A DNA stretch of 64,000 bases from Acidimicrobiaceae bacterium (GTDB taxonomy: Bacteria; Actinomycetota; Acidimicrobiia; Acidimicrobiales; RAAP-2), in NCBI GenBank assembly GCA_003151235.1, contig PLWZ01000071.1, forward strand, positions 71,077 through 135,076. Direction: 5' to 3'. The notes beneath the pieces are model-generated. The model was not told the DNA's origin. It did not search any database and saw only the letters and a list, made by a program, of their open reading frames with translations. This document shows, one piece after another, positions 1 through 64,000 of this stretch. The position numbers and the translations under genes were made by a program. Within the stretch, counting starts at the first letter, position 1, and each line of letters begins with the position of its first letter.

Positions 1-254
1 GGGGTGCGATCGCCCGGCGTCGGAGCGGTGATGGCCAGTTCGTCGAGAAAGCCCCGCTCGGCCAGGACCGCGACCAGAAGGTCCTGCTTCGACGGGAAGT
101 AGTGGTACAGGGAGGCGACGTTGAGCCCGATCGCCCCGGCCAGGTCACGCATGCTCGTCCCGGCAACCCCGCGCTGGGCCATGAGGGACAGCGCCGTGTC
201 CAAGATGTGCTGGCGCTGACCGCGCCCCGGCGCCGGCTCGTTTCCATCGCTCAC
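1..254 (-). CDS. TetR/AcrR family transcriptional regulator, C-terminus outside the window
   Basis: The gene runs off the left edge, so only the N-terminal DNA-binding part (about 84 residues) is visible. Read from the GTG at 254 it contains the typical TetR helix-turn-helix: a first helix ending in SLMAQRGVAGTSMRDLA and the recognition segment GLNVASLYHYFPSKQDLL. The ligand-binding domain that would suggest an inducer is missing. It is divergent from the ECF sigma factor gene, and about 130 bases lie between the two starts. The assignment to the family is secure; the target genes are unknown. Confidence 0.85.
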   Translation of the reverse strand, partial: MSDGNEPAPGRGQRQHILDTALSLMAQRGVAGTSMRDLAGAIGLNVASLYHYFPSKQDLLVAVLAERGFLDELAITAPTPGDRT

Positions 255-384
255 CGCACCATTGTTGGGCCTTGCGGGGCCCCCGTCGAACCGCAACCGA
301 CCGGTGCCCGACAACCTTCCGGGGTATCCGTGCGTCTGTGATGGTGTGGTCGATGCGACGTTGGTGCTCAGGGGGTCGGTGACG

Positions 385-930
385 ATGGACCCCAAGCGTG
401 CCGCCACGCAGCGTGACGACCTGCTCGGGGCGGTGTTCTCCGAGCACTACGGGGGGTTCTGCCGCCTGGCCACGCTCCTGCTCGGGGACGGGGCGGCGGC
501 CGAGGAGGTCGTCCAAGAGGCGTTCCTGCGGACCTTCTCCTCGTGGTGGCGCCTCCGCCAGCCCGATCGGGCGCAGTGGTATGTGCGCGCCGCCGTGGTG
601 AACCTGTGCCGCAGCCGCCTGCGGCGCCGGGGCAGCGAGGAGGCCGGGAACAGGGCCAGCTGGCGCGACCCGGCCGAGTGGACCGACGGGGCCGTCGACG
701 ACGCGCTGGTCATCTTGGAGGCGGTGAGGACCCTGCCGCCTCGCCAGCGCGAGACGGTGGTCCTCCGCTATTACCAGGATCTCTCCGAGCGCGACGTGGC
801 GGCGCTTCTCGGTTGTTCGGTCGGCACGGTGAAGTCGCAGTTGGCCCGCGCCCGGGTGACGCTCGCAGCGGCGCTCGGCACCGATCCCGATCGCGAATCG
901 AATGAGGAGGAAATCGATGCCCCCGAGTGA
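385..930 (+). CDS. ECF RNA polymerase sigma factor, SigE-like (sigma-70 family)
   Basis: An extracytoplasmic-function sigma factor of about 181 residues, the usual size for the family. Region 2 follows the start (YGGFCRLATLLLGDGAAAEE) and region 4 is near residues 130-175, with LPPRQRETVVLRYYQDLSE and the helix-turn-helix GCSVGTVKSQLARA. It belongs to the actinobacterial SigE/SigM-like ECF type. The ATG at 385 is chosen because the conserved domain begins just after it; the frame stays open upstream to 262, but that part has no conserved character. The next gene overlaps its 3' end, which suggests co-translation with a membrane partner that may be its anti-sigma factor (inference). Confidence 0.9.
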   Translation: MDPKRAATQRDDLLGAVFSEHYGGFCRLATLLLGDGAAAEEVVQEAFLRTFSSWWRLRQPDRAQWYVRAAVVNLCRSRLRRRGSEEAGNRASWRDPAEWTDGAVDDALVILEAVRTLPPRQRETVVLRYYQDLSERDVAALLGCSVGTVKSQLARARVTLAAALGTDPDRESNEEEIDAPE

Positions 931-1642
931 CTTCGACGGGCGCCTCCGACGCGCCCTCTCCCTTCCTGGCGACCCGGTGCCGTCCGAGGAGTCGTTGGGG
1001 TTGGTTGCGGCGGCGCTGACCCGGCGCCGGGCCCGGCGACGGACGGTCCTCGGCGCGACCGGCATGGCAGTCCTCGTTGTCTTCGGCTTGACGTTCGGCC
1101 TGCTCGCCGGCCTCCGGAGTCCGTCGACGACCACGGCGGCCCAGTCGCCCGGTGTGGCGTCGGGCCGGAGCACGGTCACGGGCGCGGCGAAGTGCGTGGA
1201 GCTCCGGATCGGGACCGGCCCGACCGGCTGCGCCGGCCGGATCACATCTGTTGCCGGGAATGGCACCGAGCTGGCGGGACCGTCCGGGGCCGCGAGTCTC
1301 GAGCCGACGTTCGCACAGGCACAGGGCCAGGCATCTTCGACCGTCGTCCCGATCACGACCGGGACCCGTGTGACCGTCTCACTGCCCAACATCACGAGCG
1401 GTAGTTGGGACCGCGTCGGCATCTACGAGGTCGGGCTCACACAGCAGAATGCTGCGATCGTCGCGTCGCACGCACTGCCGACCCATCGCGATGCCGCGTC
1501 GGGTGTGACGGTCGCAGTCCTGTCCCACGCGACAAGCGGTCGGTTCGTGCTGTTCGCGATGTCGTCCGGAACCTGTGCGACGCCGGCACCGTCGTGTGCG
1601 CAAACGGCTCGCCAGTGGTCGATCACCATCAATGTGCGCTGA
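917..1642 (+). CDS. membrane-anchored protein, possible anti-sigma factor
   Basis: A protein of about 241 residues overlapping the end of the sigma factor gene by 14 bases. The ATG at 917 is chosen over the in-frame ATG at 902 because a strong ribosome binding site (AGGAGG, 904-909) sits seven bases before it. It has an arginine-rich cytoplasmic segment (RRRARRRTV), one membrane helix around residues 45-65, and a Thr/Ser-rich exterior of about 170 residues. This layout and the coupling to an ECF gene fit an anti-sigma factor or sensor, but the HxxxCxxC zinc motif of the ZAS family is absent, so the role is inferred from context only. Confidence 0.6.
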   Translation: MPPSDFDGRLRRALSLPGDPVPSEESLGLVAAALTRRRARRRTVLGATGMAVLVVFGLTFGLLAGLRSPSTTTAAQSPGVASGRSTVTGAAKCVELRIGTGPTGCAGRITSVAGNGTELAGPSGAASLEPTFAQAQGQASSTVVPITTGTRVTVSLPNITSGSWDRVGIYEVGLTQQNAAIVASHALPTHRDAASGVTVAVLSHATSGRFVLFAMSSGTCATPAPSCAQTARQWSITINVR

Positions 1643-1665
1643 CGCGACGAAGAAAGGCAACTGAC

Positions 1666-2463
1666 ATGAGCGAGGAACAGGTGGCAGCGCCGACGATGGC
1701 GCGATTGCGGTGGGTTCACGTCGGCCTCGCTGGAGTCGTCGTTGTAGCGGCGGTGGGGTTGACCGTCGCCGCCACCCGGGATGCGGCGGCGGCGGCACCG
1801 ACGGTCGTCGGGTGCGGGAGCTCGACGCCCCGACTGACCGTCCAGGGGACAGGACAGGCGTCGGGCACGCCGGACTCGCTCGACTTCGACGCCCAGGTCA
1901 GCGTGACCGCGGGGAGCGCCGCGAGTGCGCTGGCCCAGGACAGTGCGACGACGAGTTCGGTCGTCCAGGCGATCGAGGCGGCCGGGGTCAAGGCCGCCGA
2001 CGTGCAGACCGCCGATCTCACGATCAACCCCAACTACACCTACCCGGATGGTCGAACGGTCATCTCGGGCTACGCGGTGAGCAACAGCCTCTCGGTCACC
2101 GTCACCAAGCTGGCCACCGCCGGTTCGGTGATCGACGCTGCGACCACCGCCGGCGGCGATGCGCTCAGCGTCGGGTTCCTCAACTTCACCCGAGCGGACC
2201 CCCGGACCCTGGAGGACCAGGCACGACACGACGCGGTCCGCCAGGCGGTGACCCATGCCGGCGCGATGGCACGGGCGGCGGGACAACGGCTCGCCGGCGT
2301 GTGCTCGATCACGGACCGGTCGGGCCTGGACCAGGGACCCATCGCAGCGGCCAGCGACGGAGCCCTCTTCCAAGGCGCGGCCAACGTGCCGCTCGAGGGT
2401 GGAACCGAGCAGGCCAGCGCCCAGGTGACCCTCGTGTACGAGCTCGTGCCGCTGCGCGGCTGA
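1666..2463 (+). CDS. secreted SIMPL-domain protein (DUF541)
   Basis: About 265 residues with an N-terminal membrane or signal segment (VGLAGVVVVAAVGLTVAAT) and then a SIMPL/DUF541 domain. Typical features are the opening LTVQGTGQASGTPD, the central AAGVKAADVQTADLTINPNY, and the repeated small-residue helices near the C-terminus. SIMPL proteins such as E. coli YggE are periplasmic or cell-surface proteins linked to stress tolerance; the biochemical role is unclear. It follows the sigma factor and its partner by 23 bases with an AGAAAGG ribosome binding site, so it is probably in the same stress-responsive operon and may be a regulon output. Confidence 0.85.
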   Translation: MSEEQVAAPTMARLRWVHVGLAGVVVVAAVGLTVAATRDAAAAAPTVVGCGSSTPRLTVQGTGQASGTPDSLDFDAQVSVTAGSAASALAQDSATTSSVVQAIEAAGVKAADVQTADLTINPNYTYPDGRTVISGYAVSNSLSVTVTKLATAGSVIDAATTAGGDALSVGFLNFTRADPRTLEDQARHDAVRQAVTHAGAMARAAGQRLAGVCSITDRSGLDQGPIAAASDGALFQGAANVPLEGGTEQASAQVTLVYELVPLRG

Positions 2464-2509
2464 ACCGGGGCCGGGTTGGGGGCCGGACCACCGGTCGGTG
2501 CTGTCGGGG

Positions 2510-4033
2510 CTACTCGGTCCCGCCCGCCACGACCGGGGACCTCGCCTCCACGCTCCTATGCCCGATGACGTAGTCACTCGGGTCGAAGTGCCGGGTCTGG
2601 CGCCGGTACGCGAACGTGTAGTCGGGCCAAATGGTCACGTTCCGACCGAACTTGTTGAGGTACCAGCTCGCGCAGCCAGAGGCCCACACGGTCTGCTTCA
2701 CCCTTTGCTGCACGTCCTCGGTGAACGCGTCGGCGACGCTCGGCAGCACCTCGGCCACGGTGTCGGAACGGTTGCCCAGGGCCTCGAGCGCATCGATGAC
2801 GTAGTTGAGCTGGCACTCGATCATGAAGATCTGTGAGGTGTGTCCGGTCCCCGTGTTGGGCCCGGTCAGCATGAAGAAGTTCGGGAAGTCGGGGAAGGTC
2901 GTTCCGAGGTAGCTCGAGAGCTCTCCCGTGAACGCCTCGGACAGGCGGTGGCCCTCCCGTCCGCTCACGTGGTCGCCGATCGGGTTGTCGGTCACGAAGA
3001 AACCCGTCGCGAACACGATGGCGTCAACGGGGTGGAGCTCGCCGTCGACGGTGACGATCCCGCCGGACTCGATGCGGTCGATCGGGACGGTCACGAGATC
3101 GACATTGGGTTGGGTGAGGGCCGGATAGAAGTCGTTCGACGGGAGGGCCCGCTTGCACCCGAGCTGGTAGTCGGGCGCCAGCTTCTCCCGGAGCTCGGGA
3201 TCCGACACCTGATTGGTCAGGTGTCGCTTGACCCGGCGCTCGAGGACCATCCGGAGCCCGTCGAACTTCGTGAACGCCGAGACGAGGACGATCTCTCGCT
3301 GCCAGTAGGTGATCGATCGGATCAGGCGTTGCGCCGGGGGGAACAGACGGAACAGCCTCCGTTCCCACGGCTTTATCGGGCGATCGGGGTGGGGCAACAC
3401 CCAGCCCGGGGTCCGCTGGAAGACGGTCAGGTGTTCCACCGTCGGCTGGATGGACGGCACGATCTGCACCGACGAGGCGCCCGTGCCGATCACGGCGACC
3501 CTCTGGCCCGCAAAGTCGTGTGACCGGTCCCAACGCGCCGAGTGCATGAGCGTTCCGGCGAAGCTGGCCGCACCGGGGATCCCCGGGGTACTCGGTTCGG
3601 CCAGGGATCCGGTCGCCGCGACCAGGTATTGGCACCGGATTGCTCCGTGATCGGTCTGCACCTTCCACCCTTCGGCATCGTCCCAGATCGCGTCGATGAC
3701 GCGGTGGGACCAGCGGATGTGGGGGAGGACGCCGAACCGATCGGCGGTCGAGCGGAGATATGCCCAGATCTCCTCCTGGCTGGCATAGGTGCGCTGCCAG
3801 TCAGGATTCGGCGCGAACGAGTACGAGTAGAGGTGCGACGGGACGTCGCAACGGCACCCCGGGTAGACGTTGTCGCGCCAGGTCCCACCCAGTTCGTCGC
3901 CACGCTCGAGGATCACAAAGTCGTCCTCGCCGGACTGGAGGAGCCTGATGGCCGCCCCGATGCCGGCGAACCCGGCCCCGATGATGATGATGCGCGGCTT
4001 GGCCTGTGCGGACGCGCCGGCGTCGTCGGTCAC
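2510..4033 (-). CDS. flavin-containing monooxygenase, Baeyer-Villiger type
   Basis: A 507-residue class B flavoprotein monooxygenase. It carries the FAD Rossmann motif GAGFAGIGAA at residues 18-27, the GGTWRDNVYPGC segment, the Baeyer-Villiger fingerprint FAGTLMHSARWD near residue 158, and the NADPH-binding GTGASSVQ near 184. Family members insert oxygen next to ketones or oxidise heteroatoms using NADPH and O2. No dedicated substrate pathway is visible nearby; it is convergent with the SIMPL gene and next to a tRNA. The length and motif order are normal for the family. Whether it oxygenates steroids, alicyclic ketones or other compounds cannot be read from the sequence. Confidence 0.92.
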   Translation of the reverse strand: MTDDAGASAQAKPRIIIIGAGFAGIGAAIRLLQSGEDDFVILERGDELGGTWRDNVYPGCRCDVPSHLYSYSFAPNPDWQRTYASQEEIWAYLRSTADRFGVLPHIRWSHRVIDAIWDDAEGWKVQTDHGAIRCQYLVAATGSLAEPSTPGIPGAASFAGTLMHSARWDRSHDFAGQRVAVIGTGASSVQIVPSIQPTVEHLTVFQRTPGWVLPHPDRPIKPWERRLFRLFPPAQRLIRSITYWQREIVLVSAFTKFDGLRMVLERRVKRHLTNQVSDPELREKLAPDYQLGCKRALPSNDFYPALTQPNVDLVTVPIDRIESGGIVTVDGELHPVDAIVFATGFFVTDNPIGDHVSGREGHRLSEAFTGELSSYLGTTFPDFPNFFMLTGPNTGTGHTSQIFMIECQLNYVIDALEALGNRSDTVAEVLPSVADAFTEDVQQRVKQTVWASGCASWYLNKFGRNVTIWPDYTFAYRRQTRHFDPSDYVIGHRSVEARSPVVAGGTE

Positions 4034-4105
4034 GACGCCAACCCTAGAGCGGCTCGCGGCGGCTTACGGGAGCCGTGCGAACGCCGATCGGGTCGCCGTT
4101 TTGAG

Positions 4106-4180
4106 GGTGAGCGAGGGGACTTGAACCCCCGGCCTCCAGGGCCACAACCTGGCGCTCTAACCACCTGAGCTACGCCCACC
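4106..4180 (-). tRNA. tRNA-His (GTG)
   Basis: The minus strand folds as a full cloverleaf. The acceptor arm GTGGGCG pairs with CGCTCAC with one G-U pair and has the extra 5' G (G-1) opposite C73 that identifies tRNA-His. The anticodon stem is CCAGG/CCTGG with loop TTGTGGC, giving anticodon GTG. The T-loop GTTCAAGTC is present. The 3' CCA is not encoded. Confidence 0.95.
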
Positions 4181-4285
4181 GAGGAAATCAGTGTGGCATA
4201 TCGTCGCTTTGACCCGGTCCACTTGGTCGACGCGCATGGGCAGTGCCGATAGTCGGGCCCGCGCTGAGCGAGGATTGACGGGCCA

Positions 4286-4358
4286 GCCCCCGTGGCCGAG
4301 TGGATCAGGCGACGGACTTCTAATCCGTTCTACGCAGGTTCGAATCCTGCCGGGGGCG
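4286..4358 (+). tRNA. tRNA-Arg (TCT)
   Basis: Cloverleaf with acceptor GCCCCCG/CGGGGGC, D-arm GGCCGAGTGGATCAGGC, anticodon stem ACGGA/TCCGT with loop CTTCTAA (anticodon TCT, reading AGA/AGG), and T-arm GCAGGTTCGAATCCTGC. The 3' CCA is not encoded. It lies 105 bases from tRNA-His on the other strand and borders a less GC-rich insert. Confidence 0.95.
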
Positions 4359-4391
4359 CCCCTGAAAACTGACAGACATGCTTGGGGCGCC
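4355..4391 (+). terminator. inverted repeat after tRNA-Arg, candidate terminator
   Basis: A perfect 8-bp inverted repeat (GGCGCCCC at 4355-4362 and GGGGCGCC at 4384-4391, 21-base loop) starts in the last bases of the tRNA acceptor stem. There is no clear T-run after it, so it may be a terminator or a processing structure. Confidence 0.4.
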
Positions 4392-4563
4392 AGAGAGTCA
4401 TAATTTCGAACATTCAGTGATCTTGACCAATCACGGACATTTTGACCTGGCCGATCTGGGGTATTCCGCGGCGTCACCGGTGGAACCGTCGTTGTGCTGC
4501 CTCCGGGCTCGCGGGATGTCCGGCGCTCGACCTACTGGCACGATTTTCTGAGGGAGTTCTCCG

Positions 4564-5472
4564 ATGGAGCAAAGCGAGTGGCCGATCCTTCCTTACGACG
4601 AGTGGAGGGATACGTGCGCGACGCTTCACATGTACACGCAGGTGATCGGAAAGTTGCGCTTGGCTCTCAGTCCATTCGAACCCGAGTGGGCCAACGTCCC
4701 TCTCTACGTCACGGCGCGTGGTCTGACGACGTCACCGATGGCAGTCGGTCTACGCACGTTTGATGTCGAGTTCGATTTTGTCGATCATGTGTTGGTGATT
4801 CGCTGCAGCGACGGTTCGATTGATCGACGACCACTCGGCGGTTCGGTTGCCGAGTTCTATGAGGACGTCAGCCGCATTCTGGAGAGAATGCGGCTGGACG
4901 TTTCGATTTCGCTGGTGCCGTCGGAGGTTCCCGATCCGATCCCGTTTCCCGACGATCGAACCCATGACACCTACGAATCAGCGCAGGTGGATCAGTTCCA
5001 TCAGGTTCTCACGAAGATCGATGTCACCTTCAAGCAGCACCGTGCGGGCTTTCGGGGCCGAACGACACCTGTGCATTTCTTCTGGGGGACGTTTGACCTC
5101 GCCGTTACGCGCTACTCCGGACGTCGGGCAGAGCCTGCATCCGGCGCCGGGGTGATCGAGCGAGTCAGCGGCGATGCGGAGCAGATCAGCGCAGGCTGGT
5201 GGCCCGGCAATGACCGCATTCGGTACCCCGCGTGCTACTCCTATGCCCACCCGCGGCCCGATGGCATTGACACGGTGCCGGTTCGGCCGAGCGAAGGGCA
5301 CTGGAGAGCCGATGAGGGGGAGTTCCTATATCCCTACGACGCGGCTCGTGCAACCGCGGATCCACGGCAGGCGATACTTGAGTTTCTGGACAGCACCTAC
5401 CTGGGCGCGGCTGCGCTTATGCAATGGGATCATGATCTGACCAACGTCACCGCACCGGCGGCCGATCGGTGA
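4564..5472 (+). CDS. DUF5996 family protein
   Basis: A 302-residue protein recognisable as DUF5996 from its N-terminus (WPILPYDEWRDTCATLHMYT) followed by QVIGKLRLALSP, and from later signatures such as TPVHFFWGTFDLAVTRYSGR and FYPYDAAR-like EFLYPYDAARA. The family is widespread in actinobacteria and proteobacteria and has no known function. It lacks a signal peptide or membrane segment, so it is probably cytoplasmic. The gene is visibly less GC-rich and uses more A/T-ending codons than its neighbours, which suggests recent acquisition next to the tRNA pair. GAGGGAG-like purines precede the ATG. Confidence 0.85.
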   Translation: MEQSEWPILPYDEWRDTCATLHMYTQVIGKLRLALSPFEPEWANVPLYVTARGLTTSPMAVGLRTFDVEFDFVDHVLVIRCSDGSIDRRPLGGSVAEFYEDVSRILERMRLDVSISLVPSEVPDPIPFPDDRTHDTYESAQVDQFHQVLTKIDVTFKQHRAGFRGRTTPVHFFWGTFDLAVTRYSGRRAEPASGAGVIERVSGDAEQISAGWWPGNDRIRYPACYSYAHPRPDGIDTVPVRPSEGHWRADEGEFLYPYDAARATADPRQAILEFLDSTYLGAAALMQWDHDLTNVTAPAADR

Positions 5473-5500
5473 GCGAGCAGATTCGGATTGAAAGGCAACG

Positions 5501-5797
5501 ATGACCGCCGCCTGCACCCATCTCGGCGAGATCCTGGACACCGAGCCCTCAGGGACCGGATGTGTGGAGTGTCTCGCGGCCGGCAATCACAATTGGGTCC
5601 ACCTGCGGGTGTGTCAGGAGTGTGGTCACGTGGGGTGCTGTGACAATTCCCCGGGAAGGCATGCCACCGGTCACTACAGCGCGATCAAGCACCCGATCAT
5701 TCGGTCGTTTGAGCCGGGAGAGGACTGGTACTACTGCTACATCGACGACCTCGCCTTCGACCTCGAAGACGCCCCGCCGGCCCCGTCACATCCGTGA
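5501..5797 (+). CDS. UBP-type zinc finger domain protein
   Basis: A 98-residue protein made almost entirely of one UBP-type zinc finger (the ubiquitin C-terminal hydrolase ZnF family). The zinc ligands are visible as CTH near the N-terminus, CVECLAAGNHNWVHLRVCQ and CGHVGCCDNSPGRHATGHY, then HPIIRSFEPGEDWYYCYID. In eukaryotes this fold binds free ubiquitin C-termini; small actinobacterial members are common and uncharacterised. It follows the DUF5996 gene by 28 bases and shares its lower GC, so the two were probably acquired or are expressed together (inference). Confidence 0.88.
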   Translation: MTAACTHLGEILDTEPSGTGCVECLAAGNHNWVHLRVCQECGHVGCCDNSPGRHATGHYSAIKHPIIRSFEPGEDWYYCYIDDLAFDLEDAPPAPSHP

Positions 5798-5943
5798 CCA
5801 CGCCGTCATCAAGCGCTGAGCGGCTGTCAGGATCAGCGGACGACGGACTGCAGCTGTACTCCGTCACGCGTCGGGTGGCTGACTAGCCAATTCGCGTCCT
5901 GGACCCTCAATCCACCAACGGAGCAAGGTCCGCATTGTGGGAG

Positions 5944-5960
5944 GCCGCTGCGCAAGCGGC
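5944..5960. terminator. hairpin between convergent genes
   Basis: A 6-bp perfect hairpin, GCCGCT and AGCGGC around a five-base loop, lies between the convergent UBP zinc-finger and VOC genes. It lacks a T-tract. It could be a bidirectional termination or mRNA-end structure. The rest of 5798-5974 holds nothing recognisable. Confidence 0.3.
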
Positions 5961-5974
5961 GACGCCCTAGGGAA

Positions 5975-6403
5975 CTACCCGAGATCGGTCTTGAGGTAGG
6001 CGACCTCGAGTTCGGCGCCGTCGGGGTCCCGGAAGAACACCGAGAGCAATGCGGGTCCGAACTGGGTGATTTCTCCCGGAGAGGCTCCGGCGGCGACGAG
6101 ACGGTCCCGGATCTCCTTCAACCTCTCTTCCGACTCGACCGCCAGGGCATAGTGGTCGATCGGGCCCCGCGCACCCATCCTTGTTCGATCACCGAGGATT
6201 GATGCTTCGGGAACCTCGAACACGTTGAGGTTGCCCTGGCCGCCCATGTCCACGATCGCCATCTTCGGATGATCACCCTGGGCATCCATGATCGAGAGCA
6301 CCTCTGCTCCGAAGATGTCTTTGTAGAAGGCCAGATATCGATCGAGGTCGGCGGTCATCGTGGCTACGTGATTGAAACCGCAAGTCGCAGGACGCTCGGG
6401 CAT
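5975..6403 (-). CDS. VOC family protein (glyoxalase/dioxygenase fold)
   Basis: A 142-residue single-domain vicinal oxygen chelate protein. The first half-repeat opens with CGFNHVATMTADLDRYLAFY, and the second ends with LLSVFFRDPDGAELEVAYL. The likely metal ligands are the early His (FNHV), the His of PIDHYAL and the terminal Glu (AELEV). VOC proteins include glyoxalases, ring-cleavage dioxygenases and resistance proteins; the substrate is unknown. The ATG is supported by AAGGAGG eight bases upstream. It is divergent from the small ABM-like gene. Confidence 0.85.
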   Translation of the reverse strand: MPERPATCGFNHVATMTADLDRYLAFYKDIFGAEVLSIMDAQGDHPKMAIVDMGGQGNLNVFEVPEASILGDRTRMGARGPIDHYALAVESEERLKEIRDRLVAAGASPGEITQFGPALLSVFFRDPDGAELEVAYLKTDLG

Positions 6404-6488
6404 GAGCGCCTCCTTTCTCCCGATGAGCCGACCCTACGCGATCGGCCAGGTCGGCTTGACTCAAGACCCCCCCGGTAGGCTCCTGCGC

Positions 6489-6776
6489 GTGATCGAGATC
6501 ATGCGATTCAGGCTGTCCGACGTCGCCGACGAAGATGCCTTCCTCGGGGCCGATCGCGAGGTGCAATCCGAGTTCGCCTACCAACAGCCGGGGCTTTTGC
6601 GCCGCACGACGGCTCGCGGTGAGCAGGGGGAGTGGGTCGTCGTCGATCTCTGGCGTTCGGTTGAAGAAGCCGAGGCGTGCAGCGCGAGATGGGGTCAGGA
6701 CGCGGTCACCGCAGCGTTCATGAGGTTCGTCGCCGGTGACTCGGTAAAGGTGGAGCGGTTCTTCGAACGGGACTGA
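6489..6776 (+). CDS. small protein, ABM-like ferredoxin fold
   Basis: About 95 residues from the GTG at 6489, chosen because conserved-looking sequence begins there (VIEIMRFRLSDVADEDAFL). The remainder has the pattern REVQSEFAYQQPGLLRRTT followed by EWVVVDLWRSVEEAEAC, typical of small dimeric antibiotic-biosynthesis-monooxygenase-like proteins. These bind or oxidise small aromatic or haem-like molecules, but many members are uncharacterised. An in-frame ORF continues upstream to 6372 but overlaps the divergent VOC gene. Domain assignment is from pattern only. Confidence 0.65.
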   Translation: MIEIMRFRLSDVADEDAFLGADREVQSEFAYQQPGLLRRTTARGEQGEWVVVDLWRSVEEAEACSARWGQDAVTAAFMRFVAGDSVKVERFFERD

Positions 6777-6783
6777 ATTCGCG

Positions 6784-7137
6784 CTACTGCTGCACGAGCG
6801 CGAGCGCGAGCCCTTCGGGGTCCTCGATGAACGCAACGGTCGGTCCACCCGGTATGTCGAAGGGTTCGACCACGATCCGGGCGCCGAGTTCTGCGGCCAG
6901 CGCGATCGAGGCGGCGAGGTCGCGCACCTGGACGTACAGACTCACCGAGCTGTGTTCTCCCTGGCGGATGTGTCCAGCCGGACCGGGCTCGGGACCACCG
7001 AGACCCGCCGGAATGTTCATGATCGGACCACCGGCGACATCCCAGTTGCACAACCGACGGTAGAAGTCGGCCTGACGCTCCGGATCCTTCGCCACGATCT
7101 CCCAATGCACGACGGGCCTTGCCCAGTCCGAGCCCAT
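6784..7137 (-). CDS. VOC family protein, glyoxalase-like
   Basis: A 117-residue protein starting at the ATG at 7137, which has GAGGAGGGA just upstream. It shows the actinobacterial glyoxalase-like pattern: VVHWEIVAKDPERQADFYR at the N-terminus, a middle HSSVSLYVQVRDLAASIALA and the ending VAFIEDPEGLALALVQQ. The His in VVHWEI and in GEHSSV and the Glu in FIEDPEG are plausible metal-site positions. The function is unknown. It is convergent with the ABM-like gene, with only seven bases between the stops. Confidence 0.85.
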   Translation of the reverse strand: MGSDWARPVVHWEIVAKDPERQADFYRRLCNWDVAGGPIMNIPAGLGGPEPGPAGHIRQGEHSSVSLYVQVRDLAASIALAAELGARIVVEPFDIPGGPTVAFIEDPEGLALALVQQ

Positions 7138-7278
7138 GGTTCCCTCCTCTTCGCTTGGCTCAGCGTGGCACAAACGCGATGGGCGAAGGTCCAGGTCGGC
7201 TAGGGCGAGTCCGCTCGGACGTCGGACCGAGCGGGCGGCCACCCGACCGCTCGATACCCCTATGGCAGACTCGACCGG

Positions 7279-9261
7279 GTGCACGCGCCGGCGGGACTGA
7301 CCCGAATTCAGCGTCGCAACAGAGGAATTTCGATCGTTCCTGCTCTCACCCTGGGCCTGCTCATCGGTGGCATGGCGATCGTTGCCGGCCCGGCGACGCC
7401 GGCGGCCGCCGCAGTCGTTCCGGTCGTCTCGCCGAGTTCGATCGCCGCACTGCCGCTCGACGCGCCCGATCCCGACATCGTTCTCTCCAACGGGACCTTC
7501 TACGCGTTCACGACCGGGAGCAACTGGGGCAATCAGATCGGCATCGCGACGACATCCAACACCGACCCCCAAGTGGGCTGGCACGTGCTGAGCGACCTAC
7601 CCTACGGCTCGAGCGCCTTCCCGGCGGACGGTGACAGCTCTCCACCGGCGGCCTGGGAGGTCAACGACACGCCGACCTCGCCCGGGGTCTTCCAGTGGGC
7701 CGGGCAGTGGATCATGTATTACGACGCGGTAGACGCGTCGAACGGGCGGTACTGCATCTCCGTCGCCACCGCGTCGGTGATCTCCGGCCCGTATAGCGAC
7801 ACCTCTTCGGGGCCGTTGGTCTGCCAGCTCGCGCTCGGCGGTTCCATCGACCCGCAGCCCTTCGTCGACCCGGCGACGGGCGTGCCCTACCTCCTCTGGA
7901 AGAGCAACGACGGTTCGTCCAACTCGCCGTCGACCGTGTGGTCCGAGCCGATCGGAGCCGACGGGGTCAGTCTCACCGGGGCGCCGACGGCCATCTTCAC
8001 GATCGAGCCGGCCCGGTACCCGTGGCAGACGGCGACCGACGATCCGTCGATGGCCTTCGCGGGCGGGAGCTACTACCTCTTCTTCTCGGGCGGGAACTAC
8101 CTGTCGGACTATTACCCGACCGGCTACGTGGTCTGCGGCGGCCCGAGTGGGCCGTGTGATCAGGACGAGGCGTCCGACCCGATCCTCAACACCAACGGGG
8201 GGAGTGGCGGCGGGTCGGTGTTCACCGACGCCGCCGGCAACTGGTGGCTCTCGTATCAGACCTGGGCCTCGCCGAGCTGCACCAACTACGGATGCGAAGG
8301 GCAGCGGTTCATGTACGTCGCCCCGATCTCCCTGCCGCCCTTGGGCGGACCTGCCCCAACGCCCGGACTCCCGGTGCAGCGGATCTTCGGCCAGGACGCG
8401 ATCGCGACATCCGTCGCGATCTCGCAGTCCGAGTTCCCGGCCAACCGCTCGGCGAGCGCGGTCGTCCTCGCCCGCTCCGACTACTTCGCCGACGCCCTGG
8501 CCGGGGGCCCGCTCGCGCACTTGGTCGACGGACCGTTGCTCATCACCCCCGGTGCGGGACTCAGCGCCAGTCTCGACGGGAGGGTGGCCGGTGAGATAGG
8601 TCGCGTCCTGTCGCCCGGTGGGACGGTGTACATCCTCGGTGGCGACCTCGCGCTCAGTCCCACCATCGAGACGGTGCTCCACCAGTATGGGTATCTGACC
8701 CAGCGGATTGCAGGTTCGGATCAGTACGGCACCGCGGTGGCCATCGCCGAGGCCATGGGGAATCCGAGAACGATCTTCGAGGCGACCGGGCTGAGCTTTC
8801 AGGACGCCCTCTCGGCGGTCCCTGCCGCGATCGCAACCAGGGGTGCGATCCTGCTCACCGACGGGAACGTGCAAGCCCCCGAAACGGCTGCATACCTGGC
8901 CGCAAACCCGGGCGACACCCGATACGCCATCGGCGGGACGCTGGCCGCCTTCGGGGCCGATCCAACTGCGAATCCCGTGTTCGGCCAGGACCTCTATTCG
9001 ACATCGGCCGCCGTCGCCGCGACCTTCTTTCCCACCGCGACGACCTTCGGTGCGGCCACCGGCCTCGACTTCCCCGATGCCCTCGGGGGCGGGGTGTTCA
9101 TGGGCACCCCCGGGCACGTCGGGCCGATGCTGCTGGTCGCGCCGACCCTGCCGCTCCCCGCGAGCATCTCGGGGTACCTGTTCAGTGACTCCCAGATGAT
9201 CGACGGCTACGTGTTCGGCGGCTCGCTCGCCGTCGGCGACGACGTCGCCGCGGCCCTGTAG
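7279..9261 (+). CDS. secreted GH43-like protein with three cell-wall-binding (CWB2) repeats
   Basis: A 660-residue exported protein from a GTG start. The signal peptide spans about residues 18-45 (LTLGLLIGGMAIVAGPATP then AAAA). Residues about 55-350 look like a five-bladed beta-propeller glycosidase of the GH43 type (DAPDPDIVLSNGTFYAFTT, DDPSMAFAGGSYYLFFSGG). Residues about 360-660 hold three CWB2 (PF04122) repeats with the signatures RIFGQDAIATSVAIS, RIAGSDQYGTAVAIA and VFGQDLYSTSAAVAA. CWB2 repeats attach proteins non-covalently to the cell wall, so the enzyme is probably displayed on the surface to act on arabinan- or xylan-like polysaccharide (inference). Catalytic acids were not assigned. 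Confidence 0.85.
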   Translation: MHAPAGLTRIQRRNRGISIVPALTLGLLIGGMAIVAGPATPAAAAVVPVVSPSSIAALPLDAPDPDIVLSNGTFYAFTTGSNWGNQIGIATTSNTDPQVGWHVLSDLPYGSSAFPADGDSSPPAAWEVNDTPTSPGVFQWAGQWIMYYDAVDASNGRYCISVATASVISGPYSDTSSGPLVCQLALGGSIDPQPFVDPATGVPYLLWKSNDGSSNSPSTVWSEPIGADGVSLTGAPTAIFTIEPARYPWQTATDDPSMAFAGGSYYLFFSGGNYLSDYYPTGYVVCGGPSGPCDQDEASDPILNTNGGSGGGSVFTDAAGNWWLSYQTWASPSCTNYGCEGQRFMYVAPISLPPLGGPAPTPGLPVQRIFGQDAIATSVAISQSEFPANRSASAVVLARSDYFADALAGGPLAHLVDGPLLITPGAGLSASLDGRVAGEIGRVLSPGGTVYILGGDLALSPTIETVLHQYGYLTQRIAGSDQYGTAVAIAEAMGNPRTIFEATGLSFQDALSAVPAAIATRGAILLTDGNVQAPETAAYLAANPGDTRYAIGGTLAAFGADPTANPVFGQDLYSTSAAVAATFFPTATTFGAATGLDFPDALGGGVFMGTPGHVGPMLLVAPTLPLPASISGYLFSDSQMIDGYVFGGSLAVGDDVAAAL

Positions 9262-9278
9262 CACCCGGGATTCGGCTC

Positions 9279-10580
9279 TCAGGAGGCCCGACCATTCCCG
9301 TCTCCGGCGCGCCACGGGTCCGGCGACAGCGACAGTGTGAGGGGCACCTCGAGCTCGGCGTTGCCCAGCGACCGGAGCAGGACGTGGACGCCGAAACGGG
9401 TGCCAGGGAGCTCGGCCTGCACCCGCAGCCTGGTCGACCCCGAGTCGGCATCGGCCTTGATCGCCGTTTCGTCGAGGACGTCGTCGCCCACCCGCATCTC
9501 GAGCGTGCCGACGGTCTCACCGCCTCCGGACCGGTTGCGCCACGACACGTCCATCTCGAACGCGAACGTGCCGGCGGGGAGCGCCATCCACGGTCCGATC
9601 AACACGTCGCCGGCGTTGCCGCGCTCTGCGATGACCGACGTTGTCCCGTCGGGAGCGTGGACCCGGGGGCGATCGCCGAAGACTTGGAGCCGGCTCACCC
9701 TTTCCGCCCAGTGTGCGTCGAACACGTCGTGGATGCGGGCGCGCAGCCCCGCGACATCTGGATCGGCGCAACGACGCCCCTCGGCCCACCAGATGAACGA
9801 GTCCTCGGGGCGCCCGTTCGCGAGGACCATGCGCCGGAGCACGGACCCGGCACCGCCGGCGTCCTGGAGAGGATCGAGTGGCAGTAGTTGGCCGTGCTCG
9901 CGGCACAGCCAGACCCCCTTCAGCGTCGTCAGCTCGAAGCCGGCGAGCTCGAAGAGCCGGCCGACCTCGTCGGGTGCGAACTCGATGGTGTGTTCGGCCA
10001 TGCTCCACGAGAGCTCGGCCGTCACCTCCCGGTTGGGGCTGTCGACGACGAGCCAGCCCCCGTCGTGCAGGATCCGGTTGGTCTCTGTGAAGAACGCCAC
10101 CATCTGTTCGGGCCAGAGGTGCTCGACGTTCTGACCGGAGTACACGAGATCGATGCTCGAGTCGGCGACGTCCCCGACCCCTCCGAGGGCGGCGATGTCC
10201 GCTTCGAGCCACTCGACGTAGTCCGGCAGCTCTTCGGGTCGGGGCATGAAGGCCTCCACCGCGATGTGGCGCTCGACGCTCCCGTAGGTGCCCTCGATCC
10301 AGTCGAAGTACCACGAACCGTTGGCGCCGGGGCTGAGCATGGTGCGGGCCCCTGGCGGCATGTCGGCCAGGGCCAGCGTTCGCGCCTCGTGCAGTGTCGC
10401 GTGCAGCTGGACGAACACCGGCGGGAACGGCTCGTCCCACCAGCCGGCCGGAGCCGGAGGGTGCGACACCCGCCCGACGATCTCCTCGACGTAGGGGCGG
10501 GCGACGCGTTCGACGACGTGTCGGGTGGCCCGTTTGGCCCGACCGAGAGCGCCCCTCACTGCCTTGCTCGGCTCAGCCAT
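9279..10580 (-). CDS. SAM-dependent methyltransferase with C-terminal extension
   Basis: About 433 residues from the ATG at 10580. The central part is a type-11-like class I methyltransferase: EADIAALGGVGDVADSSIDL leads to SGQNVEHLWPEQMVAFFTET and then RILHDGGWLVVDSPNR. The typical glycine-rich motif I is weak (SPGANGSWYFDWIEGTY). After about residue 290 there is a beta-rich domain of about 140 residues (FAFEMDVSWRNRSGGGETVG onward) resembling a carbohydrate-binding or jelly-roll module. Such fusions occur in cell-envelope glycan loci. It overlaps the end of the upstream methyltransferase gene by 8 bases, so the two are translationally coupled. Confidence 0.7.
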   Translation of the reverse strand: MAEPSKAVRGALGRAKRATRHVVERVARPYVEEIVGRVSHPPAPAGWWDEPFPPVFVQLHATLHEARTLALADMPPGARTMLSPGANGSWYFDWIEGTYGSVERHIAVEAFMPRPEELPDYVEWLEADIAALGGVGDVADSSIDLVYSGQNVEHLWPEQMVAFFTETNRILHDGGWLVVDSPNREVTAELSWSMAEHTIEFAPDEVGRLFELAGFELTTLKGVWLCREHGQLLPLDPLQDAGGAGSVLRRMVLANGRPEDSFIWWAEGRRCADPDVAGLRARIHDVFDAHWAERVSRLQVFGDRPRVHAPDGTTSVIAERGNAGDVLIGPWMALPAGTFAFEMDVSWRNRSGGGETVGTLEMRVGDDVLDETAIKADADSGSTRLRVQAELPGTRFGVHVLLRSLGNAELEVPLTLSLSPDPWRAGDGNGRAS

Positions 10581-11229
10581 TGGCGAGCTCGCCCCACCCG
10601 ACGAACTCGAACAGCTTGACGTCCCGTTCGAACGGCGGCGGTTCGGAAGCCAGTCGGTTGGTGCCGACGGTCGCGTGGGCGTTCTCCACCGGCTCGAACG
10701 CCACCTCCTCGAATCCGACGTCGGCCAGCCTGGCCCGGATGCGGGGCGTGGCGTCGGGAGCCATGCGGTGGCGGGTCCAGATGAGCGTCGCGCCCGGCGC
10801 GCAGAACGTCGGGAGGTACCCGATCGTCCGGTCGATGTCGGCATCGGTGATGTTGCCGAACACACCGCAGGCGAGAACGAGATCGGCGGGCACGGCGCCC
10901 TCGTAGGCGGTCGTCACCGACGCGTCCGCCGTCACGACCTCCACCCTGTCGAGGCCGGCGTCGGCGGCCAGCCGCCGGGCCTCGGCCGCGTTGTCCGGGT
11001 CGAGCTCGACCAATCGCGACGTCACGTCGCGGCGGCGCGGATGGTTGGCGAGCACGCCGATGAGGTCCCGGCCCTGGCCGGCGCAGATGCTGATCGCTCG
11101 GATGGGCCCGGGAGCGGCTCGATCCAGGTGCCCTTGAATCTGGGCACGGACCAGCTCGAGGCGCCGGCTCAACGTCGAACCGGCTTCGTCGTACTGGTCG
11201 TGCCAGTCGAGCCAGTGTCGGTCGGTCAC
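10573..11229 (-). CDS. class I SAM-dependent methyltransferase
   Basis: A 218-residue protein from the GTG at 11229. Motif I is ISICAGQGRDLIGVLANHP, the acidic ribose-binding residue is in RLVELDPDNAAEAR, and motif IV is VPADLVLACGVFGNI. This small methyltransferase type is common in actinobacteria and of unknown substrate. The in-frame region upstream to 11556 has no family similarity and is left out. It is the first gene of a two-methyltransferase unit transcribed leftward. Confidence 0.85.
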   Translation of the reverse strand: MTDRHWLDWHDQYDEAGSTLSRRLELVRAQIQGHLDRAAPGPIRAISICAGQGRDLIGVLANHPRRRDVTSRLVELDPDNAAEARRLAADAGLDRVEVVTADASVTTAYEGAVPADLVLACGVFGNITDADIDRTIGYLPTFCAPGATLIWTRHRMAPDATPRIRARLADVGFEEVAFEPVENAHATVGTNRLASEPPPFERDVKLFEFVGWGELANG

Positions 11230-11389
11230 CCGACCGACCCTACGGCCGGCCGGGGGTCGGCGACCAGGGGAAAGCCCGTGATGCCGGGGGGGCGATGCAG
11301 CCCGCGCGATCATCGGGGCCGATGTCCCACCTCCCCGCAGCCGCGATCCCGCTCGGTCCGAGCCATCGCGACCGGGCTGGGGCGCGCCG

Positions 11390-11710
11390 GTGACGACCCG
11401 CCGCAACCGCGTTCCGGGCCCGACGGACGCGGGGGCCAAGTTGCATCGCGTGACGGAGTGGGCCGGGGTGTCCAAGGGGGAGACCGTCGAGGTGGCAGAG
11501 ACCGGGATGCGCTCGGCCAAATGGGAGTTCGTCGCCCATGTCCGAAACGTGGCCACGGGCGACGAGTGGATCGAGGTCGTGGGCGGGAAGGGCGGGGACA
11601 GAGTGCTCAGATCGTTCCGCCCCGAGCGCGTGTTCGCTCCGGGGAAAAAGGGCCGAAGAGCCGGTCCCCGATCCTCCCTCGCCGAGGAACCGCGGCTCCC
11701 GTTGGGTTAG
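11390..11710 (+). CDS. small conserved protein of unknown function
   Basis: A 106-residue basic protein from a GTG start. It begins MTTRRNRVPGPTDAG, has a beta-rich middle (GETVEVAETGMRSAKWEFVA then WIEVVGGKGGDRVLRSFRPE) and a lysine/arginine-rich tail. The pattern resembles short actinobacterial proteins with an SH3-like domain ending in SVRPERV-type sequence. No function is known. It is divergent from the methyltransferase pair. The coding call rests on codon bias and this weak resemblance. Confidence 0.6.
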   Translation: MTTRRNRVPGPTDAGAKLHRVTEWAGVSKGETVEVAETGMRSAKWEFVAHVRNVATGDEWIEVVGGKGGDRVLRSFRPERVFAPGKKGRRAGPRSSLAEEPRLPLG

Positions 11711-11736
11711 GCCCGAATTGTCGACCCCTCGAGGCG

Positions 11737-12271
11737 TCAACCGTCCGTGTAGGTGAACAGCATCATCTGGGTCGCCGAGGCCACGAGGTTGCGATCCTCG
11801 TCCCAGACCCTGCACTCCGCGGACGCCCAGCCGTCACCGCTCCAGTGGGTCCGATCGTGCGCGAGCAACCACTCCGTGCGGGCCGGCACGAACAGGTGCA
11901 CGGTCAGGTCCGCGCACGTCGACGAAGCTCGGCCCCCGACGCGACGAGCCGAACACGGCCAGTGTCGTCGCACCGACGGCCGCGCCGCGGTTGCGCACCT
12001 CGGTCACCACCTGGGTGGCCGATCGTCCGCGGCGCAGGATCCGCACGTCGATGTCGAGTTCGCCGGCGCCGACCTGCCCGGCAAACACGGTCGTGCAGGT
12101 GCGCAACGGCTGGGTCGGGTCGTCGATCTCGAGGGAAGCCGCGCGCAGACCGAACGACGCCAGCACCCCGCCCTGCGGCAGCACGACCAAATCCCAGCTG
12201 TTGTCGAGCTCGGTCTCGTAACGGCCGACGCCCACCTGCGTCACCTTCACGTCGTCCTGGAAGGTCCCCAC
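11737..12271 (-). pseudogene. acyl-CoA thioesterase-like gene, frameshifted and shortened
   Basis: The first part, from the GTG at 12271, encodes a hotdog-fold thioesterase N-terminal domain (ELDNSWDLVVLPQGGVLASF, RTCTTVFAGQVGAGELDIDV, TLAVFGSSRRGPSF). Near 11,920 the frame shifts by one base, and the C-terminal half continues in another frame (DLTVHLFVPARTEWLLAHDR, WASAECRVWDEDRNLVASAT, QMMLF). In intact double-hotdog relatives these two segments are separated by roughly 80-100 residues, so a deletion accompanies the frameshift. The product is unlikely to be functional unless the assembly is wrong here. Confidence 0.8.
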
Positions 12272-12305
12272 GCGCTCCGAGGTTGTTCGTTTCGAGGTGG
12301 AGGGG

Positions 12306-12906
12306 TCAAGCCGGCCTGGTGGCGGCCACCGTTGCGATCTGGACCAGGCCGCTCGGAGGCCGGGCAGGCCGGCCGTCGCACGTCCCACGAACTCGGCATC
12401 GAGCGACGGGTCGCCGCGTTCGAGCCAGGTGAGCGTCGCCTCGACGATTCAGGCGAACAGGGACTCGCCCATCCAACGGTCGACGATCGCGTCGCCGCTA
12501 GGAACGGGATGAAATGGCGGACCACCTCGAGCGAGATGGACCGCAGTTCGCTCGCACACTCGGCGAACTGGGGTTCGCGGGCGGCGTGGCGCCAGAGCGG
12601 CGTGAACCCGGCCGGTTCCTCGCGCGCAACCGTGAGCAGGGTCCGGGCACCGAGGCCCCGGGCGGACCCGGGGGCCAGCCCCGACTGAAGCTCCTGGCCC
12701 ATTCGGTCGAAGGACCTCCTGGAGGACGGCCCGGTACAGCTCTTCTTCGGTCTCGAAGTGGCGATAGAGGATGAGGCGGGTGACGCGGCACGCGGCGGCG
12801 ACGTCCTCCATCGATGTGTGCCGAAGCCCGATCGGGCGAACGCCTCTGCGGCACCCTGGACGATCGACGATCGACGATCGACGCACGGCGCTCGGCGCTC
12901 GGCGCG
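12306..12906 (-). pseudogene. TetR family regulator broken by several frameshifts
   Basis: A TetR gene can be pieced together only by switching frames at least four times. The pieces are IVQGAAEAFARSGFG, then TSMEDVAAACRVTRLILYRH with FETEEELYRAVLQEV, then a middle helix segment in a second frame (EEPAGFTPLWRHAAREPQF, ISLEVVRHFIPFLAA), then DAIVDRWMGESLFA, and a C-terminal end VQIATVAATRP before the stop at 12306. The 5' end contains two 7-bp tandem repeat tracts. It lies between the broken thioesterase and a divergent operator-like site, so it once probably regulated one or both neighbours. Confidence 0.8.
12861..12906. repeat. two adjacent 7-bp tandem repeat tracts
   Basis: CGATCGA is repeated three times at 12861-12881, and CGGCGCT is repeated twice plus a near copy at 12886-12906. 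Both have a 7-bp period, which is not a multiple of three, so gain or loss of a unit shifts the reading frame of the overlapping TetR gene. Confidence 0.85.
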
Positions 12907-12931
12907 GGGGGGACAGGTATACGGTTGAATA

Positions 12932-12947
12932 TCTACTTCTCTGTAGA
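12932..12947. promoter_or_regulatory. inverted repeat, probable TetR operator
   Basis: TCTAC and GTAGA flank a six-base spacer (12932-12947) in the divergent region between the broken TetR gene and the gene starting at 12966. Position and symmetry are typical of a local TetR-type operator; binding is inferred. Confidence 0.5.
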
Positions 12948-12965
12948 CAGGCAGTGGAGGTAGCC

Positions 12966-14006
12966 ATGGCCGTCACCGCCCAACTCGAATTCACCGAGAC
13001 CGAGCTTCTCGCCAACGCGGACGTCACCGAGCCGCTCATCGCGGGGGGCGTCCGTTGCCACGGTGGCTTCGCCGAAGACGGCACCTACGTGTCGCCCCGC
13101 ACCAAGTTCCGCGTTCCGGCGATCGAGGCGTGGCGTGCCCATCACGCCGACGTGTTCGCCAAGCCGGTGATCGACGCGCCCATGGAGCTGTGGGGCGATC
13201 ACTACCCGAATGTCGCTCAGGCCCGCTTCCTCATCACCGCCGGTGTGCCCGAACCGCTGATCGCGACCCTGACCCGGATCGGCACGGTCGAGGGCTACGG
13301 GGCCAACATCCGGAACCTCAAGCCGTCGAACCTGCAGCGGTTCTTCGACGAGGACATCACGGGTACCGCCATCGACCACCTGGGTGGTGGTCTCTTTGAG
13401 GCTCACGGTCGCGACGAGGCCGGCTGGGAAGAGGAGGCCGGCCACAAGGACATGTGGTTCGCGGCCCGCGACATCGCATTTGAGACGCAGGCCGCCGATC
13501 TCGACGTCGAGGGGATGTTGGCGCGGATGGGTTTCGGTCAGCGGGGAGCCGACGGATCCGAGGTCGCGAGGCTGCTGCCGGACGACATCGACATACAGCT
13601 CGAGTTCATGACCGGCCTCATGATCCGGGTCATGTTCATCGAGGTCTCCGCGTTCCACACCTTCAGGTGGGCCGAGGCGTGGCTGTCCGACACCGACCTC
13701 GTCGCAGGCGACGGGGCGGCCGGTGCGCTCGTGTCGCACATCCGGGCCGACGAGACGCCCCACGTCGCCTATCTGGCCACGACGCTGACCGAGTTGCGTG
13801 ACCGAACCTGGGTCGGCGAGGGCGGCAAGCGCCACGCCGGTTCCGAGATGATCGACCGGCTGTGGGAACCGCTGCTCGACCAGAGCCTCGGGAGCGGCCG
13901 CGAGGCCACCCGCAAGGCGACCCTTGGCGAGGTGGAACGCTGGTGCCTCCAGCGCGAGCGTGGTGAGGACCTGTTCGCCGAGTTCAACTCGCTCTCCACG
14001 ATCTGA
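12966..14006 (+). CDS. uncharacterised protein with diiron-like ExxH motifs
   Basis: A 346-residue protein; the ATG is preceded by GGAGG. It is not recognised as a named family. Three candidate metal-binding motifs are visible in order: E-x2-H in EEEAGHKDMWFAARD near residue 155, E-x4-H in FIEVSAFHTFRWAEAW near residue 224, and E-x2-H in DETPHVAYLATTL near residue 262. All lie in predicted helices, which resembles a ferritin-like or diiron-oxygenase four-helix bundle. The gene is divergent from the decayed TetR/thioesterase genes and has a probable operator in its promoter. A role in oxidising a lipid-like or acyl substrate would fit the thioesterase neighbour, but this is speculation. Confidence 0.6.
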   Translation: MAVTAQLEFTETELLANADVTEPLIAGGVRCHGGFAEDGTYVSPRTKFRVPAIEAWRAHHADVFAKPVIDAPMELWGDHYPNVAQARFLITAGVPEPLIATLTRIGTVEGYGANIRNLKPSNLQRFFDEDITGTAIDHLGGGLFEAHGRDEAGWEEEAGHKDMWFAARDIAFETQAADLDVEGMLARMGFGQRGADGSEVARLLPDDIDIQLEFMTGLMIRVMFIEVSAFHTFRWAEAWLSDTDLVAGDGAAGALVSHIRADETPHVAYLATTLTELRDRTWVGEGGKRHAGSEMIDRLWEPLLDQSLGSGREATRKATLGEVERWCLQRERGEDLFAEFNSLSTI

Positions 14007-14042
14007 ACCGGGGGCACGAAGAAGGCGCAGTAATTTCGGGCC

Positions 14043-15110
14043 GTGCCGGCCCAGCCACTCGCAGGGATGATCGATCACTCTCGAGGGCGCAACCGGCTTG
14101 CCGGCGCGCCCATCCGACACGCCGCTCTCGTTGCGTCGGCACTCGCGATCGTCTGCTCGGTGGCCATCGGGGTCGGGCCGGCTGCGGCCGGGTCGCCGGG
14201 GAACGCTCAGCCGGCCGTCGTCTTGGCTAGCGCAGCCAAGCAGGGTTGCGGTGTCGCCGTGCCGTCGGGGTCAACGACGTTGTCCCTCCACATCGGCGGA
14301 CACACACGGACGGTCATCGTGCACATCCCGACCGTCTACACCGGGAAGACCACGGTGCCGCTCGTGTTGAACATGCACGGCAGCGGTGGCACCGCAGCCC
14401 AGCAGGAGTTGTTCTCGGGCATGGATGCGGAGGCCGACGCAGCCGGGTTCATCGTGGCCTACCCGCAGGGGCTCATCCGAAGTGGCCGAGGGTTCGACTG
14501 GAACGTCCCGGGCGTTCCCCTCCTCGGTGGGGCGTACCCGCCCAAGAACGCCGCGAACGACATGCAGTTCCTGTCGTTGCTGGTCGGTGTTCTCCAAGAT
14601 CGTTACTGCGTCAACCCGAGCCGGGTGTACGCGACCGGTTTCTCGGGCGGCGCGCGCATCACCAGCCAGTTGGCCTGCGAATACTCGAACATCTTCGCAG
14701 CCGTCGCACCGGTGAGCGGCCTGCGCCGCCCAACCCCGTGCCCGACGATTCGCTCGGTCCCGATCGTCGCGTTCCACGGGACCGGTGACCCGGTCGACCC
14801 CTACAACGGCCATGGCCAGGCCTACTGGACCTACTCGGTCCCACAGGCCGAGCGGTACTGGGCCAGCCAGGACGAGTGTTCGACCCACGCGGCCATGTCG
14901 ACTCCGGACCCCGGCGTCACCTTGACCACGTACTCGCACTGTGGCGGGGGAGCTGTCGTCGAGCTGTACTCGATCACGGGCGAGGGCCACGAGTGGCCGG
15001 ACGGCCCCCACCTCAAGAAGGCCATCACCAGAGCGCTCGGTCCGCAATCGACCGCGGTCAACGCCGATGCGGTCATGTGGGCGTTCTTCATGGCGCACAA
15101 GCTGCCGTGA
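14043..15110 (+). CDS. secreted PHB depolymerase/feruloyl esterase-like hydrolase (LpqC-like)
   Basis: Up to 355 residues, with a signal sequence around residues 26-50 (AALVASALAIVCSVAIGVG). The alpha/beta hydrolase part has an oxyanion region LVLNMHGSGGTAAQQ, the nucleophile elbow YATGFSGGARITSQ, the acid in FHGTGDPVDPYNG and the catalytic His in ITGEGHEWPDGPH. This is the esterase/PHB depolymerase (LpqC) family, usually acting on polyhydroxyalkanoates, feruloyl or acetyl esters outside the cell. Paired cysteines suggest disulfides. An in-frame ATG at 14067 is an alternative start. Its stop overlaps the start of the next gene. Confidence 0.85.
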   Translation: MPAQPLAGMIDHSRGRNRLAGAPIRHAALVASALAIVCSVAIGVGPAAAGSPGNAQPAVVLASAAKQGCGVAVPSGSTTLSLHIGGHTRTVIVHIPTVYTGKTTVPLVLNMHGSGGTAAQQELFSGMDAEADAAGFIVAYPQGLIRSGRGFDWNVPGVPLLGGAYPPKNAANDMQFLSLLVGVLQDRYCVNPSRVYATGFSGGARITSQLACEYSNIFAAVAPVSGLRRPTPCPTIRSVPIVAFHGTGDPVDPYNGHGQAYWTYSVPQAERYWASQDECSTHAAMSTPDPGVTLTTYSHCGGGAVVELYSITGEGHEWPDGPHLKKAITRALGPQSTAVNADAVMWAFFMAHKLP

Positions 15111-15892
15111 TCCGCCGGACCTGCGGGATCACGGTTGACCGAGTGGCCCGCCGGTATCTCCTGGCCGAGCCCGACGGTCCGCCGAACGGGGTCGTCGTCA
15201 GCCTCCACGGCAGCCGGTCGAGCGCGGAGGGCCAGGTGCGGCTCAGCCGCCTCGACCGGTTGGCCGACCGTGTCGGCGCCGCGGTGGCGTTCCCCCAAGC
15301 GATCTCGCCGATCGGTAGCGGCTACGAGTGGGACCTCGACGGTGACCTGCCGTTCCTCGCCGCCGTCGTCGAGGAGCTGCGGGTGCGCTGCTCGCCGCCG
15401 CCCGGCCGGGTCGCGATGACCGGGATGTCGGGTGGCGCCCGGATGTCGTGCCGGTTCGCCGACACGCACGCGGAATCGGTGTCGATGGTCGGGGCGGTGG
15501 GCGGGCTGCGGGCACCGGGCCGACGACCGTCGCGCCCGGTCCCGATCCTTGCCTTCCACGGCACGGCCGATCGGATCAACCCGTACAACGGGGGCGGGAA
15601 CCCCCGGTGGGTGGAGAGCGTCCCCGACGCCGCCCGCGCGTGGGCCGAGGCGAACGGCCAGGCGGCCGAGCCGACCACCACCGCCGTCACGCCGAGGCTC
15701 ACCCGGACCACCTACGGGACCAACGGCGGCACCGGTGAGGTCACGCTCTGGACATCCGCGGCTGCGGGGCACACCTGGCCCGGTGCCCACCTCGGGCTCT
15801 TCCTCCGGATGTTCCTCGGTCGCACGACGACCGAGATCGACGCGAGCGACGAGGTGTGGTCGTTCGCGCAACGCCACGCCAACGACCCCTGA
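15107..15892 (+). CDS. PHB depolymerase-like esterase, cytosolic paralogue
   Basis: A 261-residue paralogue of the gene before it, joined by a GTGA overlap (start GTG 15107, upstream stop 15108-15110). It lacks a signal peptide. The same landmarks are present: VVVSLHGSRSSAEGQ, the nucleophile elbow AMTGMSGGARMSCRF, AFHGTADRINPYNGG and AAAGHTWPGAH. The pair therefore offers a secreted and an internal version of the same hydrolase, perhaps working on a polymer and on its imported fragments (inference). A translated region upstream of 15107 in this frame lies over the first gene and is not real. Confidence 0.85.
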   Translation: MIRRTCGITVDRVARRYLLAEPDGPPNGVVVSLHGSRSSAEGQVRLSRLDRLADRVGAAVAFPQAISPIGSGYEWDLDGDLPFLAAVVEELRVRCSPPPGRVAMTGMSGGARMSCRFADTHAESVSMVGAVGGLRAPGRRPSRPVPILAFHGTADRINPYNGGGNPRWVESVPDAARAWAEANGQAAEPTTTAVTPRLTRTTYGTNGGTGEVTLWTSAAAGHTWPGAHLGLFLRMFLGRTTTEIDASDEVWSFAQRHANDP

Positions 15893-15912
15893 CACCTGGT
15901 TCGGAGCGAGAG

Positions 15913-17793
15913 TCAGCCGAGCGGCACCGTCGCGTGCAGGTTGGTCACCGAGATCGAGAAGGTGCCGTTGGAGGCCCGGTAGAACGGCGCGTTGGAACCG
16001 ACCAACTCGAGCTGCAAGGTGTCACCCGAGGCGATGACGTAGTCGGCCGGGGGGAGCTCGAAGTTGATCGACTGGCCGGCCGTCGCCGAGGTCGATGTGC
16101 CGGGTGCCTGGTTGACCGATGGCCGGTACGCGCCCATCGCCACGATCTGGCGGGTCGCGCCGCCGGGTGCCACGTCCCACAGGCGGGCGATCAGCTCGGG
16201 GTAGTCCCCGGTCACGGCCAGACTGGCCCGGATCGTGACGCCGCCCAGCAGGTGGAGCCCGCCGCTCGGCGCGGCGATCGTGTAGGTCGCGGTCCCCGGC
16301 TCGGCGGCGGCCGGCAGGGAGCCGCAGATCGGCTTGACCCCTCCGTCCAGCGCAGCCGCGGTGGTGGGGTCACCCCCGGTCGAGGTGACCACCTGCGGCG
16401 CGCTTCCGGCGATCTCGGTCGTTCCCTTCTGCAGTGCGCTCCACGAGGCCGCGCTGACCGTTGGGCCCGAGGGCGTCGACTTCGGGCACGTCACCGCGCG
16501 GACGCGGATCCCGGTGGCGGGCTTCGTGTGGTGCAAGACCACCGAGTCCAAGAACGCAATGCCGTTCTGGTTGTTGAAGACCGCGTCGCCGAGCTTGTCC
16601 TGCGCCCACCCGTGGCCGACGTCGTCGAAGATGAGCAGCAGCGGCGTCTTGGATCCGGACGCCCTCACCCGGTTCACGTAGTGCAGCGCCTCGTTGACCG
16701 GGAAGAGCGTGTCGGTCCAGCCGCTCTGGATTGCCGTCGGCGCAGGGCCACCCGGCGCCATCGGGATGCCGATGGCCGACTTGTCCTGCTGGAGGTAGGT
16801 CAGGGCCTGCGCCTCGCCGGGCGGGTACGGCTCTCCGGCGACGGTCTCGCCTTCCCACGTGGTGAGGTCCGACTGGGGGTCGACGCCGGCCGGCGAGAGA
16901 TAGCCGGCCGCGTTGGCGGCCGCATAGAGGACGGCGTCCCACATGCCCTTGGCCACGCCGTCGGGACTGTGGTCGGCCGCGGCCGGGGTGTCGGTCGCAG
17001 TCGAGAGTCGGCCGTTCGGGGTGAGCGCGGTGTCGAGGTCGTCCCACGGCCAGACGGCGTACGCCGCGGCCACGGTCATCGGGATGTGGCGCTTCGGGCT
17101 CACGAAGGGGACGAGCTTGCCGTTGGTGAGCCGCATCCGGTTCTTCAACATCGCGAGCTCGAGAGACTGGCCGCCCCCGTACGAGACGCCGGAGACGGCG
17201 ATGCCCGGGCGGGCGTAGCCCTCGTCGACGAGCATCCCGGCCAGGTACTGGACGTCGCGGATCTCGTAGCGCTGGTCGGCCAGGTGGACCCATCCCTTCG
17301 CGCACGCCGGGGTGTTGGCCCTCGATGCTGCGGTCCCGCAGGAGTTCCCGAAGCCCCGCGCGCTGTAGGTCAGCACGGCCCACCCCTGGTTGGCCATGGT
17401 CACGTTGTCAACGGCGCCGTCGTCGCTGATCGACTCGGAGTCGGTCTTGTTCCCGGCGAGGCCGTGCATGAGGACGACGAGCGGGTAGGGGGCCTTCCCG
17501 CCCGCGGGCAGGGTGAGGTCGGCGTCGATCGGGACGCCGTCGAAGGTCGGAACGCGGCGGTCCTGACCGTCGACGAGTCCGCCCTGGCAGAACCGGACGC
17601 CGTACTCGGGTGCGCAGACGAGCTTCCCGAACGGCATCGCCGGCAGCGCCTTGGCCGCCCCGGCCGATGGCACCAGCATCGGAGCGAGCAATGCCAGAAC
17701 GACGATGGCGACGCCCGCCCCGATGCGACGGACCGGGGAGGACGGGCCACGGTGCTGGGGCGCGGACGGGAGGTGTCCCGAGCAAAGAGGCAT
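15913..17793 (-). CDS. secreted CocE/NonD-type alpha/beta hydrolase (S15-like)
   Basis: A 626-residue exported protein with a signal peptide ending near residue 46 (VAIVVLALLAPMLVPSAGAA). The catalytic region has YPLVVLMHGLAGNKTDSES, the oxyanion-side TYSARGFGNSCG, the nucleophile in AVSGVSYGGGQSLELA, and an Asp/His pair in IFDDVGHGW. The C-terminal 150 residues form a beta-rich jelly-roll domain as in X-Pro dipeptidyl peptidases and cocaine esterase. Substrates in this group are diverse esters and peptides. It is convergent with the esterase pair, so it is a separate transcript. Confidence 0.85.
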   Translation of the reverse strand: MPLCSGHLPSAPQHRGPSSPVRRIGAGVAIVVLALLAPMLVPSAGAAKALPAMPFGKLVCAPEYGVRFCQGGLVDGQDRRVPTFDGVPIDADLTLPAGGKAPYPLVVLMHGLAGNKTDSESISDDGAVDNVTMANQGWAVLTYSARGFGNSCGTAASRANTPACAKGWVHLADQRYEIRDVQYLAGMLVDEGYARPGIAVSGVSYGGGQSLELAMLKNRMRLTNGKLVPFVSPKRHIPMTVAAAYAVWPWDDLDTALTPNGRLSTATDTPAAADHSPDGVAKGMWDAVLYAAANAAGYLSPAGVDPQSDLTTWEGETVAGEPYPPGEAQALTYLQQDKSAIGIPMAPGGPAPTAIQSGWTDTLFPVNEALHYVNRVRASGSKTPLLLIFDDVGHGWAQDKLGDAVFNNQNGIAFLDSVVLHHTKPATGIRVRAVTCPKSTPSGPTVSAASWSALQKGTTEIAGSAPQVVTSTGGDPTTAAALDGGVKPICGSLPAAAEPGTATYTIAAPSGGLHLLGGVTIRASLAVTGDYPELIARLWDVAPGGATRQIVAMGAYRPSVNQAPGTSTSATAGQSINFELPPADYVIASGDTLQLELVGSNAPFYRASNGTFSISVTNLHATVPLG

Positions 17794-17957
17794 TCTCGAT
17801 CCTCCCCGTGGCCACGGCGTGTGTCAACCGGGGGTCGAAACGGTGTCCGAATCGGGTCGGGCCCGGTCGCGTTCGTTGGCGCGACAGCGTTGGACGTCGC
17901 GCGGTGGCGTGGGCCGCTGTCCGCCCGACCGACGGGTCCCGAGATTAGTAAAGGAAC

Positions 17958-17986
17958 TTGACAGTCAACCGATTGAACGACATAGT
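17958..17986 (+). promoter_or_regulatory. promoter of the GT39 gene, leaderless
   Basis: A consensus -35 TTGACA (17958-17963), a 17-base spacer and a -10-like CATAGT (17981-17986) lie right before the GTG at 17993. Transcription from the expected point would start at about the first base of the start codon. The -35 lies inside a palindrome TTGAC-A-GTCAA (17958-17968), a possible operator. The 198-base gap upstream to the CocE-like gene shows nothing else. Confidence 0.65.
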
Positions 17987-17992
17987 GCGAGG

Positions 17993-19918
17993 GTGGTCTC
18001 CGAGGAGGGCGAAGCGGCCACCCAGGAGGGGGACTCGCCCACCGAAGAGGCGTCGTCGCCTCGAGCCTGGTGGCACGCCTGGTTTCGCCGGCTGGCCTTC
18101 TTCATGTCGCCGGAGGACCAACCCAACTGGGCGCGTCCGGCGCTGTTGATCGTCGCCGGCGCATCCGCGTTCATGTACGCGTGGCAGTCCTCCGGCTACC
18201 TCGAGATCTACTACGCCGCCGCCGTGCGGAGCATGTCGATGAGCTGGCACAACTTCTTGTATTCGGCGTTCGACCCCGCCGGCACGGTGTCGACGGACAA
18301 GTTGCCCGGGGCGTTTTGGGTTCAGGCACTCTCGGTGCGCATCTTCGGCCTGCACGACTGGGCCATCGTGCTGCCCCAGATCATCGAGGGCGCGCTCACT
18401 GTGCTCGTCCTCTACCGCGTCGTGCGTCGGCTCGCCGGCCCTGTCGCGGGCATCGTCGCAGCCCTGATCTTCGCGGTGGGTCCGGCCAATGTCGCGCTCA
18501 ACCGGGGCAATGTCTCCGACACCCTCATGATCCTGCTGGTCGTCCTGGCCGCGGACGCGACCGTCGGCGCGGTCCTCAGCGGTCGCCTGGCCAACCTCGC
18601 CCTCGCAGGGTTCTGGGTCGGCCTGGCCTTCCAAGCCAAGATGCTCGAGGCGTGGTTGATCCTCCCCGCGCTCGGGCTCGTCTACCTGATCGCCGCGTCG
18701 GGTCGACTCCCCAAACGGATCCTCGGGCTCGGGTTGCTCGCGGCCCTCGCCGTCGCGGTGTCGCTCAGCTGGATGATCTACGTGACGCTGCAGCCGAAGG
18801 AGGGTCGGCCGTACATCGACGGAAGCCACGACGACTCCATCTTCCAACAGGTCTTTGACTACAACGGCTTCGGTCGCCTGAACCAGCCATCGCCCAATGC
18901 GGTGCTCTTCGAGACCATCGGGATCGGCAGCCTTGCCTCGACACCGCCCGGTTGGAACCGGATGCTGATCGGTCCGTTCGGGCTCGACACCGGGTGGCTC
19001 ATCCCCGCGTCCGTTTCCGCCCTCGGGTTCGGGTTGGTGGCCCGGCGCAGAAAGCCCCGCGCCGACCCCCTCAGGGCGAGTCTGGTGTTGTGGGGGACAT
19101 GGCTGGCGGCGCTCATCGCGGTGTTCAGCGTGAGCACGACCATCAACTCGTATTACACGGCCGCGCTGACCCCGGCCATCGCCGGGCTGATCGGGACAGG
19201 CGTTGTGCTGGCCTGGGAGCACCGCCAACACGTGGTGTCGCGGGTGGCCGTGGCCGCGACGGTGCTTGGAACCGCCCTCTACGGGGCGTGGCTGCTGCCC
19301 CCCACCGGGACCGGATTGCCCGGCTGGCTCGCCACCGCTGCGAGCGCGGCCGGCGTCGCTGGGGCGGCGGCGATCGTGGCGTCCATCTGGGTGCGTCGGC
19401 CGAAGCAACTGCTCGGCCTGGTGCTGGCGCTCGGGACCGCATCGGCCCTCGTGATCCCGACGGTCGCCTCGGCTTCGGTGGCCGCCAATGGGCTCGGGTC
19501 GTTCGACACCCCGTTCGAGCCGGCCGCCTATGCCCTCGGCACCCAGGCCCTGTTCGGTCCGGCGAACCGTGAGATCGCGATCAAGCTGCTGCCCGGCATC
19601 GAGCGGGTGCAGGCTCAGTTCCCGTCGCGCTATCTCATCGCGACCCAGACCGCCGTGCTTGGCGCCCCGACCATCTTCGTGAGCGGCAAGGAGGTCTACC
19701 CGCTCGGTGGGTACAACGGGACCGGCCGCTCGCCGTCGCTGAAACAGCTGCAGGCGGCGATCGCCGACCGCGACTTTCACGTCGTAATCGAGAGCCCGAA
19801 GTCAAAGGACCCGAGATACCTATGGGTCGCGCAGCACTGCCTCCACGTCACGGGCTCGGCGGCTCCGCCCATCGTCGGTGGTTTCGGCGTGTACTTCTGT
19901 GGGAGCGTCACGAGGTGA
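17993..19918 (+). CDS. glycosyltransferase family 39 (PMT_2) membrane protein
   Basis: About 641 residues from the GTG at 17993. It has a short acidic cytoplasmic N-terminus, then multiple membrane segments. The GT39/PMT_2 luminal signature is DPAGTVSTDKLPGAFWVQAL near residue 100, with an acidic residue in the first external loop as the presumed catalytic base. Other signatures are NRGNVSDTLMILLVVLAAD and SYYTAALTPAIAG. Enzymes of this type move a sugar from a polyprenyl-phosphate donor onto a protein or cell-wall acceptor outside the membrane. It is coupled by a GTGA overlap to a small membrane protein. Confidence 0.88.
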   Translation: MVSEEGEAATQEGDSPTEEASSPRAWWHAWFRRLAFFMSPEDQPNWARPALLIVAGASAFMYAWQSSGYLEIYYAAAVRSMSMSWHNFLYSAFDPAGTVSTDKLPGAFWVQALSVRIFGLHDWAIVLPQIIEGALTVLVLYRVVRRLAGPVAGIVAALIFAVGPANVALNRGNVSDTLMILLVVLAADATVGAVLSGRLANLALAGFWVGLAFQAKMLEAWLILPALGLVYLIAASGRLPKRILGLGLLAALAVAVSLSWMIYVTLQPKEGRPYIDGSHDDSIFQQVFDYNGFGRLNQPSPNAVLFETIGIGSLASTPPGWNRMLIGPFGLDTGWLIPASVSALGFGLVARRRKPRADPLRASLVLWGTWLAALIAVFSVSTTINSYYTAALTPAIAGLIGTGVVLAWEHRQHVVSRVAVAATVLGTALYGAWLLPPTGTGLPGWLATAASAAGVAGAAAIVASIWVRRPKQLLGLVLALGTASALVIPTVASASVAANGLGSFDTPFEPAAYALGTQALFGPANREIAIKLLPGIERVQAQFPSRYLIATQTAVLGAPTIFVSGKEVYPLGGYNGTGRSPSLKQLQAAIADRDFHVVIESPKSKDPRYLWVAQHCLHVTGSAAPPIVGGFGVYFCGSVTR

Positions 19919-20193
19919 TCAATCCGAACCCGTCGGATCCGTTCCCGCCGCGGCCCGACTTCACGTCCGACCGGCTGGCTCGGCGGGCCCGGCGCCGCAT
20001 GATCCGCTACGTCATCCTCGGCGCGTTCATCGTGATCGGCGTGGTGATGTTGCTCGTGCACCGGTACACAGCCGGCGTGTTGTTCCTCGGATGGGGGGTG
20101 CTCCGCCTCGCGATGTTCGGCTATCAGGACATGCGTCGGCGCAGGCAGGCCCGGGAGTGGGGCTCGCAGCCGGCCCGGCGTTCGCGCCGGTAG
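19915..20193 (+). CDS. small membrane protein coupled to GT39
   Basis: A 92-residue protein whose GTG start overlaps the GT39 stop (GTGA, 19915-19918). It has a proline-rich N-terminus, a basic RLARRARRRM stretch, two hydrophobic segments (YVILGAFIVIGVVMLLVH and AGVLFLGWGVLRLAMFG) and a basic C-terminal tail. It has no recognised family. The coupling suggests an accessory role for the glycosyltransferase. Confidence 0.75.
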   Translation: MINPNPSDPFPPRPDFTSDRLARRARRRMIRYVILGAFIVIGVVMLLVHRYTAGVLFLGWGVLRLAMFGYQDMRRRRQAREWGSQPARRSRR

Positions 20194-20208
20194 TCGGTTC
20201 GGGACCGG

Positions 20209-20754
20209 CTAGGTGGCCCGACCACAGAAGTTGAGCAGGCGGGTCTGATCGTCGGCGCCGTCGGGCGGAGGGATCTTGGCGGCGAAGCCGCCCGGCCTCC
20301 GGATCGCCTCGTCGATCGGCGAGAGGAACTCCGTGGTCTCGCCCACCGAGACCGCGTCGAGCCGCTCGTCCTGGTTGGTCGCGCGGGCGAGATCCCACGT
20401 GTGGATCAGGGTGTCGCTCGCGAGCAGCCGGCCGACAAGGGACTCGAAGGTCTGTTCACCGAACACCCCGCTCGTCGTCTTCCCCGCCCTGTCGGGGTCA
20501 CCCAGCGCGTCGAGGACGCAGTCGCGGGCGTTGGCGAACGCAGCGACGAGGTCGCCGTCCTTGTCCACCTCGGCGGCCTTGCCGCCGAGCGTCGAGAAGA
20601 CCCTCGAGTGCGTGTCGATGACGTGCGCGACCAGATCGCGTACCGTCCAGTCGGTGCACGGGGTGGGTTCGGACCACTGGTCGGGGGCGAGGCCCTCCAA
20701 CCGGGTGTCGAATCCTCGGGCGATGGTGGCATAACGATCGGAGACCTCTGACAT
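20209..20754 (-). CDS. TIGR03086-type DinB-like metal-binding protein (mycothiol-dependent enzyme family)
   Basis: About 181 residues from the ATG at 20754. It shows the family signatures TPCTDWTVRDLVAHVIDTHS and DTLIHTWDLARATNQDERLD, whose three His residues form the metal site of the DinB-like four-helix bundle, and the ending RLLNFCGRA. Relatives include mycothiol-dependent maleylpyruvate isomerase; most members have no known substrate. The start codon sits inside an inverted repeat (CTCTGAC, 20746-20752, and GTCAGAG, 20759-20765) that might bind a regulator. It is divergent from the fluoride riboswitch locus. Confidence 0.87.
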   Translation of the reverse strand: MSEVSDRYATIARGFDTRLEGLAPDQWSEPTPCTDWTVRDLVAHVIDTHSRVFSTLGGKAAEVDKDGDLVAAFANARDCVLDALGDPDRAGKTTSGVFGEQTFESLVGRLLASDTLIHTWDLARATNQDERLDAVSVGETTEFLSPIDEAIRRPGGFAAKIPPPDGADDQTRLLNFCGRAT

Positions 20755-20842
20755 GGAGGTCAGAGTACCGACGGGGTCCTCCCGTCGCCACGCGTGACCC
20801 GGCCGCTGGGTAGCGTGGATGCCGGCCCGCAGCTGCGGGCTG

Positions 20843-20893
20843 CCCGGGGATGACGCTCCCCGCAACCGCCGATGGGCTGATGGCGTCTGTCAC
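20843..20893 (+). promoter_or_regulatory. fluoride riboswitch (crcB RNA motif)
   Basis: The leader of the crcB pair matches the crcB RNA consensus. CGGGG/CCCCG encloses GATG-ACGC, followed by CAACCGCC and then GGGCTGATGGCGTCT. The key long-range pairing is present: ACGC (20853-20856) with GCGT (20883-20886). The conserved GATG and CTGATG elements are intact. Fluoride binding by this aptamer normally allows expression of the fluoride exporter downstream. The crcB start lies 22 bases after it, so control may be at translation as well as transcription. Confidence 0.9.
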
Positions 20894-20914
20894 TGAGAAG
20901 AGTCAGGAGCAGAC

Positions 20915-21469
20915 ATGTCAGCCGGCCGCGACCCCATCCGACCCGATGGAACCCGAGCGGACCTCCGAAGTCGGGTCCCGCTGCCGGTCGACCCAGACCT
21001 CGCGCCCGACGACCCCTCCGAACCCGCGTCGGGCCACCGCGCCGGTGCCCGTGTGCATCGGTCGCGGCAGCTCGACGTGCTCGTGGCCATCGCAGTGGGC
21101 GGGTTCTTCGGAGCGCTGGCCCGCTACGAGGTCGGGCTGGCCTGGCCGACGCCCACCGAACACTTCCCCTGGGCCACATTCACCATCAACACCTCCGGTG
21201 CGCTCGCACTCGGCCTCCTGTTGGCAGTGTTGCTGGCCCACCCGGGCCGGTGGCGCTACGTGCGACCGCTCACCTGCGTCGGCTTCCTCGGCTCATGGAC
21301 CACGATGTCGACCTTCGCTCTCGAGACGGACCTCCTGGCGAAGCACGATCACGTGGGGACGGCGCTCCTCTATCTGATGGCCACCGTCGCAACCGGTCTT
21401 ACGGCGACTTGGATCGGGATCGCGTGCTCGAGGTTCTTGGTCAAGGCGGTGCCATGGCGGTCGCACTAG
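20915..21469 (+). CDS. crcB: fluoride channel CrcB/Fluc, first copy
   Basis: A 184-residue CrcB/Fluc protein with an unusually long hydrophilic N-terminus of about 50 residues before the four-helix core. Core motifs are VAIAVGGFFGALARYEVGLA near residue 57, FPWATFTINTSGALALGLLL, and VGFLGSWTTMSTFALETDLL. The N of TINTSG and the TT/STF segment line the fluoride pore in characterised homologues. Actinobacterial Fluc often occurs as two genes that form a heterodimer, as here. Its 3' end overlaps the second copy by 16 bases, and the fluoride riboswitch is directly upstream. Confidence 0.93.
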   Translation: MSAGRDPIRPDGTRADLRSRVPLPVDPDLAPDDPSEPASGHRAGARVHRSRQLDVLVAIAVGGFFGALARYEVGLAWPTPTEHFPWATFTINTSGALALGLLLAVLLAHPGRWRYVRPLTCVGFLGSWTTMSTFALETDLLAKHDHVGTALLYLMATVATGLTATWIGIACSRFLVKAVPWRSH

Positions 21470-21822
21470 CCGTCGGCTTCGCCGGTGCGGCGGGGGCGCT
21501 GGCCCGTTACCTCCTCGACGGCGCGGTGCAGGACCGCACCTCGGGCCTATTCCCCTTCGGCACCTTCACCGTCAACGTGGTCGGGTCGTTCGTCCTCGGG
21601 CTGGTGGCCGGCATCGTGCTCCGCCACGGCGGGTCGGGGACGCTCGAGGCGATCGTCGGGTCCGGCTTCTGCGGCGGCCTCACCACCTGGAGCACCGCCT
21701 CATGGGAAACGGTCCGGCTCGCAGCGGAGGGCTCGGTCGCAACGGCGGTCCGCTTCACCCTGGCCAATCTGGCCGCGAGCCTGGCCGCGGCGGCGGTCGG
21801 CCTGCTTGTCGTGTGGGGTTGA
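21454..21822 (+). CDS. crcB: fluoride channel CrcB/Fluc, second copy
   Basis: A 122-residue CrcB protein of typical length starting at the ATG at 21454 inside the end of the first copy. Motifs are VGFAGAAGALARYLLDGAV, FPFGTFTVNVVGSFVLGLVA and SGFCGGLTTWSTASWETVRL. Four membrane helices are expected. It is probably the partner subunit of an antiparallel heterodimeric channel that exports F- passively. The two copies are clearly diverged, so they are not a recent duplication. Confidence 0.93.
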   Translation: MAVALAVGFAGAAGALARYLLDGAVQDRTSGLFPFGTFTVNVVGSFVLGLVAGIVLRHGGSGTLEAIVGSGFCGGLTTWSTASWETVRLAAEGSVATAVRFTLANLAASLAAAAVGLLVVWG

Positions 21823-21897
21823 CGGGCTCGTCTCGCCCGCGGCGCGCCGGCGGGCGTGACGGGACTGCGGCTCGGGCGTGGCCACCCGACCCGCGGT

Positions 21898-22770
21898 TCA
21901 GTCGTTCGGTGCGACCGCGGCGGCCGCCTCCTGGTCGGCTCGCCGGTCAGCCCGAATCGCTTCTCGTTCGTCGAAGCGCATCCACTGGAAGAGGAGCAGC
22001 CCCATCGCGGTGAGCATGGTCAGCTCGCCGACCACCCAGAGGAGTGATCCACCGGCCCGCGTGTCGGCGACCGTGTGGAAGGCCGGTGCGATCGACGTGC
22101 GGGCGCCGGTCAGGGCAAGCCCGAGCACCGCGGTCACCGGGATGCCGGTCGCGAGCAGGCCCAGCTTCGCCGGGTACGAGAGATGCCAGCGCGATGGGTC
22201 GGCCCCGATCACCACCCACCAAAAGATGCATCCCGTGATCAAGAAGTGCAGGTGGGACAGGTCGTGCACCAGTGGATGCTCGAGCGAGAAGTTGTAGAAG
22301 GGGGTGAGGAAGTAGCCGATCATCGTCACGTAGACCGTCGACGCCGCGACCAGCGGGTTGGTGATGAAACTCACGACCGGGTGGTGGAGGACCTTGAGCA
22401 GCCGCTCTTGGGTCCGGCGGCTGGACGCCTGGAGAGCGAGCGTCATCGGCGCCGAGAGTGCGTAGAGGATCGGGGCGAAGTTCATGAGCATCAGGTGCTG
22501 GATCACGTGCATGCTGAAGTTCTCGTCGTCGTAGGAGGCCAGGCCCGACTGCACGGCGATGACGACCAGGATCGTGGCGGACAGGAACGCCACCGTCCGC
22601 CACAGCGACCACGAGCGCCCCTTCTTCGCGAGTCGCCGCACGCCGAACAGGTAGGCAGCCGCGAGTGCGACCTGGATCGAGAGTGCGAACAGGCTGAGCG
22701 GGCCGGTCTGCCACGCCGTGAGCAGCGTGTGGAGCGAGATCCCGGGCGAGATGACGTTGGCGACGAGCAT
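21898..22770 (-). CDS. ctaG: cytochrome c oxidase assembly protein CtaG (caa3 type)
   Basis: A 290-residue integral membrane protein of the caa3_CtaG family with about seven hydrophobic segments. Diagnostic stretches are ASYDDENFSMHVIQHLMLMN, LEHPLVHDLSHLHFLITGC and GSLLWVVGELTMLTAMGLLL; the His-rich positions probably bind copper. It helps assemble the CuB or CuA centre of the terminal oxidase. It is the last gene of a tight leftward operon with the Sco-TlpA fusion and ccdA; only one base separates it from the fusion gene. No oxidase subunit genes are in the window. Confidence 0.9.
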   Translation of the reverse strand: MLVANVISPGISLHTLLTAWQTGPLSLFALSIQVALAAAYLFGVRRLAKKGRSWSLWRTVAFLSATILVVIAVQSGLASYDDENFSMHVIQHLMLMNFAPILYALSAPMTLALQASSRRTQERLLKVLHHPVVSFITNPLVAASTVYVTMIGYFLTPFYNFSLEHPLVHDLSHLHFLITGCIFWWVVIGADPSRWHLSYPAKLGLLATGIPVTAVLGLALTGARTSIAPAFHTVADTRAGGSLLWVVGELTMLTAMGLLLFQWMRFDEREAIRADRRADQEAAAAVAPND

Positions 22771-22771
22771 G

Positions 22772-23995
22772 TCAGTCGTGCATCAGTGCGGGATTGAGGT
22801 TTTTCACCACGTACTCGAGCTGCTCGGTGGTCATCGCTCCGGGGTGGAGGGTCTCGAGTGTGCCGTTCGGGCCGATGATCGCGGTGAACGGGAGCGCGGG
22901 GATCTGGTAGGTGCTGGCCACATCGCCCGAGGAGTCCGAGACCAGCGGATACGTCACACCGACCCGCCTCGCGAAGGCGGCCGCCGCTCCCCGGTTGTCC
23001 GAGACGTCGATGCCCACGAAGTCGACCCGTGCGCCCAGATCCTTGTAGGCCTGTTCGATGGCCGGCATCTCCCTCACACACGCCGTGCAGGTGCTCGACC
23101 AGAAGTTGAGCACGCTGTAGCGGCCCCGGAGGCTGGACGACGAGAACGTCCTTGCCGGGGCCGTCAACATCGGTAGCTGGAAGCCCGGGACGGTGGCCCC
23201 GATCGCGGCGTCACTCTGGCTGGGCGCCAGCGCCGACGGGCCGGCGACGCTGACCTGTTCTGCACTCGGCAGGAGGTCGTTGGCCATCTGGGCCATCGTG
23301 TGCGAATAGATCGAGGTGTCGGCGGTCGCGGTCCCGAACGACCCGATCGCCATCTCCCGCCCGTTCGGGGAGATGAAGTACAGCTCGGTCGAGTGGACCA
23401 CCGTCCGGCTGGCCGGGTCGAGTTCCACCTCCACGCCGTACTGGTTCCACACGCTCTTCAGTCCGGCCGGCGTGCCCGTCTCGAACACCCAGTTGGATTC
23501 GCGCCCGAGCCCGTGGCTGTCGGTCCACGACCGGACGGTCGAGACGGCCGGGTAGTACGGGTTGGCGTTCACCGACAGGAACACGACGTCCCTTGCCGCC
23601 GAGCCGAGGTCGCGGTCGGCGACGACGACGTCCTGAGCGAGCAGCGTGCATATGTCGGTGCAACGGTCGTCGTTGAAGGACAACACGACCGACTTTCCTC
23701 TGAATTGCGAGAGCGCGACGCGCTGGCCGTGCTGGTTTGTCAGGGCGAAATTCGGTGCGACGGGAGCCGACGATCTGCCGAGGACGTCCAGCTTGAGCAG
23801 GTACGAGGCCGAGAGGTCGATGCCCGGTGCGACGTCGGGGGCGCTCTTGTGGACGCCGATGCCGACGAAGAGCACCACGGCGATCACACCGGCAAGCGCG
23901 ACGCCGATCACCGCCGGGAGGAGTGGCCGCCGGCGCGGGTTCCCCGTCGCCTCACTCCCGGGTTCGGTCCGCCGTTCCTCGAGGGTGTTAGCCAC
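22772..23995 (-). CDS. Sco-like/TlpA-like thioredoxin-fold fusion, membrane-anchored
   Basis: A 407-residue protein with an N-terminal membrane anchor (PAVIGVALAGVIAVVLFVG). The first thioredoxin-fold domain, about residues 75-225, is Sco/SenC-like: copper-ligand cysteines in DRCTDICTLLAQDV near residue 113 and the ligand His in TVVHSTELYFISPNG. The second, about residues 265-400, is TlpA/ResA-like with a redox CxxC in FWSSTCTACVREMP near residue 301 and a cis-proline loop IPALPFTAIIGPNG. One chain thus holds a copper chaperone-like and a thiol reductant-like module, both needed for CuA assembly. It lies between ccdA and ctaG in one operon. Confidence 0.88.
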   Translation of the reverse strand: MANTLEERRTEPGSEATGNPRRRPLLPAVIGVALAGVIAVVLFVGIGVHKSAPDVAPGIDLSASYLLKLDVLGRSSAPVAPNFALTNQHGQRVALSQFRGKSVVLSFNDDRCTDICTLLAQDVVVADRDLGSAARDVVFLSVNANPYYPAVSTVRSWTDSHGLGRESNWVFETGTPAGLKSVWNQYGVEVELDPASRTVVHSTELYFISPNGREMAIGSFGTATADTSIYSHTMAQMANDLLPSAEQVSVAGPSALAPSQSDAAIGATVPGFQLPMLTAPARTFSSSSLRGRYSVLNFWSSTCTACVREMPAIEQAYKDLGARVDFVGIDVSDNRGAAAAFARRVGVTYPLVSDSSGDVASTYQIPALPFTAIIGPNGTLETLHPGAMTTEQLEYVVKNLNPALMHD

Positions 23996-24917
23996 CGGCG
24001 CGCCCCGACACGGGTTCGCGGACCGAGGGGACCGAGGGGACCGAAGGGCTACTCGGACGCTCGGGCTTTCCGGGCCGTGTCGCGAGCGCGGCTAACCCGA
24101 TCGCGGCGACGACCACTGCGCCGAGGACCAGCCCGATCACGCGCGGGGACTGGCTCAGCCAGCTGGTGAGCAGTGCCTGGACGTGCTCGACCAGGCCGAT
24201 CGGTTGCGGGACCGCGGTCGGTTCGGCGAGGAAGGTGGCCCAATAGAAGACGAGGTAGGCGCCGACGAGCGCGAGCACGCCCCCGGCCAGCCGCGGCACC
24301 ACCCTCGTCAGCGGCCGGACGGCGCGGAGCGACGACGCACCGGCATTTGCGACGATGAGGCCCGCCACCATCAAGAACAGCCCCATGCCGAGGGCGTAGG
24401 CGACGAACGTCCCGGTCCCGTCGAAGAACCCGAGCCGGCCGAAGGAGCCGGCGACCGCGGCCAGGAAGAGCGGCAGGGCGCAGCTCAGCGACGCCACCGC
24501 GTAGGCGACCCCGAAGCCCGCCATCGCGAGCACGCTACGACCGGTGCCCAACCGGCGGATCGGGCGAAGCAGTCGCACGTTGCGCCCCATCGCCGCTGCA
24601 ACGCCGATCGCGACCATGGCCACGCCGACGGGGATCATGACCCAGGGCACCCAGCCGACCACGACCGCGATGCCCCCCTCGACCAGGATGCCGAGGAGCC
24701 CGAACACGACCACGAACCCGGCGGCAACGCTCGCCCCCGCGCCGAGGGCGCGCAGGTTACGCTGCGGCCGCCCGACCGTGTCCTCGCCCACGAAGAGCGA
24801 CATGTACGCCGGGAGCAGGGGAAACCCGCACGGGTTGACCGCCGCGACCAGGCCGAGCGTGAATGCGTAGAGGAGTGGCCCCGATCCGACCCCGACCGAG
24901 GCGAGGATCCCGGGCAT
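23988..24917 (-). CDS. ccdA: cytochrome c biogenesis protein CcdA/DsbD-like
   Basis: About 309 residues from the ATG at 24917. The protein has six or more hydrophobic segments and the two electron-relay cysteines of the CcdA/DsbD core, in AAVNPCGFPLLPAYMSLFVG and in AVASLSCALPLFLAAVAG. CcdA carries electrons from cytoplasmic thioredoxin across the membrane to extracytoplasmic thioredoxin-fold proteins, and the TlpA half of the next gene is the obvious partner. The two genes overlap by 8 bases. The tail has a short SSPSVPSVPSV repeat. Confidence 0.9.
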   Translation of the reverse strand: MPGILASVGVGSGPLLYAFTLGLVAAVNPCGFPLLPAYMSLFVGEDTVGRPQRNLRALGAGASVAAGFVVVFGLLGILVEGGIAVVVGWVPWVMIPVGVAMVAIGVAAAMGRNVRLLRPIRRLGTGRSVLAMAGFGVAYAVASLSCALPLFLAAVAGSFGRLGFFDGTGTFVAYALGMGLFLMVAGLIVANAGASSLRAVRPLTRVVPRLAGGVLALVGAYLVFYWATFLAEPTAVPQPIGLVEHVQALLTSWLSQSPRVIGLVLGAVVVAAIGLAALATRPGKPERPSSPSVPSVPSVREPVSGRAGG

Positions 24918-24973
24918 CACCGTCTTTCGGCGGAGGAGCGCGGGGGATACGCCGGCTCGGGCACAAAGGCAGG

Positions 24974-26425
24974 CTACGGAGGGGGCTGCACCGATGCCAG
25001 TCGGGGCGCCGCCTCGCTGGGGTTGCCGAGGCGGAACCACAGGTGCGTGGCCGCGAGGGACCGCCAGGGTCGCCACCGCTCGCTCGCCACCTCGGCGTCG
25101 TGGGAAGAGACGGGCCGGCCGAGCAGGTGTTCGAGAGAGCGGCGGATGCCGAGGTCCGATCCCGGGAACGCGTCGGGCTCGCCGACCCGGAGAGCCAGGT
25201 AGTGCGCGCTCCACGGCCCGAGGCCACGCAGCGAGCAGACCGAGTCGACGAAGCGGTCCAGCGAGGCGCCCCGGTCGAGCCGGAGCGACCCGTCGTCGAC
25301 GGCCCGGCTGAGCGCACGGACGGCCTCGACGCGGGTGGCGGTGAGGCCCAGACCATCGAGATTTCCCTCGGCGAGGGTCGCGGGCGTCGGGAACACCCGC
25401 GACAGGCCGAGCGCGCCCAACCCCGGCACGTCGGCCCCGTGGCGATCCACGATGCGCCGCACGATCGTGCCGGCGCTGGCCACGCTGATCATCTGTCCGC
25501 AGATCGCGCGGATGGCCGTCTCGAACGGGTCCCAGGTCCCGGGGGTGCGCAGGCCCGGTGACTTGCGGACGAGCGGCCCGATGTCGGCGTCGCGCCCGAG
25601 CCGGTCGTTGGCCTCCTCGAGGTCAATGTCGAGCCCGAAGATGCGCCGGGCCCGGTCGACCACGTGGATCAGGCCCTCCCAGTGGGGCAGGTGTGCGACG
25701 AGCAACAGGTGGTCCTCGCCGCCCCGGGACAGCTCGATCACCCCCGGGTGGCCGTCGATCACGACGGTGCGCCGGTAGGTGCCGTCGGACACGCTCTCGA
25801 CGCCCGGGATGGCCCGGCTCTGGAAGTACTCGAGCATGGTGTCCCACTCGAGCGGGGGGGTGAACGGGAGCCGCAGGGCGAGGCCGCCGTCGGCCACCAG
25901 CCGGTCGTTCGACCGGCGCCGGGCCCGCAGCTCGCGTGGTGGGGCGCGGAAGATGTCCCGACACACCCGGTTGAACTGTCGGATGCTCCCGAAGCCCGCC
26001 GCGAACGCGATGTCGGCGAAGCTGAGGTCGGTGTCGTCGAGCAGGCGCCGGGCGAAGTGGGCCCGCCGGGACCGGGCCAGCTGGTCCGGGGTCACGCCGA
26101 GGTGTTGCTCGAACAGCCGGCGGAGATGGCGCGCCGAGATGCCCAGCCGTTCGCCAAGCGCGTGCTCGGTGTTGTCGTCGAGCATCCCGTCGACGACCAG
26201 CTGCACCGCCCGGCACACGAGCTCGGGCGCGTCGGGGTTGAACGGCGGATCGCTCCGATACGGGCGGCATCGCATGCAGGCCCGGAAGCCGGCGGCCTCC
26301 GCAGCTGCGGCCAAGGCGTACTCGCGCACGTTGGTGGGCTTCGGCCGGCCGCCGCATCCGGGCCGGCAGTAGATCCCCGTCGTGACCACCGCTGAGAATC
26401 CGCTCACACAACGATGATGGACCAT
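24974..26425 (-). CDS. alkA: Ada-AlkA fusion: alkylation-response regulator and DNA-3-methyladenine glycosylase
   Basis: A 483-residue multidomain protein. Residues 1-55 are an Ada zinc domain with the four cysteines in TTGIYCRPGCGGRPKPT and FRACMRCRPY; the first is equivalent to the methyl-accepting Cys of Ada. An AraC-type helix-turn-helix follows (GISARHLRRLFEQHLGVTPD, then FADIAFAAGFGSIRQFNRVC). Residues about 190-300 are AlkA_N, and the HhH-GPD glycosylase ends the protein, with SLRGLGPWSAHYLALRVGEP supplying the hairpin and DAFPGSDLGIRR the catalytic Asp. It probably senses phosphotriester damage and removes alkylated bases. The N-terminus is a little shorter than in many homologues. 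Confidence 0.92.
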   Translation of the reverse strand: MVHHRCVSGFSAVVTTGIYCRPGCGGRPKPTNVREYALAAAAEAAGFRACMRCRPYRSDPPFNPDAPELVCRAVQLVVDGMLDDNTEHALGERLGISARHLRRLFEQHLGVTPDQLARSRRAHFARRLLDDTDLSFADIAFAAGFGSIRQFNRVCRDIFRAPPRELRARRRSNDRLVADGGLALRLPFTPPLEWDTMLEYFQSRAIPGVESVSDGTYRRTVVIDGHPGVIELSRGGEDHLLLVAHLPHWEGLIHVVDRARRIFGLDIDLEEANDRLGRDADIGPLVRKSPGLRTPGTWDPFETAIRAICGQMISVASAGTIVRRIVDRHGADVPGLGALGLSRVFPTPATLAEGNLDGLGLTATRVEAVRALSRAVDDGSLRLDRGASLDRFVDSVCSLRGLGPWSAHYLALRVGEPDAFPGSDLGIRRSLEHLLGRPVSSHDAEVASERWRPWRSLAATHLWFRLGNPSEAAPRLASVQPPP

Positions 26426-26562
26426 CCGGGGAGCAATGGCTGGACACTTTCGGACACGTCTGGCCGAGCCTGCGCCAGTCCCGGCCCACCGGGGTGAGGA
26501 CCGGGCGAGCCCGCCGCCGCGGCCCCGGCGAGGCTGGCTCAGGAGGGCAAGAGCCGCCTGGG

Positions 26563-26590
26563 TAGTGTCAAACTACTGACGCGGTACCCT
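26563..26590 (+). promoter_or_regulatory. inverted repeat and -10 element before the HxlR gene
   Basis: TAGT-GTCAA-ACTA (26563-26575) is a small palindrome of the type bound by HxlR/DUF24 regulators. TACCCT (26585-26590) lies six bases before the GTG start and fits a -10 with a leaderless transcript. Autoregulation is inferred. The 171-base gap to the Ada-AlkA gene holds nothing else recognisable. Confidence 0.45.
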
Positions 26591-26596
26591 GGGCTC

Positions 26597-27079
26597 GTGC
26601 TTCCGCGGAGCTACGAATCCCAGCGCTGCTCGATCGCGAAGACCCTCGAGATCGTGGGGGACCGCTGGACGATGTTGGTCGTGCGCGAGGCGTTCTGGGG
26701 CACCCGGCGCTTCGAGCACTTCCAGCGCAACCTCGGCATCGCGCGCACCGTGCTCACCGACCGGCTCGGCCGGCTGGTTGCCGACGGTCTGCTGTGCAAG
26801 CGGCGCTACCAGGAGCACCCGGAGCGCTTCGAGTACCGGCTCACCGAGAAGGGGATCGATCTGTGGCCGGTCCTCATGGCCCTGCTCACCTGGGGGAACC
26901 GCCACGCCATCGAGGGACCGCCCCCGGTCGTGGTGTTCCATCGCGAGTGCGGCGGCGGGGTCGACGACCGCCGGATGTGTATGCGATGCGGCGCAGCGCT
27001 CGGGCCGTACGACGTTCGAGGCCGGTTCGCTGATCCAGCGGATGGGCACCCCGTGATCAGGGAGCCACGGGCGTCATGA
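26597..27079 (+). CDS. HxlR/DUF24 family winged-helix regulator
   Basis: A 160-residue regulator. The HxlR signature is at the N-terminus: SQRCSIAKTLEIVGDRWTML, LVVREAFWGTRRFEHFQRNL, GIARTVLTDRLGRLVADGLL and FEYRLTEKGIDLWPVLMALL. The C-terminal 50 residues add a small zinc-ribbon-like section (FHREC and MCMRCG) seen in many actinobacterial relatives. HxlR proteins often respond to electrophiles or redox state through a conserved Cys; here Cys11 in QRCSIA is the candidate. The ATGA overlap with the thioesterase gene suggests that gene is in its operon. Confidence 0.9.
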   Translation: MLPRSYESQRCSIAKTLEIVGDRWTMLVVREAFWGTRRFEHFQRNLGIARTVLTDRLGRLVADGLLCKRRYQEHPERFEYRLTEKGIDLWPVLMALLTWGNRHAIEGPPPVVVFHRECGGGVDDRRMCMRCGAALGPYDVRGRFADPADGHPVIREPRAS

Positions 27080-27480
27080 CGATCGGTCCGAGCTCCATCG
27101 GGTCCTGGCTCGCCGCGCTCGGCTTCCAGATGGAGGAGCTCACGGGGAGCCGCGTGGTTGGTCACCTCGACGTGACCCCCGACCATCACACGCCGTGGGG
27201 CGTCGTCCACGGCGGCGTGTTTGCCACGATCGTGGAATCCACGTGCTCGCTCGGGGCGTCGGCCGCGGTCGCCGATCGCGGGCAGTTCGCGGTCGGCGTC
27301 TGCAACACGACCGACTTTCTCCGTCCGGTGGTCGACGGTCGCATGGACGTCGTCGCCGAGCCGGTGCTCCAGGGCCGGATCCAGCAGGTGTGGTCGGTGG
27401 AGTTCACCCGCCACGACGACGGGAAGTTGGTCGCCCAGGGGCGGCTGCGGTTGCAGAACGTCCCGCTGCCTGGCTCCTGA
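27076..27480 (+). CDS. PaaI-type acyl-CoA thioesterase (hotdog fold)
   Basis: A 134-residue single hotdog protein. The typical motif is HTPWGVVHGGVFATIVESTC, with HGG and the downstream Glu as the active-site helix, preceded by GHLDVTPDH and followed by NTTDFLRPVVDGRMDVVAEP. These enzymes hydrolyse aryl- or acyl-CoA thioesters, for example in phenylacetate or menaquinone pathways. The start ATG overlaps the HxlR stop. It is convergent with the LacI gene. Confidence 0.9.
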   Translation: MTIGPSSIGSWLAALGFQMEELTGSRVVGHLDVTPDHHTPWGVVHGGVFATIVESTCSLGASAAVADRGQFAVGVCNTTDFLRPVVDGRMDVVAEPVLQGRIQQVWSVEFTRHDDGKLVAQGRLRLQNVPLPGS

Positions 27481-27493
27481 GGGGTCGTCCGTG

Positions 27494-28594
27494 TCAGGCC
27501 AGATTGGACGATGGCACGACGTGGGGCGGCCGCAGCGACGAGCGACGGACGACCAGATGCGGCGGTAGCTCGACCCGGGTCGGCGGGCCCCGGTTCTCGC
27601 CGGTGATGCGGCCGACGAGCGCGGAGACAGCGGCGTCGGCGAGCCGCCGCCGCGGCTGGTGGACCGTCGTGAGTGGAGGATCGCAGAGCTCGGCGAACAC
27701 GATGTCGTCGAACCCGGTGACCATCACGTCTTCTGGCACCGAGATGCCTTCGGCGTGCAACTGGCCGATCACGCCGAGGGCGACCACATCGGACGCGCAC
27801 ACGATTGCGTCGGGCATCGCGCCGCCGGCCAGGATCATCGTCACCGCCTCTTTCCCGAACTTCGTGGTGAAGCGGCCGAGGATGGGTTCGTGCGGGCGCA
27901 TGCCGCGCTCCTCCACCCCGTCGGAGAACGCCTTCAGCCGGCTGCGGCTGGCCGAGCTGATGACCGCCGAGGACACGAAGCGGACGCTGCTCGCGCCGAG
28001 GTCGACGAGGTGGTCGAGGACGAGGTTGATGCCGAGCGTGTTGTCGATGCCCACGTAGTCGATGTCGAGGTTCCCGGTCTCGTATTCGAGCTGGACCACC
28101 GGGATCGAGCGGTTGGCCTCGGCCAGGGCCTCGGCGCTGTTCGTCTGCTGGGTGGGGATGACGATCAACCCGTCGACCCGCCGGGAGACGAGCGAATGGA
28201 CCCGCCGCGCCTCGTCCTGCCACGACCCTCTCGCGTCGGCCAGGACCAGGTCGAACTCGAATCGTTGCAAGAAAACGTCGACCGCTTCGACGAGCTCGGC
28301 GTAAAAGGGGTTGCGCAGCCACGGCACGGTCATCCCGATGCTGCGAGTGGTCTTCGCCCGCAGCGCCCGGGCGATCTTGTTGGGTTGGTAAGAGAGCCGC
28401 TTTGCCGCCGCCAGGACGGCGATCTTGGCGCCCGGGGAGCAGCGGCCCGAACCCGTGAGTACCCGCGACGCAGTCGAGATCGAGACGCCGGCCTCGGCCG
28501 CCACGTCGCGCAGCTGAACTGGCCTGTGGCCGTCCCCGGTGCTCACGGCCTTGATGTTTGTGGAAGCCCGCCCGCTTTGCAACCGCTCCCTCAT
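27494..28594 (-). CDS. LacI family transcriptional regulator
   Basis: About 366 residues. The LacI helix-turn-helix is VQLRDVAAEAGVSISTASRV, followed by the hinge LSYQPNKIARALRAKTTRSI and a periplasmic-binding-protein-like effector domain (YVGIDNTLGINLVLDHLVDL, VMVTGFDDIVFAELCDPPLT). The start is uncertain: the ATG at 28594 leaves about 24 residues before the HTH, while the GTG at 28546 leaves about 8, closer to the family norm. No sugar uptake operon adjoins it, so its target is unclear. Confidence 0.9.
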   Translation of the reverse strand: MRERLQSGRASTNIKAVSTGDGHRPVQLRDVAAEAGVSISTASRVLTGSGRCSPGAKIAVLAAAKRLSYQPNKIARALRAKTTRSIGMTVPWLRNPFYAELVEAVDVFLQRFEFDLVLADARGSWQDEARRVHSLVSRRVDGLIVIPTQQTNSAEALAEANRSIPVVQLEYETGNLDIDYVGIDNTLGINLVLDHLVDLGASSVRFVSSAVISSASRSRLKAFSDGVEERGMRPHEPILGRFTTKFGKEAVTMILAGGAMPDAIVCASDVVALGVIGQLHAEGISVPEDVMVTGFDDIVFAELCDPPLTTVHQPRRRLADAAVSALVGRITGENRGPPTRVELPPHLVVRRSSLRPPHVVPSSNLA

Positions 28595-28688
28595 GCGATC
28601 GAAACGGAGGTGCAGACCAACGGCCGAGGGTGCGCCCGCGGCCGGCCGGCCCAGCCGGGACCGTCTCCGACGTGCTACGCGTGACCCC

Positions 28689-29285
28689 ATGGAACTCTTT
28701 GAAGCGATGCGAACCACCCGGGCGATGCGGCGGCTCGACCCCGACCGGCCCGTCTCGGACGAGGACATCTGGACCATCATCGAGGCGGCGACCAAGGCCC
28801 CCTCGGGCGGCAACCGCCAGGTGGCCCGGTGGCTCGTGGTCACCGACACCGAACGGAAGGCCAAGATCGGGGAGATCTACGGCCGGTCCTGGAAGGCGGT
28901 CCGCGGGGGCTACGTCGCCGCGCTGGGCGACGATGCGCCAACGGCAATCCTGACCTCGGCCGACTACCTGTCCGACCACATGGGCGAGGCACCCGTCATC
29001 GTCATCCCGTGTTCGCGGACCGAGGATCCCGCCTCTATCTACCCGGGCTGCCAGAACCTGTTCCTGGCCGCCCGCTCGCTCGGGTTGGGCACTGCGCTCA
29101 CGACCGTGCACCGGTTGAACGAGGCCGAGGTCAAGGCGGTCCTCGACGTCCCCGACGACGTGCACACCTGGGCGATGATCCCGGTCGGCTACCCACTCGG
29201 GCGCTGGGGCGAGGCGAAGCGCCGTCCGATTGAAGAGACGACCTACTGGGACACCTACGGGGAGAAGCGGCCCCGGAGCGCCTGA
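28689..29285 (+). CDS. nitroreductase family flavoprotein
   Basis: A 198-residue FMN-dependent nitroreductase. It begins ELFEAMRTTRAMRRLDPDRP, the FMN-binding N-terminus, followed by EAATKAPSGGNRQVARWLVV, a middle QNLFLAARSLGLGTALTTV and the C-terminal GYPLGRWGEAKRRPIEE. Family members reduce nitroaromatics, quinones or enones with NAD(P)H. The ATG has no clear ribosome binding site, so leaderless initiation is likely. It is divergent from the LacI gene, which could regulate it. Confidence 0.92.
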   Translation: MELFEAMRTTRAMRRLDPDRPVSDEDIWTIIEAATKAPSGGNRQVARWLVVTDTERKAKIGEIYGRSWKAVRGGYVAALGDDAPTAILTSADYLSDHMGEAPVIVIPCSRTEDPASIYPGCQNLFLAARSLGLGTALTTVHRLNEAEVKAVLDVPDDVHTWAMIPVGYPLGRWGEAKRRPIEETTYWDTYGEKRPRSA

Positions 29286-29297
29286 GCGCTGCGGGGC

Positions 29298-29678
29298 TCA
29301 GCGGCCGTCGTCACCGGTCGCCCGGAGTCCCTCGCCCCACGAGTGGACGCGGTCGGGGTGGATGCGGATCAGCCCTGTCTCGGCGCCGGCCGCGCTGTCG
29401 ATCGCCTCGGCGCGTCCCCGGATCTCGATGCCCCGGGGCCGCCACGGGGGCAGGACGTCATCGACGACGAGCGCCGCGACCCCGCTCGCGCGCACGTGGT
29501 TGAACTTGGCCGTCTGGGACATGTGGAATCCGCCGATGTCGAGCGTGCCGGTCGTCTCGTTGAAGGTGTAGCCGACCGGCGCGACGTGGGGACGGCCCTG
29601 CGCGTCGACCGTGGCCAGCCGGCCGAGCTCCTGCGCGTCGAGATAGACGCGTTCGAGCGGGCTGATCCCTTGACTCAT
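29298..29678 (-). CDS. PPOX class F420-dependent oxidoreductase
   Basis: A 126-residue split-barrel protein of the pyridoxamine-5'-phosphate oxidase-like superfamily. Signatures are LATVDAQGRPHVAPVGYTFN, GTLDIGGFHMSQTAKFNHVR and VVDDVLPPWRPRGIEIRGRA, typical of the actinobacterial F420-binding group. The enzymes transfer hydride between F420H2 and small substrates, or bind the cofactor. It is a stand-alone gene, convergent with the nitroreductase. Confidence 0.88.
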   Translation of the reverse strand: MSQGISPLERVYLDAQELGRLATVDAQGRPHVAPVGYTFNETTGTLDIGGFHMSQTAKFNHVRASGVAALVVDDVLPPWRPRGIEIRGRAEAIDSAAGAETGLIRIHPDRVHSWGEGLRATGDDGR

Positions 29679-29701
29679 GACTCCACGCTAACGGGGCCGG
29701 T

Positions 29702-30430
29702 TCACACGCCGGCATCGGCCGAGCACAGCTGGTCGGCGAGCGAAGAGAAGTCGGTTGCCACCACATCGAAGTCGGGGTCGGGCGGCGCCGGCTGGCGGCC
29801 CGCCGGTCCCCACTCGAGCGGCCGGGGGACATACCCGGTGCGCAGGCCGGCCGCGGCCGCCGCGCGCAGGTCGCCGACGTGGGCCGCCACGAGCATGACC
29901 GCGTCGGGGGCCAGGCCGAGCAGCCGCGCCGCGCCCTCGTAGGCCCGGCGGTCGGGCTTGTACGTGCCGAACAGCTCCGTCGACACGATGCAGTCCCAGG
30001 GCAACCCGGCCCGTTTGGCCATCTCGGTGAGGAGGGCGAAGCTCCCGTTTGAAAGCGGTCCGAGCATGTAGCCGCGCCGCAACCGCTCGAGGCCCGCGAC
30101 GGCATCGGGCCACGGGTCGAGCCGCCGCCAGGTCAGGGCCAGCGAATGGGTCTCGTCCGCGGTCAGCTCGAGCCCGTGCCGGATCAGAAGCTCTGCCAGC
30201 TTCTCGCCCAGGAGGACCTCAACGTCGGTGTGGGGCCGGGTCCCCCCGACGATCTCGCCGATCGGGACGAGGTAGCCCTCGGTGCGCCACTCGTCGGCGA
30301 AGACCCCCCAGTCGATCCCGACTCCTCGAACCCCCGAGATCTCTTTTGCCCGGGTTATGACACAAGTTCGCCAGTCCACGACCGTTCCGAATACGTCGAA
30401 GACGAGCGCTTTCACGTCCGGAGCGGCCAT
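29702..30430 (-). CDS. haloacid dehalogenase type II (HAD superfamily hydrolase)
   Basis: About 242 residues from the ATG at 30430. Motif I with the nucleophilic Asp is KALVFDVFGTVVDWRTC, motif II is MLGPLSNGSFALLTEMAKRA, the Lys of motif III is in FGTYKPDRRAYEGAAR and motif IV is VMLVAAHVGDLRAAAAAG. This is the type II haloacid dehalogenase group (EC 3.8.1.2 in characterised members); many actinobacterial members are generic phosphatases. The start upstream of 30430 is not supported, although the frame is open to 31153. Confidence 0.9.
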   Translation of the reverse strand: MAAPDVKALVFDVFGTVVDWRTCVITRAKEISGVRGVGIDWGVFADEWRTEGYLVPIGEIVGGTRPHTDVEVLLGEKLAELLIRHGLELTADETHSLALTWRRLDPWPDAVAGLERLRRGYMLGPLSNGSFALLTEMAKRAGLPWDCIVSTELFGTYKPDRRAYEGAARLLGLAPDAVMLVAAHVGDLRAAAAAGLRTGYVPRPLEWGPAGRQPAPPDPDFDVVATDFSSLADQLCSADAGV

Positions 30431-30493
30431 GGCCCGACTCTCGCACGTTCGGCGCCTTTGACAAAAGGGCGACCGAACAAGGGGAGGGCATAG

Positions 30494-30898
30494 ATGGAGG
30501 TGTACCGGATCACCGACCGATCCGAGGAGACGGCGGCATCGTCGCTCTTCTATGTGGGCACGGTGGGCGTCCACGTGTTGCGGTCGTCCATCAACGACGG
30601 GATCGAGGTGCGGCTGATGTGGTTCGGACCGGGCAGCCGCTCTCGGCCCAATGTGTGCTCGAGCGGACGGTTGTTGCACGTCGTCGCCGGGGAAGCGGTC
30701 GTCGCCGGCGAACGCACACGGGACGTGGTCGGTCCGGGCGACAGCGTGGAGGTCCCGGCGGGCGAGTGGCACTGGCACGGCGGCCTTCCCCACGTCCCCG
30801 CCGTGATCCTCGTGATGGAACGCCCGGCCAACGTGTCGTGGAGCGTTCCCGCCGGCGACTGGGCGGACGGATACGACCCGGCGGCCCCGCCGCAGTGA
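30494..30898 (+). CDS. cupin-domain protein
   Basis: A 134-residue single-domain cupin. The metal site is split over two motifs: GRLLHVVAGEAVVAGERTRD (motif 1, weak) and VGPGDSVEVPAGEWHWHGGL (motif 2, with two His). The ATG is preceded by GGGGAGG, and TTGACA at 30458-30463 could be a -35. The function is unknown; similar proteins act as small sensors or isomerases. It is followed by the acyl-CoA dehydrogenase gene and divergent from the HAD gene. Confidence 0.8.
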   Translation: MEVYRITDRSEETAASSLFYVGTVGVHVLRSSINDGIEVRLMWFGPGSRSRPNVCSSGRLLHVVAGEAVVAGERTRDVVGPGDSVEVPAGEWHWHGGLPHVPAVILVMERPANVSWSVPAGDWADGYDPAAPPQ

Positions 30899-30924
30899 GG
30901 TCGCGCGACATAGCCTGAGGCGCG

Positions 30925-32181
30925 ATGAGCGGTGCCGCACCGAGTCCAGCCGAGGTGACAGCGGAGGTCCGGGGGTGGCTCGGGGCGAACTGGGACCCCG
31001 AACGCCCGCTCCTCGAGTGGCGGGGATTGCTCGCCGACTCGGGGTGGGCCTCACCCCAATGGCCCGCCGATTGGCTCGGGAAGGGGCTCTCGGCCGAGCT
31101 CGCCCGGGTCGCCACCGACGAGCGCCAGTCCCATGGGGCCGTCGGACCCCCAATCGGCTCGGCCATGAACCTGGCCGCCCCGACCCTGCTCGCTCACGGA
31201 TCCGCCGACCTGAAGGGGCGGCTGCTGCGCCGGATTCTGACCGGCGAGGACCACTGGTGCCAGCTGTTCTCCGAACCGGGCAACGGGTCCGACCTGGCCG
31301 GGCTCACGACCCGGGCGGACCGCGACGGCGACGAGTGGGTGGTGAGCGGCCAGAAGGTCTGGACGACCGGGGCCAAGACGGCCGCGTTCGGGATGCTGCT
31401 CGCCCGCACCGACTGGGACGCCCCGAAGCACCGGGGCATCACCTACTTCATCCTCCCGATGGACCAGCCGGGTGTGGAGGTCCGGCCGCTACGCCAGATG
31501 AACGGCCACGCGTCGTTCAACGAGGTCTTCTTCACCGAGGCCCGGGTGCCCGCCGACAACGTGGTCGGGGAGCTCAACGACGGCTGGTCGGCGGCCCTCA
31601 CGACGCTCGCCCACGAGCGGGGCCTCGGCGGGTCGAGGCTGGTCGCGAGCGACGGCTGGCAGAAGGGGCGCACGGCGACCGAGGCGATGGCCGAGGCCGC
31701 CGAGCATTCCCGCACCTACGCGTGGTATCCCCAGCGGGCCGGGCGGCCCGACCTCTTGGCGACCATGGCCCGCCAGGTCGACGCGTCCCCGGTTGAGCGC
31801 CAGCTCATCGCGGACGTCATCGCCCGCAACCGCGTGGCCAACTGGAACGTCGAGCGGGCCCGCTCGGCGCGGGCGGCCGGCCGGGCACCGGGGCCCGAGG
31901 GTTCGGTGGCCAAGCTCGCCGGGAGCGACATTGCGCGGCGGTCCGCCCATGCGCACGGGACCATGGCCGGAGCGGCCGGGATGCTGACCGGGCCGACCTC
32001 GATGCACGACGGCGTGATCGCCGAGATCCTGGTGTCGGTGCCGGCCGGGTCCATCGCCGGGGGCACCGACGAGATCCAGCGCTCGATCGTCGGGGAGCGT
32101 TCGCTCGGCCTGCCCCGGGAGCCGTCGGCGGACTCACACGTGCCGTTCCGCGAGGTGCGGACCAACTCGACCGGGCGGTGA
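30925..32181 (+). CDS. acyl-CoA dehydrogenase family protein
   Basis: A 418-residue FAD-dependent acyl-CoA dehydrogenase. The FAD-binding segment QLFSEPGNGSDLAGLTTRAD and VVSGQKVWTTGAKTAAFGML lies near residues 110-155, and the C-terminal four-helix bundle ends in AGGTDEIQRSIVGERSLGLP. It oxidises an acyl-CoA to the trans-2-enoyl-CoA, passing electrons to ETF. A -10-like TAGCCT lies eight bases before the ATG. The enoyl-CoA hydratase and RidA genes follow, so this is probably a short beta-oxidation-type operon for an unidentified acid. Confidence 0.92.
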   Translation: MSGAAPSPAEVTAEVRGWLGANWDPERPLLEWRGLLADSGWASPQWPADWLGKGLSAELARVATDERQSHGAVGPPIGSAMNLAAPTLLAHGSADLKGRLLRRILTGEDHWCQLFSEPGNGSDLAGLTTRADRDGDEWVVSGQKVWTTGAKTAAFGMLLARTDWDAPKHRGITYFILPMDQPGVEVRPLRQMNGHASFNEVFFTEARVPADNVVGELNDGWSAALTTLAHERGLGGSRLVASDGWQKGRTATEAMAEAAEHSRTYAWYPQRAGRPDLLATMARQVDASPVERQLIADVIARNRVANWNVERARSARAAGRAPGPEGSVAKLAGSDIARRSAHAHGTMAGAAGMLTGPTSMHDGVIAEILVSVPAGSIAGGTDEIQRSIVGERSLGLPREPSADSHVPFREVRTNSTGR

Positions 32182-32247
32182 GCTTCGACGCTTGGAGCGC
32201 CGACCGGTAGCGTCACGGCCCGGCGCGTTCGTAAGGGACGCTCCGCC

Positions 32248-32301
32248 ATGGTTGGCCTGAAGGAGGTGCGGGACGTGCGAACCGATTCCCCGGGGAAGTG
32301 A
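32248..32301 (+). CDS. 17-residue leader ORF before the enoyl-CoA hydratase gene
   Basis: A short ORF, MVGLKEVRDVRTDSPGK, whose stop overlaps the hydratase GTG in a GTGA junction. Its end resembles the end of the acyl-CoA dehydrogenase (EVRTNSTGR), so it may be the decayed 3' tail of a second dehydrogenase. It may also act as a translated leader that delivers ribosomes to the hydratase, which has no good ribosome binding site of its own. Confidence 0.4.
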   Translation: MVGLKEVRDVRTDSPGK

Positions 32302-33050
32302 GCGACGTCACGGTCGAGCTGGGTGACGACCACGTCGCGGTCGTCGAGATCCACCGGCCCCCCAACAACTTTTTCGACGTGGCGCTCATCTCTAACATCG
32401 CCGACGCGTACGAGGAGCTGCAGGCCGGACGGTGCCGGGCCATCGTCCTGTGCGCAGAGGGCAGGCACTTCTGCGCCGGCGCCGACCTGACCAGCGGCAC
32501 CGAACGGACGGTCGGCGAGCTCTACGGCCAGGCGCTCCGGTTGTTCGAGGCCGAGCTGCCCGTCGTCGCAGCCGTCGGGGGTTCGGCCATCGGAGGCGGT
32601 CTCGGCCTTGCGCTCGCGGCGGACTTCCGCGTGGCCAGCCCCGAGAGCCGGTTCTCGGCCAACTTCGCCAGGCTCGGGTTCCACCACGGCTTCGCGCTGA
32701 CGGTGACCCTGCCCGACGCGGTCGGCCAGCAGGCCGCCGCGTCGTTGCTCTACACCGGCCGGCGCATCGGCGGCGAGGAAGCCCACTCGATCGGGCTCTG
32801 CGACCGGCTGGTCGCCACGACGGAGGCCATCGTGTCCGAGGCCAAGGCGATGGCCAACGAGCTGGCCGCGGCCGCGCCACTGTCGGTGCGAGCCATCCGG
32901 GCGACCATGCGACGCGGGTTGGCTGATCGGGTGCGGCAGGCGACCGACCACGAGCGGTCCGAGCAGGAGCGGCTCCGCAGGACGAAGGACTTCGCCGAGG
33001 GCGTGGCCGCGTCGAGCCAGCGTCGAGAGCCCGACTTCACCGGTTCGTGA
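32298..33050 (+). CDS. enoyl-CoA hydratase/isomerase family protein
   Basis: A 250-residue crotonase-fold enzyme. The CoA-binding and oxyanion segments are CAEGRHFCAGADLTSGTERT and VVAAVGGSAIGGGLGLALAA, then DFRVASPESRFSANFARLGF. The residue equivalent to one catalytic Glu of the hydratase lies in RFSANFARLG, which lacks the usual Glu-containing EVxxG pattern, so isomerase or another crotonase activity is possible. It follows a 17-codon leader ORF and overlaps the RidA gene (GTGA). Confidence 0.9.
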   Translation: MSDVTVELGDDHVAVVEIHRPPNNFFDVALISNIADAYEELQAGRCRAIVLCAEGRHFCAGADLTSGTERTVGELYGQALRLFEAELPVVAAVGGSAIGGGLGLALAADFRVASPESRFSANFARLGFHHGFALTVTLPDAVGQQAAASLLYTGRRIGGEEAHSIGLCDRLVATTEAIVSEAKAMANELAAAAPLSVRAIRATMRRGLADRVRQATDHERSEQERLRRTKDFAEGVAASSQRREPDFTGS

Positions 33051-33457
33051 GCGACGACAGTCGCCGGCGCACTGCGTCGGGGTCGCCGTTCGAAGGTTCG
33101 ATCGGGTTCAGCCGCGCCGTGCGCGTCGGTTCGCGCATCGTGGTTTCGGGCACAGCGCCGATCTGGGCGGACGGCTCGTGCCCGGACGACGCCGGGAGCC
33201 AGGCCAGCCGGTGCCTCGAGATCGTGGTCGCCGCCCTGGCCGAACTCGGCGCATCGGCGGACGACGTCATCCGCACCCGCATGTACCTTGTCGACCCGGC
33301 CGACGCGGACCCAGTCGGCGTGGCCCATGCGGCCGTGTTCGGGCGGGCCCGGCCCGCCGCGACGATGGTGGTTGTCGCCGGCCTGCTCGACCCCCGCTGG
33401 AAGGTCGAGATCGAGGCCGAGGCGGAGCTGGGGGACCGGCGACCCTCGGACAGCTAA
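33047..33457 (+). CDS. RidA family protein (Rid/YjgF/UK114)
   Basis: A 136-residue RidA-type protein. It has the fold signatures GFSRAVRVGSRIVVSGTAPI, EIVVAALAELGASADDVIRT with Arg in RTRMYLVD, and a C-terminal WKVEIEAEAELG containing the conserved Glu. Classical RidA deaminates reactive 2-aminoacrylate imines; the enzyme site Arg is present. It shares a GTGA overlap with the hydratase gene and is convergent with the aldo/keto reductase. Confidence 0.9.
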   Translation: MSDDSRRRTASGSPFEGSIGFSRAVRVGSRIVVSGTAPIWADGSCPDDAGSQASRCLEIVVAALAELGASADDVIRTRMYLVDPADADPVGVAHAAVFGRARPAATMVVVAGLLDPRWKVEIEAEAELGDRRPSDS

Positions 33458-34398
33458 TCCCGGGCGAGCTCGACCGGGACCTCGCCCGCCGCACCCAGCC
33501 TGCGCTTGGTCTCCTCGTAGGTGTCGCTCGAGAGCGGGCCCTTCAACGCGGCCTCCACGTTGGCCGCGAGGTGCTCGGGGTTGGACGTCCCGACGATGGT
33601 CGTGCTCATCCCGGGGTGGCTGATCGTGAATCGGAGAGCAAACTCAACCCGGGTCTGGCCGGGGTCGAGGAGGTCGTCGAGGCCCTCGGTGTCCCACAGC
33701 TCCCAGACGTTCTTCCGGCCCGGCAGGATCTGCCTCGGCCCGCCCTTGGCCACGCCGCCGCGCACGATCACGCCCGCTCCGTCGTCGTGCGCCCAGTTGA
33801 TGGCGTCCTCGTGATCGCGCTCGAGGAGCGAGTACGGGATCTGAAACGCGTCGAACGTCTGCATCTTGATGTGGTCCGAGATGTTGGGGATCGTCGACGA
33901 GGAACCGATGAACCGGGTCTTCCCCTCCTGCTTCAACGTGAGCAGGGTTTCGATGACGTCGTCGTTCTCGATGGTGCTGAGCGACGGGCTGATGTGGAGC
34001 TGGAGGAGGTCGAGGTGATCGGTCTTCAGACGCTCGAGGCTCTGCTCTATCCCGGCCCGGATGTTGGCGCGGCTGTAGTTGTGCGGCAGAGGCCCCGGCT
34101 CCGCATTGACGAACCGTTCGGCGTCGACCGGGCATCCGGCCTTCGACGCAAGGAAGAACTCGTCGCGCCGGTGCGCGATCGCGCTCCCGATCTCCGCTTC
34201 GCTCGAGCCATAGTCAATGGAGGTGTCGACGAAGTTGATCCCGGCGTCGAGAACCCCGTTCAGGACCTTGGCCGCCTGACCCGGTTCCATCGGGACCGGC
34301 CTGCGGTGGCTGTTGCCCCGCAGTTCCATCGCGCCGAAGCCGAGGACCGTGACGTCCATTCCGGTGCGGCCGAGCGGCCGCTTCTCCAGTTCGCTCAC
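33454..34398 (-). CDS. aldo/keto reductase
   Basis: About 314 residues from the GTG at 34398, chosen because AAGAGGAGA directly upstream is a ribosome binding site; the ATG at 34413 would include that site in the coding region. The catalytic tetrad is visible: Asp and Tyr in NFVDTSIDYGSSEAEIGSA, Lys in FFLASKAGCPVD and His in LDLLQLHISPSLS. NADPH-dependent carbonyl reduction is expected; the substrate is unknown. Its end overlaps the RidA gene tail by 4 bases, convergently. Confidence 0.9.
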   Translation of the reverse strand: MSELEKRPLGRTGMDVTVLGFGAMELRGNSHRRPVPMEPGQAAKVLNGVLDAGINFVDTSIDYGSSEAEIGSAIAHRRDEFFLASKAGCPVDAERFVNAEPGPLPHNYSRANIRAGIEQSLERLKTDHLDLLQLHISPSLSTIENDDVIETLLTLKQEGKTRFIGSSSTIPNISDHIKMQTFDAFQIPYSLLERDHEDAINWAHDDGAGVIVRGGVAKGGPRQILPGRKNVWELWDTEGLDDLLDPGQTRVEFALRFTISHPGMSTTIVGTSNPEHLAANVEAALKGPLSSDTYEETKRRLGAAGEVPVELARD

Positions 34399-34670
34399 GC
34401 GTCTCCTCTTCAACGGGCATTTCGGGTTGACCGGCCGGCCAGTGCGCCACCTCGATCATGCCGTGAACGCCCCGGTGCCGCTACCGCACCGGGCGGGGCC
34501 GTGCCCAGTCGAGGTCGCCTGCAGCGCCCCGTCGGACCCCGGGTTGCCTGACCGGGGTCCGGCTCGCGAGGCTGGGAGACGGTGACGATGCGACGCCACG
34601 GCGTAGCGTGTCGCCGCCCAGCGAGCCCGGTGCAAACGACCCGACACCGGTGAGTCCGAAAGGGAATGAC

Positions 34671-35417
34671 ATGAGCAGCGACAAGATCGAGGCGGGGACC
34701 ATCACGCTCGTCTCGGGCCAGGGCGACGAGATCGAGGCGTACCACGCCCGGCCGGTCGACGCCGAGTCGTACGGGAGCGTCGTGGTGATCCACCACATGC
34801 CCGGGTATGACTCCTCGACCAAGGAGATCGCCCGGCGCTTCGCCGCCCACGGGTACGGCGCCGTCGTCCCGAACCTTTTCCACCGCTACGCCCCCGGGGC
34901 GTCGGCCGGCGACGGCGCCGCCGCGGCCCGGGCCGCCGGCGGGGTGCCAGACGCGCAGTGCATCGAAGACGTGTCGGGTGCGGTGGCCTTCTTGAAGGCC
35001 CAGCCCAGCGCCAACGGGAAGGTGGGCGTGATCGGGTACTGCTCCGGCGGCCGCCAGACCTATTTGAGCGCGTGCAACCTGGACGTCGACGCAGCCGTCG
35101 TCTGCTACGGCGGCGGGGTGGTGGCGACGCCCGACCAGCTGACACCCGAGCGGCCGGTCGCCGTCATCGACATGACCAAGGACCTCCGCTGCCCGATGCT
35201 CGGGCTCTTCGGCGTGAACGACGCCAACCCGTCGCCCGAGCACACCGCCCGGATGGAAGAGGAGCTCAAGGCGCACCAGAAGACCTACGAGTTCCACACC
35301 TACGACGACGCCGGCCATGCGTTCTTCTGGGTCGAGCGCCCGAGCTACAACGCCGAGGCCTCGCGCCAGGGCTGGCACGAGATCTGGGAGTTCTACGGCG
35401 AGTACCTGGGGGGCTGA
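34671..35417 (+). CDS. dienelactone hydrolase family protein
   Basis: About 248 residues from the ATG at 34671, preceded by AAAGGGA. The alpha/beta hydrolase triad uses a cysteine nucleophile in VGVIGYCSGGRQTYLSACNL, an Asp in GLFGVNDANPSPEH and a His in YDDAGHAFFWVERPSY, as in dienelactone hydrolase (EC 3.1.1.45). Related proteins also act on other lactones or esters. A DUF6295 gene follows four bases later. Confidence 0.9.
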   Translation: MSSDKIEAGTITLVSGQGDEIEAYHARPVDAESYGSVVVIHHMPGYDSSTKEIARRFAAHGYGAVVPNLFHRYAPGASAGDGAAAARAAGGVPDAQCIEDVSGAVAFLKAQPSANGKVGVIGYCSGGRQTYLSACNLDVDAAVVCYGGGVVATPDQLTPERPVAVIDMTKDLRCPMLGLFGVNDANPSPEHTARMEEELKAHQKTYEFHTYDDAGHAFFWVERPSYNAEASRQGWHEIWEFYGEYLGG

Positions 35418-35421
35418 GCAC

Positions 35422-35691
35422 ATGTGCACGTACCTGACATCGACAGAGAAGGTGGCCGGCACCGGGCTCGGCGCGAAGGGCTGGTTCCCGATCGAGAGCG
35501 CGGTCGTCTATTTCGACCACCCCCAGGAGGCCCCGGTCGAGCACGCCCTGTGCATCGACTTCCGGGCCGGTGGCGATGACCCGGGCCAGCGCGTCGCCGT
35601 CGAGCTCGACGCCCGCTCGGCCCGGACGTTGGCCGAGTCGATCCTGGCAACCCTGGCCCACGACGAGGTCGTCGCACTCGGCGTCGACTGA
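35422..35691 (+). CDS. DUF6295 family protein
   Basis: An 89-residue protein of a small actinobacterial family. Typical stretches are MCTYLTSTEKVAGTG, GWFPIESAVVYFDHPQEAPV, EHALCIDFRAGG and VAVELDARSARTLAESILAT. The family has no known function. It is four bases from the dienelactone hydrolase and probably co-transcribed, suggesting a shared role in handling an ester or ring-cleavage product. Confidence 0.8.
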   Translation: MCTYLTSTEKVAGTGLGAKGWFPIESAVVYFDHPQEAPVEHALCIDFRAGGDDPGQRVAVELDARSARTLAESILATLAHDEVVALGVD

Positions 35692-35823
35692 CCGGGTCGG
35701 CCCCCTCGCCGATTCGGGGTCGGATTCCCCGAGCGGGGGATCGCCGTCGCCTAGCGTCGAAGCGGTCCCGCATCACGTCCACCTGCGGCCACCCGGCCCG
35801 CACCCAGCGCTTCGGAGGACGAA

Positions 35824-36774
35824 GTGACGTTCCTGCAGGCGATCGTGATCGGCTTCATCCAGGGGGTCGCCGAGCTCTTCCCGATCTCGAGCCTCGGCCA
35901 CACGGTCATCATCCCGGCCTTCATCGGGGGGTCGTGGGCCCGCCTGGTGACCCAGGAGGCCAGCCGCGAGTCGCCCTACCTCGCGTTCGTGGTCGGCCTC
36001 CATGTGGCCACTGCGCTCGCCCTGATCGCCTACTTCTGGCGGGACTGGGTCCGAATCATCAAGGGTTTCTTCTCGAGCCTGACGAAGCGCCGGGCGGAGA
36101 CCGCCGACGAGCGGGCGGCGTGGTTCGTGATCGTCGCCACGATCCCGGTCGGCATCATTGGCCTCGCCCTCGAGCACCCGCTCCGGACGGTCTTCGCGAA
36201 GCCGCTCGCCGCGGCGACCTTTCTCACGGTGAACGGCCTGATCCTGCTGGGCGGCGAATGGCTCCGGCGCAAGGGGCGAGCCAAGGCCACCGCGCTCGTC
36301 GCAGTGCCGGCCGGTCCGGTGCCGAACGAAGCGACGACCGTCGCTCCACCGGCCCCGCCGGTCGGATCCGAGGATCATGACCCCGAGGTCCTGGCCTCGT
36401 TGCGGCTGCGCGACGCCGTGATCGTCGGGCTGGCCGAGTCGCTCTCGCTCCTGGCCGGCATCAGCCGGGACGGGATCTGCATGGTGACCGGCCTCGTGCG
36501 CGGGTTCAGCTACGAGGACGCAGCCCGGTTCGCCTTCTTGTTGTCGGCCCCGCCGATCCTGCTGGCCGGACTGCTGAAGGTCCCGGACCTGCTGGGCACG
36601 CTCGGCAACGGCATCCGCGGGCAGGTACTCGCCGGCAGCGCGGTCGCGTTCGTCATGGCGCTCATCTCGATCCGGTTCCTGGTCCGCTACTTCCGCAAGA
36701 ACCGACTCACGCCGTTCGCGTTCTACTGCCTCGCCCTGGGCAGCGCCGGCATCGTCTACTTCGCCATCAACTAG
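35824..36774 (+). CDS. uppP: undecaprenyl-diphosphate phosphatase
   Basis: A 316-residue BacA/UppP membrane phosphatase from a GTG start with GGAGGA upstream. It recycles undecaprenyl pyrophosphate to the carrier lipid used in peptidoglycan synthesis. The first catalytic motif is AELFPISSLGHTVIIPA, close to the usual E..PISSTGH. The second is LLAGISRDGICMVTGLVRG, where PGxSRSG is more common, so a Ser is replaced by Asp. A hydrophilic insert of about 50 residues (PAGPVPNEATTVAPPAPPVG) lies between the two halves. Several membrane helices are evident. Confidence 0.9.
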   Translation: MTFLQAIVIGFIQGVAELFPISSLGHTVIIPAFIGGSWARLVTQEASRESPYLAFVVGLHVATALALIAYFWRDWVRIIKGFFSSLTKRRAETADERAAWFVIVATIPVGIIGLALEHPLRTVFAKPLAAATFLTVNGLILLGGEWLRRKGRAKATALVAVPAGPVPNEATTVAPPAPPVGSEDHDPEVLASLRLRDAVIVGLAESLSLLAGISRDGICMVTGLVRGFSYEDAARFAFLLSAPPILLAGLLKVPDLLGTLGNGIRGQVLAGSAVAFVMALISIRFLVRYFRKNRLTPFAFYCLALGSAGIVYFAIN

Positions 36775-36792
36775 CCGGCCATCGCCGTGTAC

Positions 36793-37938
36793 TTAGTGGG
36801 GGGCCAGGCTCACCACCGCCGCCAACACCAGCGCCGCCCCGCGGGTGTCGCCGACGAGACCCATCTCCATGCGGTTCATCACGTACGAGACGGTGATGCG
36901 CGCATCGAGATCCGAGACCACGAGCGACCCGCCCCAGCCGCCCCAGTAGCAACCGCGCGGGCCGAGCGGCATCACCTCGGTGCCGAGGCCGTAGCCGATG
37001 CCGAAACGCAGCGGCACACCGAGGACGAGGTCGTCACCGTTGGACTGCTCCTCGAAGATGGCTTCCACCCCGGCTTGGGAGAGCAGCCGAACGCCGCGGG
37101 CCTCGCCACCGTTGGACACGATCGATTGGACCGCGCCGACGCCCCGGGCGTTGCTCTGCCCGTTCGCCGCCGGGATCTCGGCTCGCCGCCAGTCCTCGTC
37201 CCAGCTGCGCTCGGCGCTCAGTACCGGGTTGGAGAACACCTTGGTCAGCATCTCGCTGCCCGCCATTTGCCCTTGGATCGCCGACATGTCGGGCGGGATC
37301 ACGCGGCTGACCCGGTGGTCCTCTTCGGCCGGGGTGCCGATGAAGAACTCCGCTCCGAGCGGCCCCGCGACCTCCTTCGCGAAGAACGTGCCGAGGCTCT
37401 GGCCGGTGACTCGCCGGACCACCTCGCCGACCAGGTAGCCCTGGGTCACGGCGTGGTACCCCGACGCGGTGCCCGGCTCCCACCACGGCTTCTGCGCCGC
37501 TAGGAGGCTGGTCGCCTTCTCCCAGTCGTAGAGGTCCTCGTAGGTGATGGGCTCCTCGAAGCCGGGCAGCCCGGCGGTGTGGGAGAGCAGGTGGCGTACC
37601 TCGATCCGCTCCTTGTCATTGGCCTTGAACTCGGGCCAGTACTTGGCCACGGGCGCGTGGAGGTCGATCTCACCCTTGTCAGCCAGGATGAGCGCGCACA
37701 GGTTGGTCATGGTCTTGCTGGTCGACCAGACGTTGGTGATCGTGTCGCGCTCCCAGGCCGTAGTGCGCTCCTCGTCGGTCCAGCCACCCCACAGGTCGAC
37801 TACCGGCTCGCCCTCGACGTGCACGGTGACCGACGCACCGATGTCCTTGCCCTCGTCGAGGTTCTTGTAGAAGGCCTCGCGCACGGCTTCGAACTGCTCG
37901 TCACAGGTGCCCTGGACCTCGATCTTCGTGTCCGTCAT
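36793..37938 (-). CDS. serine hydrolase, class C beta-lactamase fold (EstB-like)
   Basis: About 381 residues from the ATG at 37938, preceded by AAGGGGGA. The active site follows the SxxK type: STSK in TITNVWSTSKTMTNLCALIL, then the Tyr of GTASGYHAVTQGYLVGEV, and a late GGWGGSL as the third motif. No signal peptide is seen, so this is more likely a cytoplasmic esterase or lactonase (EstB group) than a secreted beta-lactamase. It is convergent with uppP. Confidence 0.9.
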   Translation of the reverse strand: MTDTKIEVQGTCDEQFEAVREAFYKNLDEGKDIGASVTVHVEGEPVVDLWGGWTDEERTTAWERDTITNVWSTSKTMTNLCALILADKGEIDLHAPVAKYWPEFKANDKERIEVRHLLSHTAGLPGFEEPITYEDLYDWEKATSLLAAQKPWWEPGTASGYHAVTQGYLVGEVVRRVTGQSLGTFFAKEVAGPLGAEFFIGTPAEEDHRVSRVIPPDMSAIQGQMAGSEMLTKVFSNPVLSAERSWDEDWRRAEIPAANGQSNARGVGAVQSIVSNGGEARGVRLLSQAGVEAIFEEQSNGDDLVLGVPLRFGIGYGLGTEVMPLGPRGCYWGGWGGSLVVSDLDARITVSYVMNRMEMGLVGDTRGAALVLAAVVSLAPH

Positions 37939-38183
37939 CGGTCCCCCTTGGTCTCGCGCCCGACGGCGCGCCGATTTCCGAGCGTATCGGGGGAGGACTG
38001 CGGGCACCCATAGCGACGGTGGGTCATTTTCAACCCTCCGCCTACGTTGAGCCTTGCGTCGGCAGCTCCGGAGAGCAGTTTCACGCCCCCTCCTACCGAG
38101 GGACCGACGGTTGATGTCGAGATGGAGCCTGGATTGCGGTTGTGGCAAATCAACTTGACCCACTGCCGCCATAAGCTGCCGCC

Positions 38184-38237
38184 GTGAGGGTCACCAGCCG
38201 TCCGGCATCTCGCCGACGGACGGGCACCGGAACGTGA
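38184..38237 (+). CDS. 17-residue leader ORF before the DedA gene
   Basis: A short ORF from the GTG at 38184, VRVTSRPASRRRTGTGT, whose stop (38235-38237) overlaps the DedA GTG (38234) as GTGA. A TAAGCT -10-like hexamer sits six bases before its start, consistent with a leaderless transcript that begins with this ORF. It has no protein similarity; its likely role is translational coupling. Confidence 0.4.
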   Translation: MRVTSRPASRRRTGTGT

Positions 38238-38869
38238 GCAACTTCCTCACCCACTTCCACGGGCCGGTCATCTACCTGATCGTGGCGGGTCTGCTGCTCG
38301 CCGAGTCCGGCTTCGGGGTGGGCTTCTTCGTCCCCGGCGAGATATCCGTGGTCCTGGGCGGCGTGCTCGCCCGCGAACACCGGGTCGACATCGTGGTGAT
38401 GGTGCTGGTGGCCAACGCCGCCGCCATCGGCTCCTACCTGGTTGGCTACGCGATCGGCCGCGCCATCCTGCCGTGGGCTCTCGAGCACACCCGCCTCGGA
38501 AAGCACCCGATGCTCAACCGGGCCCGGGACCAGCTGGTTCGCCGGGGCGGCCCGGCCGTGCTCATCGCCCGGTTCGTGGTCGTGGTGCGCGCGGTGATGC
38601 CGGCCTTGGCCGGGCTGAGCGACCTCAGCTTTCGCACCTTCGTGGTCTTCGACATCGTGGGTGGTGTGCTCTGGGCGACGCTCTACACGATGCTCGGCTA
38701 CGCGCTCGGCGCGGAGTACGAACATGCATTGAAGGCCATCGGCGTGTGGTCGTACGTGGTCATCGGGGTGGTCGCGCTGGCCCTGGTGCTCAACCACGTG
38801 CGGGTCACCCGCAAGCATCGGCGCCAGGCCGACGACCAACGCGACGACGACCAACGGGACGGCGACTGA
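38234..38869 (+). CDS. DedA/VTT family membrane protein
   Basis: A 211-residue DedA protein. Hydrophobic segments include VIYLIVAGLLLAESGFGVGF, and the conserved core is VANAAAIGSYLVGYAIGRAI with FVVVVRAVMPALAGLSDLSF later, which contains the Arg-Pro-type pair of the family. DedA proteins help move or flip lipid carriers, including undecaprenyl phosphate, and affect membrane potential. That makes a link with the nearby uppP plausible. The tail is rich in Asp and Arg (DDQRDDDQRDGD). Confidence 0.88.
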   Translation: MSNFLTHFHGPVIYLIVAGLLLAESGFGVGFFVPGEISVVLGGVLAREHRVDIVVMVLVANAAAIGSYLVGYAIGRAILPWALEHTRLGKHPMLNRARDQLVRRGGPAVLIARFVVVVRAVMPALAGLSDLSFRTFVVFDIVGGVLWATLYTMLGYALGAEYEHALKAIGVWSYVVIGVVALALVLNHVRVTRKHRRQADDQRDDDQRDGD

Positions 38870-38977
38870 CCACCGGTCTTCCAGGGAAAAGCACGGCGAC
38901 CCCGCTGTAAGCTGCCGCCAAAATCATTTCGGGTTGTGCCGGCGATCGACCGCCGGCTCGATGCTTGAGGGGGCGTC

Positions 38978-40067
38978 ATGACCGATCCGGCTTGGGACCC
39001 GTCGGGGGCCGTCGACGATGCCCTTCGCTCGATCGTCTCGGAGTACGGGCTCTCCGTCCTGTCGAGCCCGGCGGAGCTCGGTCCGCACCTCCGGGACCGG
39101 CTTCCCGACTCGCCGAAACAGGTCGCGCTGATCCTGGGCGCAGCCGAGTCCGAGGTGGCCGTCTCGTTGCGGGAGCATCTCGACCAGGGGATGGAGCGGG
39201 ATGTGGCGGCCCAGTTGGCCGCGGCGACGTTGATCGAGCGGCCCCGTTCGACGAGGCGGGGTGCCGGTGGGTCGCCGGGGAATTCGCCGACGCGCTCGAA
39301 GCCTCGGGTGCGGGAACCCATCATGCTGCTCAGCCGGTGATCGATTCGCGGGGGGTCCCCGGGACGCAGCCAGCCGGTGTCGCCGCCACCCAGGCCGAGG
39401 GCGCGGCCCCGCCCGACGGTGAGCCGAGGTCCCATTCGAGCCCGCGGCCAGCGGCGTCGGAGGGCATTCGAAGCCGCCCCGCAAGAGGCGAGCTCTGGTG
39501 CTCGGTGCCGTGTTGGTCCTGGTCTTGGGTGGCCTGACCATCGGCGCGGCGGTCGCCAGCATCGGCCCGTTTGGGCCATCCGCCGTTCCTCTGCCTGCGC
39601 TGATGCCGGACGACGTGACCAGTTGCACCTACAACGGCATCTCCGCCCAGGAGAAGGCCTTTGCTCATGGGTTCAAGGGACTGACGGGCCTGTGGGGCTG
39701 CGCCATCATCCCGATCGATGGGGGGATTTTCGTCTTCCAGTTCGACAACAGCACCGACTACGCGGCCGGCGTGAAAAGGTACGAGGACTACTCAGGCTTT
39801 GATCCGCAGGTGCATTCGGACAGGTGTCCGCCGCCCCAGGGTTTCGACGGCGAGGACCAGTGGTTCACGAACGCGTACCCGAAGACGGCCGGTCAGAACC
39901 TCCTGTGCGCCCGGGAGACATCGGGCCCCCCGGTGTACGCGTACCTACTCCCCAGGCGCAACGTGTTCTTCACCATCATCGCCGGGGCGAACACGTCATT
40001 TCACGCGCTTGACAACTGGTTCGATCACCACGGCGGCCCCGGTTCCCACGGGTCGGGCAACGAATAG
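38978..40067 (+). pseudogene. membrane-anchored protein gene interrupted by two frameshifts
   Basis: One original gene appears to be spread over three frames. Frame one (38978-39245) encodes DDALRSIVSEYGLSVLSSPA and later AQLAAATLIERP. A one-base shift near 39,245 continues as APFDEAGCRWVAGEFADALE. A second shift between about 39,300 and 39,420 leads to a linker ending KPPRKRRALVLGAVLVLVLG, a membrane helix and a 150-residue exterior (to 40067) with paired cysteines. Such N-terminal, linker, membrane, exterior layouts are common in actinobacterial surface proteins. Independent genes at 38978-39340 and 39498-40067 are the alternative reading. Confidence 0.6.
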
Positions 40068-40112
40068 CCCCGGGGTTGCTGAGGCAAGACGCCGACAGGT
40101 GGCTCCCGCACT

Positions 40113-41147
40113 TCAGCCGTGAGGACGGGCGCGGAACCCGACGAAGGGTTCCGTCGGCACCAGCCGCAGCTCCTCGATCACCTCGTAGCCGGCCCCCGTC
40201 AGATCGCTTCGAAGATCGAGGACGTCGGGGAGCGACGCGGTGCCGGACTGGCAGCGCAACATGAGGTCCAGATGGGCTGCCGCGATCGAGCCGGGAGACG
40301 TCATGGACACCACGAGCAGCTGGCCCGCCGCGGTAAGGCGCGACCGCACCAACCGGTAGAGCTCGCGACGCTGCGCGCGCTCGAAGTAGTAGACGTTGTT
40401 GAGGAGCATGACGAGGTCGAACCGGTGCTTTGAACGGTCGAGCCACTCGAGCATGTCGCCGGCGTGGAGGCGGCCCCGGTCGCCGTGGCCGGTCTTGGCC
40501 AACTCCTCCCGGGCGTCGATGATCACGCTCTCGGCGAGATCCACCCCGTCCACGAGAACGACCGGGTCCGCCTCGAGCACTACCCGGGTGTAGACGCCCG
40601 AACCGCAACCGGCGTCGAGCACTCGAGTCGGGTGCAGCTGAGCGACGGTCCGGCGAACCAGGGAGCTGACGAACGGCGTGGCGGCCAGCGACACCCGGGC
40701 GATGTCGTCGGCATACCGGTCAAGGTCGTCGCGGCCGGTGCCGGCATCGCTTCGCAGGAGCTCGTCCAGCTCGGCATACGGCCCCACCTGGTACTCGAGG
40801 ATGGAGCGGTAGTGCGCGGTGAGGAACTCGTCCCCTCCGGCGAGCGCACGGGCGCGGCGTCCGGACACCCGGTAGCGGTCGTCCCGCCTGCGCAGCTCGC
40901 CGAGCTCGACACCGACCTGGAGCCACGCTCGCAGCCGATCGGGGTTGGAGGCGCCGGTCAGTTCGGCCAGTTCGTCAGCGGAGTGCTCGGTGACGAGATG
41001 TTGAAGCAGCTCGAAGCGGACCGCCGACGAGAGAAACAGCGCGCGGACGAGGCTCCGGCTGTCCAATACCGCCAGGGCCTTGGGTGCGACGCGGCCCTGG
41101 CGGACCGTGTCTGCGACCCCGCTCAGGGCGTCACGCCAACTGGTCAT
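40113..41147 (-). CDS. SAM-dependent methyltransferase with winged-helix dimerisation domain
   Basis: A 344-residue enzyme. Residues about 30-110 form a winged-helix dimerisation region (LFLSSAVRFELLQHLVTEHS, ADELAELTGASNPDRLRAW). The methyltransferase domain has motif I RVLDAGCGSGVYTRVVLEAD near residue 178, an acidic residue in VDGVDLAESVIID, and motif IV FDLVMLLNNVYYFERAQRRE. This layout is typical of O-methyltransferases of natural-product pathways. The start overlaps the stop of the ferritin-like/DUF362 fusion gene (ATGA), so the two are made together. Confidence 0.85.
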   Translation of the reverse strand: MTSWRDALSGVADTVRQGRVAPKALAVLDSRSLVRALFLSSAVRFELLQHLVTEHSADELAELTGASNPDRLRAWLQVGVELGELRRRDDRYRVSGRRARALAGGDEFLTAHYRSILEYQVGPYAELDELLRSDAGTGRDDLDRYADDIARVSLAATPFVSSLVRRTVAQLHPTRVLDAGCGSGVYTRVVLEADPVVLVDGVDLAESVIIDAREELAKTGHGDRGRLHAGDMLEWLDRSKHRFDLVMLLNNVYYFERAQRRELYRLVRSRLTAAGQLLVVSMTSPGSIAAAHLDLMLRCQSGTASLPDVLDLRSDLTGAGYEVIEELRLVPTEPFVGFRARPHG

Positions 41148-43135
41148 GGCCGAACGACGTGCGAACCGGCGTCCGGGGTGGACGCCGGTGCCCGAATGCC
41201 GAAGACGCGCTGGGTCGCGCGCTGGAACGACCGGAGTGCGGGTCCGATCGGGCGCAACGGGGGGAACGCGGAGATGTCGAGTGCGGGGACGAAGACGCGT
41301 CCCGCACCGCTGAAGTACACGTAGACGGGGTCCGACAAGAGGCCAAGCGCCCGGATCGGGAGGGACGCATGAGCGCCCCGGAGCTGGTGGCCGAGATCCG
41401 GTCGGCGACCGTCGACCTCGACCGTTGCCGGGGCCAGGCCGAACCAGTGGTGGGCCAGGCGCACAATGGGGGCGCGACGGGGATCTCCGACCCCGAGATC
41501 ACCGAGTACCACCTCGTCGACGGACAGGGCGTCGGCGCCTGCGTACACGACCCGAACGTCGGCCGGGCGGTCGCAGCCCATGACGCCGAACGGTCCGTCG
41601 GCCACCGGCGCCCAGCCGTCGATGACCGAGAAGTCGGGCGGGGCCACGTCGAGCAGCATCATGGTCGCCGACCGGTAGTCGATGCTGCGCCCTGCATACA
41701 CGGTGTAGTCGATCCGCCCGTTGCCGCCTTCGAGCGTGTTCATGCTCAGATGTGCGAAGTCGGTGGGCGCCGTTCTGAGCTTGGGCATCACGATGCGCAG
41801 TTCGGCATCCAGCCACGACCCGCTGATGGCGCGCTGGACGAAGCCCCGGTCATAGGTGAACGGCCGCAGGTCCTGGCTGATGTCGACGATCCGGTACTCC
41901 GGCGAGTCGAACCCGAAATACGCGGCCACCTCGGCGACCGACCGGTGCGCGTAATGGTTGCCGTAGACGGTCGGTGCCTCGAGAACCGCCACGTCGCTCA
42001 CTCCCTTTTTGCGGAGGTACCGGGCCAGCAACTCCACCAACTCGGGGTCGTTCACGTTGGATCGGTCTCGACGGTCGTACCCGAGCATGAAGGAGGCCCG
42101 GATGGCCACCGACTCCACCCCGGCCGCCCGCTCACCGAGCCCGGCCCGATCGAGGCAGTCCACGAGCACGGACTCCTTGTCGGCCTTGTCGCGCCCGTCA
42201 CCGACCGCCACTCGCTGGCGCGACCCGAACGAGCGGGGTCGGAGATCCGCCGGCCCCTGCGGGTGCGTCGCGTCGGTTTGCGCGATGGCCGGGCGGAGGC
42301 CGGCCGGAACGAACCACACGCTGACGGCGGCCAGTTCGGCGACCAGGCGGTCGAGGGACCCCGGGTCGCTCAGTCGATCGTCCTCGGTGAGGGCGGCCGC
42401 GAGCAGCCGGAAGGCATCGATGTGCCGGGCCTCGTCCTCGCGGATGCGATCGATGGTCTGCCGCTGCACCGGGTCATCCGAGAGCTCCACCAGGCGTCGG
42501 TAGGCCAGTTCGGCGCTCGCCTCCAAGGCGACGTTGAGTTCGCAGTACCGGTGGAACGTCTGGTAACGGAGCTCATCGCGCAGAACAGGGGGAACCTGGC
42601 CGGTGAGGCCGGCCACGGCAACCAGGACCCCGGCGGCACCGGTTCGAAACGGTGTGGTGCGCGAATCGCTGAGGTTGGCCGTCGCCGACGTCCAACCGGA
42701 GAGCGCTCCTTGGAGCTGGCGCCCGTAGACGACCACCTTCGACATGAGGCCCGGGGCTCGGAGAAGCTCGCCTCGGAGATACTCGGCGTGCAGCTGCTCG
42801 TCCTTCCAGATCCAGATCAGGGTCTGGCGGAGCAGGTCTCGGGCGTCATGGCCGATGTCGAGTGCAGCGACCCGCCCCGCAACGGCCTCCTCCCGGTAGG
42901 CCACCGCCACGATCTGCTCGCGCTCGAGCGCCAGCAGTAAGAGCCGCTGGCGCTCCTTGTCGGGCCTGCCGACACATTCGGATCGCCACCGATCGAGCTG
43001 AACCGTCACGTCTTCTAGGAGCAGCCGCTCGAGCTCCTTGGCGTCGGGACGGGCATCGACGCCCGGCGAGGGTGGGGAGCTCCAGGCGCTCACCGCTTTG
43101 CCGCCCGTTGGATCGGCTTTCCCGCGATGGCACAT
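41144..43135 (-). CDS. ferritin-like/DUF362 fusion protein
   Basis: A 663-residue protein with an unusual domain order. The N-terminal half (about residues 30-300) has the ferritin-like diiron pattern: LLALEREQIVAVAYREE, TLIWIWKDEQLHAEYLRGEL (ExxH), ELNVALEASAELAYRRL and RIREDEARHIDAFRLLAAAL (ExxH). The C-terminal half (about 310-545) is DUF362-like: SVAIRASFMLGYDRRDRSNV, LRKKGVSDVAVLEAPTVYGN, LRIVMPKLRTAPTDFAHLSM and DWAPVADGPFG-like DGWAPVADGPFGVMGCD. No 4Fe-4S ferredoxin motif is present. GTG 43093 is an alternative start. Function unknown. Confidence 0.75.
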   Translation of the reverse strand: MCHRGKADPTGGKAVSAWSSPPSPGVDARPDAKELERLLLEDVTVQLDRWRSECVGRPDKERQRLLLLALEREQIVAVAYREEAVAGRVAALDIGHDARDLLRQTLIWIWKDEQLHAEYLRGELLRAPGLMSKVVVYGRQLQGALSGWTSATANLSDSRTTPFRTGAAGVLVAVAGLTGQVPPVLRDELRYQTFHRYCELNVALEASAELAYRRLVELSDDPVQRQTIDRIREDEARHIDAFRLLAAALTEDDRLSDPGSLDRLVAELAAVSVWFVPAGLRPAIAQTDATHPQGPADLRPRSFGSRQRVAVGDGRDKADKESVLVDCLDRAGLGERAAGVESVAIRASFMLGYDRRDRSNVNDPELVELLARYLRKKGVSDVAVLEAPTVYGNHYAHRSVAEVAAYFGFDSPEYRIVDISQDLRPFTYDRGFVQRAISGSWLDAELRIVMPKLRTAPTDFAHLSMNTLEGGNGRIDYTVYAGRSIDYRSATMMLLDVAPPDFSVIDGWAPVADGPFGVMGCDRPADVRVVYAGADALSVDEVVLGDLGVGDPRRAPIVRLAHHWFGLAPATVEVDGRRPDLGHQLRGAHASLPIRALGLLSDPVYVYFSGAGRVFVPALDISAFPPLRPIGPALRSFQRATQRVFGIRAPASTPDAGSHVVRP

Positions 43136-43260
43136 CGTTCCGGGCGATCCAAGTTCACGCCTAGATCATGGCTCGCGGGACGGGTGAGCTCACGGGAGAG
43201 ATCCGGGCTTTGGGCGGCGAGACGTTCGCCGCCGTCCGCCAAGGGTGCGCGTTCTCTCGG

Positions 43261-43333
43261 TCGGGGAGGGGGGACTCGAACCCCCGACCTCCTGCCCCCA
43301 AAGCAGGCGCGCTACCTACTGCGCCACTCCCCG
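43261..43333 (-). tRNA. tRNA-Pro (TGG)
   Basis: Cloverleaf on the minus strand: acceptor CGGGGAG/CTCCCCG, anticodon stem CCTGC/GCAGG with loop TTTGGGG giving anticodon TGG, T-arm GGGGGTTCGAGTCCCCC, discriminator A. No 3' CCA is encoded. It lies between the ferritin-like/DUF362 gene and the DUF5679 gene, with 125 to 195 bases of non-coding sequence on each side. Confidence 0.95.
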
Positions 43334-43526
43334 GAATGGCCCTCGGGGCCCCGCGCAGCGTACCCGGGAGCCGAACAAGCGATCCGGCGATGCACCGCTG
43401 TTGTTGCACCGGCGCGCGTTACCGGCCGAGCGATGTGAGAAACCGCCTACCCGAACGGGTGAGAACGTGCTCGCCCTGGCGAGCTTCCGGCGCCGGGGCG
43501 GTGAAGACCGGCGCCGGATCGCTCGT

Positions 43527-43685
43527 TCAGGCTGTTGCCTTCTTACCGAGGATTCGGTTCATCTTGGTACCGCAGGTTGGGCAGATGCCCTGCGCCGCGC
43601 GGCGCCCGTTGGCCAGGTCCACTTCGTGACCATCGAACGTGCGCTTCTCGCGGCACTTCACGCAATACCCCTCGTACTCGGCCAT
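43527..43685 (-). CDS. DUF5679 zinc-ribbon microprotein
   Basis: A 52-residue protein from the ATG at 43685. Two CxxC pairs form a zinc ribbon: EGYCVKCREKRTFDGHEVD and GICPTCGTKMNRILG. Its length and spacing match the small DUF5679 family, which is common in actinobacteria and has no known function. The frame stays open upstream to 44018, but that part overlaps the divergent gene and has no similarity. AGGAGGAGTCGC-like purines precede the ATG. Confidence 0.85.
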   Translation of the reverse strand: MAEYEGYCVKCREKRTFDGHEVDLANGRRAAQGICPTCGTKMNRILGKKATA

Positions 43686-43871
43686 GCGACTCCTCCTCGT
43701 CTTCCAGTCTCCTCGTGGCCCGGGTAACCCAGGCCTGAGACGCGATGAACCTAACCGTGCCTGGCCGCATGCGGGGGGACCCTGGTGAGTGGAATGACAT
43801 AAAAAACATTGGAAGGCCCCCAGTTGATCCCCGCAGGACGGCGAGAAACCGCAGGTCCTACCATCAACACC

Positions 43872-44693
43872 GTGCCTGAACGACCACCCGAACCGATCAT
43901 CGCCACGCTGGGGGAGACCTGGTCCGCGACGGCCCAGGCGTGCGAGGGCTTGCATCCCGATGCTTGGGACCTGCCCACCGACTGTCCCGGCTGGACCGTT
44001 CGTGACCAGCTCTCGCACTTGATCGGAACCGAGCTCGGCTTGCTCGGTCGTGCCGCACCGGCCGTGCCCGACCCGATGCCCGACTACGTGCGCAATTCGC
44101 TCGGTCAGCTGAACGAGGCATGGATCGAAGAGCGCCGTGGAGTGCCTGGCATCGAGGTGTTGGCCGAGTTCGTCGACGTGACGAACCGCCGCCTAGTTGA
44201 GCTCGCCGGGTTCCCGCCCGAACGGTGGGACGTGCTCGGTTGGAGCCCTGGAGGCGAAGCCCCATACCGGGAGTTCATGCAGATCCGGGAGTTCGACTGC
44301 TGGATCCACGGCCAGGACATTCGCCGGGCCGTGGACCGACCCGGCGAGCGGGGAGGCATCGGCGAGAAGATCGCGCTCGAGCGGGTGGCCATGGGGATGT
44401 CCTATGTCGTCGGCCGCAAGGTGGCGCCACCCGACGCAACCATTGTGGTGTTCGACCTCGGGGGGTCACCCACGCACACGGTGACGGTCCAAATGAACGG
44501 GAAACGCGCCGAGGGGCGCGAGGACGCGCCGACCAGCCCGACGGTCCGGATCGTTATGGCACCCGAGCACTTCATCAGGCTCGGGTGCGGCCGGGAGGAT
44601 CCGGAGGCTGCTCTCGGATCCGGTGAGCTGGCGTTCGATGGCGATCAAGCGCTCGGCATCTCGGTGGTGCAGGCGATGGACTTCATGATCTGA
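43872..44693 (+). CDS. mycothiol-dependent maleylpyruvate isomerase family protein
   Basis: About 273 residues from the GTG at 43872. The N-terminal DinB-like metal-binding domain shows DLPTDCPGWTVRDQLSHLIG with its first His ligand and FMQIREFDCWIHGQDIRRAV with the second. The C-terminal 80 residues (VAMGMSYVVGRKVAPPDATI, then RIVMAPEHFIRLGCGREDP) match the MDMPI C-terminal domain. This is the two-domain form of the family, longer than the single-domain member at 20209-20754. The substrate is unknown; the reaction would use mycothiol as cofactor if it is like its characterised relatives. Confidence 0.88.
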   Translation: MPERPPEPIIATLGETWSATAQACEGLHPDAWDLPTDCPGWTVRDQLSHLIGTELGLLGRAAPAVPDPMPDYVRNSLGQLNEAWIEERRGVPGIEVLAEFVDVTNRRLVELAGFPPERWDVLGWSPGGEAPYREFMQIREFDCWIHGQDIRRAVDRPGERGGIGEKIALERVAMGMSYVVGRKVAPPDATIVVFDLGGSPTHTVTVQMNGKRAEGREDAPTSPTVRIVMAPEHFIRLGCGREDPEAALGSGELAFDGDQALGISVVQAMDFMI

Positions 44694-44747
44694 GCGCTGG
44701 ATGGTCGCTGACCGCGAGGCGACCACCGGTAGAGTGTCAACTCCGCT

Positions 44748-46151
44748 ATGCGCGCCACCGCCGAAGCCGTCGAGGGTTCCAAGGTCCGGCTTTCCGTCGA
44801 AGTCGATGAGTCCGAGGTGGATCGCGCTTTGGAACAGACGGTGCGCAAGCTTTCGCGCGAGGTCCGGGTCCCGGGGTTCCGTCCTGGAAAGGTGCCGCGT
44901 CAGGTGCTCGAGGCACGGATGGGCGGGTCGGGGAGTCTGCGCACCGAGGCACTGCGCGAGGCACTGCCCGAGTTTTACGCCCGTGCGGTCGCAGAAACCG
45001 AGGTCGACCCGATCGCGCCGCCGGACATCGACATCACGGCGGGTGAAGAGAGCGGCGCGGTCGCGTTCGATGCGCTGGTCCAGGTGCGCCCCGTGGTCGC
45101 GATCCCGGGCTACGCGGGGCTCCAGGTCACCGTTCCCTCCCTCAAGGTGGATGACGCAGACGTCGACGCTCAGGTCGACCGGATGCGCGAGAGCGACGGG
45201 GAGCTCGTCGAGGTCACCCGCAAGGCCAAGGACAAGGACAACCTGACCATCAACCTCCACGCCAAGACGGCGAAGGGGGATGAGGTTGGCCCTGGCGACG
45301 ACTACCTCTACGAGATCGGGAGCGGAACGATCGTCCCCGAACTCGATGATCAGCTCCGGGGCGCAAAGGCCGGCGATGTGCTCGCATTCAACGCTCCGGT
45401 GCCCGGGCAGACCGACGAGGTGCTTGCGTTCTCCGTGCTCGTGAAAGAGGTCAAGGAGAAGCACCTGCCCGAACCGACCGACGAGTGGGTCGCCGAGAAC
45501 TCCGAGTTTTCGACGCTCGAGGAGTTGCGGGCCGACGTCACCGAGCGATTCCGTCAGGTGAAGCTCATGCAGGCACAGTTCGCATGGCGCGAGAACAGCA
45601 TCGGCGCTTTGGTCGAGCTCGTCGACGACGACGACGTGCCCGAGGTACTCATCGAAGAGGAGTTGCGCCACCGCGTGCACGATCTCGGTCACCGGCTGGA
45701 GCAGCAGGGCGTCACCATCGAGCAGTTTCTGGGAGCGACGGGGCGCGACGCCGAGTCGCTGATCGCCGAGTTGCGGATCGACGCTCTTCGAGGCGTGAAG
45801 GCCGACCTCGGCCTTCGGGCGCTCGCCGATGCAGAGGATCTGCAGGTCAACGACACAGAATTAGAGGAGCAGGTCGCCGCCAGTGCCGACCGGCTGAAGG
45901 TCGATCCGTCCGAGTTACGGTCCCAGCTCGACCGCAATGGGCGGATGGGCGAGGTACGCTCAGAGCAGAGGAAGGCCAAGGCGCTTACGTGGCTGCTTGA
46001 TCATGTGCAGCTCGTCGACGAGGAAGGCAATCCAGCCTCACGTGACGAGCTACGTGTGAACTCGAGCGACGAGAACCGGGGCGACGAACTGGAGGTTTCG
46101 GTGGATAGTCAGGAACGCGAGGCGGAAACGACCTCAGGAGAACCTTCCTGA
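44748..46151 (+). CDS. tig: trigger factor (ribosome-associated chaperone)
   Basis: A 467-residue trigger factor. The ribosome-binding tail motif is [19 protein letters not shown] near residue 42, the PPIase (FKBP-like) domain lies around residues 160-245 ([37 protein letters not shown]), and the C-terminal chaperone arms fill the rest. It binds nascent chains at the ribosome exit and has prolyl isomerase activity. A -10-like TAGAGT at 44730-44735 leaves a leader of only a few bases. The stop shares one base with the clpP start, so it heads the tig-clpP-clpX unit. Confidence 0.97.
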
Positions 46152-46807
46152 TGCCGATCACCCCAAGCGCAGAGGGCCACCAGCGCTACAGCAACTATCT
46201 GGTCCCGACGGTCGTCGAGTCGTCGAACCGGGGCGAGCGGGCCTACGACCTGTACTCCCGCCTCTTGAAGGAACGCATCGTGTTCCTCGGCACACCGATC
46301 GACGACACCGTGGCCAACCTGGTCTGTGCTCAGCTCCTGTTCTTGGAGTCCGAGGAGCCGGAAAAGGACATCCACCTCTACATCAACTCTCCCGGTGGCG
46401 ACATCACCGCCCTGTTCGCCATCTACGACACGATGAAGTTCTTGAAGCCCGACGTGTCGACGTTCTGCTTCGGCCAGGCCGCCTCGGCGGCGGCCGTGCT
46501 GCTCGCCGCAGGGGCCAAGGGCAAGCGGTTCGCCCTTCCGCACGCGCGGATCCTGCTGCACCAGCCCTGGGGTGGCGCAGAGGGTCAGGCCAGCGACATC
46601 GAACTGCAGGCCCGCGAGATCCTCCGCATGCGCGACCTGCTGACCGGGATGCTCGCATCCGATACCGGTCAGGCCCACGACAAGGTGGCCAAGGACACGG
46701 ATCGTGACTTCGTGATGACCGCCGACGAGGCAGTCCTCTACGGAGTCATCGACGAGGTAATCAGCTCGAGAGAAGCCGCACCGCTCGAAGCGGTCGGCGC
46801 CGCGTAG
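46151..46807 (+). CDS. clpP: ATP-dependent Clp protease proteolytic subunit
   Basis: A 218-residue ClpP. The catalytic serine is in [20 protein letters not shown], the His in [18 protein letters not shown] and the Asp in the [20 protein letters not shown] region. The start follows the N-terminal processed type ([25 protein letters not shown]). It forms the proteolytic tetradecamer with ClpX as unfoldase. Only one clpP is present here, while many actinobacteria have clpP1 and clpP2 side by side, so a second subunit must lie elsewhere or be absent. Confidence 0.97.
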
Positions 46808-46853
46808 AACCGAACAGGCCGGAACAGGGACCGGGACCTAGAGGGGAGCAGGC

Positions 46854-48128
<1,275 letters not shown>

Positions 48129-48151
48129 GCTCCGCCCCTGACGGGTGGATA

Positions 48152-49486
48152 GTGACGCAGATTCCCTTCTCCTCTTTGACCGAAGCCGCCACCTGGTTGG
48201 ACGGTCACATCGACTACGAGTCCAAGATGCCGAGCCGTCGGGCGCTGCCGACGCTCGACCGCATGCGCGAGCTGGTGCACCTGATGGGCAACCCGGAGCG
48301 CACGTACCCGTCGCTGCATCTGACCGGGACCAACGGCAAGGGTTCGACGGCCGCCATGATCACCTCGCTGATCGGCGCCATGGGCCTCTCCGTCGGCACC
48401 TATTCCAGCCCCAACCTCAACAGGATCAACGAGCGCATCGCCCGCAACGGGGTGCCGATCGACGACGAGTCGTTTGCGATGGTCCTCTCCACGTTGGCGG
48501 CGCTCGAGCCGCTCATGAGCGACCGCCCGACCCGGTTCGAACTGCTGACCGCGGCCGCCCTGGCCTGGTTCGCCGATGAGGCCGTCGACGCGGGCGTGAT
48601 CGAGGTGGGCGTCGGCGGCACCTGGGACGCCACCAACGTCGTCGACGGCACGGTGAGCGTCGTCACCAACATCAGCTATGACCACACAGAGATCCTCGGG
48701 CCGACGCTCGAGGGCATCGCGGAGGACAAGGCCGGAATCGTGAAGAGCGGCGGCATCGCCGTCATCGGCGAATCCGACCCGGGCTTGGCTTCGATCATCG
48801 AGACCAAGGCGAGAGAGGCCGGAGCCGAGCAGGTCTGGCTCGCCGGGCGCGACTTCGCGTGCCGGGTCAACCGGTTGGCCGTGGGCGGCCGGCTCGTCGA
48901 TCTCGTCACCCCCGGCGCCTCCTACGGGGAGGTGCTGGTCACCCTCAACGGGCCCCACCAAGGGGTCAACGCCGCCTGCGCCCTGGCCGCCTCCGAGGCC
49001 TTTTTCGGGCGGCCACTCGACGAGGAGGTCGTCGAGGAGGCGTTCGGCTCGGTCAAGGTGCCGGGTCGCCTGGAAATCGTCGGGCGCCAACCGTTGACGC
49101 TCATCGACGGCGCCCACAACGTCGCCGGCATGGAGTCGCTGGCGGCGGCGCTCATCGAGGGCTTCGCCGTCGACGGGCCGACCGTCGGTGTCATCGGCAT
49201 GCTGCGGGGTCGGGACCCCTCCGCGATGCTCTCGGCGATCATGCCGGTCGGGATCCGCACCCTGTTCGCATGCGCTCCCGACTCGCCGCGCGCCGTTGCG
49301 CCCGAGGTGATCGCCGAGGCCGGTCGTGCGCTCGGCCTCGACGTGGAGGTCGCGAGCAGCGTCGGTGAGGCCATCCGGGCGGCCCGACCCCAGGTCCCAG
49401 ACGACGGCATGTTGTTCGTCGCCGGGTCCCTCTACGTCGTGGCCGACGCCCGCACCCTGCTGCTCGACGCGGCCCGGCGGAGCTGA
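48152..49486 (+). CDS. folC: bifunctional dihydrofolate synthase/folylpolyglutamate synthase
   Basis: About 444 residues from the GTG at 48152. The Mur-ligase type ATP loop is LHLTGTNGKGSTAAMITSLI, followed by the SYSSPNL-like TYSSPNLNRINERIARNG and the Omega-loop region GVGGTWDATNVVDGTVSVVT. A glutamate ligase C-terminal domain follows (PGRLEIVGRQPLTLIDGAHN). It adds glutamate to dihydropteroate and to folates. The ORF upstream of 48152 overlaps the clpX end in a different frame and is left out. In Streptomyces the same block carries valS between clpX and folC; valS is missing here. Confidence 0.95.
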   Translation: MTQIPFSSLTEAATWLDGHIDYESKMPSRRALPTLDRMRELVHLMGNPERTYPSLHLTGTNGKGSTAAMITSLIGAMGLSVGTYSSPNLNRINERIARNGVPIDDESFAMVLSTLAALEPLMSDRPTRFELLTAAALAWFADEAVDAGVIEVGVGGTWDATNVVDGTVSVVTNISYDHTEILGPTLEGIAEDKAGIVKSGGIAVIGESDPGLASIIETKAREAGAEQVWLAGRDFACRVNRLAVGGRLVDLVTPGASYGEVLVTLNGPHQGVNAACALAASEAFFGRPLDEEVVEEAFGSVKVPGRLEIVGRQPLTLIDGAHNVAGMESLAAALIEGFAVDGPTVGVIGMLRGRDPSAMLSAIMPVGIRTLFACAPDSPRAVAPEVIAEAGRALGLDVEVASSVGEAIRAARPQVPDDGMLFVAGSLYVVADARTLLLDAARRS

Positions 49487-49518
49487 CCGGCGGCCGCTGG
49501 GGGGCCGAGGCCTACTGG

Positions 49519-49524
49519 TAGGGT
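49519..49524 (+). promoter_or_regulatory. -10-like hexamer before ndk
   Basis: TAGGGT at 49519-49524 ends nine bases before the ndk GTG. The same hexamer type and the same nine-base spacing occur before the TIGR03960 and rplU genes, which suggests a promoter with a very short leader. Confidence 0.5.
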
Positions 49525-49533
49525 GCTCGACTC

Positions 49534-49944
49534 GTGGAACGGACGCTCGTCATCATCAAGCCGGACGCTGTCGAGCGTGGCCTCATCGGAGAGATCGTCG
49601 GGCGTCTCGAGGCCAAGGGCCTGCGGATGCTGGCCGCCGAGCTCCGCCTGATGCCGCTCGAGATCGCGGAGCAGCATTACGAGGAGCACAAGGGCAAGCC
49701 CTTCTTCGGCGAGCTGATCGAGTTCATCACCCGCTCACCGTCGCTCGTCGCGGTGATCGAGGGCCCCGAAGACACCTACGCGGTGGTCCGCGCGCTCATG
49801 GGTGCGACGGATCCGAAGAAGGCGGCACCGGGCACCATCCGGGGTGACCTCGGAACCGAGATGCCGGACAACCTCATGCACGGGTCGGACTCGCTGCGGT
49901 CGGCCGCCCGCGAGATCGCGCTGTTCTTCCCCGATCTCCCCTAA
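49534..49944 (+). CDS. ndk: nucleoside diphosphate kinase
   Basis: A 136-residue Ndk. The phosphohistidine loop is [20 protein letters not shown], and other signatures are [20 protein letters not shown] at the start and [18 protein letters not shown] before the active His. It equilibrates nucleoside triphosphates. Length and motifs are canonical. A -10-like TAGGGT lies just upstream. Confidence 0.97.
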
Positions 49945-49971
49945 CGAGCCCCCACGCGAGGCGAGGGGTCG

Positions 49972-51084
49972 CTAGCCCCAGACCTCTTCGGCCGTCTCCA
50001 CGACCAGGGCCAGCTTCGCCGACTGGTCGTCGTAACTGAGCGCGTTGCCCTCGACGGTGGACGAGAACCCGCATTGCGGTGACAGGCAGAGCTGGTCGAG
50101 GGGCACGTAACGCGTCGCCTCGTCGATCCGGCGCTTCAGATCGTCCTTCTTCTCGAGCTGGCCCCGCTTGGTCGTGACCAGTCCGAGGACGACGCGCTTG
50201 GACTTCGGCACGAACCGCAGCGGCTCGAAGCCCCCCGAGCGCGAGTCGTCGAATTCCAAGAAGAAGCCGTCGACGTCGAGGCCGCCGAACAGCGCCTCGG
50301 CGACGAAGTCGTACCCGCCCTCGGCCGCCCACGACGATCGGAAGTTGCCGCGGCACATGTGGGTCGTGATCGCCATCGACTCCGGTTTGCCGGCGATCGC
50401 GGCGTTGATCGTCTTGATGTAGGTCTCGTGCTGGTGGTCGGGGTCACCGCCCTGCCCCGCGATGTAGGCGCGCTGCTCGGGATCGTTCAGGTAGGCGAGG
50501 CTCGTGTCGTCGAGCTGCAGGTAGGTGCAGCCGAGGTCGCCGAGCGCGGCGATCTCGTCGCGGTAGGCGGCGGCGAGGTCGGTCCAGAACGGCTCGAGGT
50601 CCGGGTAGACCTCGGGGTCGATCGACGCCCGGCCGCCGCGGTAGTGGACCATGCTCGGCGACGGGATGGTCAGCTTCGGCGTGGCCGTCGTCACCATCGA
50701 CGCGAGGGAGGTGAACGCGTCAGCGAAGATCGGCTGATCGAGGTGGACCGGGCCGTCCACGGCGAGCCCGGAGGGGGTGAACGAGAGCGTCTCGTTCTCA
50801 TTCCGGAAGGCGACCGCGAGCCGCCCCTCGGTCTTCGCGATCCCGCCGAGTTGGTAGATGAAGTCCATGTGCCAGGAGGTCCGCCGGAACTCGCCGTCGG
50901 TGGCTGAAGCGAGGCCGAGCGACTCCTGCGTGGACACCGCGGCCCGGATCGCCTCGTCTTCGGCCCGACCCAGATCCCCGGCCGAGATTTCCCCACCCGA
51001 GAACCGTTCGCGGGCCGCGAGGAGCTCGGGCGGTCGGAGCAGGCTTCCCACGTGATCGGCTCGGAACGGCGGCCGTGCTGACAC
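49972..51084 (-). CDS. MetE-like cobalamin-independent methionine synthase family protein
   Basis: A 370-residue protein equivalent to the C-terminal catalytic half of MetE. The zinc-site cysteines and His appear in AITTHMCRGNFRSSWAAEGG (HxC) and LCLSPQCGFSSTVEG. The start is the GTG at 51084. Proteins of this short YxjG/YxjH type use a methyl donor other than, or as well as, methyltetrahydropteroyl-glutamate; the B. subtilis forms are SAM-responsive. It is divergent from mreB, with a 274-base gap in which no riboswitch or other structured element was recognised. Confidence 0.85.
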   Translation of the reverse strand: MSARPPFRADHVGSLLRPPELLAARERFSGGEISAGDLGRAEDEAIRAAVSTQESLGLASATDGEFRRTSWHMDFIYQLGGIAKTEGRLAVAFRNENETLSFTPSGLAVDGPVHLDQPIFADAFTSLASMVTTATPKLTIPSPSMVHYRGGRASIDPEVYPDLEPFWTDLAAAYRDEIAALGDLGCTYLQLDDTSLAYLNDPEQRAYIAGQGGDPDHQHETYIKTINAAIAGKPESMAITTHMCRGNFRSSWAAEGGYDFVAEALFGGLDVDGFFLEFDDSRSGGFEPLRFVPKSKRVVLGLVTTKRGQLEKKDDLKRRIDEATRYVPLDQLCLSPQCGFSSTVEGNALSYDDQSAKLALVVETAEEVWG

Positions 51085-51358
51085 TTCGGTTCCCCCAGTC
51101 GGGCCCGGTGGGTCCCGGGCGAGATTATCTGGCGGCCCCCGAAACGACCGAGGAACCGAACTCGGGTCGGGTGGGTGACCACACCAGGCACCAGAGAACG
51201 AGTTACACTGATGTGGTTACCAGTTGTGTGTCTATTCGCTTGTCGGGGGAGCTCTGGCGCCCTTGTGCGCCTCCGCACAGTTCCCGTAGCCTTGGTCGGA
51301 TCACTTGACGGCTCTAGCGGTTTCAAGCCGATACCCGCCCGAGAGGGAACGAGATTCT

Positions 51359-52390
51359 ATGTCCGACAACCGCCTTTTCCTGCTTGGACGCGACATGGCG
51401 GTCGACCTTGGTACCGCCAACACGCTGGTCTACGTCCGCGGGCGGGGCATCATCTTGAACGAGCCATCGGTGGTGGCCGTCGACGTGAAGGACGGGCGGG
51501 CCCTGGCCGTCGGTGCCGAGGCCAAGCGGATGATCGGCCGCACGCCGAGCAACATCCAGGCCATCCGTCCCCTGAAGGACGGGGTCATCGCGGACTTCGA
51601 GATCTGCGAGAAGATGCTCCGCTACTTCATCCACAAGGTCCACCAGCGCCGGTTCGCGAAGCCGCGCATGGTGATCTGCGTCCCCTCCGGCATCACCGGG
51701 GTGGAGCAGCGGGCCGTGATGGAGGCGGCCGAGTACGCCGGCGCCCGCAAGGCCTACATCATCGAGGAGCCCATGGCCGCCGCCATCGGCGCCGGCCTTC
51801 CCGTCCACGAGCCGACCGGGAACATGGTGGTCGACATCGGTGGCGGCACGACCGAGGTCGCCGTCATCTCCCTCGGGGGCATCGTGGCGAGCCAGTCGAT
51901 CCGCATCGGCGGCGACGAGCTCGACGAGGCGATCGTGGCCTTCGTGAAGAAGGAGTTCAGCCTCGCCTTGGGCGAGCGCACCGCCGAGGAGCTCAAGATG
52001 GCGCTCGGCTCCGCGTACCCGCTCGAAGAGGAGTTGCACGCCGAGATTCGCGGCCGCGACCTGTTGAGCGGGCTCCCGAAGACGGTGATCATCTCGACCG
52101 AAGAGATCCGCCGGGCCATCGAAGAGCCGGTGACCGCGATCATCGACGCCGTGAAGGCGACGTTGGACCGGACACCACCCGAGCTCGCCGCCGACCTGAT
52201 GGAACAGGGTGTCGTGCTGACGGGTGGCGGATCATTGCTGCATGGGCTCGACGCCCGTCTCCAGCACGAGACCGGCATGCCCATCACCGTCGCCCGTGAC
52301 CCGCTCACCTGCGTGGCCATCGGCAGTGGTCAGTGCCTTGAGGAGTTCGAGGCCTTGAAGCAGGTCTTGATCACCTCGTCCTCTCGCTGA
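51359..52390 (+). CDS. mreB: rod shape-determining protein MreB
   Basis: A 343-residue bacterial actin. Signatures of the actin ATPase fold are [20 protein letters not shown] near the start, [20 protein letters not shown] (phosphate 2) near residue 160 and [20 protein letters not shown] (adenosine) near 283. It guides elongation of the side wall with the downstream gene products. The ATG at 51359 is preceded by GAGAGGG. The presence of mreBCD fits a rod-shaped cell or one that uses this set for spore or branch growth. Confidence 0.97.
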
Positions 52391-52411
52391 TCGGGCGGTT
52401 GTCTAGAACGC

Positions 52412-53251
52412 GTGGCCAGGCCACGGCGATCCCGCCGCACACTGGTCACCATTGCGGTGCTCGTGCTCGTGTCGGTGACCCTCATCACCTTCGACGAACG
52501 TAGCGGGACCCACCACATCACCTCGGGGCTGAAGTCGGTGGCGCACGACGTGTTCTCTCCGCTGACGAGCGGAGTGAACGACATCCTGCGGCCGATCGGC
52601 GACTTCTTCGCCGGCTCGGTCAACTACGGCTCGCTCCAGTCGGAGAACCAGCAGCTGCAGGCGACCATCGGGCGATTGCGGCTGCAGCTGAACCAGACCG
52701 GGGCGCTGCGCCAGCAGGTGCGAGAGCTCGACTCACTCGAGCACCTGCCCTACCTCGGGTCGCTGCCGTTGGTCACCGCCCAGATGACCCAGTTCGATCT
52801 GTCGAACTTCGACGCCGACATCACGCTCGACAAGGGGCGGAGCTCGGGGGTGCTCGTGGGCATGCCCGTGGTCGGCGCGGGCGGTCTGGTCGGACAGGTG
52901 GTCGAGGCCAGCCACGGGACGGCCACCGTCCAGCTGATCACCGACAGCCGCTCGTCGGTCGGGGTGAGCTTCGGCCCGAACAACCAGACCTATGCAACGG
53001 CCACCGGCCAGGGCCCCGGCAACCCGCTCTCGGTGCAGTACATCCCGGCGCAGACCCATCTGCACAAGGGCGAGTTCATGTACACGAACGGCCTGGCCGA
53101 CGGCGAGTTCCCGCCGAACATCCCGGTCGGCCGGGTGCATTCCTTCCGGGCCACCGTCGGGAGCGGGGCGATGACCGTGACCATGACCCCGGTCGCCGAC
53201 CTCGATCAGCTGGCCTATGTGGACGTCGTCCAGTGGGAGCCAAAGCTTTGA
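52412..53251 (+). CDS. mreC: rod shape-determining protein MreC
   Basis: A 279-residue MreC from a GTG start. A membrane helix (LVTIAVLVLVSVTLITF) is followed by a coiled coil (LQSENQQLQATIGRLRLQLN) and the beta-rich exterior domain (FDADITLDKGRSSGVLVGMP, GAGGLVGQVVEASHGTATVQ). MreC links MreB to PBP2 and MreD. It is 21 bases from mreB, and its stop overlaps the mreD start region. Confidence 0.95.
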   Translation: MARPRRSRRTLVTIAVLVLVSVTLITFDERSGTHHITSGLKSVAHDVFSPLTSGVNDILRPIGDFFAGSVNYGSLQSENQQLQATIGRLRLQLNQTGALRQQVRELDSLEHLPYLGSLPLVTAQMTQFDLSNFDADITLDKGRSSGVLVGMPVVGAGGLVGQVVEASHGTATVQLITDSRSSVGVSFGPNNQTYATATGQGPGNPLSVQYIPAQTHLHKGEFMYTNGLADGEFPPNIPVGRVHSFRATVGSGAMTVTMTPVADLDQLAYVDVVQWEPKL

Positions 53252-53787
53252 CCGGCAAGGAGGCGCCCCGGGCGCTCCTCGTGCTGCTGGTCGTGCTCGT
53301 CCTCCAGCTCACCGTGGTCCTCGACATCCGGATCGGGGGAGCTCACCCGGACCTCATCCTCGGTCTGGCCATCGCCGCCGGGCTGGCCGGTGGGACCGAG
53401 CGGGGAGCGATTGTCGGATTCTTATCCGGGCTCGCTTTTGACCTCTTCCTCACGACCCCATTCGGGCTGAGTGCCCTGGTCGGGACGGGTGTCGGGGTGG
53501 CCACGGGACAGCTGGTGGCGGCCGGCGTGGACCGCACCAACGGGCTCTTCGTGCCCGGGGTCGCGGCCCTCGGCAGCGCGATCGGGGTCATCATGTTCGC
53601 TGTGCTCGGAGCGGTTCTCGGCCAGCCCGACACGCTCACCGTCGGCCTCGGGGCAGCGGTCGGCGTGGTCACCGTCGTCAACGGCATCCTCGGCTTCTTC
53701 TTGGTGCGGGCCTGCAACTGGGCGTTCGGCCAGGAGCGGTCGGGCTCGGCCTGGCAGGGCCCCCTTGTGGCGGGGGACCGGCACTGA
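53233..53787 (+). CDS. mreD: rod shape-determining protein MreD
   Basis: A hydrophobic protein of up to 184 residues with four or five membrane helices (RALLVLLVVLVLQLTVVLDI, FVPGVAALGSAIGVIMFAVL). It has the MreD feature DLILGLAIAAGLAGG and the following GFLSGLAFDLFLTTPFG. The start may be the GTG at 53233 or the TTG at 53248; the latter would give a TTGA overlap with the mreC stop, in keeping with other junctions here. Confidence 0.9.
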   Translation: MGAKALTGKEAPRALLVLLVVLVLQLTVVLDIRIGGAHPDLILGLAIAAGLAGGTERGAIVGFLSGLAFDLFLTTPFGLSALVGTGVGVATGQLVAAGVDRTNGLFVPGVAALGSAIGVIMFAVLGAVLGQPDTLTVGLGAAVGVVTVVNGILGFFLVRACNWAFGQERSGSAWQGPLVAGDRH

Positions 53788-56015
53788 GCCGCCGGTCGCT
53801 CTCCCACCCCTTCGGCGGTGGCGGCCGGTTCCTCCGCCAGGTCGGCACCCACGCGCGGCCGGCGAGGCGGCGACCGTCGCGTCAACCGAGGCTGCGCCAG
53901 CGGCGCCGGAGCGTCAATGTCGGCGCGCTCGTCGCGTCGCCCCAAGAGGTCCCGTCCCGCCCCAACGTGCGCATCGCGGTCGTCGGGCTCGTGTTCCTGG
54001 CCCTCTTCGCGACGATGGTCTTGCGGCTCTGGAGCCTCCAGGTGATCGGACAGAAGAGCGCCACCGCGGCCGTGAACTCGAACCAGATCCGCACCGTGGC
54101 AGTGCCCGCGGCGCGCGGCCAGATCCTGGACCGGAACAATCGCGTCCTCGTGGGTAACCAGGACGAGCAGCAGATCGTGTTGTCGCGCTACCAGGCCTAC
54201 GCCGACCCGGCCATCATCGCGAAGGTCGCCGCCCTGGTCGGCCAGACGCCCGCCCAGATCAACGCGGCGCTGAAGGACTCACAGTTCAGCGTCTACCAAC
54301 CGGTGCCCGTGCTGACCGGCGCACCCATGACGACGATCCAGTACCTCGACGAGCACCAGGCCGAGTTCCCCGGGGTAAGCGTGCAGCAGACGACGGTGCG
54401 CACCTACCCGATGGGCGGCGCCTGCGGCTGCATCGCCACCCACGTGCTCGGTTACGTCGGGCCGATCTCGACCACCGAGCTGAAGGGCGACCCGACGGCC
54501 GGTTACGTCCCGTCCAGCCTGGTCGGCCAGAGCGGGCTGGAGAACTCCTACGAGCCATACCTGAGGGGAGTGCCGGGGAAGGACGAGCTGTCGGTCAACG
54601 CGCAGGATCAGGTCGTCGGCACGCTCAACAAGTCGGCCCCCCAAGAGGGCGACATCTTGGTGACCAACATCGACACCAACCTCCAGGCCGCCGTGCAAGC
54701 CGACTTGCAGGCGACCATCCTCGCCGACCGCAACACCATCGACACGACGACCAAGCTCTATCCGGCCGCGACCAACGGCGCCGCGATCGTGATGAACGTC
54801 GACACTGGCGCGGTCCTCGCGATGGCGAGCTACCCGACCTACAACCTCAACGCCTGGGTGGGCGGGATCTCCAGCGCCGCCTACACGGCGCTGTCGGCCG
54901 GCTGCACGTCCGCGACCGCGGGCTGTCCGCTCGACAACTACGCGATCCAGGGCCTCTACACGCCCGGCTCGACCTTCAAGATGGTGACCGCGACGGCAGC
55001 GCTGAAGGACGGGCTGATCTCGGCGGGCCAGTACGTCGACGACAAGGGTGTCTTCAACGTCCCCGGCTGCAACACGTCGGGCGGTGCCGGGGCCGGCTGC
55101 GCGTTCAACGACGCCGAGGCCCAGGGCGCAGGCGACGTGAACCTAAGCGAGGCGCTCACGCTGTCCGACGACTACTACTTCTACAACCTGGGCGACCTGT
55201 TCTACGAGGATACGTCCAAGTTCGGGCAGACTCCGATCCAGAACGAGGCCGACGCGTACGGGCTCGACCAGGTCACCGGGGTCGACCTCCCCGACGAGGC
55301 CCAGGGCCGCGTCGACAGCCAGCCGGAGCGCCAACTACTGCATCGCGAGAATGCAGCGCTCGCCCCGAACACGACCTGGTACGCAGGGGACAACATCGAG
55401 ATGGCGTTCGGCCAGGGGGCCACCGAGATCACCCCACTCGAGCTCGCCGACGCGTACGCGACCTTCGCCAACGGGGGCACCCGCTACCAACCCCAGGTCG
55501 GCTCGGCGCTGATCAACCCGGCCAACGACAAGGTGGTCAAGAAAATCGCGCCGAAGGTGACCGGCCACGTCTCGCTCCCGCCGGCGGTCTACGACCCGAT
55601 CCTGCAGGGGCTCGAGGGCGTGGTGGAGCAGAACGGCACCGCGGGCAAGACCTTCCAGCAGTACGCGCACTTCAGCCCGGGACAGTTCCAGATCGCCGGC
55701 AAGACCGGCACCGCCGACACCTGCGCGGGCAACTGCAACAAAGGCATCGACGAGCCCAACGCGTGGTTCGTGGCGTTCGGCCCGGAGCCCAACCCCGAGT
55801 ACGTGGTGGTGGTGGTGGTCGACCAAGGCGGGTACGGCGCCACCGCCGCGGCCCCGGCGGTCATGAACATCTTCAACTACCTGGTCGCCAACCCGATCGG
55901 GGGTGTGGTGCTCCCCTCGCCGAAGAACCCGCCGACCACGGTCCCATTGCCCTCGAACGCGCCGGCCGGCACGCCGGCCCCGGCGACGACCACCACAACG
56001 GCGCCGAAGGGTTGA
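53784..56015 (+). CDS. mrdA: penicillin-binding protein 2 (peptidoglycan transpeptidase of the elongasome)
   Basis: A class B PBP. Membrane helix VVGLVFLALFATMVLRLWSL, the dimerisation region with GQSGLENSYEPYLRGVPGKD, then the transpeptidase: SxxK in TPGSTFKMVTATAALK, the SxN-type motif as LTLSDDYYFYNLG, and KTG in FQIAGKTGTADT. The GTG at 53967 is the first standard start, but the frame is open with a coherent basic N-terminus for 61 codons upstream, to a CTG at 53784 that overlaps the mreD stop and has GGGGGA at an ideal distance. The CTG is used here as the start. The tail is Pro/Thr/Ala-rich. Confidence 0.9.
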   Translation: MSRRSLSHPFGGGGRFLRQVGTHARPARRRPSRQPRLRQRRRSVNVGALVASPQEVPSRPNVRIAVVGLVFLALFATMVLRLWSLQVIGQKSATAAVNSNQIRTVAVPAARGQILDRNNRVLVGNQDEQQIVLSRYQAYADPAIIAKVAALVGQTPAQINAALKDSQFSVYQPVPVLTGAPMTTIQYLDEHQAEFPGVSVQQTTVRTYPMGGACGCIATHVLGYVGPISTTELKGDPTAGYVPSSLVGQSGLENSYEPYLRGVPGKDELSVNAQDQVVGTLNKSAPQEGDILVTNIDTNLQAAVQADLQATILADRNTIDTTTKLYPAATNGAAIVMNVDTGAVLAMASYPTYNLNAWVGGISSAAYTALSAGCTSATAGCPLDNYAIQGLYTPGSTFKMVTATAALKDGLISAGQYVDDKGVFNVPGCNTSGGAGAGCAFNDAEAQGAGDVNLSEALTLSDDYYFYNLGDLFYEDTSKFGQTPIQNEADAYGLDQVTGVDLPDEAQGRVDSQPERQLLHRENAALAPNTTWYAGDNIEMAFGQGATEITPLELADAYATFANGGTRYQPQVGSALINPANDKVVKKIAPKVTGHVSLPPAVYDPILQGLEGVVEQNGTAGKTFQQYAHFSPGQFQIAGKTGTADTCAGNCNKGIDEPNAWFVAFGPEPNPEYVVVVVVDQGGYGATAAAPAVMNIFNYLVANPIGGVVLPSPKNPPTTVPLPSNAPAGTPAPATTTTTAPKG

Positions 56016-56093
56016 CGAGGTCGATCCGAACCGAAACGCCAGAGCTCCGCGTGTCGCGCTGGCAGACTTGAACGAGACACCGAGGGGGCCGCA

Positions 56094-57224
56094 ATGAGCC
56101 TGAGCATCTTCGACGCCGACAGCCACGTCATGGAGACCGAGGACTGGTTGCCGTCGTTTGCCGAGCCGGGGGTGCGCGAGCGGCTCGGGACACTGGGCCT
56201 CGACAAGGCCGGTGGCCGGGCCAAGGAGCTCATGGACAGCCTGCCCGGAGTGTGGGCCGGGCAGCGGGACGAAGAGATCGGACCGGACGTCATCTCGGGT
56301 CCCAAGGGCTGGCTGGCCCCGGGCGCCCTCGACGCGGCAGTCCGTTCGCGGGTCCTCGACGCGCTCGGGATCAGCGCACAGCTCGTGTTCCCGACGTTCT
56401 CGCTCACCCACTTCAGCTCGAGCAAGGACCTCGACGTCCTCTATGGCGGGACCCGCGCCCTCAACCGGGCCATGGCCGCGTTCTGCGAGCCCGACCCCCG
56501 TTTGAAGGCGGTCGGGTTCCTTCCCCTGGCCGACCCCGGGCTGGCCGTGAAGGCGCTGGACGAGGCGATCGAGCTCGGAGTTGCGGCGGTCTGGCTCCCG
56601 TCGGAGGCGCCCGGGGACTTCTCGCCGGCCCACATCGACCTCGACCCGGTCTGGGCCCGCCTCGCCGAGGCGGGGATCCCGTTCGTCCTCCACGTGGGCG
56701 GCGGCAAGCTGCTGCCGCGCGCATTCCACAACAACGGCCTGCCGCGCCCGACAGACTGGCTCGGCGGGGGCGAGAACTTGCGAGCCAAGGACTTCCCGGT
56801 CGTCCATCACTCGCCGGAGCGGTTCCTCGCCTGCCTCGTGCTCGACGGGGTGTTCGAACGCCACCCGAGTCTCCGGGGTGGGGCCATCGAGCTCGGCGCG
56901 TCGTGGGTGCCGTCGTTCCTGCGCAACATCGACCACGCGTGCAAGAACTTCTCGAAGTTCGAGCCGCTCCTGGCCGGCCTGAGCCTGAAGCCGTCCGAGT
57001 ACGTCCGGCGCCAGCTGAAGTTCACCCCGTTCGCCTTCGAGGACACGACGTGGCTGATCGAACAGGCCGGCCCGGAACTGTTCATGTTCTCGACCGACTA
57101 CCCGCACCCCGAAGGTGGCCGCCACCCCTTCGAGATCTTCGGCGGGGCGCTGTCGGGATTTCCAGAAGAGGTCCAGCAACGGTTCTTCTGGGGCAACGGC
57201 GCCGAGCTCTTGGGCATCGGCTGA
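56094..57224 (+). CDS. amidohydrolase family protein (Amidohydro_2)
   Basis: A 376-residue TIM-barrel amidohydrolase of the ACMSD-like group. The N-terminal metal site is FDADSHVMETEDWLPSF, further metal or acid positions are in VLHVGGGKLLPRA and LELGASWVPSFLRNIDHACK-like segments, and the late Asp is FMFSTDYPHPEGG. Substrates in this family range from decarboxylation of aromatic acids to hydrolysis. It takes the position of rodA in the usual actinobacterial mre cluster, and the start is the ATG after a GAGGGGG-type ribosome binding site. Confidence 0.9.
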   Translation: MSLSIFDADSHVMETEDWLPSFAEPGVRERLGTLGLDKAGGRAKELMDSLPGVWAGQRDEEIGPDVISGPKGWLAPGALDAAVRSRVLDALGISAQLVFPTFSLTHFSSSKDLDVLYGGTRALNRAMAAFCEPDPRLKAVGFLPLADPGLAVKALDEAIELGVAAVWLPSEAPGDFSPAHIDLDPVWARLAEAGIPFVLHVGGGKLLPRAFHNNGLPRPTDWLGGGENLRAKDFPVVHHSPERFLACLVLDGVFERHPSLRGGAIELGASWVPSFLRNIDHACKNFSKFEPLLAGLSLKPSEYVRRQLKFTPFAFEDTTWLIEQAGPELFMFSTDYPHPEGGRHPFEIFGGALSGFPEEVQQRFFWGNGAELLGIG

Positions 57225-57268
57225 CTCGCACCCGGCCGGGGCCGGTCATCGGGCCCACCGCCCGGGCG

Positions 57269-57274
57269 TAGGAT
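57269..57274 (+). promoter_or_regulatory. -10-like hexamer before the TIGR03960 gene
   Basis: TAGGAT at 57269-57274 ends nine bases before the GTG start at 57284, matching the spacing before ndk and rplU. A near-leaderless transcript is expected. Confidence 0.5.
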
Positions 57275-57283
57275 CGCCTCTCC

Positions 57284-59233
57284 GTGGTATCGCTTTGGCC
57301 GAGCATCGAACCGCTGCTCGACGGCGTGGCCAAGCCGGCCCGTTACATCGGTGGTGAGCAGGGCGCGACCGTCCCCCTCCACGGGGACGACCAGGTGGCG
57401 TGGCTGCTCATCTACCCCGACACCTACGAGATCGGGCTGCCCAACCAGGGCCTCCAGATCCTCTACGAACTGCTCAACGAACGGCCCGACGCCCTGGCCG
57501 AGCGGACCTACGCCCCCTGGATCGACATGGAGTCGGCCATGCGGGCGGCGGGCGTCCCGCTGTTCTCGGTCGAGAACCACCTCGCGGCCGGCGACTTCGA
57601 CGTCATGGCCTTCAATCTGTCGGCCGAGCTCGTCTACACCAACGTCCTCAACCTCATCGACCTGGCCGGTGTCCCGGTCCGGGGTGCCGACCGCACGTCC
57701 TCGCACCCCGTGGTGCTCGCCGGCGGACACTGCACCTTCAACCCCGAGCCGCTGGCCGACTTCGTCGATGCGTTCGTGCTCGGCGACGGCGAGGAGGTGG
57801 TTGGGGAGATCAACGACGTGCTGGCCGGTTGGTTGGCGACCGAGCCGGAGCTTCGGGAACGTGCGGCCCTGCTCGAGGGCCTGGCCTCGGTCGAGGGCGT
57901 GTACGTCCCGAGCCTGTACCGGGTCGACTTCGAGGGCCAGGTGCTCACGGGGATCTCGCCGAAGACCCCGGCCGCCCCGGCCCAAGTGGTCAAGCGCACC
58001 ATCTCTGACCTGGCCGAATGGCCCTACCCGAAGAACCAGCTGGTCCCGCTGACCGAGGTCGTCCACGACCGCCTCAACGTGGAGGTCTTCCGGGGCTGCA
58101 CCCGGGGATGCCGGTTCTGCCAGGCCGGGATGATCACCCGGCCGGTGCGCGAGCGCCCGGCGGCCCAGGTCCGCTCGATGATCCGGGCCGGCCTCGAGCG
58201 CACCGGGTACGACGAGGTCGCGCTCACCTCGCTGTCGACCGCCGACTTCTCCTCGATCGAGGACACGGTTCGGGCGGTCGTCGGCGGGGAGTGCGGGGAC
58301 CAGCAGGTCTCCGTCAGCCTGCCGAGCCTCCGTGTCGATGCCTTCACGGTCGCGACGGCGACGCAGATCGCCCACGCCCGCCGGACCGGCCTCACCTTCG
58401 CGCCCGAGGGCGGGACCTGGCGGATGCGCCGGGTGATCAACAAGTTGATCACCGAGGAGGACCTCTACAGCGCCGTCGACGCGGCCTTCTCCAACGGGTG
58501 GCGGCGCGTGAAGCTGTACTTCTTGATCGGTCTGCCGACCGAGCGGGACGAGGACGTGCTGGGCATCGCCGAGCTGGCCCGGCGCTGCGTCGAGATCGGG
58601 CGCCGGCACCACCGCGGCCCGACGATCGTGGCCTCCGTCGGGGGGTTCGTGCCGAAGCCCCAGACCCCGTTCCAGTGGTTCGGCCAGGACACCGCCGCGG
58701 AGCTGCGCCGGAAGGTCAACCTGTTGAAGGACGCCTGCCGTCCGGTGCGGGGGTTGTCGCTGCGCTGGCACGACCCCGAGGCGACGGTGGTCGAGGGCCT
58801 GGCATCGCGCGGTGATCGCCGGATGGGCGCCGTCATCGAGCGGGTCTGGCGGGCCGGGGGGACGTTCCAGGAGTGGTCGGAGTGCTTTGACCTGTCGAAG
58901 TGGGAGGCGGCCCTCGAGGCCGAGGGCCTCTCGCTCGAATCGGTCACCTACAGGGACCGAGAACCCGACGAGGTGTTGGCGTGGGACCACCTCTCGGCCG
59001 GGCTCCACCGTGACTTCTTGTGGTCGGACTGGCAGGACGCGTTGGCCGCGGTGGCGGTCGAGGATTGCCGGTGGACGCCGTGTTACGACTGCGGCGCCTG
59101 CACCGACGCCGGCATCGAGCACGTGGTGGCCTCCAACGTCCCGCCGGCCGGCGGGAGCCAGGGCACCGGCCAGGACCTGGCGGTCGGGGACCGGGTCCCG
59201 GTCCGATTCGTGACCGCGGCGGGGGTCCGCTGA
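57284..59233 (+). CDS. TIGR03960 family B12-binding radical SAM protein
   Basis: A 649-residue protein. The N-terminal half is a corrinoid-type Rossmann domain (VAWLLIYPDTYEIGLPNQGL, AFNLSAELVYTNVLNLIDLA, VVLAGGHCTFNPEPLADFVD). The radical SAM cluster motif is CTRGCRFCQAGMITRPVRER near residue 275. A C-terminal cysteine-containing end (CRWTPCYDCGACTDAGIE) follows. The family is widely conserved in actinobacteria and other phyla, sits next to TIGR03936 and RNase E/G genes, and its substrate is unknown; a role in rRNA or tRNA modification has been suggested from context. Confidence 0.93.
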   Translation: MVSLWPSIEPLLDGVAKPARYIGGEQGATVPLHGDDQVAWLLIYPDTYEIGLPNQGLQILYELLNERPDALAERTYAPWIDMESAMRAAGVPLFSVENHLAAGDFDVMAFNLSAELVYTNVLNLIDLAGVPVRGADRTSSHPVVLAGGHCTFNPEPLADFVDAFVLGDGEEVVGEINDVLAGWLATEPELRERAALLEGLASVEGVYVPSLYRVDFEGQVLTGISPKTPAAPAQVVKRTISDLAEWPYPKNQLVPLTEVVHDRLNVEVFRGCTRGCRFCQAGMITRPVRERPAAQVRSMIRAGLERTGYDEVALTSLSTADFSSIEDTVRAVVGGECGDQQVSVSLPSLRVDAFTVATATQIAHARRTGLTFAPEGGTWRMRRVINKLITEEDLYSAVDAAFSNGWRRVKLYFLIGLPTERDEDVLGIAELARRCVEIGRRHHRGPTIVASVGGFVPKPQTPFQWFGQDTAAELRRKVNLLKDACRPVRGLSLRWHDPEATVVEGLASRGDRRMGAVIERVWRAGGTFQEWSECFDLSKWEAALEAEGLSLESVTYRDREPDEVLAWDHLSAGLHRDFLWSDWQDALAAVAVEDCRWTPCYDCGACTDAGIEHVVASNVPPAGGSQGTGQDLAVGDRVPVRFVTAAGVR

Positions 59234-59234
59234 G

Positions 59235-60020
59235 ATGGCCGATCGGCTGCGGGTCCGGTTCGCGAAGGTCGGCAAGATCCGCTTCACCAGCCATCGCGAC
59301 GTGGCCCGGATGTGGGAGCGGGCCCTCCGGCGGAGCGGCCTTCCGGTCGCCCGGTCCCAGGGCTTCAACCCCCGCCCGCTGGTGGCCTTCGGCCTGGCCC
59401 TGCCGACGGGGTGCGAGTCCCTGGCCGAGTACCTCGACGTGACGCTGGCCACACCCGTCGATCGCCCCACAGCGGTGCCGCCGTGGGGCGATTCATACCC
59501 TGACCTGGGAACTCTTGGGCTGGCACTGTCGGAATTCCTGCCAGAGGGCATCGACGTCGGTGCTCTCGCGATGGTGGGGAGTGATGCCAGTTCGCTGCAG
59601 CAAGAAGTAACATCGTGTTCCTGGGAGCTGGAGGTGCTCGGCGTGACCGCTGCAGAGTTGGTGAGGAGGGTCGAGCTGCTGCTCGATGCTCCGACCGTCT
59701 CGGTGCGGCGTGAGCGCAAAGGTCGGCACTTCGACGACGACCTCCGTCCCTCGGTGCGGTCATTGGCGCTGTTCGAACCACCCGAGGGAAGTACCGCCTC
59801 GGGCAGCTCTTCAGGTTTCCTCCGCGCCGAACTGGCAACCCGCCCGCGCGGCGTACGCCCGCGGGAGTTGGTCGAGGTGCTCGGCACCGATGTGGTGCTG
59901 GCCCGAGCCCGCAGAACGCAACAGTGGATCGACTGTGATGGAGCCCGTTTCGAACCGCTGAGCGCGGACGACCTCGGGCGTGCCGTCAGTGCTCCGCACG
60001 CGATGGAGCGTGCTTCGTGA
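59235..60020 (+). CDS. TIGR03936/DUF2344 radical SAM-associated protein
   Basis: A 261-residue DUF2344 protein whose start is one base after the end of TIGR03960. The signature is the N-terminal LRVRFAKVGKIRFTSHRDVA followed by RSGLPVARSQGFNPRPLVAF and later GTDVVLARARRTQQWIDCDG. It is fused to the radical SAM protein in some organisms and separate in others, so it probably acts as its partner subunit. The stretch from about 59,490 to 59,720 is less GC-rich than its surroundings. Confidence 0.92.
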   Translation: MADRLRVRFAKVGKIRFTSHRDVARMWERALRRSGLPVARSQGFNPRPLVAFGLALPTGCESLAEYLDVTLATPVDRPTAVPPWGDSYPDLGTLGLALSEFLPEGIDVGALAMVGSDASSLQQEVTSCSWELEVLGVTAAELVRRVELLLDAPTVSVRRERKGRHFDDDLRPSVRSLALFEPPEGSTASGSSSGFLRAELATRPRGVRPRELVEVLGTDVVLARARRTQQWIDCDGARFEPLSADDLGRAVSAPHAMERAS

Positions 60021-60044
60021 ACTCTTCGAGGAGGGTTTTCCCTC

Positions 60045-61688
60045 ATGACAGATTCGATGTCCGGCAGCCCCGCAACGGGGACTCCCGAGGTAGATGGGCC
60101 CCCCACGGGGGGACCCGAGACCAACGGGGCGACCCCGCCACCTGAGGAGCTCGCGGTCGCCCCGGCGCCGCTCCGCCCTCGTATTGGCGACACCCGCCCG
60201 GCACCGGCCGTGGCCCCCCCGACGCGCCCCGAGACGCGCCAAACCGCACCACCGGTGACCAACGGCTCGGCGGCCGAGCCGTTGGTGCTCGCAGAGCCCG
60301 CCGGCGATGACGCCGGGATGGATGGCGAGAGCGACTTGGACGCGGACGATGACGACGGGACGCCAAGGCGGACCCGATCGCGTCGACGCGGCGGCCGGTC
60401 GGCCAAGGCGCGCTCGGTCGGCCGCTACTTCATGTGCGTGCACGTCCAGCCCGAGGTCACCCAGATCGCGATGCTCGAGGGCCGTTCGCTCGTCGAGCAC
60501 TACGTCGCCCGAGGCTCGGACGAGACCACCCAGATCGACGGCAACATCTACTGGGGTCGGGTCCAAAACGTGCTTCCGGGCATGGAGGCGGCCTTCATCG
60601 ACATCGGGATCCCGAAGAACGCCGTGCTCTACCGCGGTGACGTGCGCTACGACCGCGACGACATCGAGGCCGGGTCGGCAAAGGAGCAGCCCCGCATCGA
60701 GGACGTGCTTCGGGCCGGCCAGACGATCCTCTGCCAGGTCACGAAGAACCCGATCGGGGCCAAGGGGGCCCGCCTGACCCAGGAGGTGTCGCTGCCCGGG
60801 CGCTTTGCGGTGCTCGTGCCCAACAGCACGACCTTCGGGATCTCGAAGCGGCTCGGCGACAACGAGCGCCGCCGCCTGCGCCGCATCATCGACGAGGTGA
60901 AGCCGGAGGGCCACGGCCTGATCGTCCGCACCGCGGCCGAGGGCGCCACCGCCGACGAGCTGCAACGCGACGTCTCGAGCCTCCTCGAGCAGTGGATGGT
61001 CATCGAGCGGGAGGCCGGCCGCTCCGACCAGCCCCGCCTGCTGTACCGGGAGCCGGACCTGGCTGTGCGGCTGCTGCGCGAGGAGCTCAACACCGAGTAC
61101 CGCGCCGTCATCATCGACGACGAGACGCTGTACGAGCAGGTCCGCCGATACGTGGCCACGGTCAGCCCCGACCTGGCCGAGCGGGTCGAGTTCTACGACA
61201 CCTCGGTCGAGCCGTTGCCGGTGTTCGAGCGCTTCCACGTGCACGAGCAGCTCCACAAGGCCCTCGACCGCAAGGTCTGGCTCCCCTCGGGCGGCTCCCT
61301 CATCATCGAGCGCACCGAGGCTCTGACCGTGATCGACGTCAACACGGGCAAGAACGTCGGAAAGACGAACCTCGAGGAGACCGTCTACCGCAACAACCTG
61401 GAGGCGGCCGAAGAGGTGGCCCGCCAACTCCGGTTGCGCGACATCGGGGGCATCATCGTGATCGACTTCATCGACATGGAGATCCGCGAGAACCGCGACA
61501 AGGTGTCGGCGGCGCTGCGCAACGCACTGGCCCGGGACAAGACGAGGACCCAGGTCGGGGACATCTCCGAGCTCGGCCTGGTCGAGATGACCCGCAAGCG
61601 GATCTCGGAGGGGCTGATCGAGTCGCTCTCGACCGTGTGCGAGGTTTGCAACGGCCGCGGGATCGTGCTCGACACGTCGGCGCTCTAG
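60045..61688 (+). CDS. Rne/Rng family ribonuclease
   Basis: A 547-residue RNase E/G catalytic protein. It starts with a low-complexity, Pro/Ala-rich and then basic 120-residue tail (RSRRRGGRSAKARS). The S1-like domain follows (GNIYWGRVQNVLPGMEAAFI, IGIPKNAVLYRGDV). The catalytic domain has EALTVIDVNTGKNVGKTNLE and IGGIIVIDFIDMEIREN with the two Mg-binding Asp residues, and the CxxC zinc link is TVCEVCNGRGIV. It processes rRNA and mRNA. It lacks the long C-terminal degradosome scaffold of E. coli RNase E. Confidence 0.95.
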   Translation: MTDSMSGSPATGTPEVDGPPTGGPETNGATPPPEELAVAPAPLRPRIGDTRPAPAVAPPTRPETRQTAPPVTNGSAAEPLVLAEPAGDDAGMDGESDLDADDDDGTPRRTRSRRRGGRSAKARSVGRYFMCVHVQPEVTQIAMLEGRSLVEHYVARGSDETTQIDGNIYWGRVQNVLPGMEAAFIDIGIPKNAVLYRGDVRYDRDDIEAGSAKEQPRIEDVLRAGQTILCQVTKNPIGAKGARLTQEVSLPGRFAVLVPNSTTFGISKRLGDNERRRLRRIIDEVKPEGHGLIVRTAAEGATADELQRDVSSLLEQWMVIEREAGRSDQPRLLYREPDLAVRLLREELNTEYRAVIIDDETLYEQVRRYVATVSPDLAERVEFYDTSVEPLPVFERFHVHEQLHKALDRKVWLPSGGSLIIERTEALTVIDVNTGKNVGKTNLEETVYRNNLEAAEEVARQLRLRDIGGIIVIDFIDMEIRENRDKVSAALRNALARDKTRTQVGDISELGLVEMTRKRISEGLIESLSTVCEVCNGRGIVLDTSAL

Positions 61689-61763
61689 CACCGGGCAATC
61701 CGCGACATAGCGAATCCTGATTTGGGCGGGCGGACCCCGCGCCGATAGGGCAGGCTGAGACCC

Positions 61764-63134
61764 ATGGAAGGCCAGATGCCGACGGGCTCGGACCCTCTTC
61801 CCGGACTGCGCGTATCGGAGGCGGAACGGGATAAGGCCGCCGCGGACCTGGCCAAGTACTGCGGCGAGGGGCGTCTCACCCTCGAGGAGTTCTCCCAGCG
61901 GGTCGGCGTCGTGCTGGCCGCCAAGACGCAGGCCGACATCGACACCGTCATGTCGGACATGCCGCGCGGCGCCAACGTCGAGGTGTACGCGAGTCCGTTG
62001 CCCGCCTCGGGCTGGTTCGTCGCCGTGCTGTCGGGATCGTCCCGGAAGGGCCGGTGGCGCCCGAAGCCGAAGACCAAGGCGCTCGCCTTCATGGGCGGCA
62101 TCGATCTCGACCTCCGGAAGGCCGAGATCGAGGGGTCCGGAGTGGTCATCAGGGCCATCGCCATCATGGGCGGGATCCACATCGTGGTCCCCGAGGGGGT
62201 CAACGTGCACCTCGGGGGGTTCTCGTTCATGGGCGGCAAGGACATGCGCGTGGCCGACGTGCCGATCCTTCCCGGGTCGCCCGTCATCCGGGTCCAGGCG
62301 TTCTCGCTCATGGGCGGCGTCCACGTGCGCACCAAGCGGGCCCGTTCGGCGCTTCCGGGCGGCCCCAGCCCGGTCCTGGAGAGCGGTCGGTCGAAGCTGG
62401 CCAACCTGGACAAGAAGCTGGCCGGCAAGGACGATCTCCCAACCGCGAGGAGGGGCGGGGGTTCGCGCGAGCGGTCCGAGCAGCGGACCCAACGTCACCG
62501 TGATGCGATCCTCGATGCTCGCGACGGCCTTGCGCTCGCGAGCGAGATCCTCGATCGACTCTCCGGCCGCGTGGGGCCCGCCGATCGCAACTCGGCGTCG
62601 ACCGGCCCCCGCATGCGGACCGCCCCCGACGGGACGGTGACGATCCTGTTCTCCGACATGTCCGGCTTCACAGAGATGACAGAGCGGCTGGGCGACGTCG
62701 AGAGCCAGCAGCTCCTGGCGGTCTACTTCCAGATGGTCCGGGGACAGGCCACCTCTCACGGCGGCTACGAGGTGAAATGCCAGGCCGACGAGGCGATGCT
62801 GGCGTTCTCGGGGGCAGGGCAGGCGTTGCGCTGCGCCATCGAGATCCAACGGTCGCTGGCCCGGTATCGGCTGGCCAATCAGGACGACCCCATCCACGCG
62901 CACATCGGCCTCCACACCGGCGAGGCGATCCAAGACGGCGGGGACTTTCTCGGCCGGACGGTGATCCTGGCCAGCCGAATCACCGACGTGGCCCGGGCCG
63001 ACGAGATCCTGGCCTCGGCCCTGTTGCGGGAGCTCGCGGCCGGCTCGGGCGACCTGTCCTTCGGGCCGGCCCGCGACGCGTCCCTCCAGGGGGTGGCGAA
63101 CACCCAAACGCTGTACCCGGTGATCTGGAGCTGA
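61764..63134 (+). CDS. DUF1707-LiaF-like-class III nucleotidyl cyclase fusion
   Basis: A 456-residue protein with three parts. Residues about 15-67 are DUF1707 (RVSEAERDKAAADLAKYCGE, LTLEEFSQRVGVVLAAKTQA). Residues about 105-190 are a LiaF C-terminal-like beta domain made of MGG repeats (AFMGGIDLDLRKAEI, IMGGIHIVVPEGVNV, FMGGKDMRV, SLMGGVHVR). Residues about 290-445 are a cyclase homology domain (GTVTILFSDMSGFTEMTERL, EVKCQADEAMLAFSGAGQAL, IGLHTGEAIQDGGDFLGRTV). The two metal Asp residues are present, but VNxAAR appears as VILASR, so the transition-state Asn is missing. No membrane helix is seen. Confidence 0.8.
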   Translation: MEGQMPTGSDPLPGLRVSEAERDKAAADLAKYCGEGRLTLEEFSQRVGVVLAAKTQADIDTVMSDMPRGANVEVYASPLPASGWFVAVLSGSSRKGRWRPKPKTKALAFMGGIDLDLRKAEIEGSGVVIRAIAIMGGIHIVVPEGVNVHLGGFSFMGGKDMRVADVPILPGSPVIRVQAFSLMGGVHVRTKRARSALPGGPSPVLESGRSKLANLDKKLAGKDDLPTARRGGGSRERSEQRTQRHRDAILDARDGLALASEILDRLSGRVGPADRNSASTGPRMRTAPDGTVTILFSDMSGFTEMTERLGDVESQQLLAVYFQMVRGQATSHGGYEVKCQADEAMLAFSGAGQALRCAIEIQRSLARYRLANQDDPIHAHIGLHTGEAIQDGGDFLGRTVILASRITDVARADEILASALLRELAAGSGDLSFGPARDASLQGVANTQTLYPVIWS

Positions 63135-63156
63135 CCAGGGCCCCCGGGGGCTCGGG

Positions 63157-63162
63157 TAGGAT
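63157..63162 (+). promoter_or_regulatory. -10-like hexamer before rplU
   Basis: TAGGAT at 63157-63162 ends nine bases before the rplU ATG, as before ndk and the TIGR03960 gene. It gives rplU-rpmA a promoter separate from the cyclase fusion gene. Confidence 0.5.
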
Positions 63163-63171
63163 CGTCAGTTC

Positions 63172-63639
63172 ATGTACGCCGTCATCCGCACCGGGGGCAA
63201 GCAGGAACGAGTCAGCGAGGGCCAGCGTCTGGCCGTTGAGCTGATCGACGCGCCCGTCGGTGGCCAGGTTCAGCTCGAGACTCTGCTCGTGGTCGACGGC
63301 ACCGATGTGAGGGCCACCCCGGACCAGTTGGCCGGGGCGAGCGTCAGCGCAAAGGTCCTCGGCGAGGAGCTCGGACCGAAGATCCGTGCCGGCACGTACA
63401 AGTCGAAGAGCAACCAGCGCCGCCGGTGGGGCCACCGCCAGCGGCTGAGCACCATCGAGATCGTGGCCATTTCGGGTTCGGCGGCCGAGAGGGCCTCCGC
63501 CAAGGCGGCCGCGGCCAAGAAGGCGCCAGCAGTCAAGAAGGCGCCGGCTGCGAAGAAGGCGCCAGCAGTCAAGAAGGCGCCGGCTGCGACGAAGGCACCC
63601 GCCAAGAAGGCCGCGGCAGCGGCGAAATCGGCCAAGTAG
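63172..63639 (+). CDS. rplU: 50S ribosomal protein L21 with a Lys/Ala-rich tail
   Basis: A 155-residue L21; the core is about 105 residues (MYAVIRTGGKQERVSEGQRL, DVRATPDQLAGASVSAKVLG, SNQRRRWGHRQRLSTIEI). About 50 extra residues follow, made of KKAPA repeats (VKKAPAAKKAPAVKKAPA), and come from a perfect 2 x 36-bp DNA repeat. Such basic tails occur in actinobacterial L21 and resemble histone-like DNA- or RNA-binding tails. It lies 9 bases before rpmA. Confidence 0.95.
   Translation: MYAVIRTGGKQERVSEGQRLAVELIDAPVGGQVQLETLLVVDGTDVRATPDQLAGASVSAKVLGEELGPKIRAGTYKSKSNQRRRWGHRQRLSTIEIVAISGSAAERASAKAAAAKKAPAVKKAPAAKKAPAVKKAPAATKAPAKKAAAAAKSAK
63517..63588 (+). repeat. 2 x 36-bp tandem repeat in rplU
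   Basis: Two perfect copies of a 36-bp unit, itself made of two related 18-bp halves starting AAGAAGGCGCC, code for KKAPAV-KKAPAA twice. The length is a multiple of three, so copy-number change would lengthen the tail without a frameshift. Confidence 0.9.
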
Positions 63640-63648
63640 GGAGCAGAG

Positions 63649-63900
63649 ATGTCCAAGACCAAAGGCGGCGGTTCAACCCGCAACGGACGCGACTCACGGG
63701 CCCAACGCCTAGGGGTGAAGGTGTTCGACGGCACCGCGGTGCCGGCCGGCTCGATCATCGTGCGCCAGCGGGGCACGCGGGTTCACCCGGGAACCAACGT
63801 TGGCCGGGGCGGCGATGACACGCTGTTCGCGTTGACCGACGGTGTGGTGAAGTTCGGCCAGCGACGGGGCCGCAAGCTCGTCGAGGTGCTCACCGACTGA
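63649..63900 (+). CDS. rpmA: 50S ribosomal protein L27
   Basis: An 83-residue L27. Signatures are [20 protein letters not shown] near the N-terminus and [20 protein letters not shown] in the middle. L27 reaches into the peptidyl transferase centre. Its N-terminus lacks the cleaved pre-sequence seen in Firmicutes. In most actinobacteria obg follows; the last 100 bases of the window hold only a hairpin and no start of obg could be confirmed. Confidence 0.97.
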
Positions 63901-63919
63901 GCGGCCGCCGCTCGTCATG

Positions 63920-63941
63920 CCCGCCGCCACCGCGCGGCGGG
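63920..63941. terminator. GC-rich hairpin after rpmA
   Basis: CCCGCCGC (63920-63927) and GCGGCGGG (63934-63941) form a perfect 8-bp stem with a six-base loop, 20 bases after the rpmA stop. There is no T-tract, so it may attenuate or protect the transcript rather than end it. Confidence 0.45.
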
Positions 63942-64000
63942 ATCGTGGGCAAAAGGTCCGAAACCCGGAGGGCTTTACAGCGTGCGCGGTTAGCCACCGC

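Follow-up and report, generated by a model that had tools for sequence, protein, structure and literature searches.

What does a protein do that joins a ferritin-like half to a half of DUF362, named in Pfam as a domain of unknown function, and does it act together with the methyltransferase whose gene overlaps its own? The question is raised by a 64,000-nucleotide stretch of DNA (hereafter, the window) from an Acidimicrobiaceae bacterium (contig PLWZ01000071.1), for which a prediction made from the letters alone had proposed a 663-residue ferritin-like/DUF362 fusion coupled to an O-methyltransferase-type gene. The fusion is borne out by its open reading frame, by purifying selection, by profile matches and by its predicted fold, and the stop of the fusion and the start of the methyltransferase do share the bases ATGA:

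41144..43135, minus strand: fusion gene, 663 aa, ferritin-like domain and DUF362 (predicted LarA-fold) domain (open reading frame, dN/dS, homologues)
40113..41147, minus strand: winged-helix SAM methyltransferase gene, 344 aa (open reading frame, Pfam)
41144..41147, minus strand: ATGA, four bases shared by the stop of the fusion and the start of the methyltransferase (sequence)

Both look like real genes, because both are under purifying selection relative to their counterparts in L002 (PMOQ01000067.1, whose record title is Acidimicrobiaceae bacterium isolate palsa_461), the reference relative for this comparison: the fusions are 95% identical with a dN/dS of 0.18, and the methyltransferases give a dN/dS of 0.19. 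The surroundings are housekeeping genes, namely tRNA-Pro together with tig, clpP and clpX (the last three named by eye from reading frames). Scans of the locus for promoters and terminators found none.

The ferritin-like half

According to structure prediction, the N-terminal half folds as a ferritin-like bundle (pLDDT 87), and six candidate ligands of a di-metal site are spread over its four helices:

42281..43036, minus strand: ferritin-like half, residues ~34-285
42917..42919, minus strand: E73, candidate metal ligand in the first bundle helix (58-79); Glu in 198/201, gap in 3/201
42788..42799, minus strand: E113-x-x-H116, first ExxH; Glu and His in 199/201 each, gap in 2/201
42521..42523, minus strand: E205, candidate metal ligand in the third bundle helix; 201/201
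42422..42436, minus strand: D234-E235-x-R237-H238, second ExxH, of the DExRH type; Glu and His 201/201, Asp 200, Arg 194

The two ExxH motifs of the original prediction are thus present, at E113/H116 and E235/H238, and the structure prediction that it had suggested as a check returned a four-helix bundle with the ligand set in this half. Of 201 homologues, 198 keep the full set (E73, E113, H116, E205, E235, H238), and the remaining three have alignment gaps at ligand positions; this count covers sequences of at least 560 aa, 120 of 309 proteins being dropped as shorter, with any reading frame from a locus that ran too long trimmed to its last 680 residues. The structural matches of the model include bacterioferritin-type bundles at 2.4-4.1 A, and the best are small ferritin-like proteins and bacterioferritins.

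Pfam matches of the window fusion to ferritin families are sub-threshold (Mn_catalase 1.7e-3, Ferritin_2 0.22), and Rubrerythrin (PF02915) gives no match to it at E up to 1, short of its curated cut-off. Among 12 family members, the commonest Pfam matches at E up to 0.1 are Ferritin_2 (nine) and Rubrerythrin (eight, the best at E 1.8e-4), and Rubrerythrin appears as a precomputed annotation in 4 of 101 relatives. The ferritin-like domain can be assigned despite the sub-threshold Pfam scores because of the predicted fold, the conservation of the ligands and these matches in other members. With a predicted four-helix bundle and four Glu and two His as candidate ligands, the half would belong to the ferritin-like diiron superfamily.

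Bacterioferritin, mini-bacterioferritin, TM1526 and alternative oxidase share with the predicted bundle the series E, ExxH, E, ExxH, but the fusion differs from all of them by its LarA-fold half and by ~67 residues (127-193) that separate the second bundle helix from the third, a segment in which G143 and G147-W148 are invariant and a LEREQ stretch is near-invariant. The fusion sequence has no CxxC pair of the rubredoxin type. The DExRH form of the second motif is known from diiron oxygenases and is stated for the diiron monooxygenase ChlA (PMC4500134).

The DUF362 half

41186..42229, minus strand: DUF362 half, residues ~303-650, predicted LarA fold
41726..41788, minus strand: residues 450-470, which align with the common PKxKTH..KN motif (ungapped alignments, 201-sequence counts)

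Residues 343-543 match DUF362 (PF04015, clan CL0471) with 30.1 bits against a cut-off of 24 (E 6e-7), and the C-terminal halves of 12/12 family members match it as well (E up to 0.01). The original prediction had stressed the lack of a 4Fe-4S motif in this half. CxxCxxCxxxC is indeed absent from the fusion sequence, whereas regular expressions find it in 28 of the 30 top-scoring actinobacterial DUF362 members; more telling is that the common His and Lys have been lost. The K-x-H..KN motif occurs in 23 of the same 30 members by the same means. In the fusion family, position 456, that of the common DUF362 His, is His in 1/201 sequences, and position 466, that of the common Lys, is Lys in 0/201; a new invariant His, H462, stands within the counterpart of the PKxKTH..KN motif.

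These positions depend on alignment to canonical DUF362 proteins. HHalign gave a useful alignment of the C-terminal half over most of the domain with an alignment of 13 canonical members (12 of the 30 canonical loci and L047, all chosen for showing K-x-H..KN, so that the invariance of the motif within this alignment is by choice of members). It gave none with a single canonical DUF362 protein (probability 1.2) or with LarA homologues of the genomes studied (probability 4.5). A PDB sequence search with the C-terminal half found no match at E up to 10, and in a search with canonical DUF362 the best 60 of 288 matches fell at the 4Fe-4S end of the profile.

The predicted structure of this half has the fold of the LarA superfamily (DUF2088/Lar_N), with an identity of 10-16% in the alignments to it. 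We take the two lost positions to be those of the catalytic His and the cofactor-tethering Lys of LarA, a correspondence reached here via the DUF362 alignment. Judged through that alignment, both LarA residues would be missing from the fusion. In LarA, a Lys tethers the thioamide-linked nickel-pincer cofactor and a His is catalytic (PMC12611868). To judge by the Pfam score and by the HHalign match along the greater part of the domain, the half is a divergent branch of DUF362 and not a typical member; unlike typical members it has no 4Fe-4S motif, its His and Lys are replaced, and it is attached to a ferritin-like half.

The methyltransferase and its changing place

40596..40616, minus strand: DAGCGSG, SAM-binding loop (alignment, five homologues)
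40383..40400, minus strand: NNVYYF, with Tyr opposite the His of VLHDW in 5i2h (O-methyltransferase family 2)

The layout of the methyltransferase, a winged-helix N-terminus (by eye) and a class I SAM domain, agrees with the O-methyltransferase type that had been predicted, a label borne out only in part. Its Pfam matches are Methyltransf_25 (E 6.8e-12) and Methyltransf_2 (E 2.8e-5), and the score for the SAM domain of O-methyltransferase family 2 (PF00891) is 24.0 bits against a cut-off of 22.3. The His of the VLHDW motif is catalytic in that family. At its position the window enzyme has a Tyr, so O-methylation itself is a guess: Y-Y-F stands against the H-D-W of 5i2h, the best solved relative by sequence, the Tyr also lies opposite the His of 2r3s, and both Tyr of Y-Y-F recur in each of the five aligned homologues. 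N- or C-methylation would be as open a guess as O-methylation. In NCBIfam, no cut-off is reached for the methyltransferase among the 25 of 41 matches listed, the BchM model matches it in the SAM core only and far below cut-off, and the fusion is assigned to no family.

The predicted coupling holds among close relatives and is no general rule. The methyltransferase lies directly 3' of the fusion in 4/4 close loci whose contigs reach far enough (these are the window, L002, L004 and L031; another, L003, ends inside the fusion and is not among the four), with a 4-bp ATGA overlap in two and a 1-bp TGATG overlap in two, down to ~55% methyltransferase identity. Locus L004 is apparently that of genome G060, and L031 is that of G064. 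Beside the fusion in ten divergent loci (L021-L029 and L033; 30-49% identity, near-full fusion match), the methyltransferase is absent within the DNA examined, which is short around L024, L028 and L033. Genome-wide, methyltransferases of at least 55% identity occur only in G000, G060 and G064 among 14 fusion genomes; G443 encodes a 38% homologue, though not on the contig of its fusion, and the remaining ten give either no methyltransferase match (four) or short SAM-domain matches only (six). A homologue above 38% identity is thus missing from 11/14 fusion genomes, G556, which holds the fusion in pieces, being counted here. The methyltransferase was accordingly rejected as an obligate partner; in the genomes sampled it is confined to one clade.

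Other enzyme genes take its place in some divergent loci, as the neighbourhood comparison suggested with the original prediction brought out. In L029 the fusion overlaps by ATGA (4 bp) the gene of an FAD enzyme whose best NCBIfam match, to the phytoene desaturase family, stays below cut-off, and in L028 it overlaps by ATGA (4 bp) a gene for an MDMPI_N-SCP2 protein. A GST-domain protein gene follows 32 nt after the fusion in L026 and an acyl-CoA ligase gene 31 nt after it in L025; homologous proteins of the biotin/carboxyl-transferase type (that of L022 was scanned) follow at 55 nt in L023 and 272 nt in L022. These gaps depend on mechanically chosen start codons. L021, L024 and L027 show no close same-strand partner that could be named. 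With the methyltransferase confined to one clade and other enzymes standing elsewhere, the partner slot appears swappable and the "pair" is not universal.

Homologues of the fusion number 336 at E up to 1e-3; judged by their length (589-707 aa), the 120 listed are complete or nearly complete fusions. Several ferritin-only matches among relatives look like fragments or frameshift splits. Genome searches, whose first-look filters may miss some fusions, found the fusion in 3/296 genomes of the class sample (a fourth match covers 41 residues) and matches in 12/397 of the order sample (ten near-full, one in pieces, one weak). It is present in 7/19 genomes of the family of G311, in one case as pieces, and in 2/12 of the family of G060; in a phylum sample of 396 genomes, only the window's own genome has it, G869 matching in the DUF362 part only. 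The matches in G162 (41 positions) and G161 (69 positions) are not counted as fusions, and in G556 the gene is present as two pieces only. Most of the available record titles and source names read Acidimicrobiia or unassigned Actinomycetota. P0276 (615 aa, 65% in the C-terminal half) and P0131, however, carry the label Streptosporangiaceae and P0153 that of Trebonia, so that either the family extends outside Acidimicrobiia or the metagenome bins in question bear wrong names.

In a 27-row tree, the methyltransferase-bearing window, L004 and L031 group together, apart from the other labelled loci, with a support of 100/100. The same three sit on both sides of the deepest split of the crown clade (93/88 and 93/87, not starred). 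The tree was built without L002 and L033, the latter dropped since its matched stretch contains one stop, and L029 is a very long branch of unsure placement.

Proposed role and its rivals

The best explanation, to which we give a probability of about 0.45, is that the fusion is an O2-dependent diiron oxidase or oxygenase acting on a small molecule, and that the translationally coupled methyltransferase would methylate its product. What is observed beneath it is the fusion, the conservation of six ligands, the DUF362 assignment by profile, the loss of His and Lys, and the overlap with the methyltransferase or with other enzymes; the ferritin-like bundle and the LarA fold are predicted. The di-metal site of the ferritin-like half, whose metal would be iron, would activate O2 and oxidise the small molecule. 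The LarA-fold half may bind or position this substrate without a nickel-pincer cofactor, perhaps by way of H462, E386, Y353, R447 or other conserved residues. The product of the coupled partner gene would then act on the same molecule in a clade-specific second step, which in one clade would be methylation. Since partners change from clade to clade, the fusion probably supplies the step that stays the same and the partner a tailoring step that varies. No substrate is proposed, as the neighbouring genes point to no single pathway.

The order, oxidation and then decoration, is drawn by analogy. In ubiquinone synthesis the COQ3 methyltransferase step comes after COQ7, and BchM is a methyltransferase paired with the diiron oxygenase ChlA/AcsF. 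Diiron oxidation next to SAM methylation would be the logic common to these pairs and the window, but the architectures differ and nothing in the sequences points to shared substrates. COQ7 is a di-iron hydroxylase (PMC9774615).

The main rival, unlikely in our estimation, makes the ferritin-like half a peroxidase or a module for handling iron, of the rubrerythrin or bacterioferritin type, with the fusion protecting or serving the DUF362 reaction and oxidising no organic substrate. The best structural matches and the Ferritin_2 and Rubrerythrin hits given above are in its favour, yet the second motif is DExRH, the fusion has no rubredoxin-type CxxC pair, some partners are metabolite-tailoring enzymes, and the conserved LEREQ, G143 and G147-W148 would be unexpected for storage. 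Somewhat less probable is that the fusion and the methyltransferase merely share an operon, the methyltransferase acting elsewhere and the pairing having no functional meaning. That 11/14 fusion genomes have no methyltransferase homologue above 38% identity and that the partner changes between clades would fit such a reading; the overlap kept in 4/4 testable loci as methyltransferase identity falls to ~55%, and the single, fully supported group of the three methyltransferase-bearing loci on the tree, speak against it.

It is improbable that the target of both halves is a macromolecule or a cofactor, as in the modification of tRNA, protein or tetrapyrrole, instead of a secondary metabolite: the locus lies among housekeeping genes, and in L025 the divergent fusion comes after a CobS gene, but the patchy spread in the order sample is unlike that of a housekeeping function. 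We give very little credence to a working nickel-pincer (LarA-like) redox site in the DUF362 half, fed or protected by the diiron half. The predicted fold is that of LarA, and LarC is found in 10/12 and Lar_N in 9/12 fusion genomes; however, G060 and G064 (94% and 98% complete) have the fusion and neither LarC nor Lar_N was found in them, and in the genomes with Lar_N the machinery can be accounted for by a separate LarA homologue (8/9 were read, all of them having a GGHK or GGWK motif). Use of the cofactor by the C-terminal half is unlikely because His and Lys are lost at what are taken to be the LarA catalytic and tethering positions.

In the library searched, no paper has both DUF362 and ferritin, none of its papers mentioning DUF362 describes such a fusion in its title or opening abstract, and the best 20 of 93 matches on ferritin-like diiron proteins and Acidimicrobiia hold nothing on one. 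Automatic annotation has already met the architecture, since the database name of P0289, 'rubrerythrin/uncharacterized protein (DUF362 family)', joins the two. It is doubtful but conceivable that the fusion founds a new modular tailoring family, in which a diiron oxygenase would keep its substrate in a LarA fold without nickel cofactor, and in which a swappable, translationally coupled slot, filled by a methyltransferase, an FAD desaturase or an MDMPI/SCP2-type protein, would let one conserved oxidation lead to different decorations in different actinobacterial lineages. This branch of DUF362 is conserved at 64-99% identity among the 120 relatives listed despite its lost residues, and, being without the common His and Lys and fused to intact di-metal ligands, it offers a testable handle on the abilities of the fold. 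If the oxidation is real, the fusion would add an architecture to the diiron enzymes, and its changing partner genes would show the reuse of one oxidation step.

A possible DUF362 relative of the fusion and a separate LarA homologue

A DUF362 protein of 741 aa is encoded in genome G869, from another lineage of the same phylum (locus L060:1270-3495). No ferritin-like match was found for this protein, and, like the C-terminal half of the fusion, it is missing the common residues of the K-x-H..KN motif. Its own C-terminal part is long and unassigned, and it is perhaps a near free-standing relative of the fusion's C-terminal half. The genome of the window also encodes a separate LarA homologue (Lar_N; locus L043, contig C20), which carries an Asn-Ile-Ser..GGHK stretch and has a single-histidine look. 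Upstream there is a long ORF, running from L043:146, whose end is overlapped by the start of the LarA homologue's gene; by eye this ORF looks like a dehydrogenase. LarC of this genome lies on contig C41.

Probable broken copies and taxonomic labels

At L030 (G556; about 7774-8537), the fusion gene has shrunk to two stretches, one matching residues 58-225 and the other residues 553-654; its middle is absent, and it is likely a decayed or deleted copy. Ferritin-half and DUF362-half fragments were reported in pairs from contigs of equal size (P0189 and P0283, 2189169 bases; P0199 and P0291, 751223 bases), and each pair looks like a frameshift-split copy of one fusion gene. The relatives P0276, P0131, and P0153 are labelled Streptosporangiaceae or Trebonia, outside Acidimicrobiia, possibly through transfer or mislabelling of metagenome bins.

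Genes neighbouring the fusion

Upstream of the fusion in the window, and divergently oriented to it, lies a gene beyond a tRNA:
window 43259-43333, tRNA-Pro
window 43809-44693, gene of MDMPI_N/SCP2 type

At the divergent locus L028, the fusion stop is overlapped by a different MDMPI_N-SCP2 gene. Directly upstream of the fusion in L021 (G440), a 533-aa protein (L021:5637-7238) contains a glycine-rich GGGIGS stretch and has no Pfam/NCBIfam match at E up to 1e-3.

Four loci share a homologous gene at no more than about 4.5 kb from the fusion:
window 35824-36774
L022:483-1367
L023:3287-4168
L002:10962-11789

By eye, it resembles the undecaprenyl-diphosphatase UppP. Two of the four loci belong to the divergent family f72, and the arrangement is possibly an old synteny.
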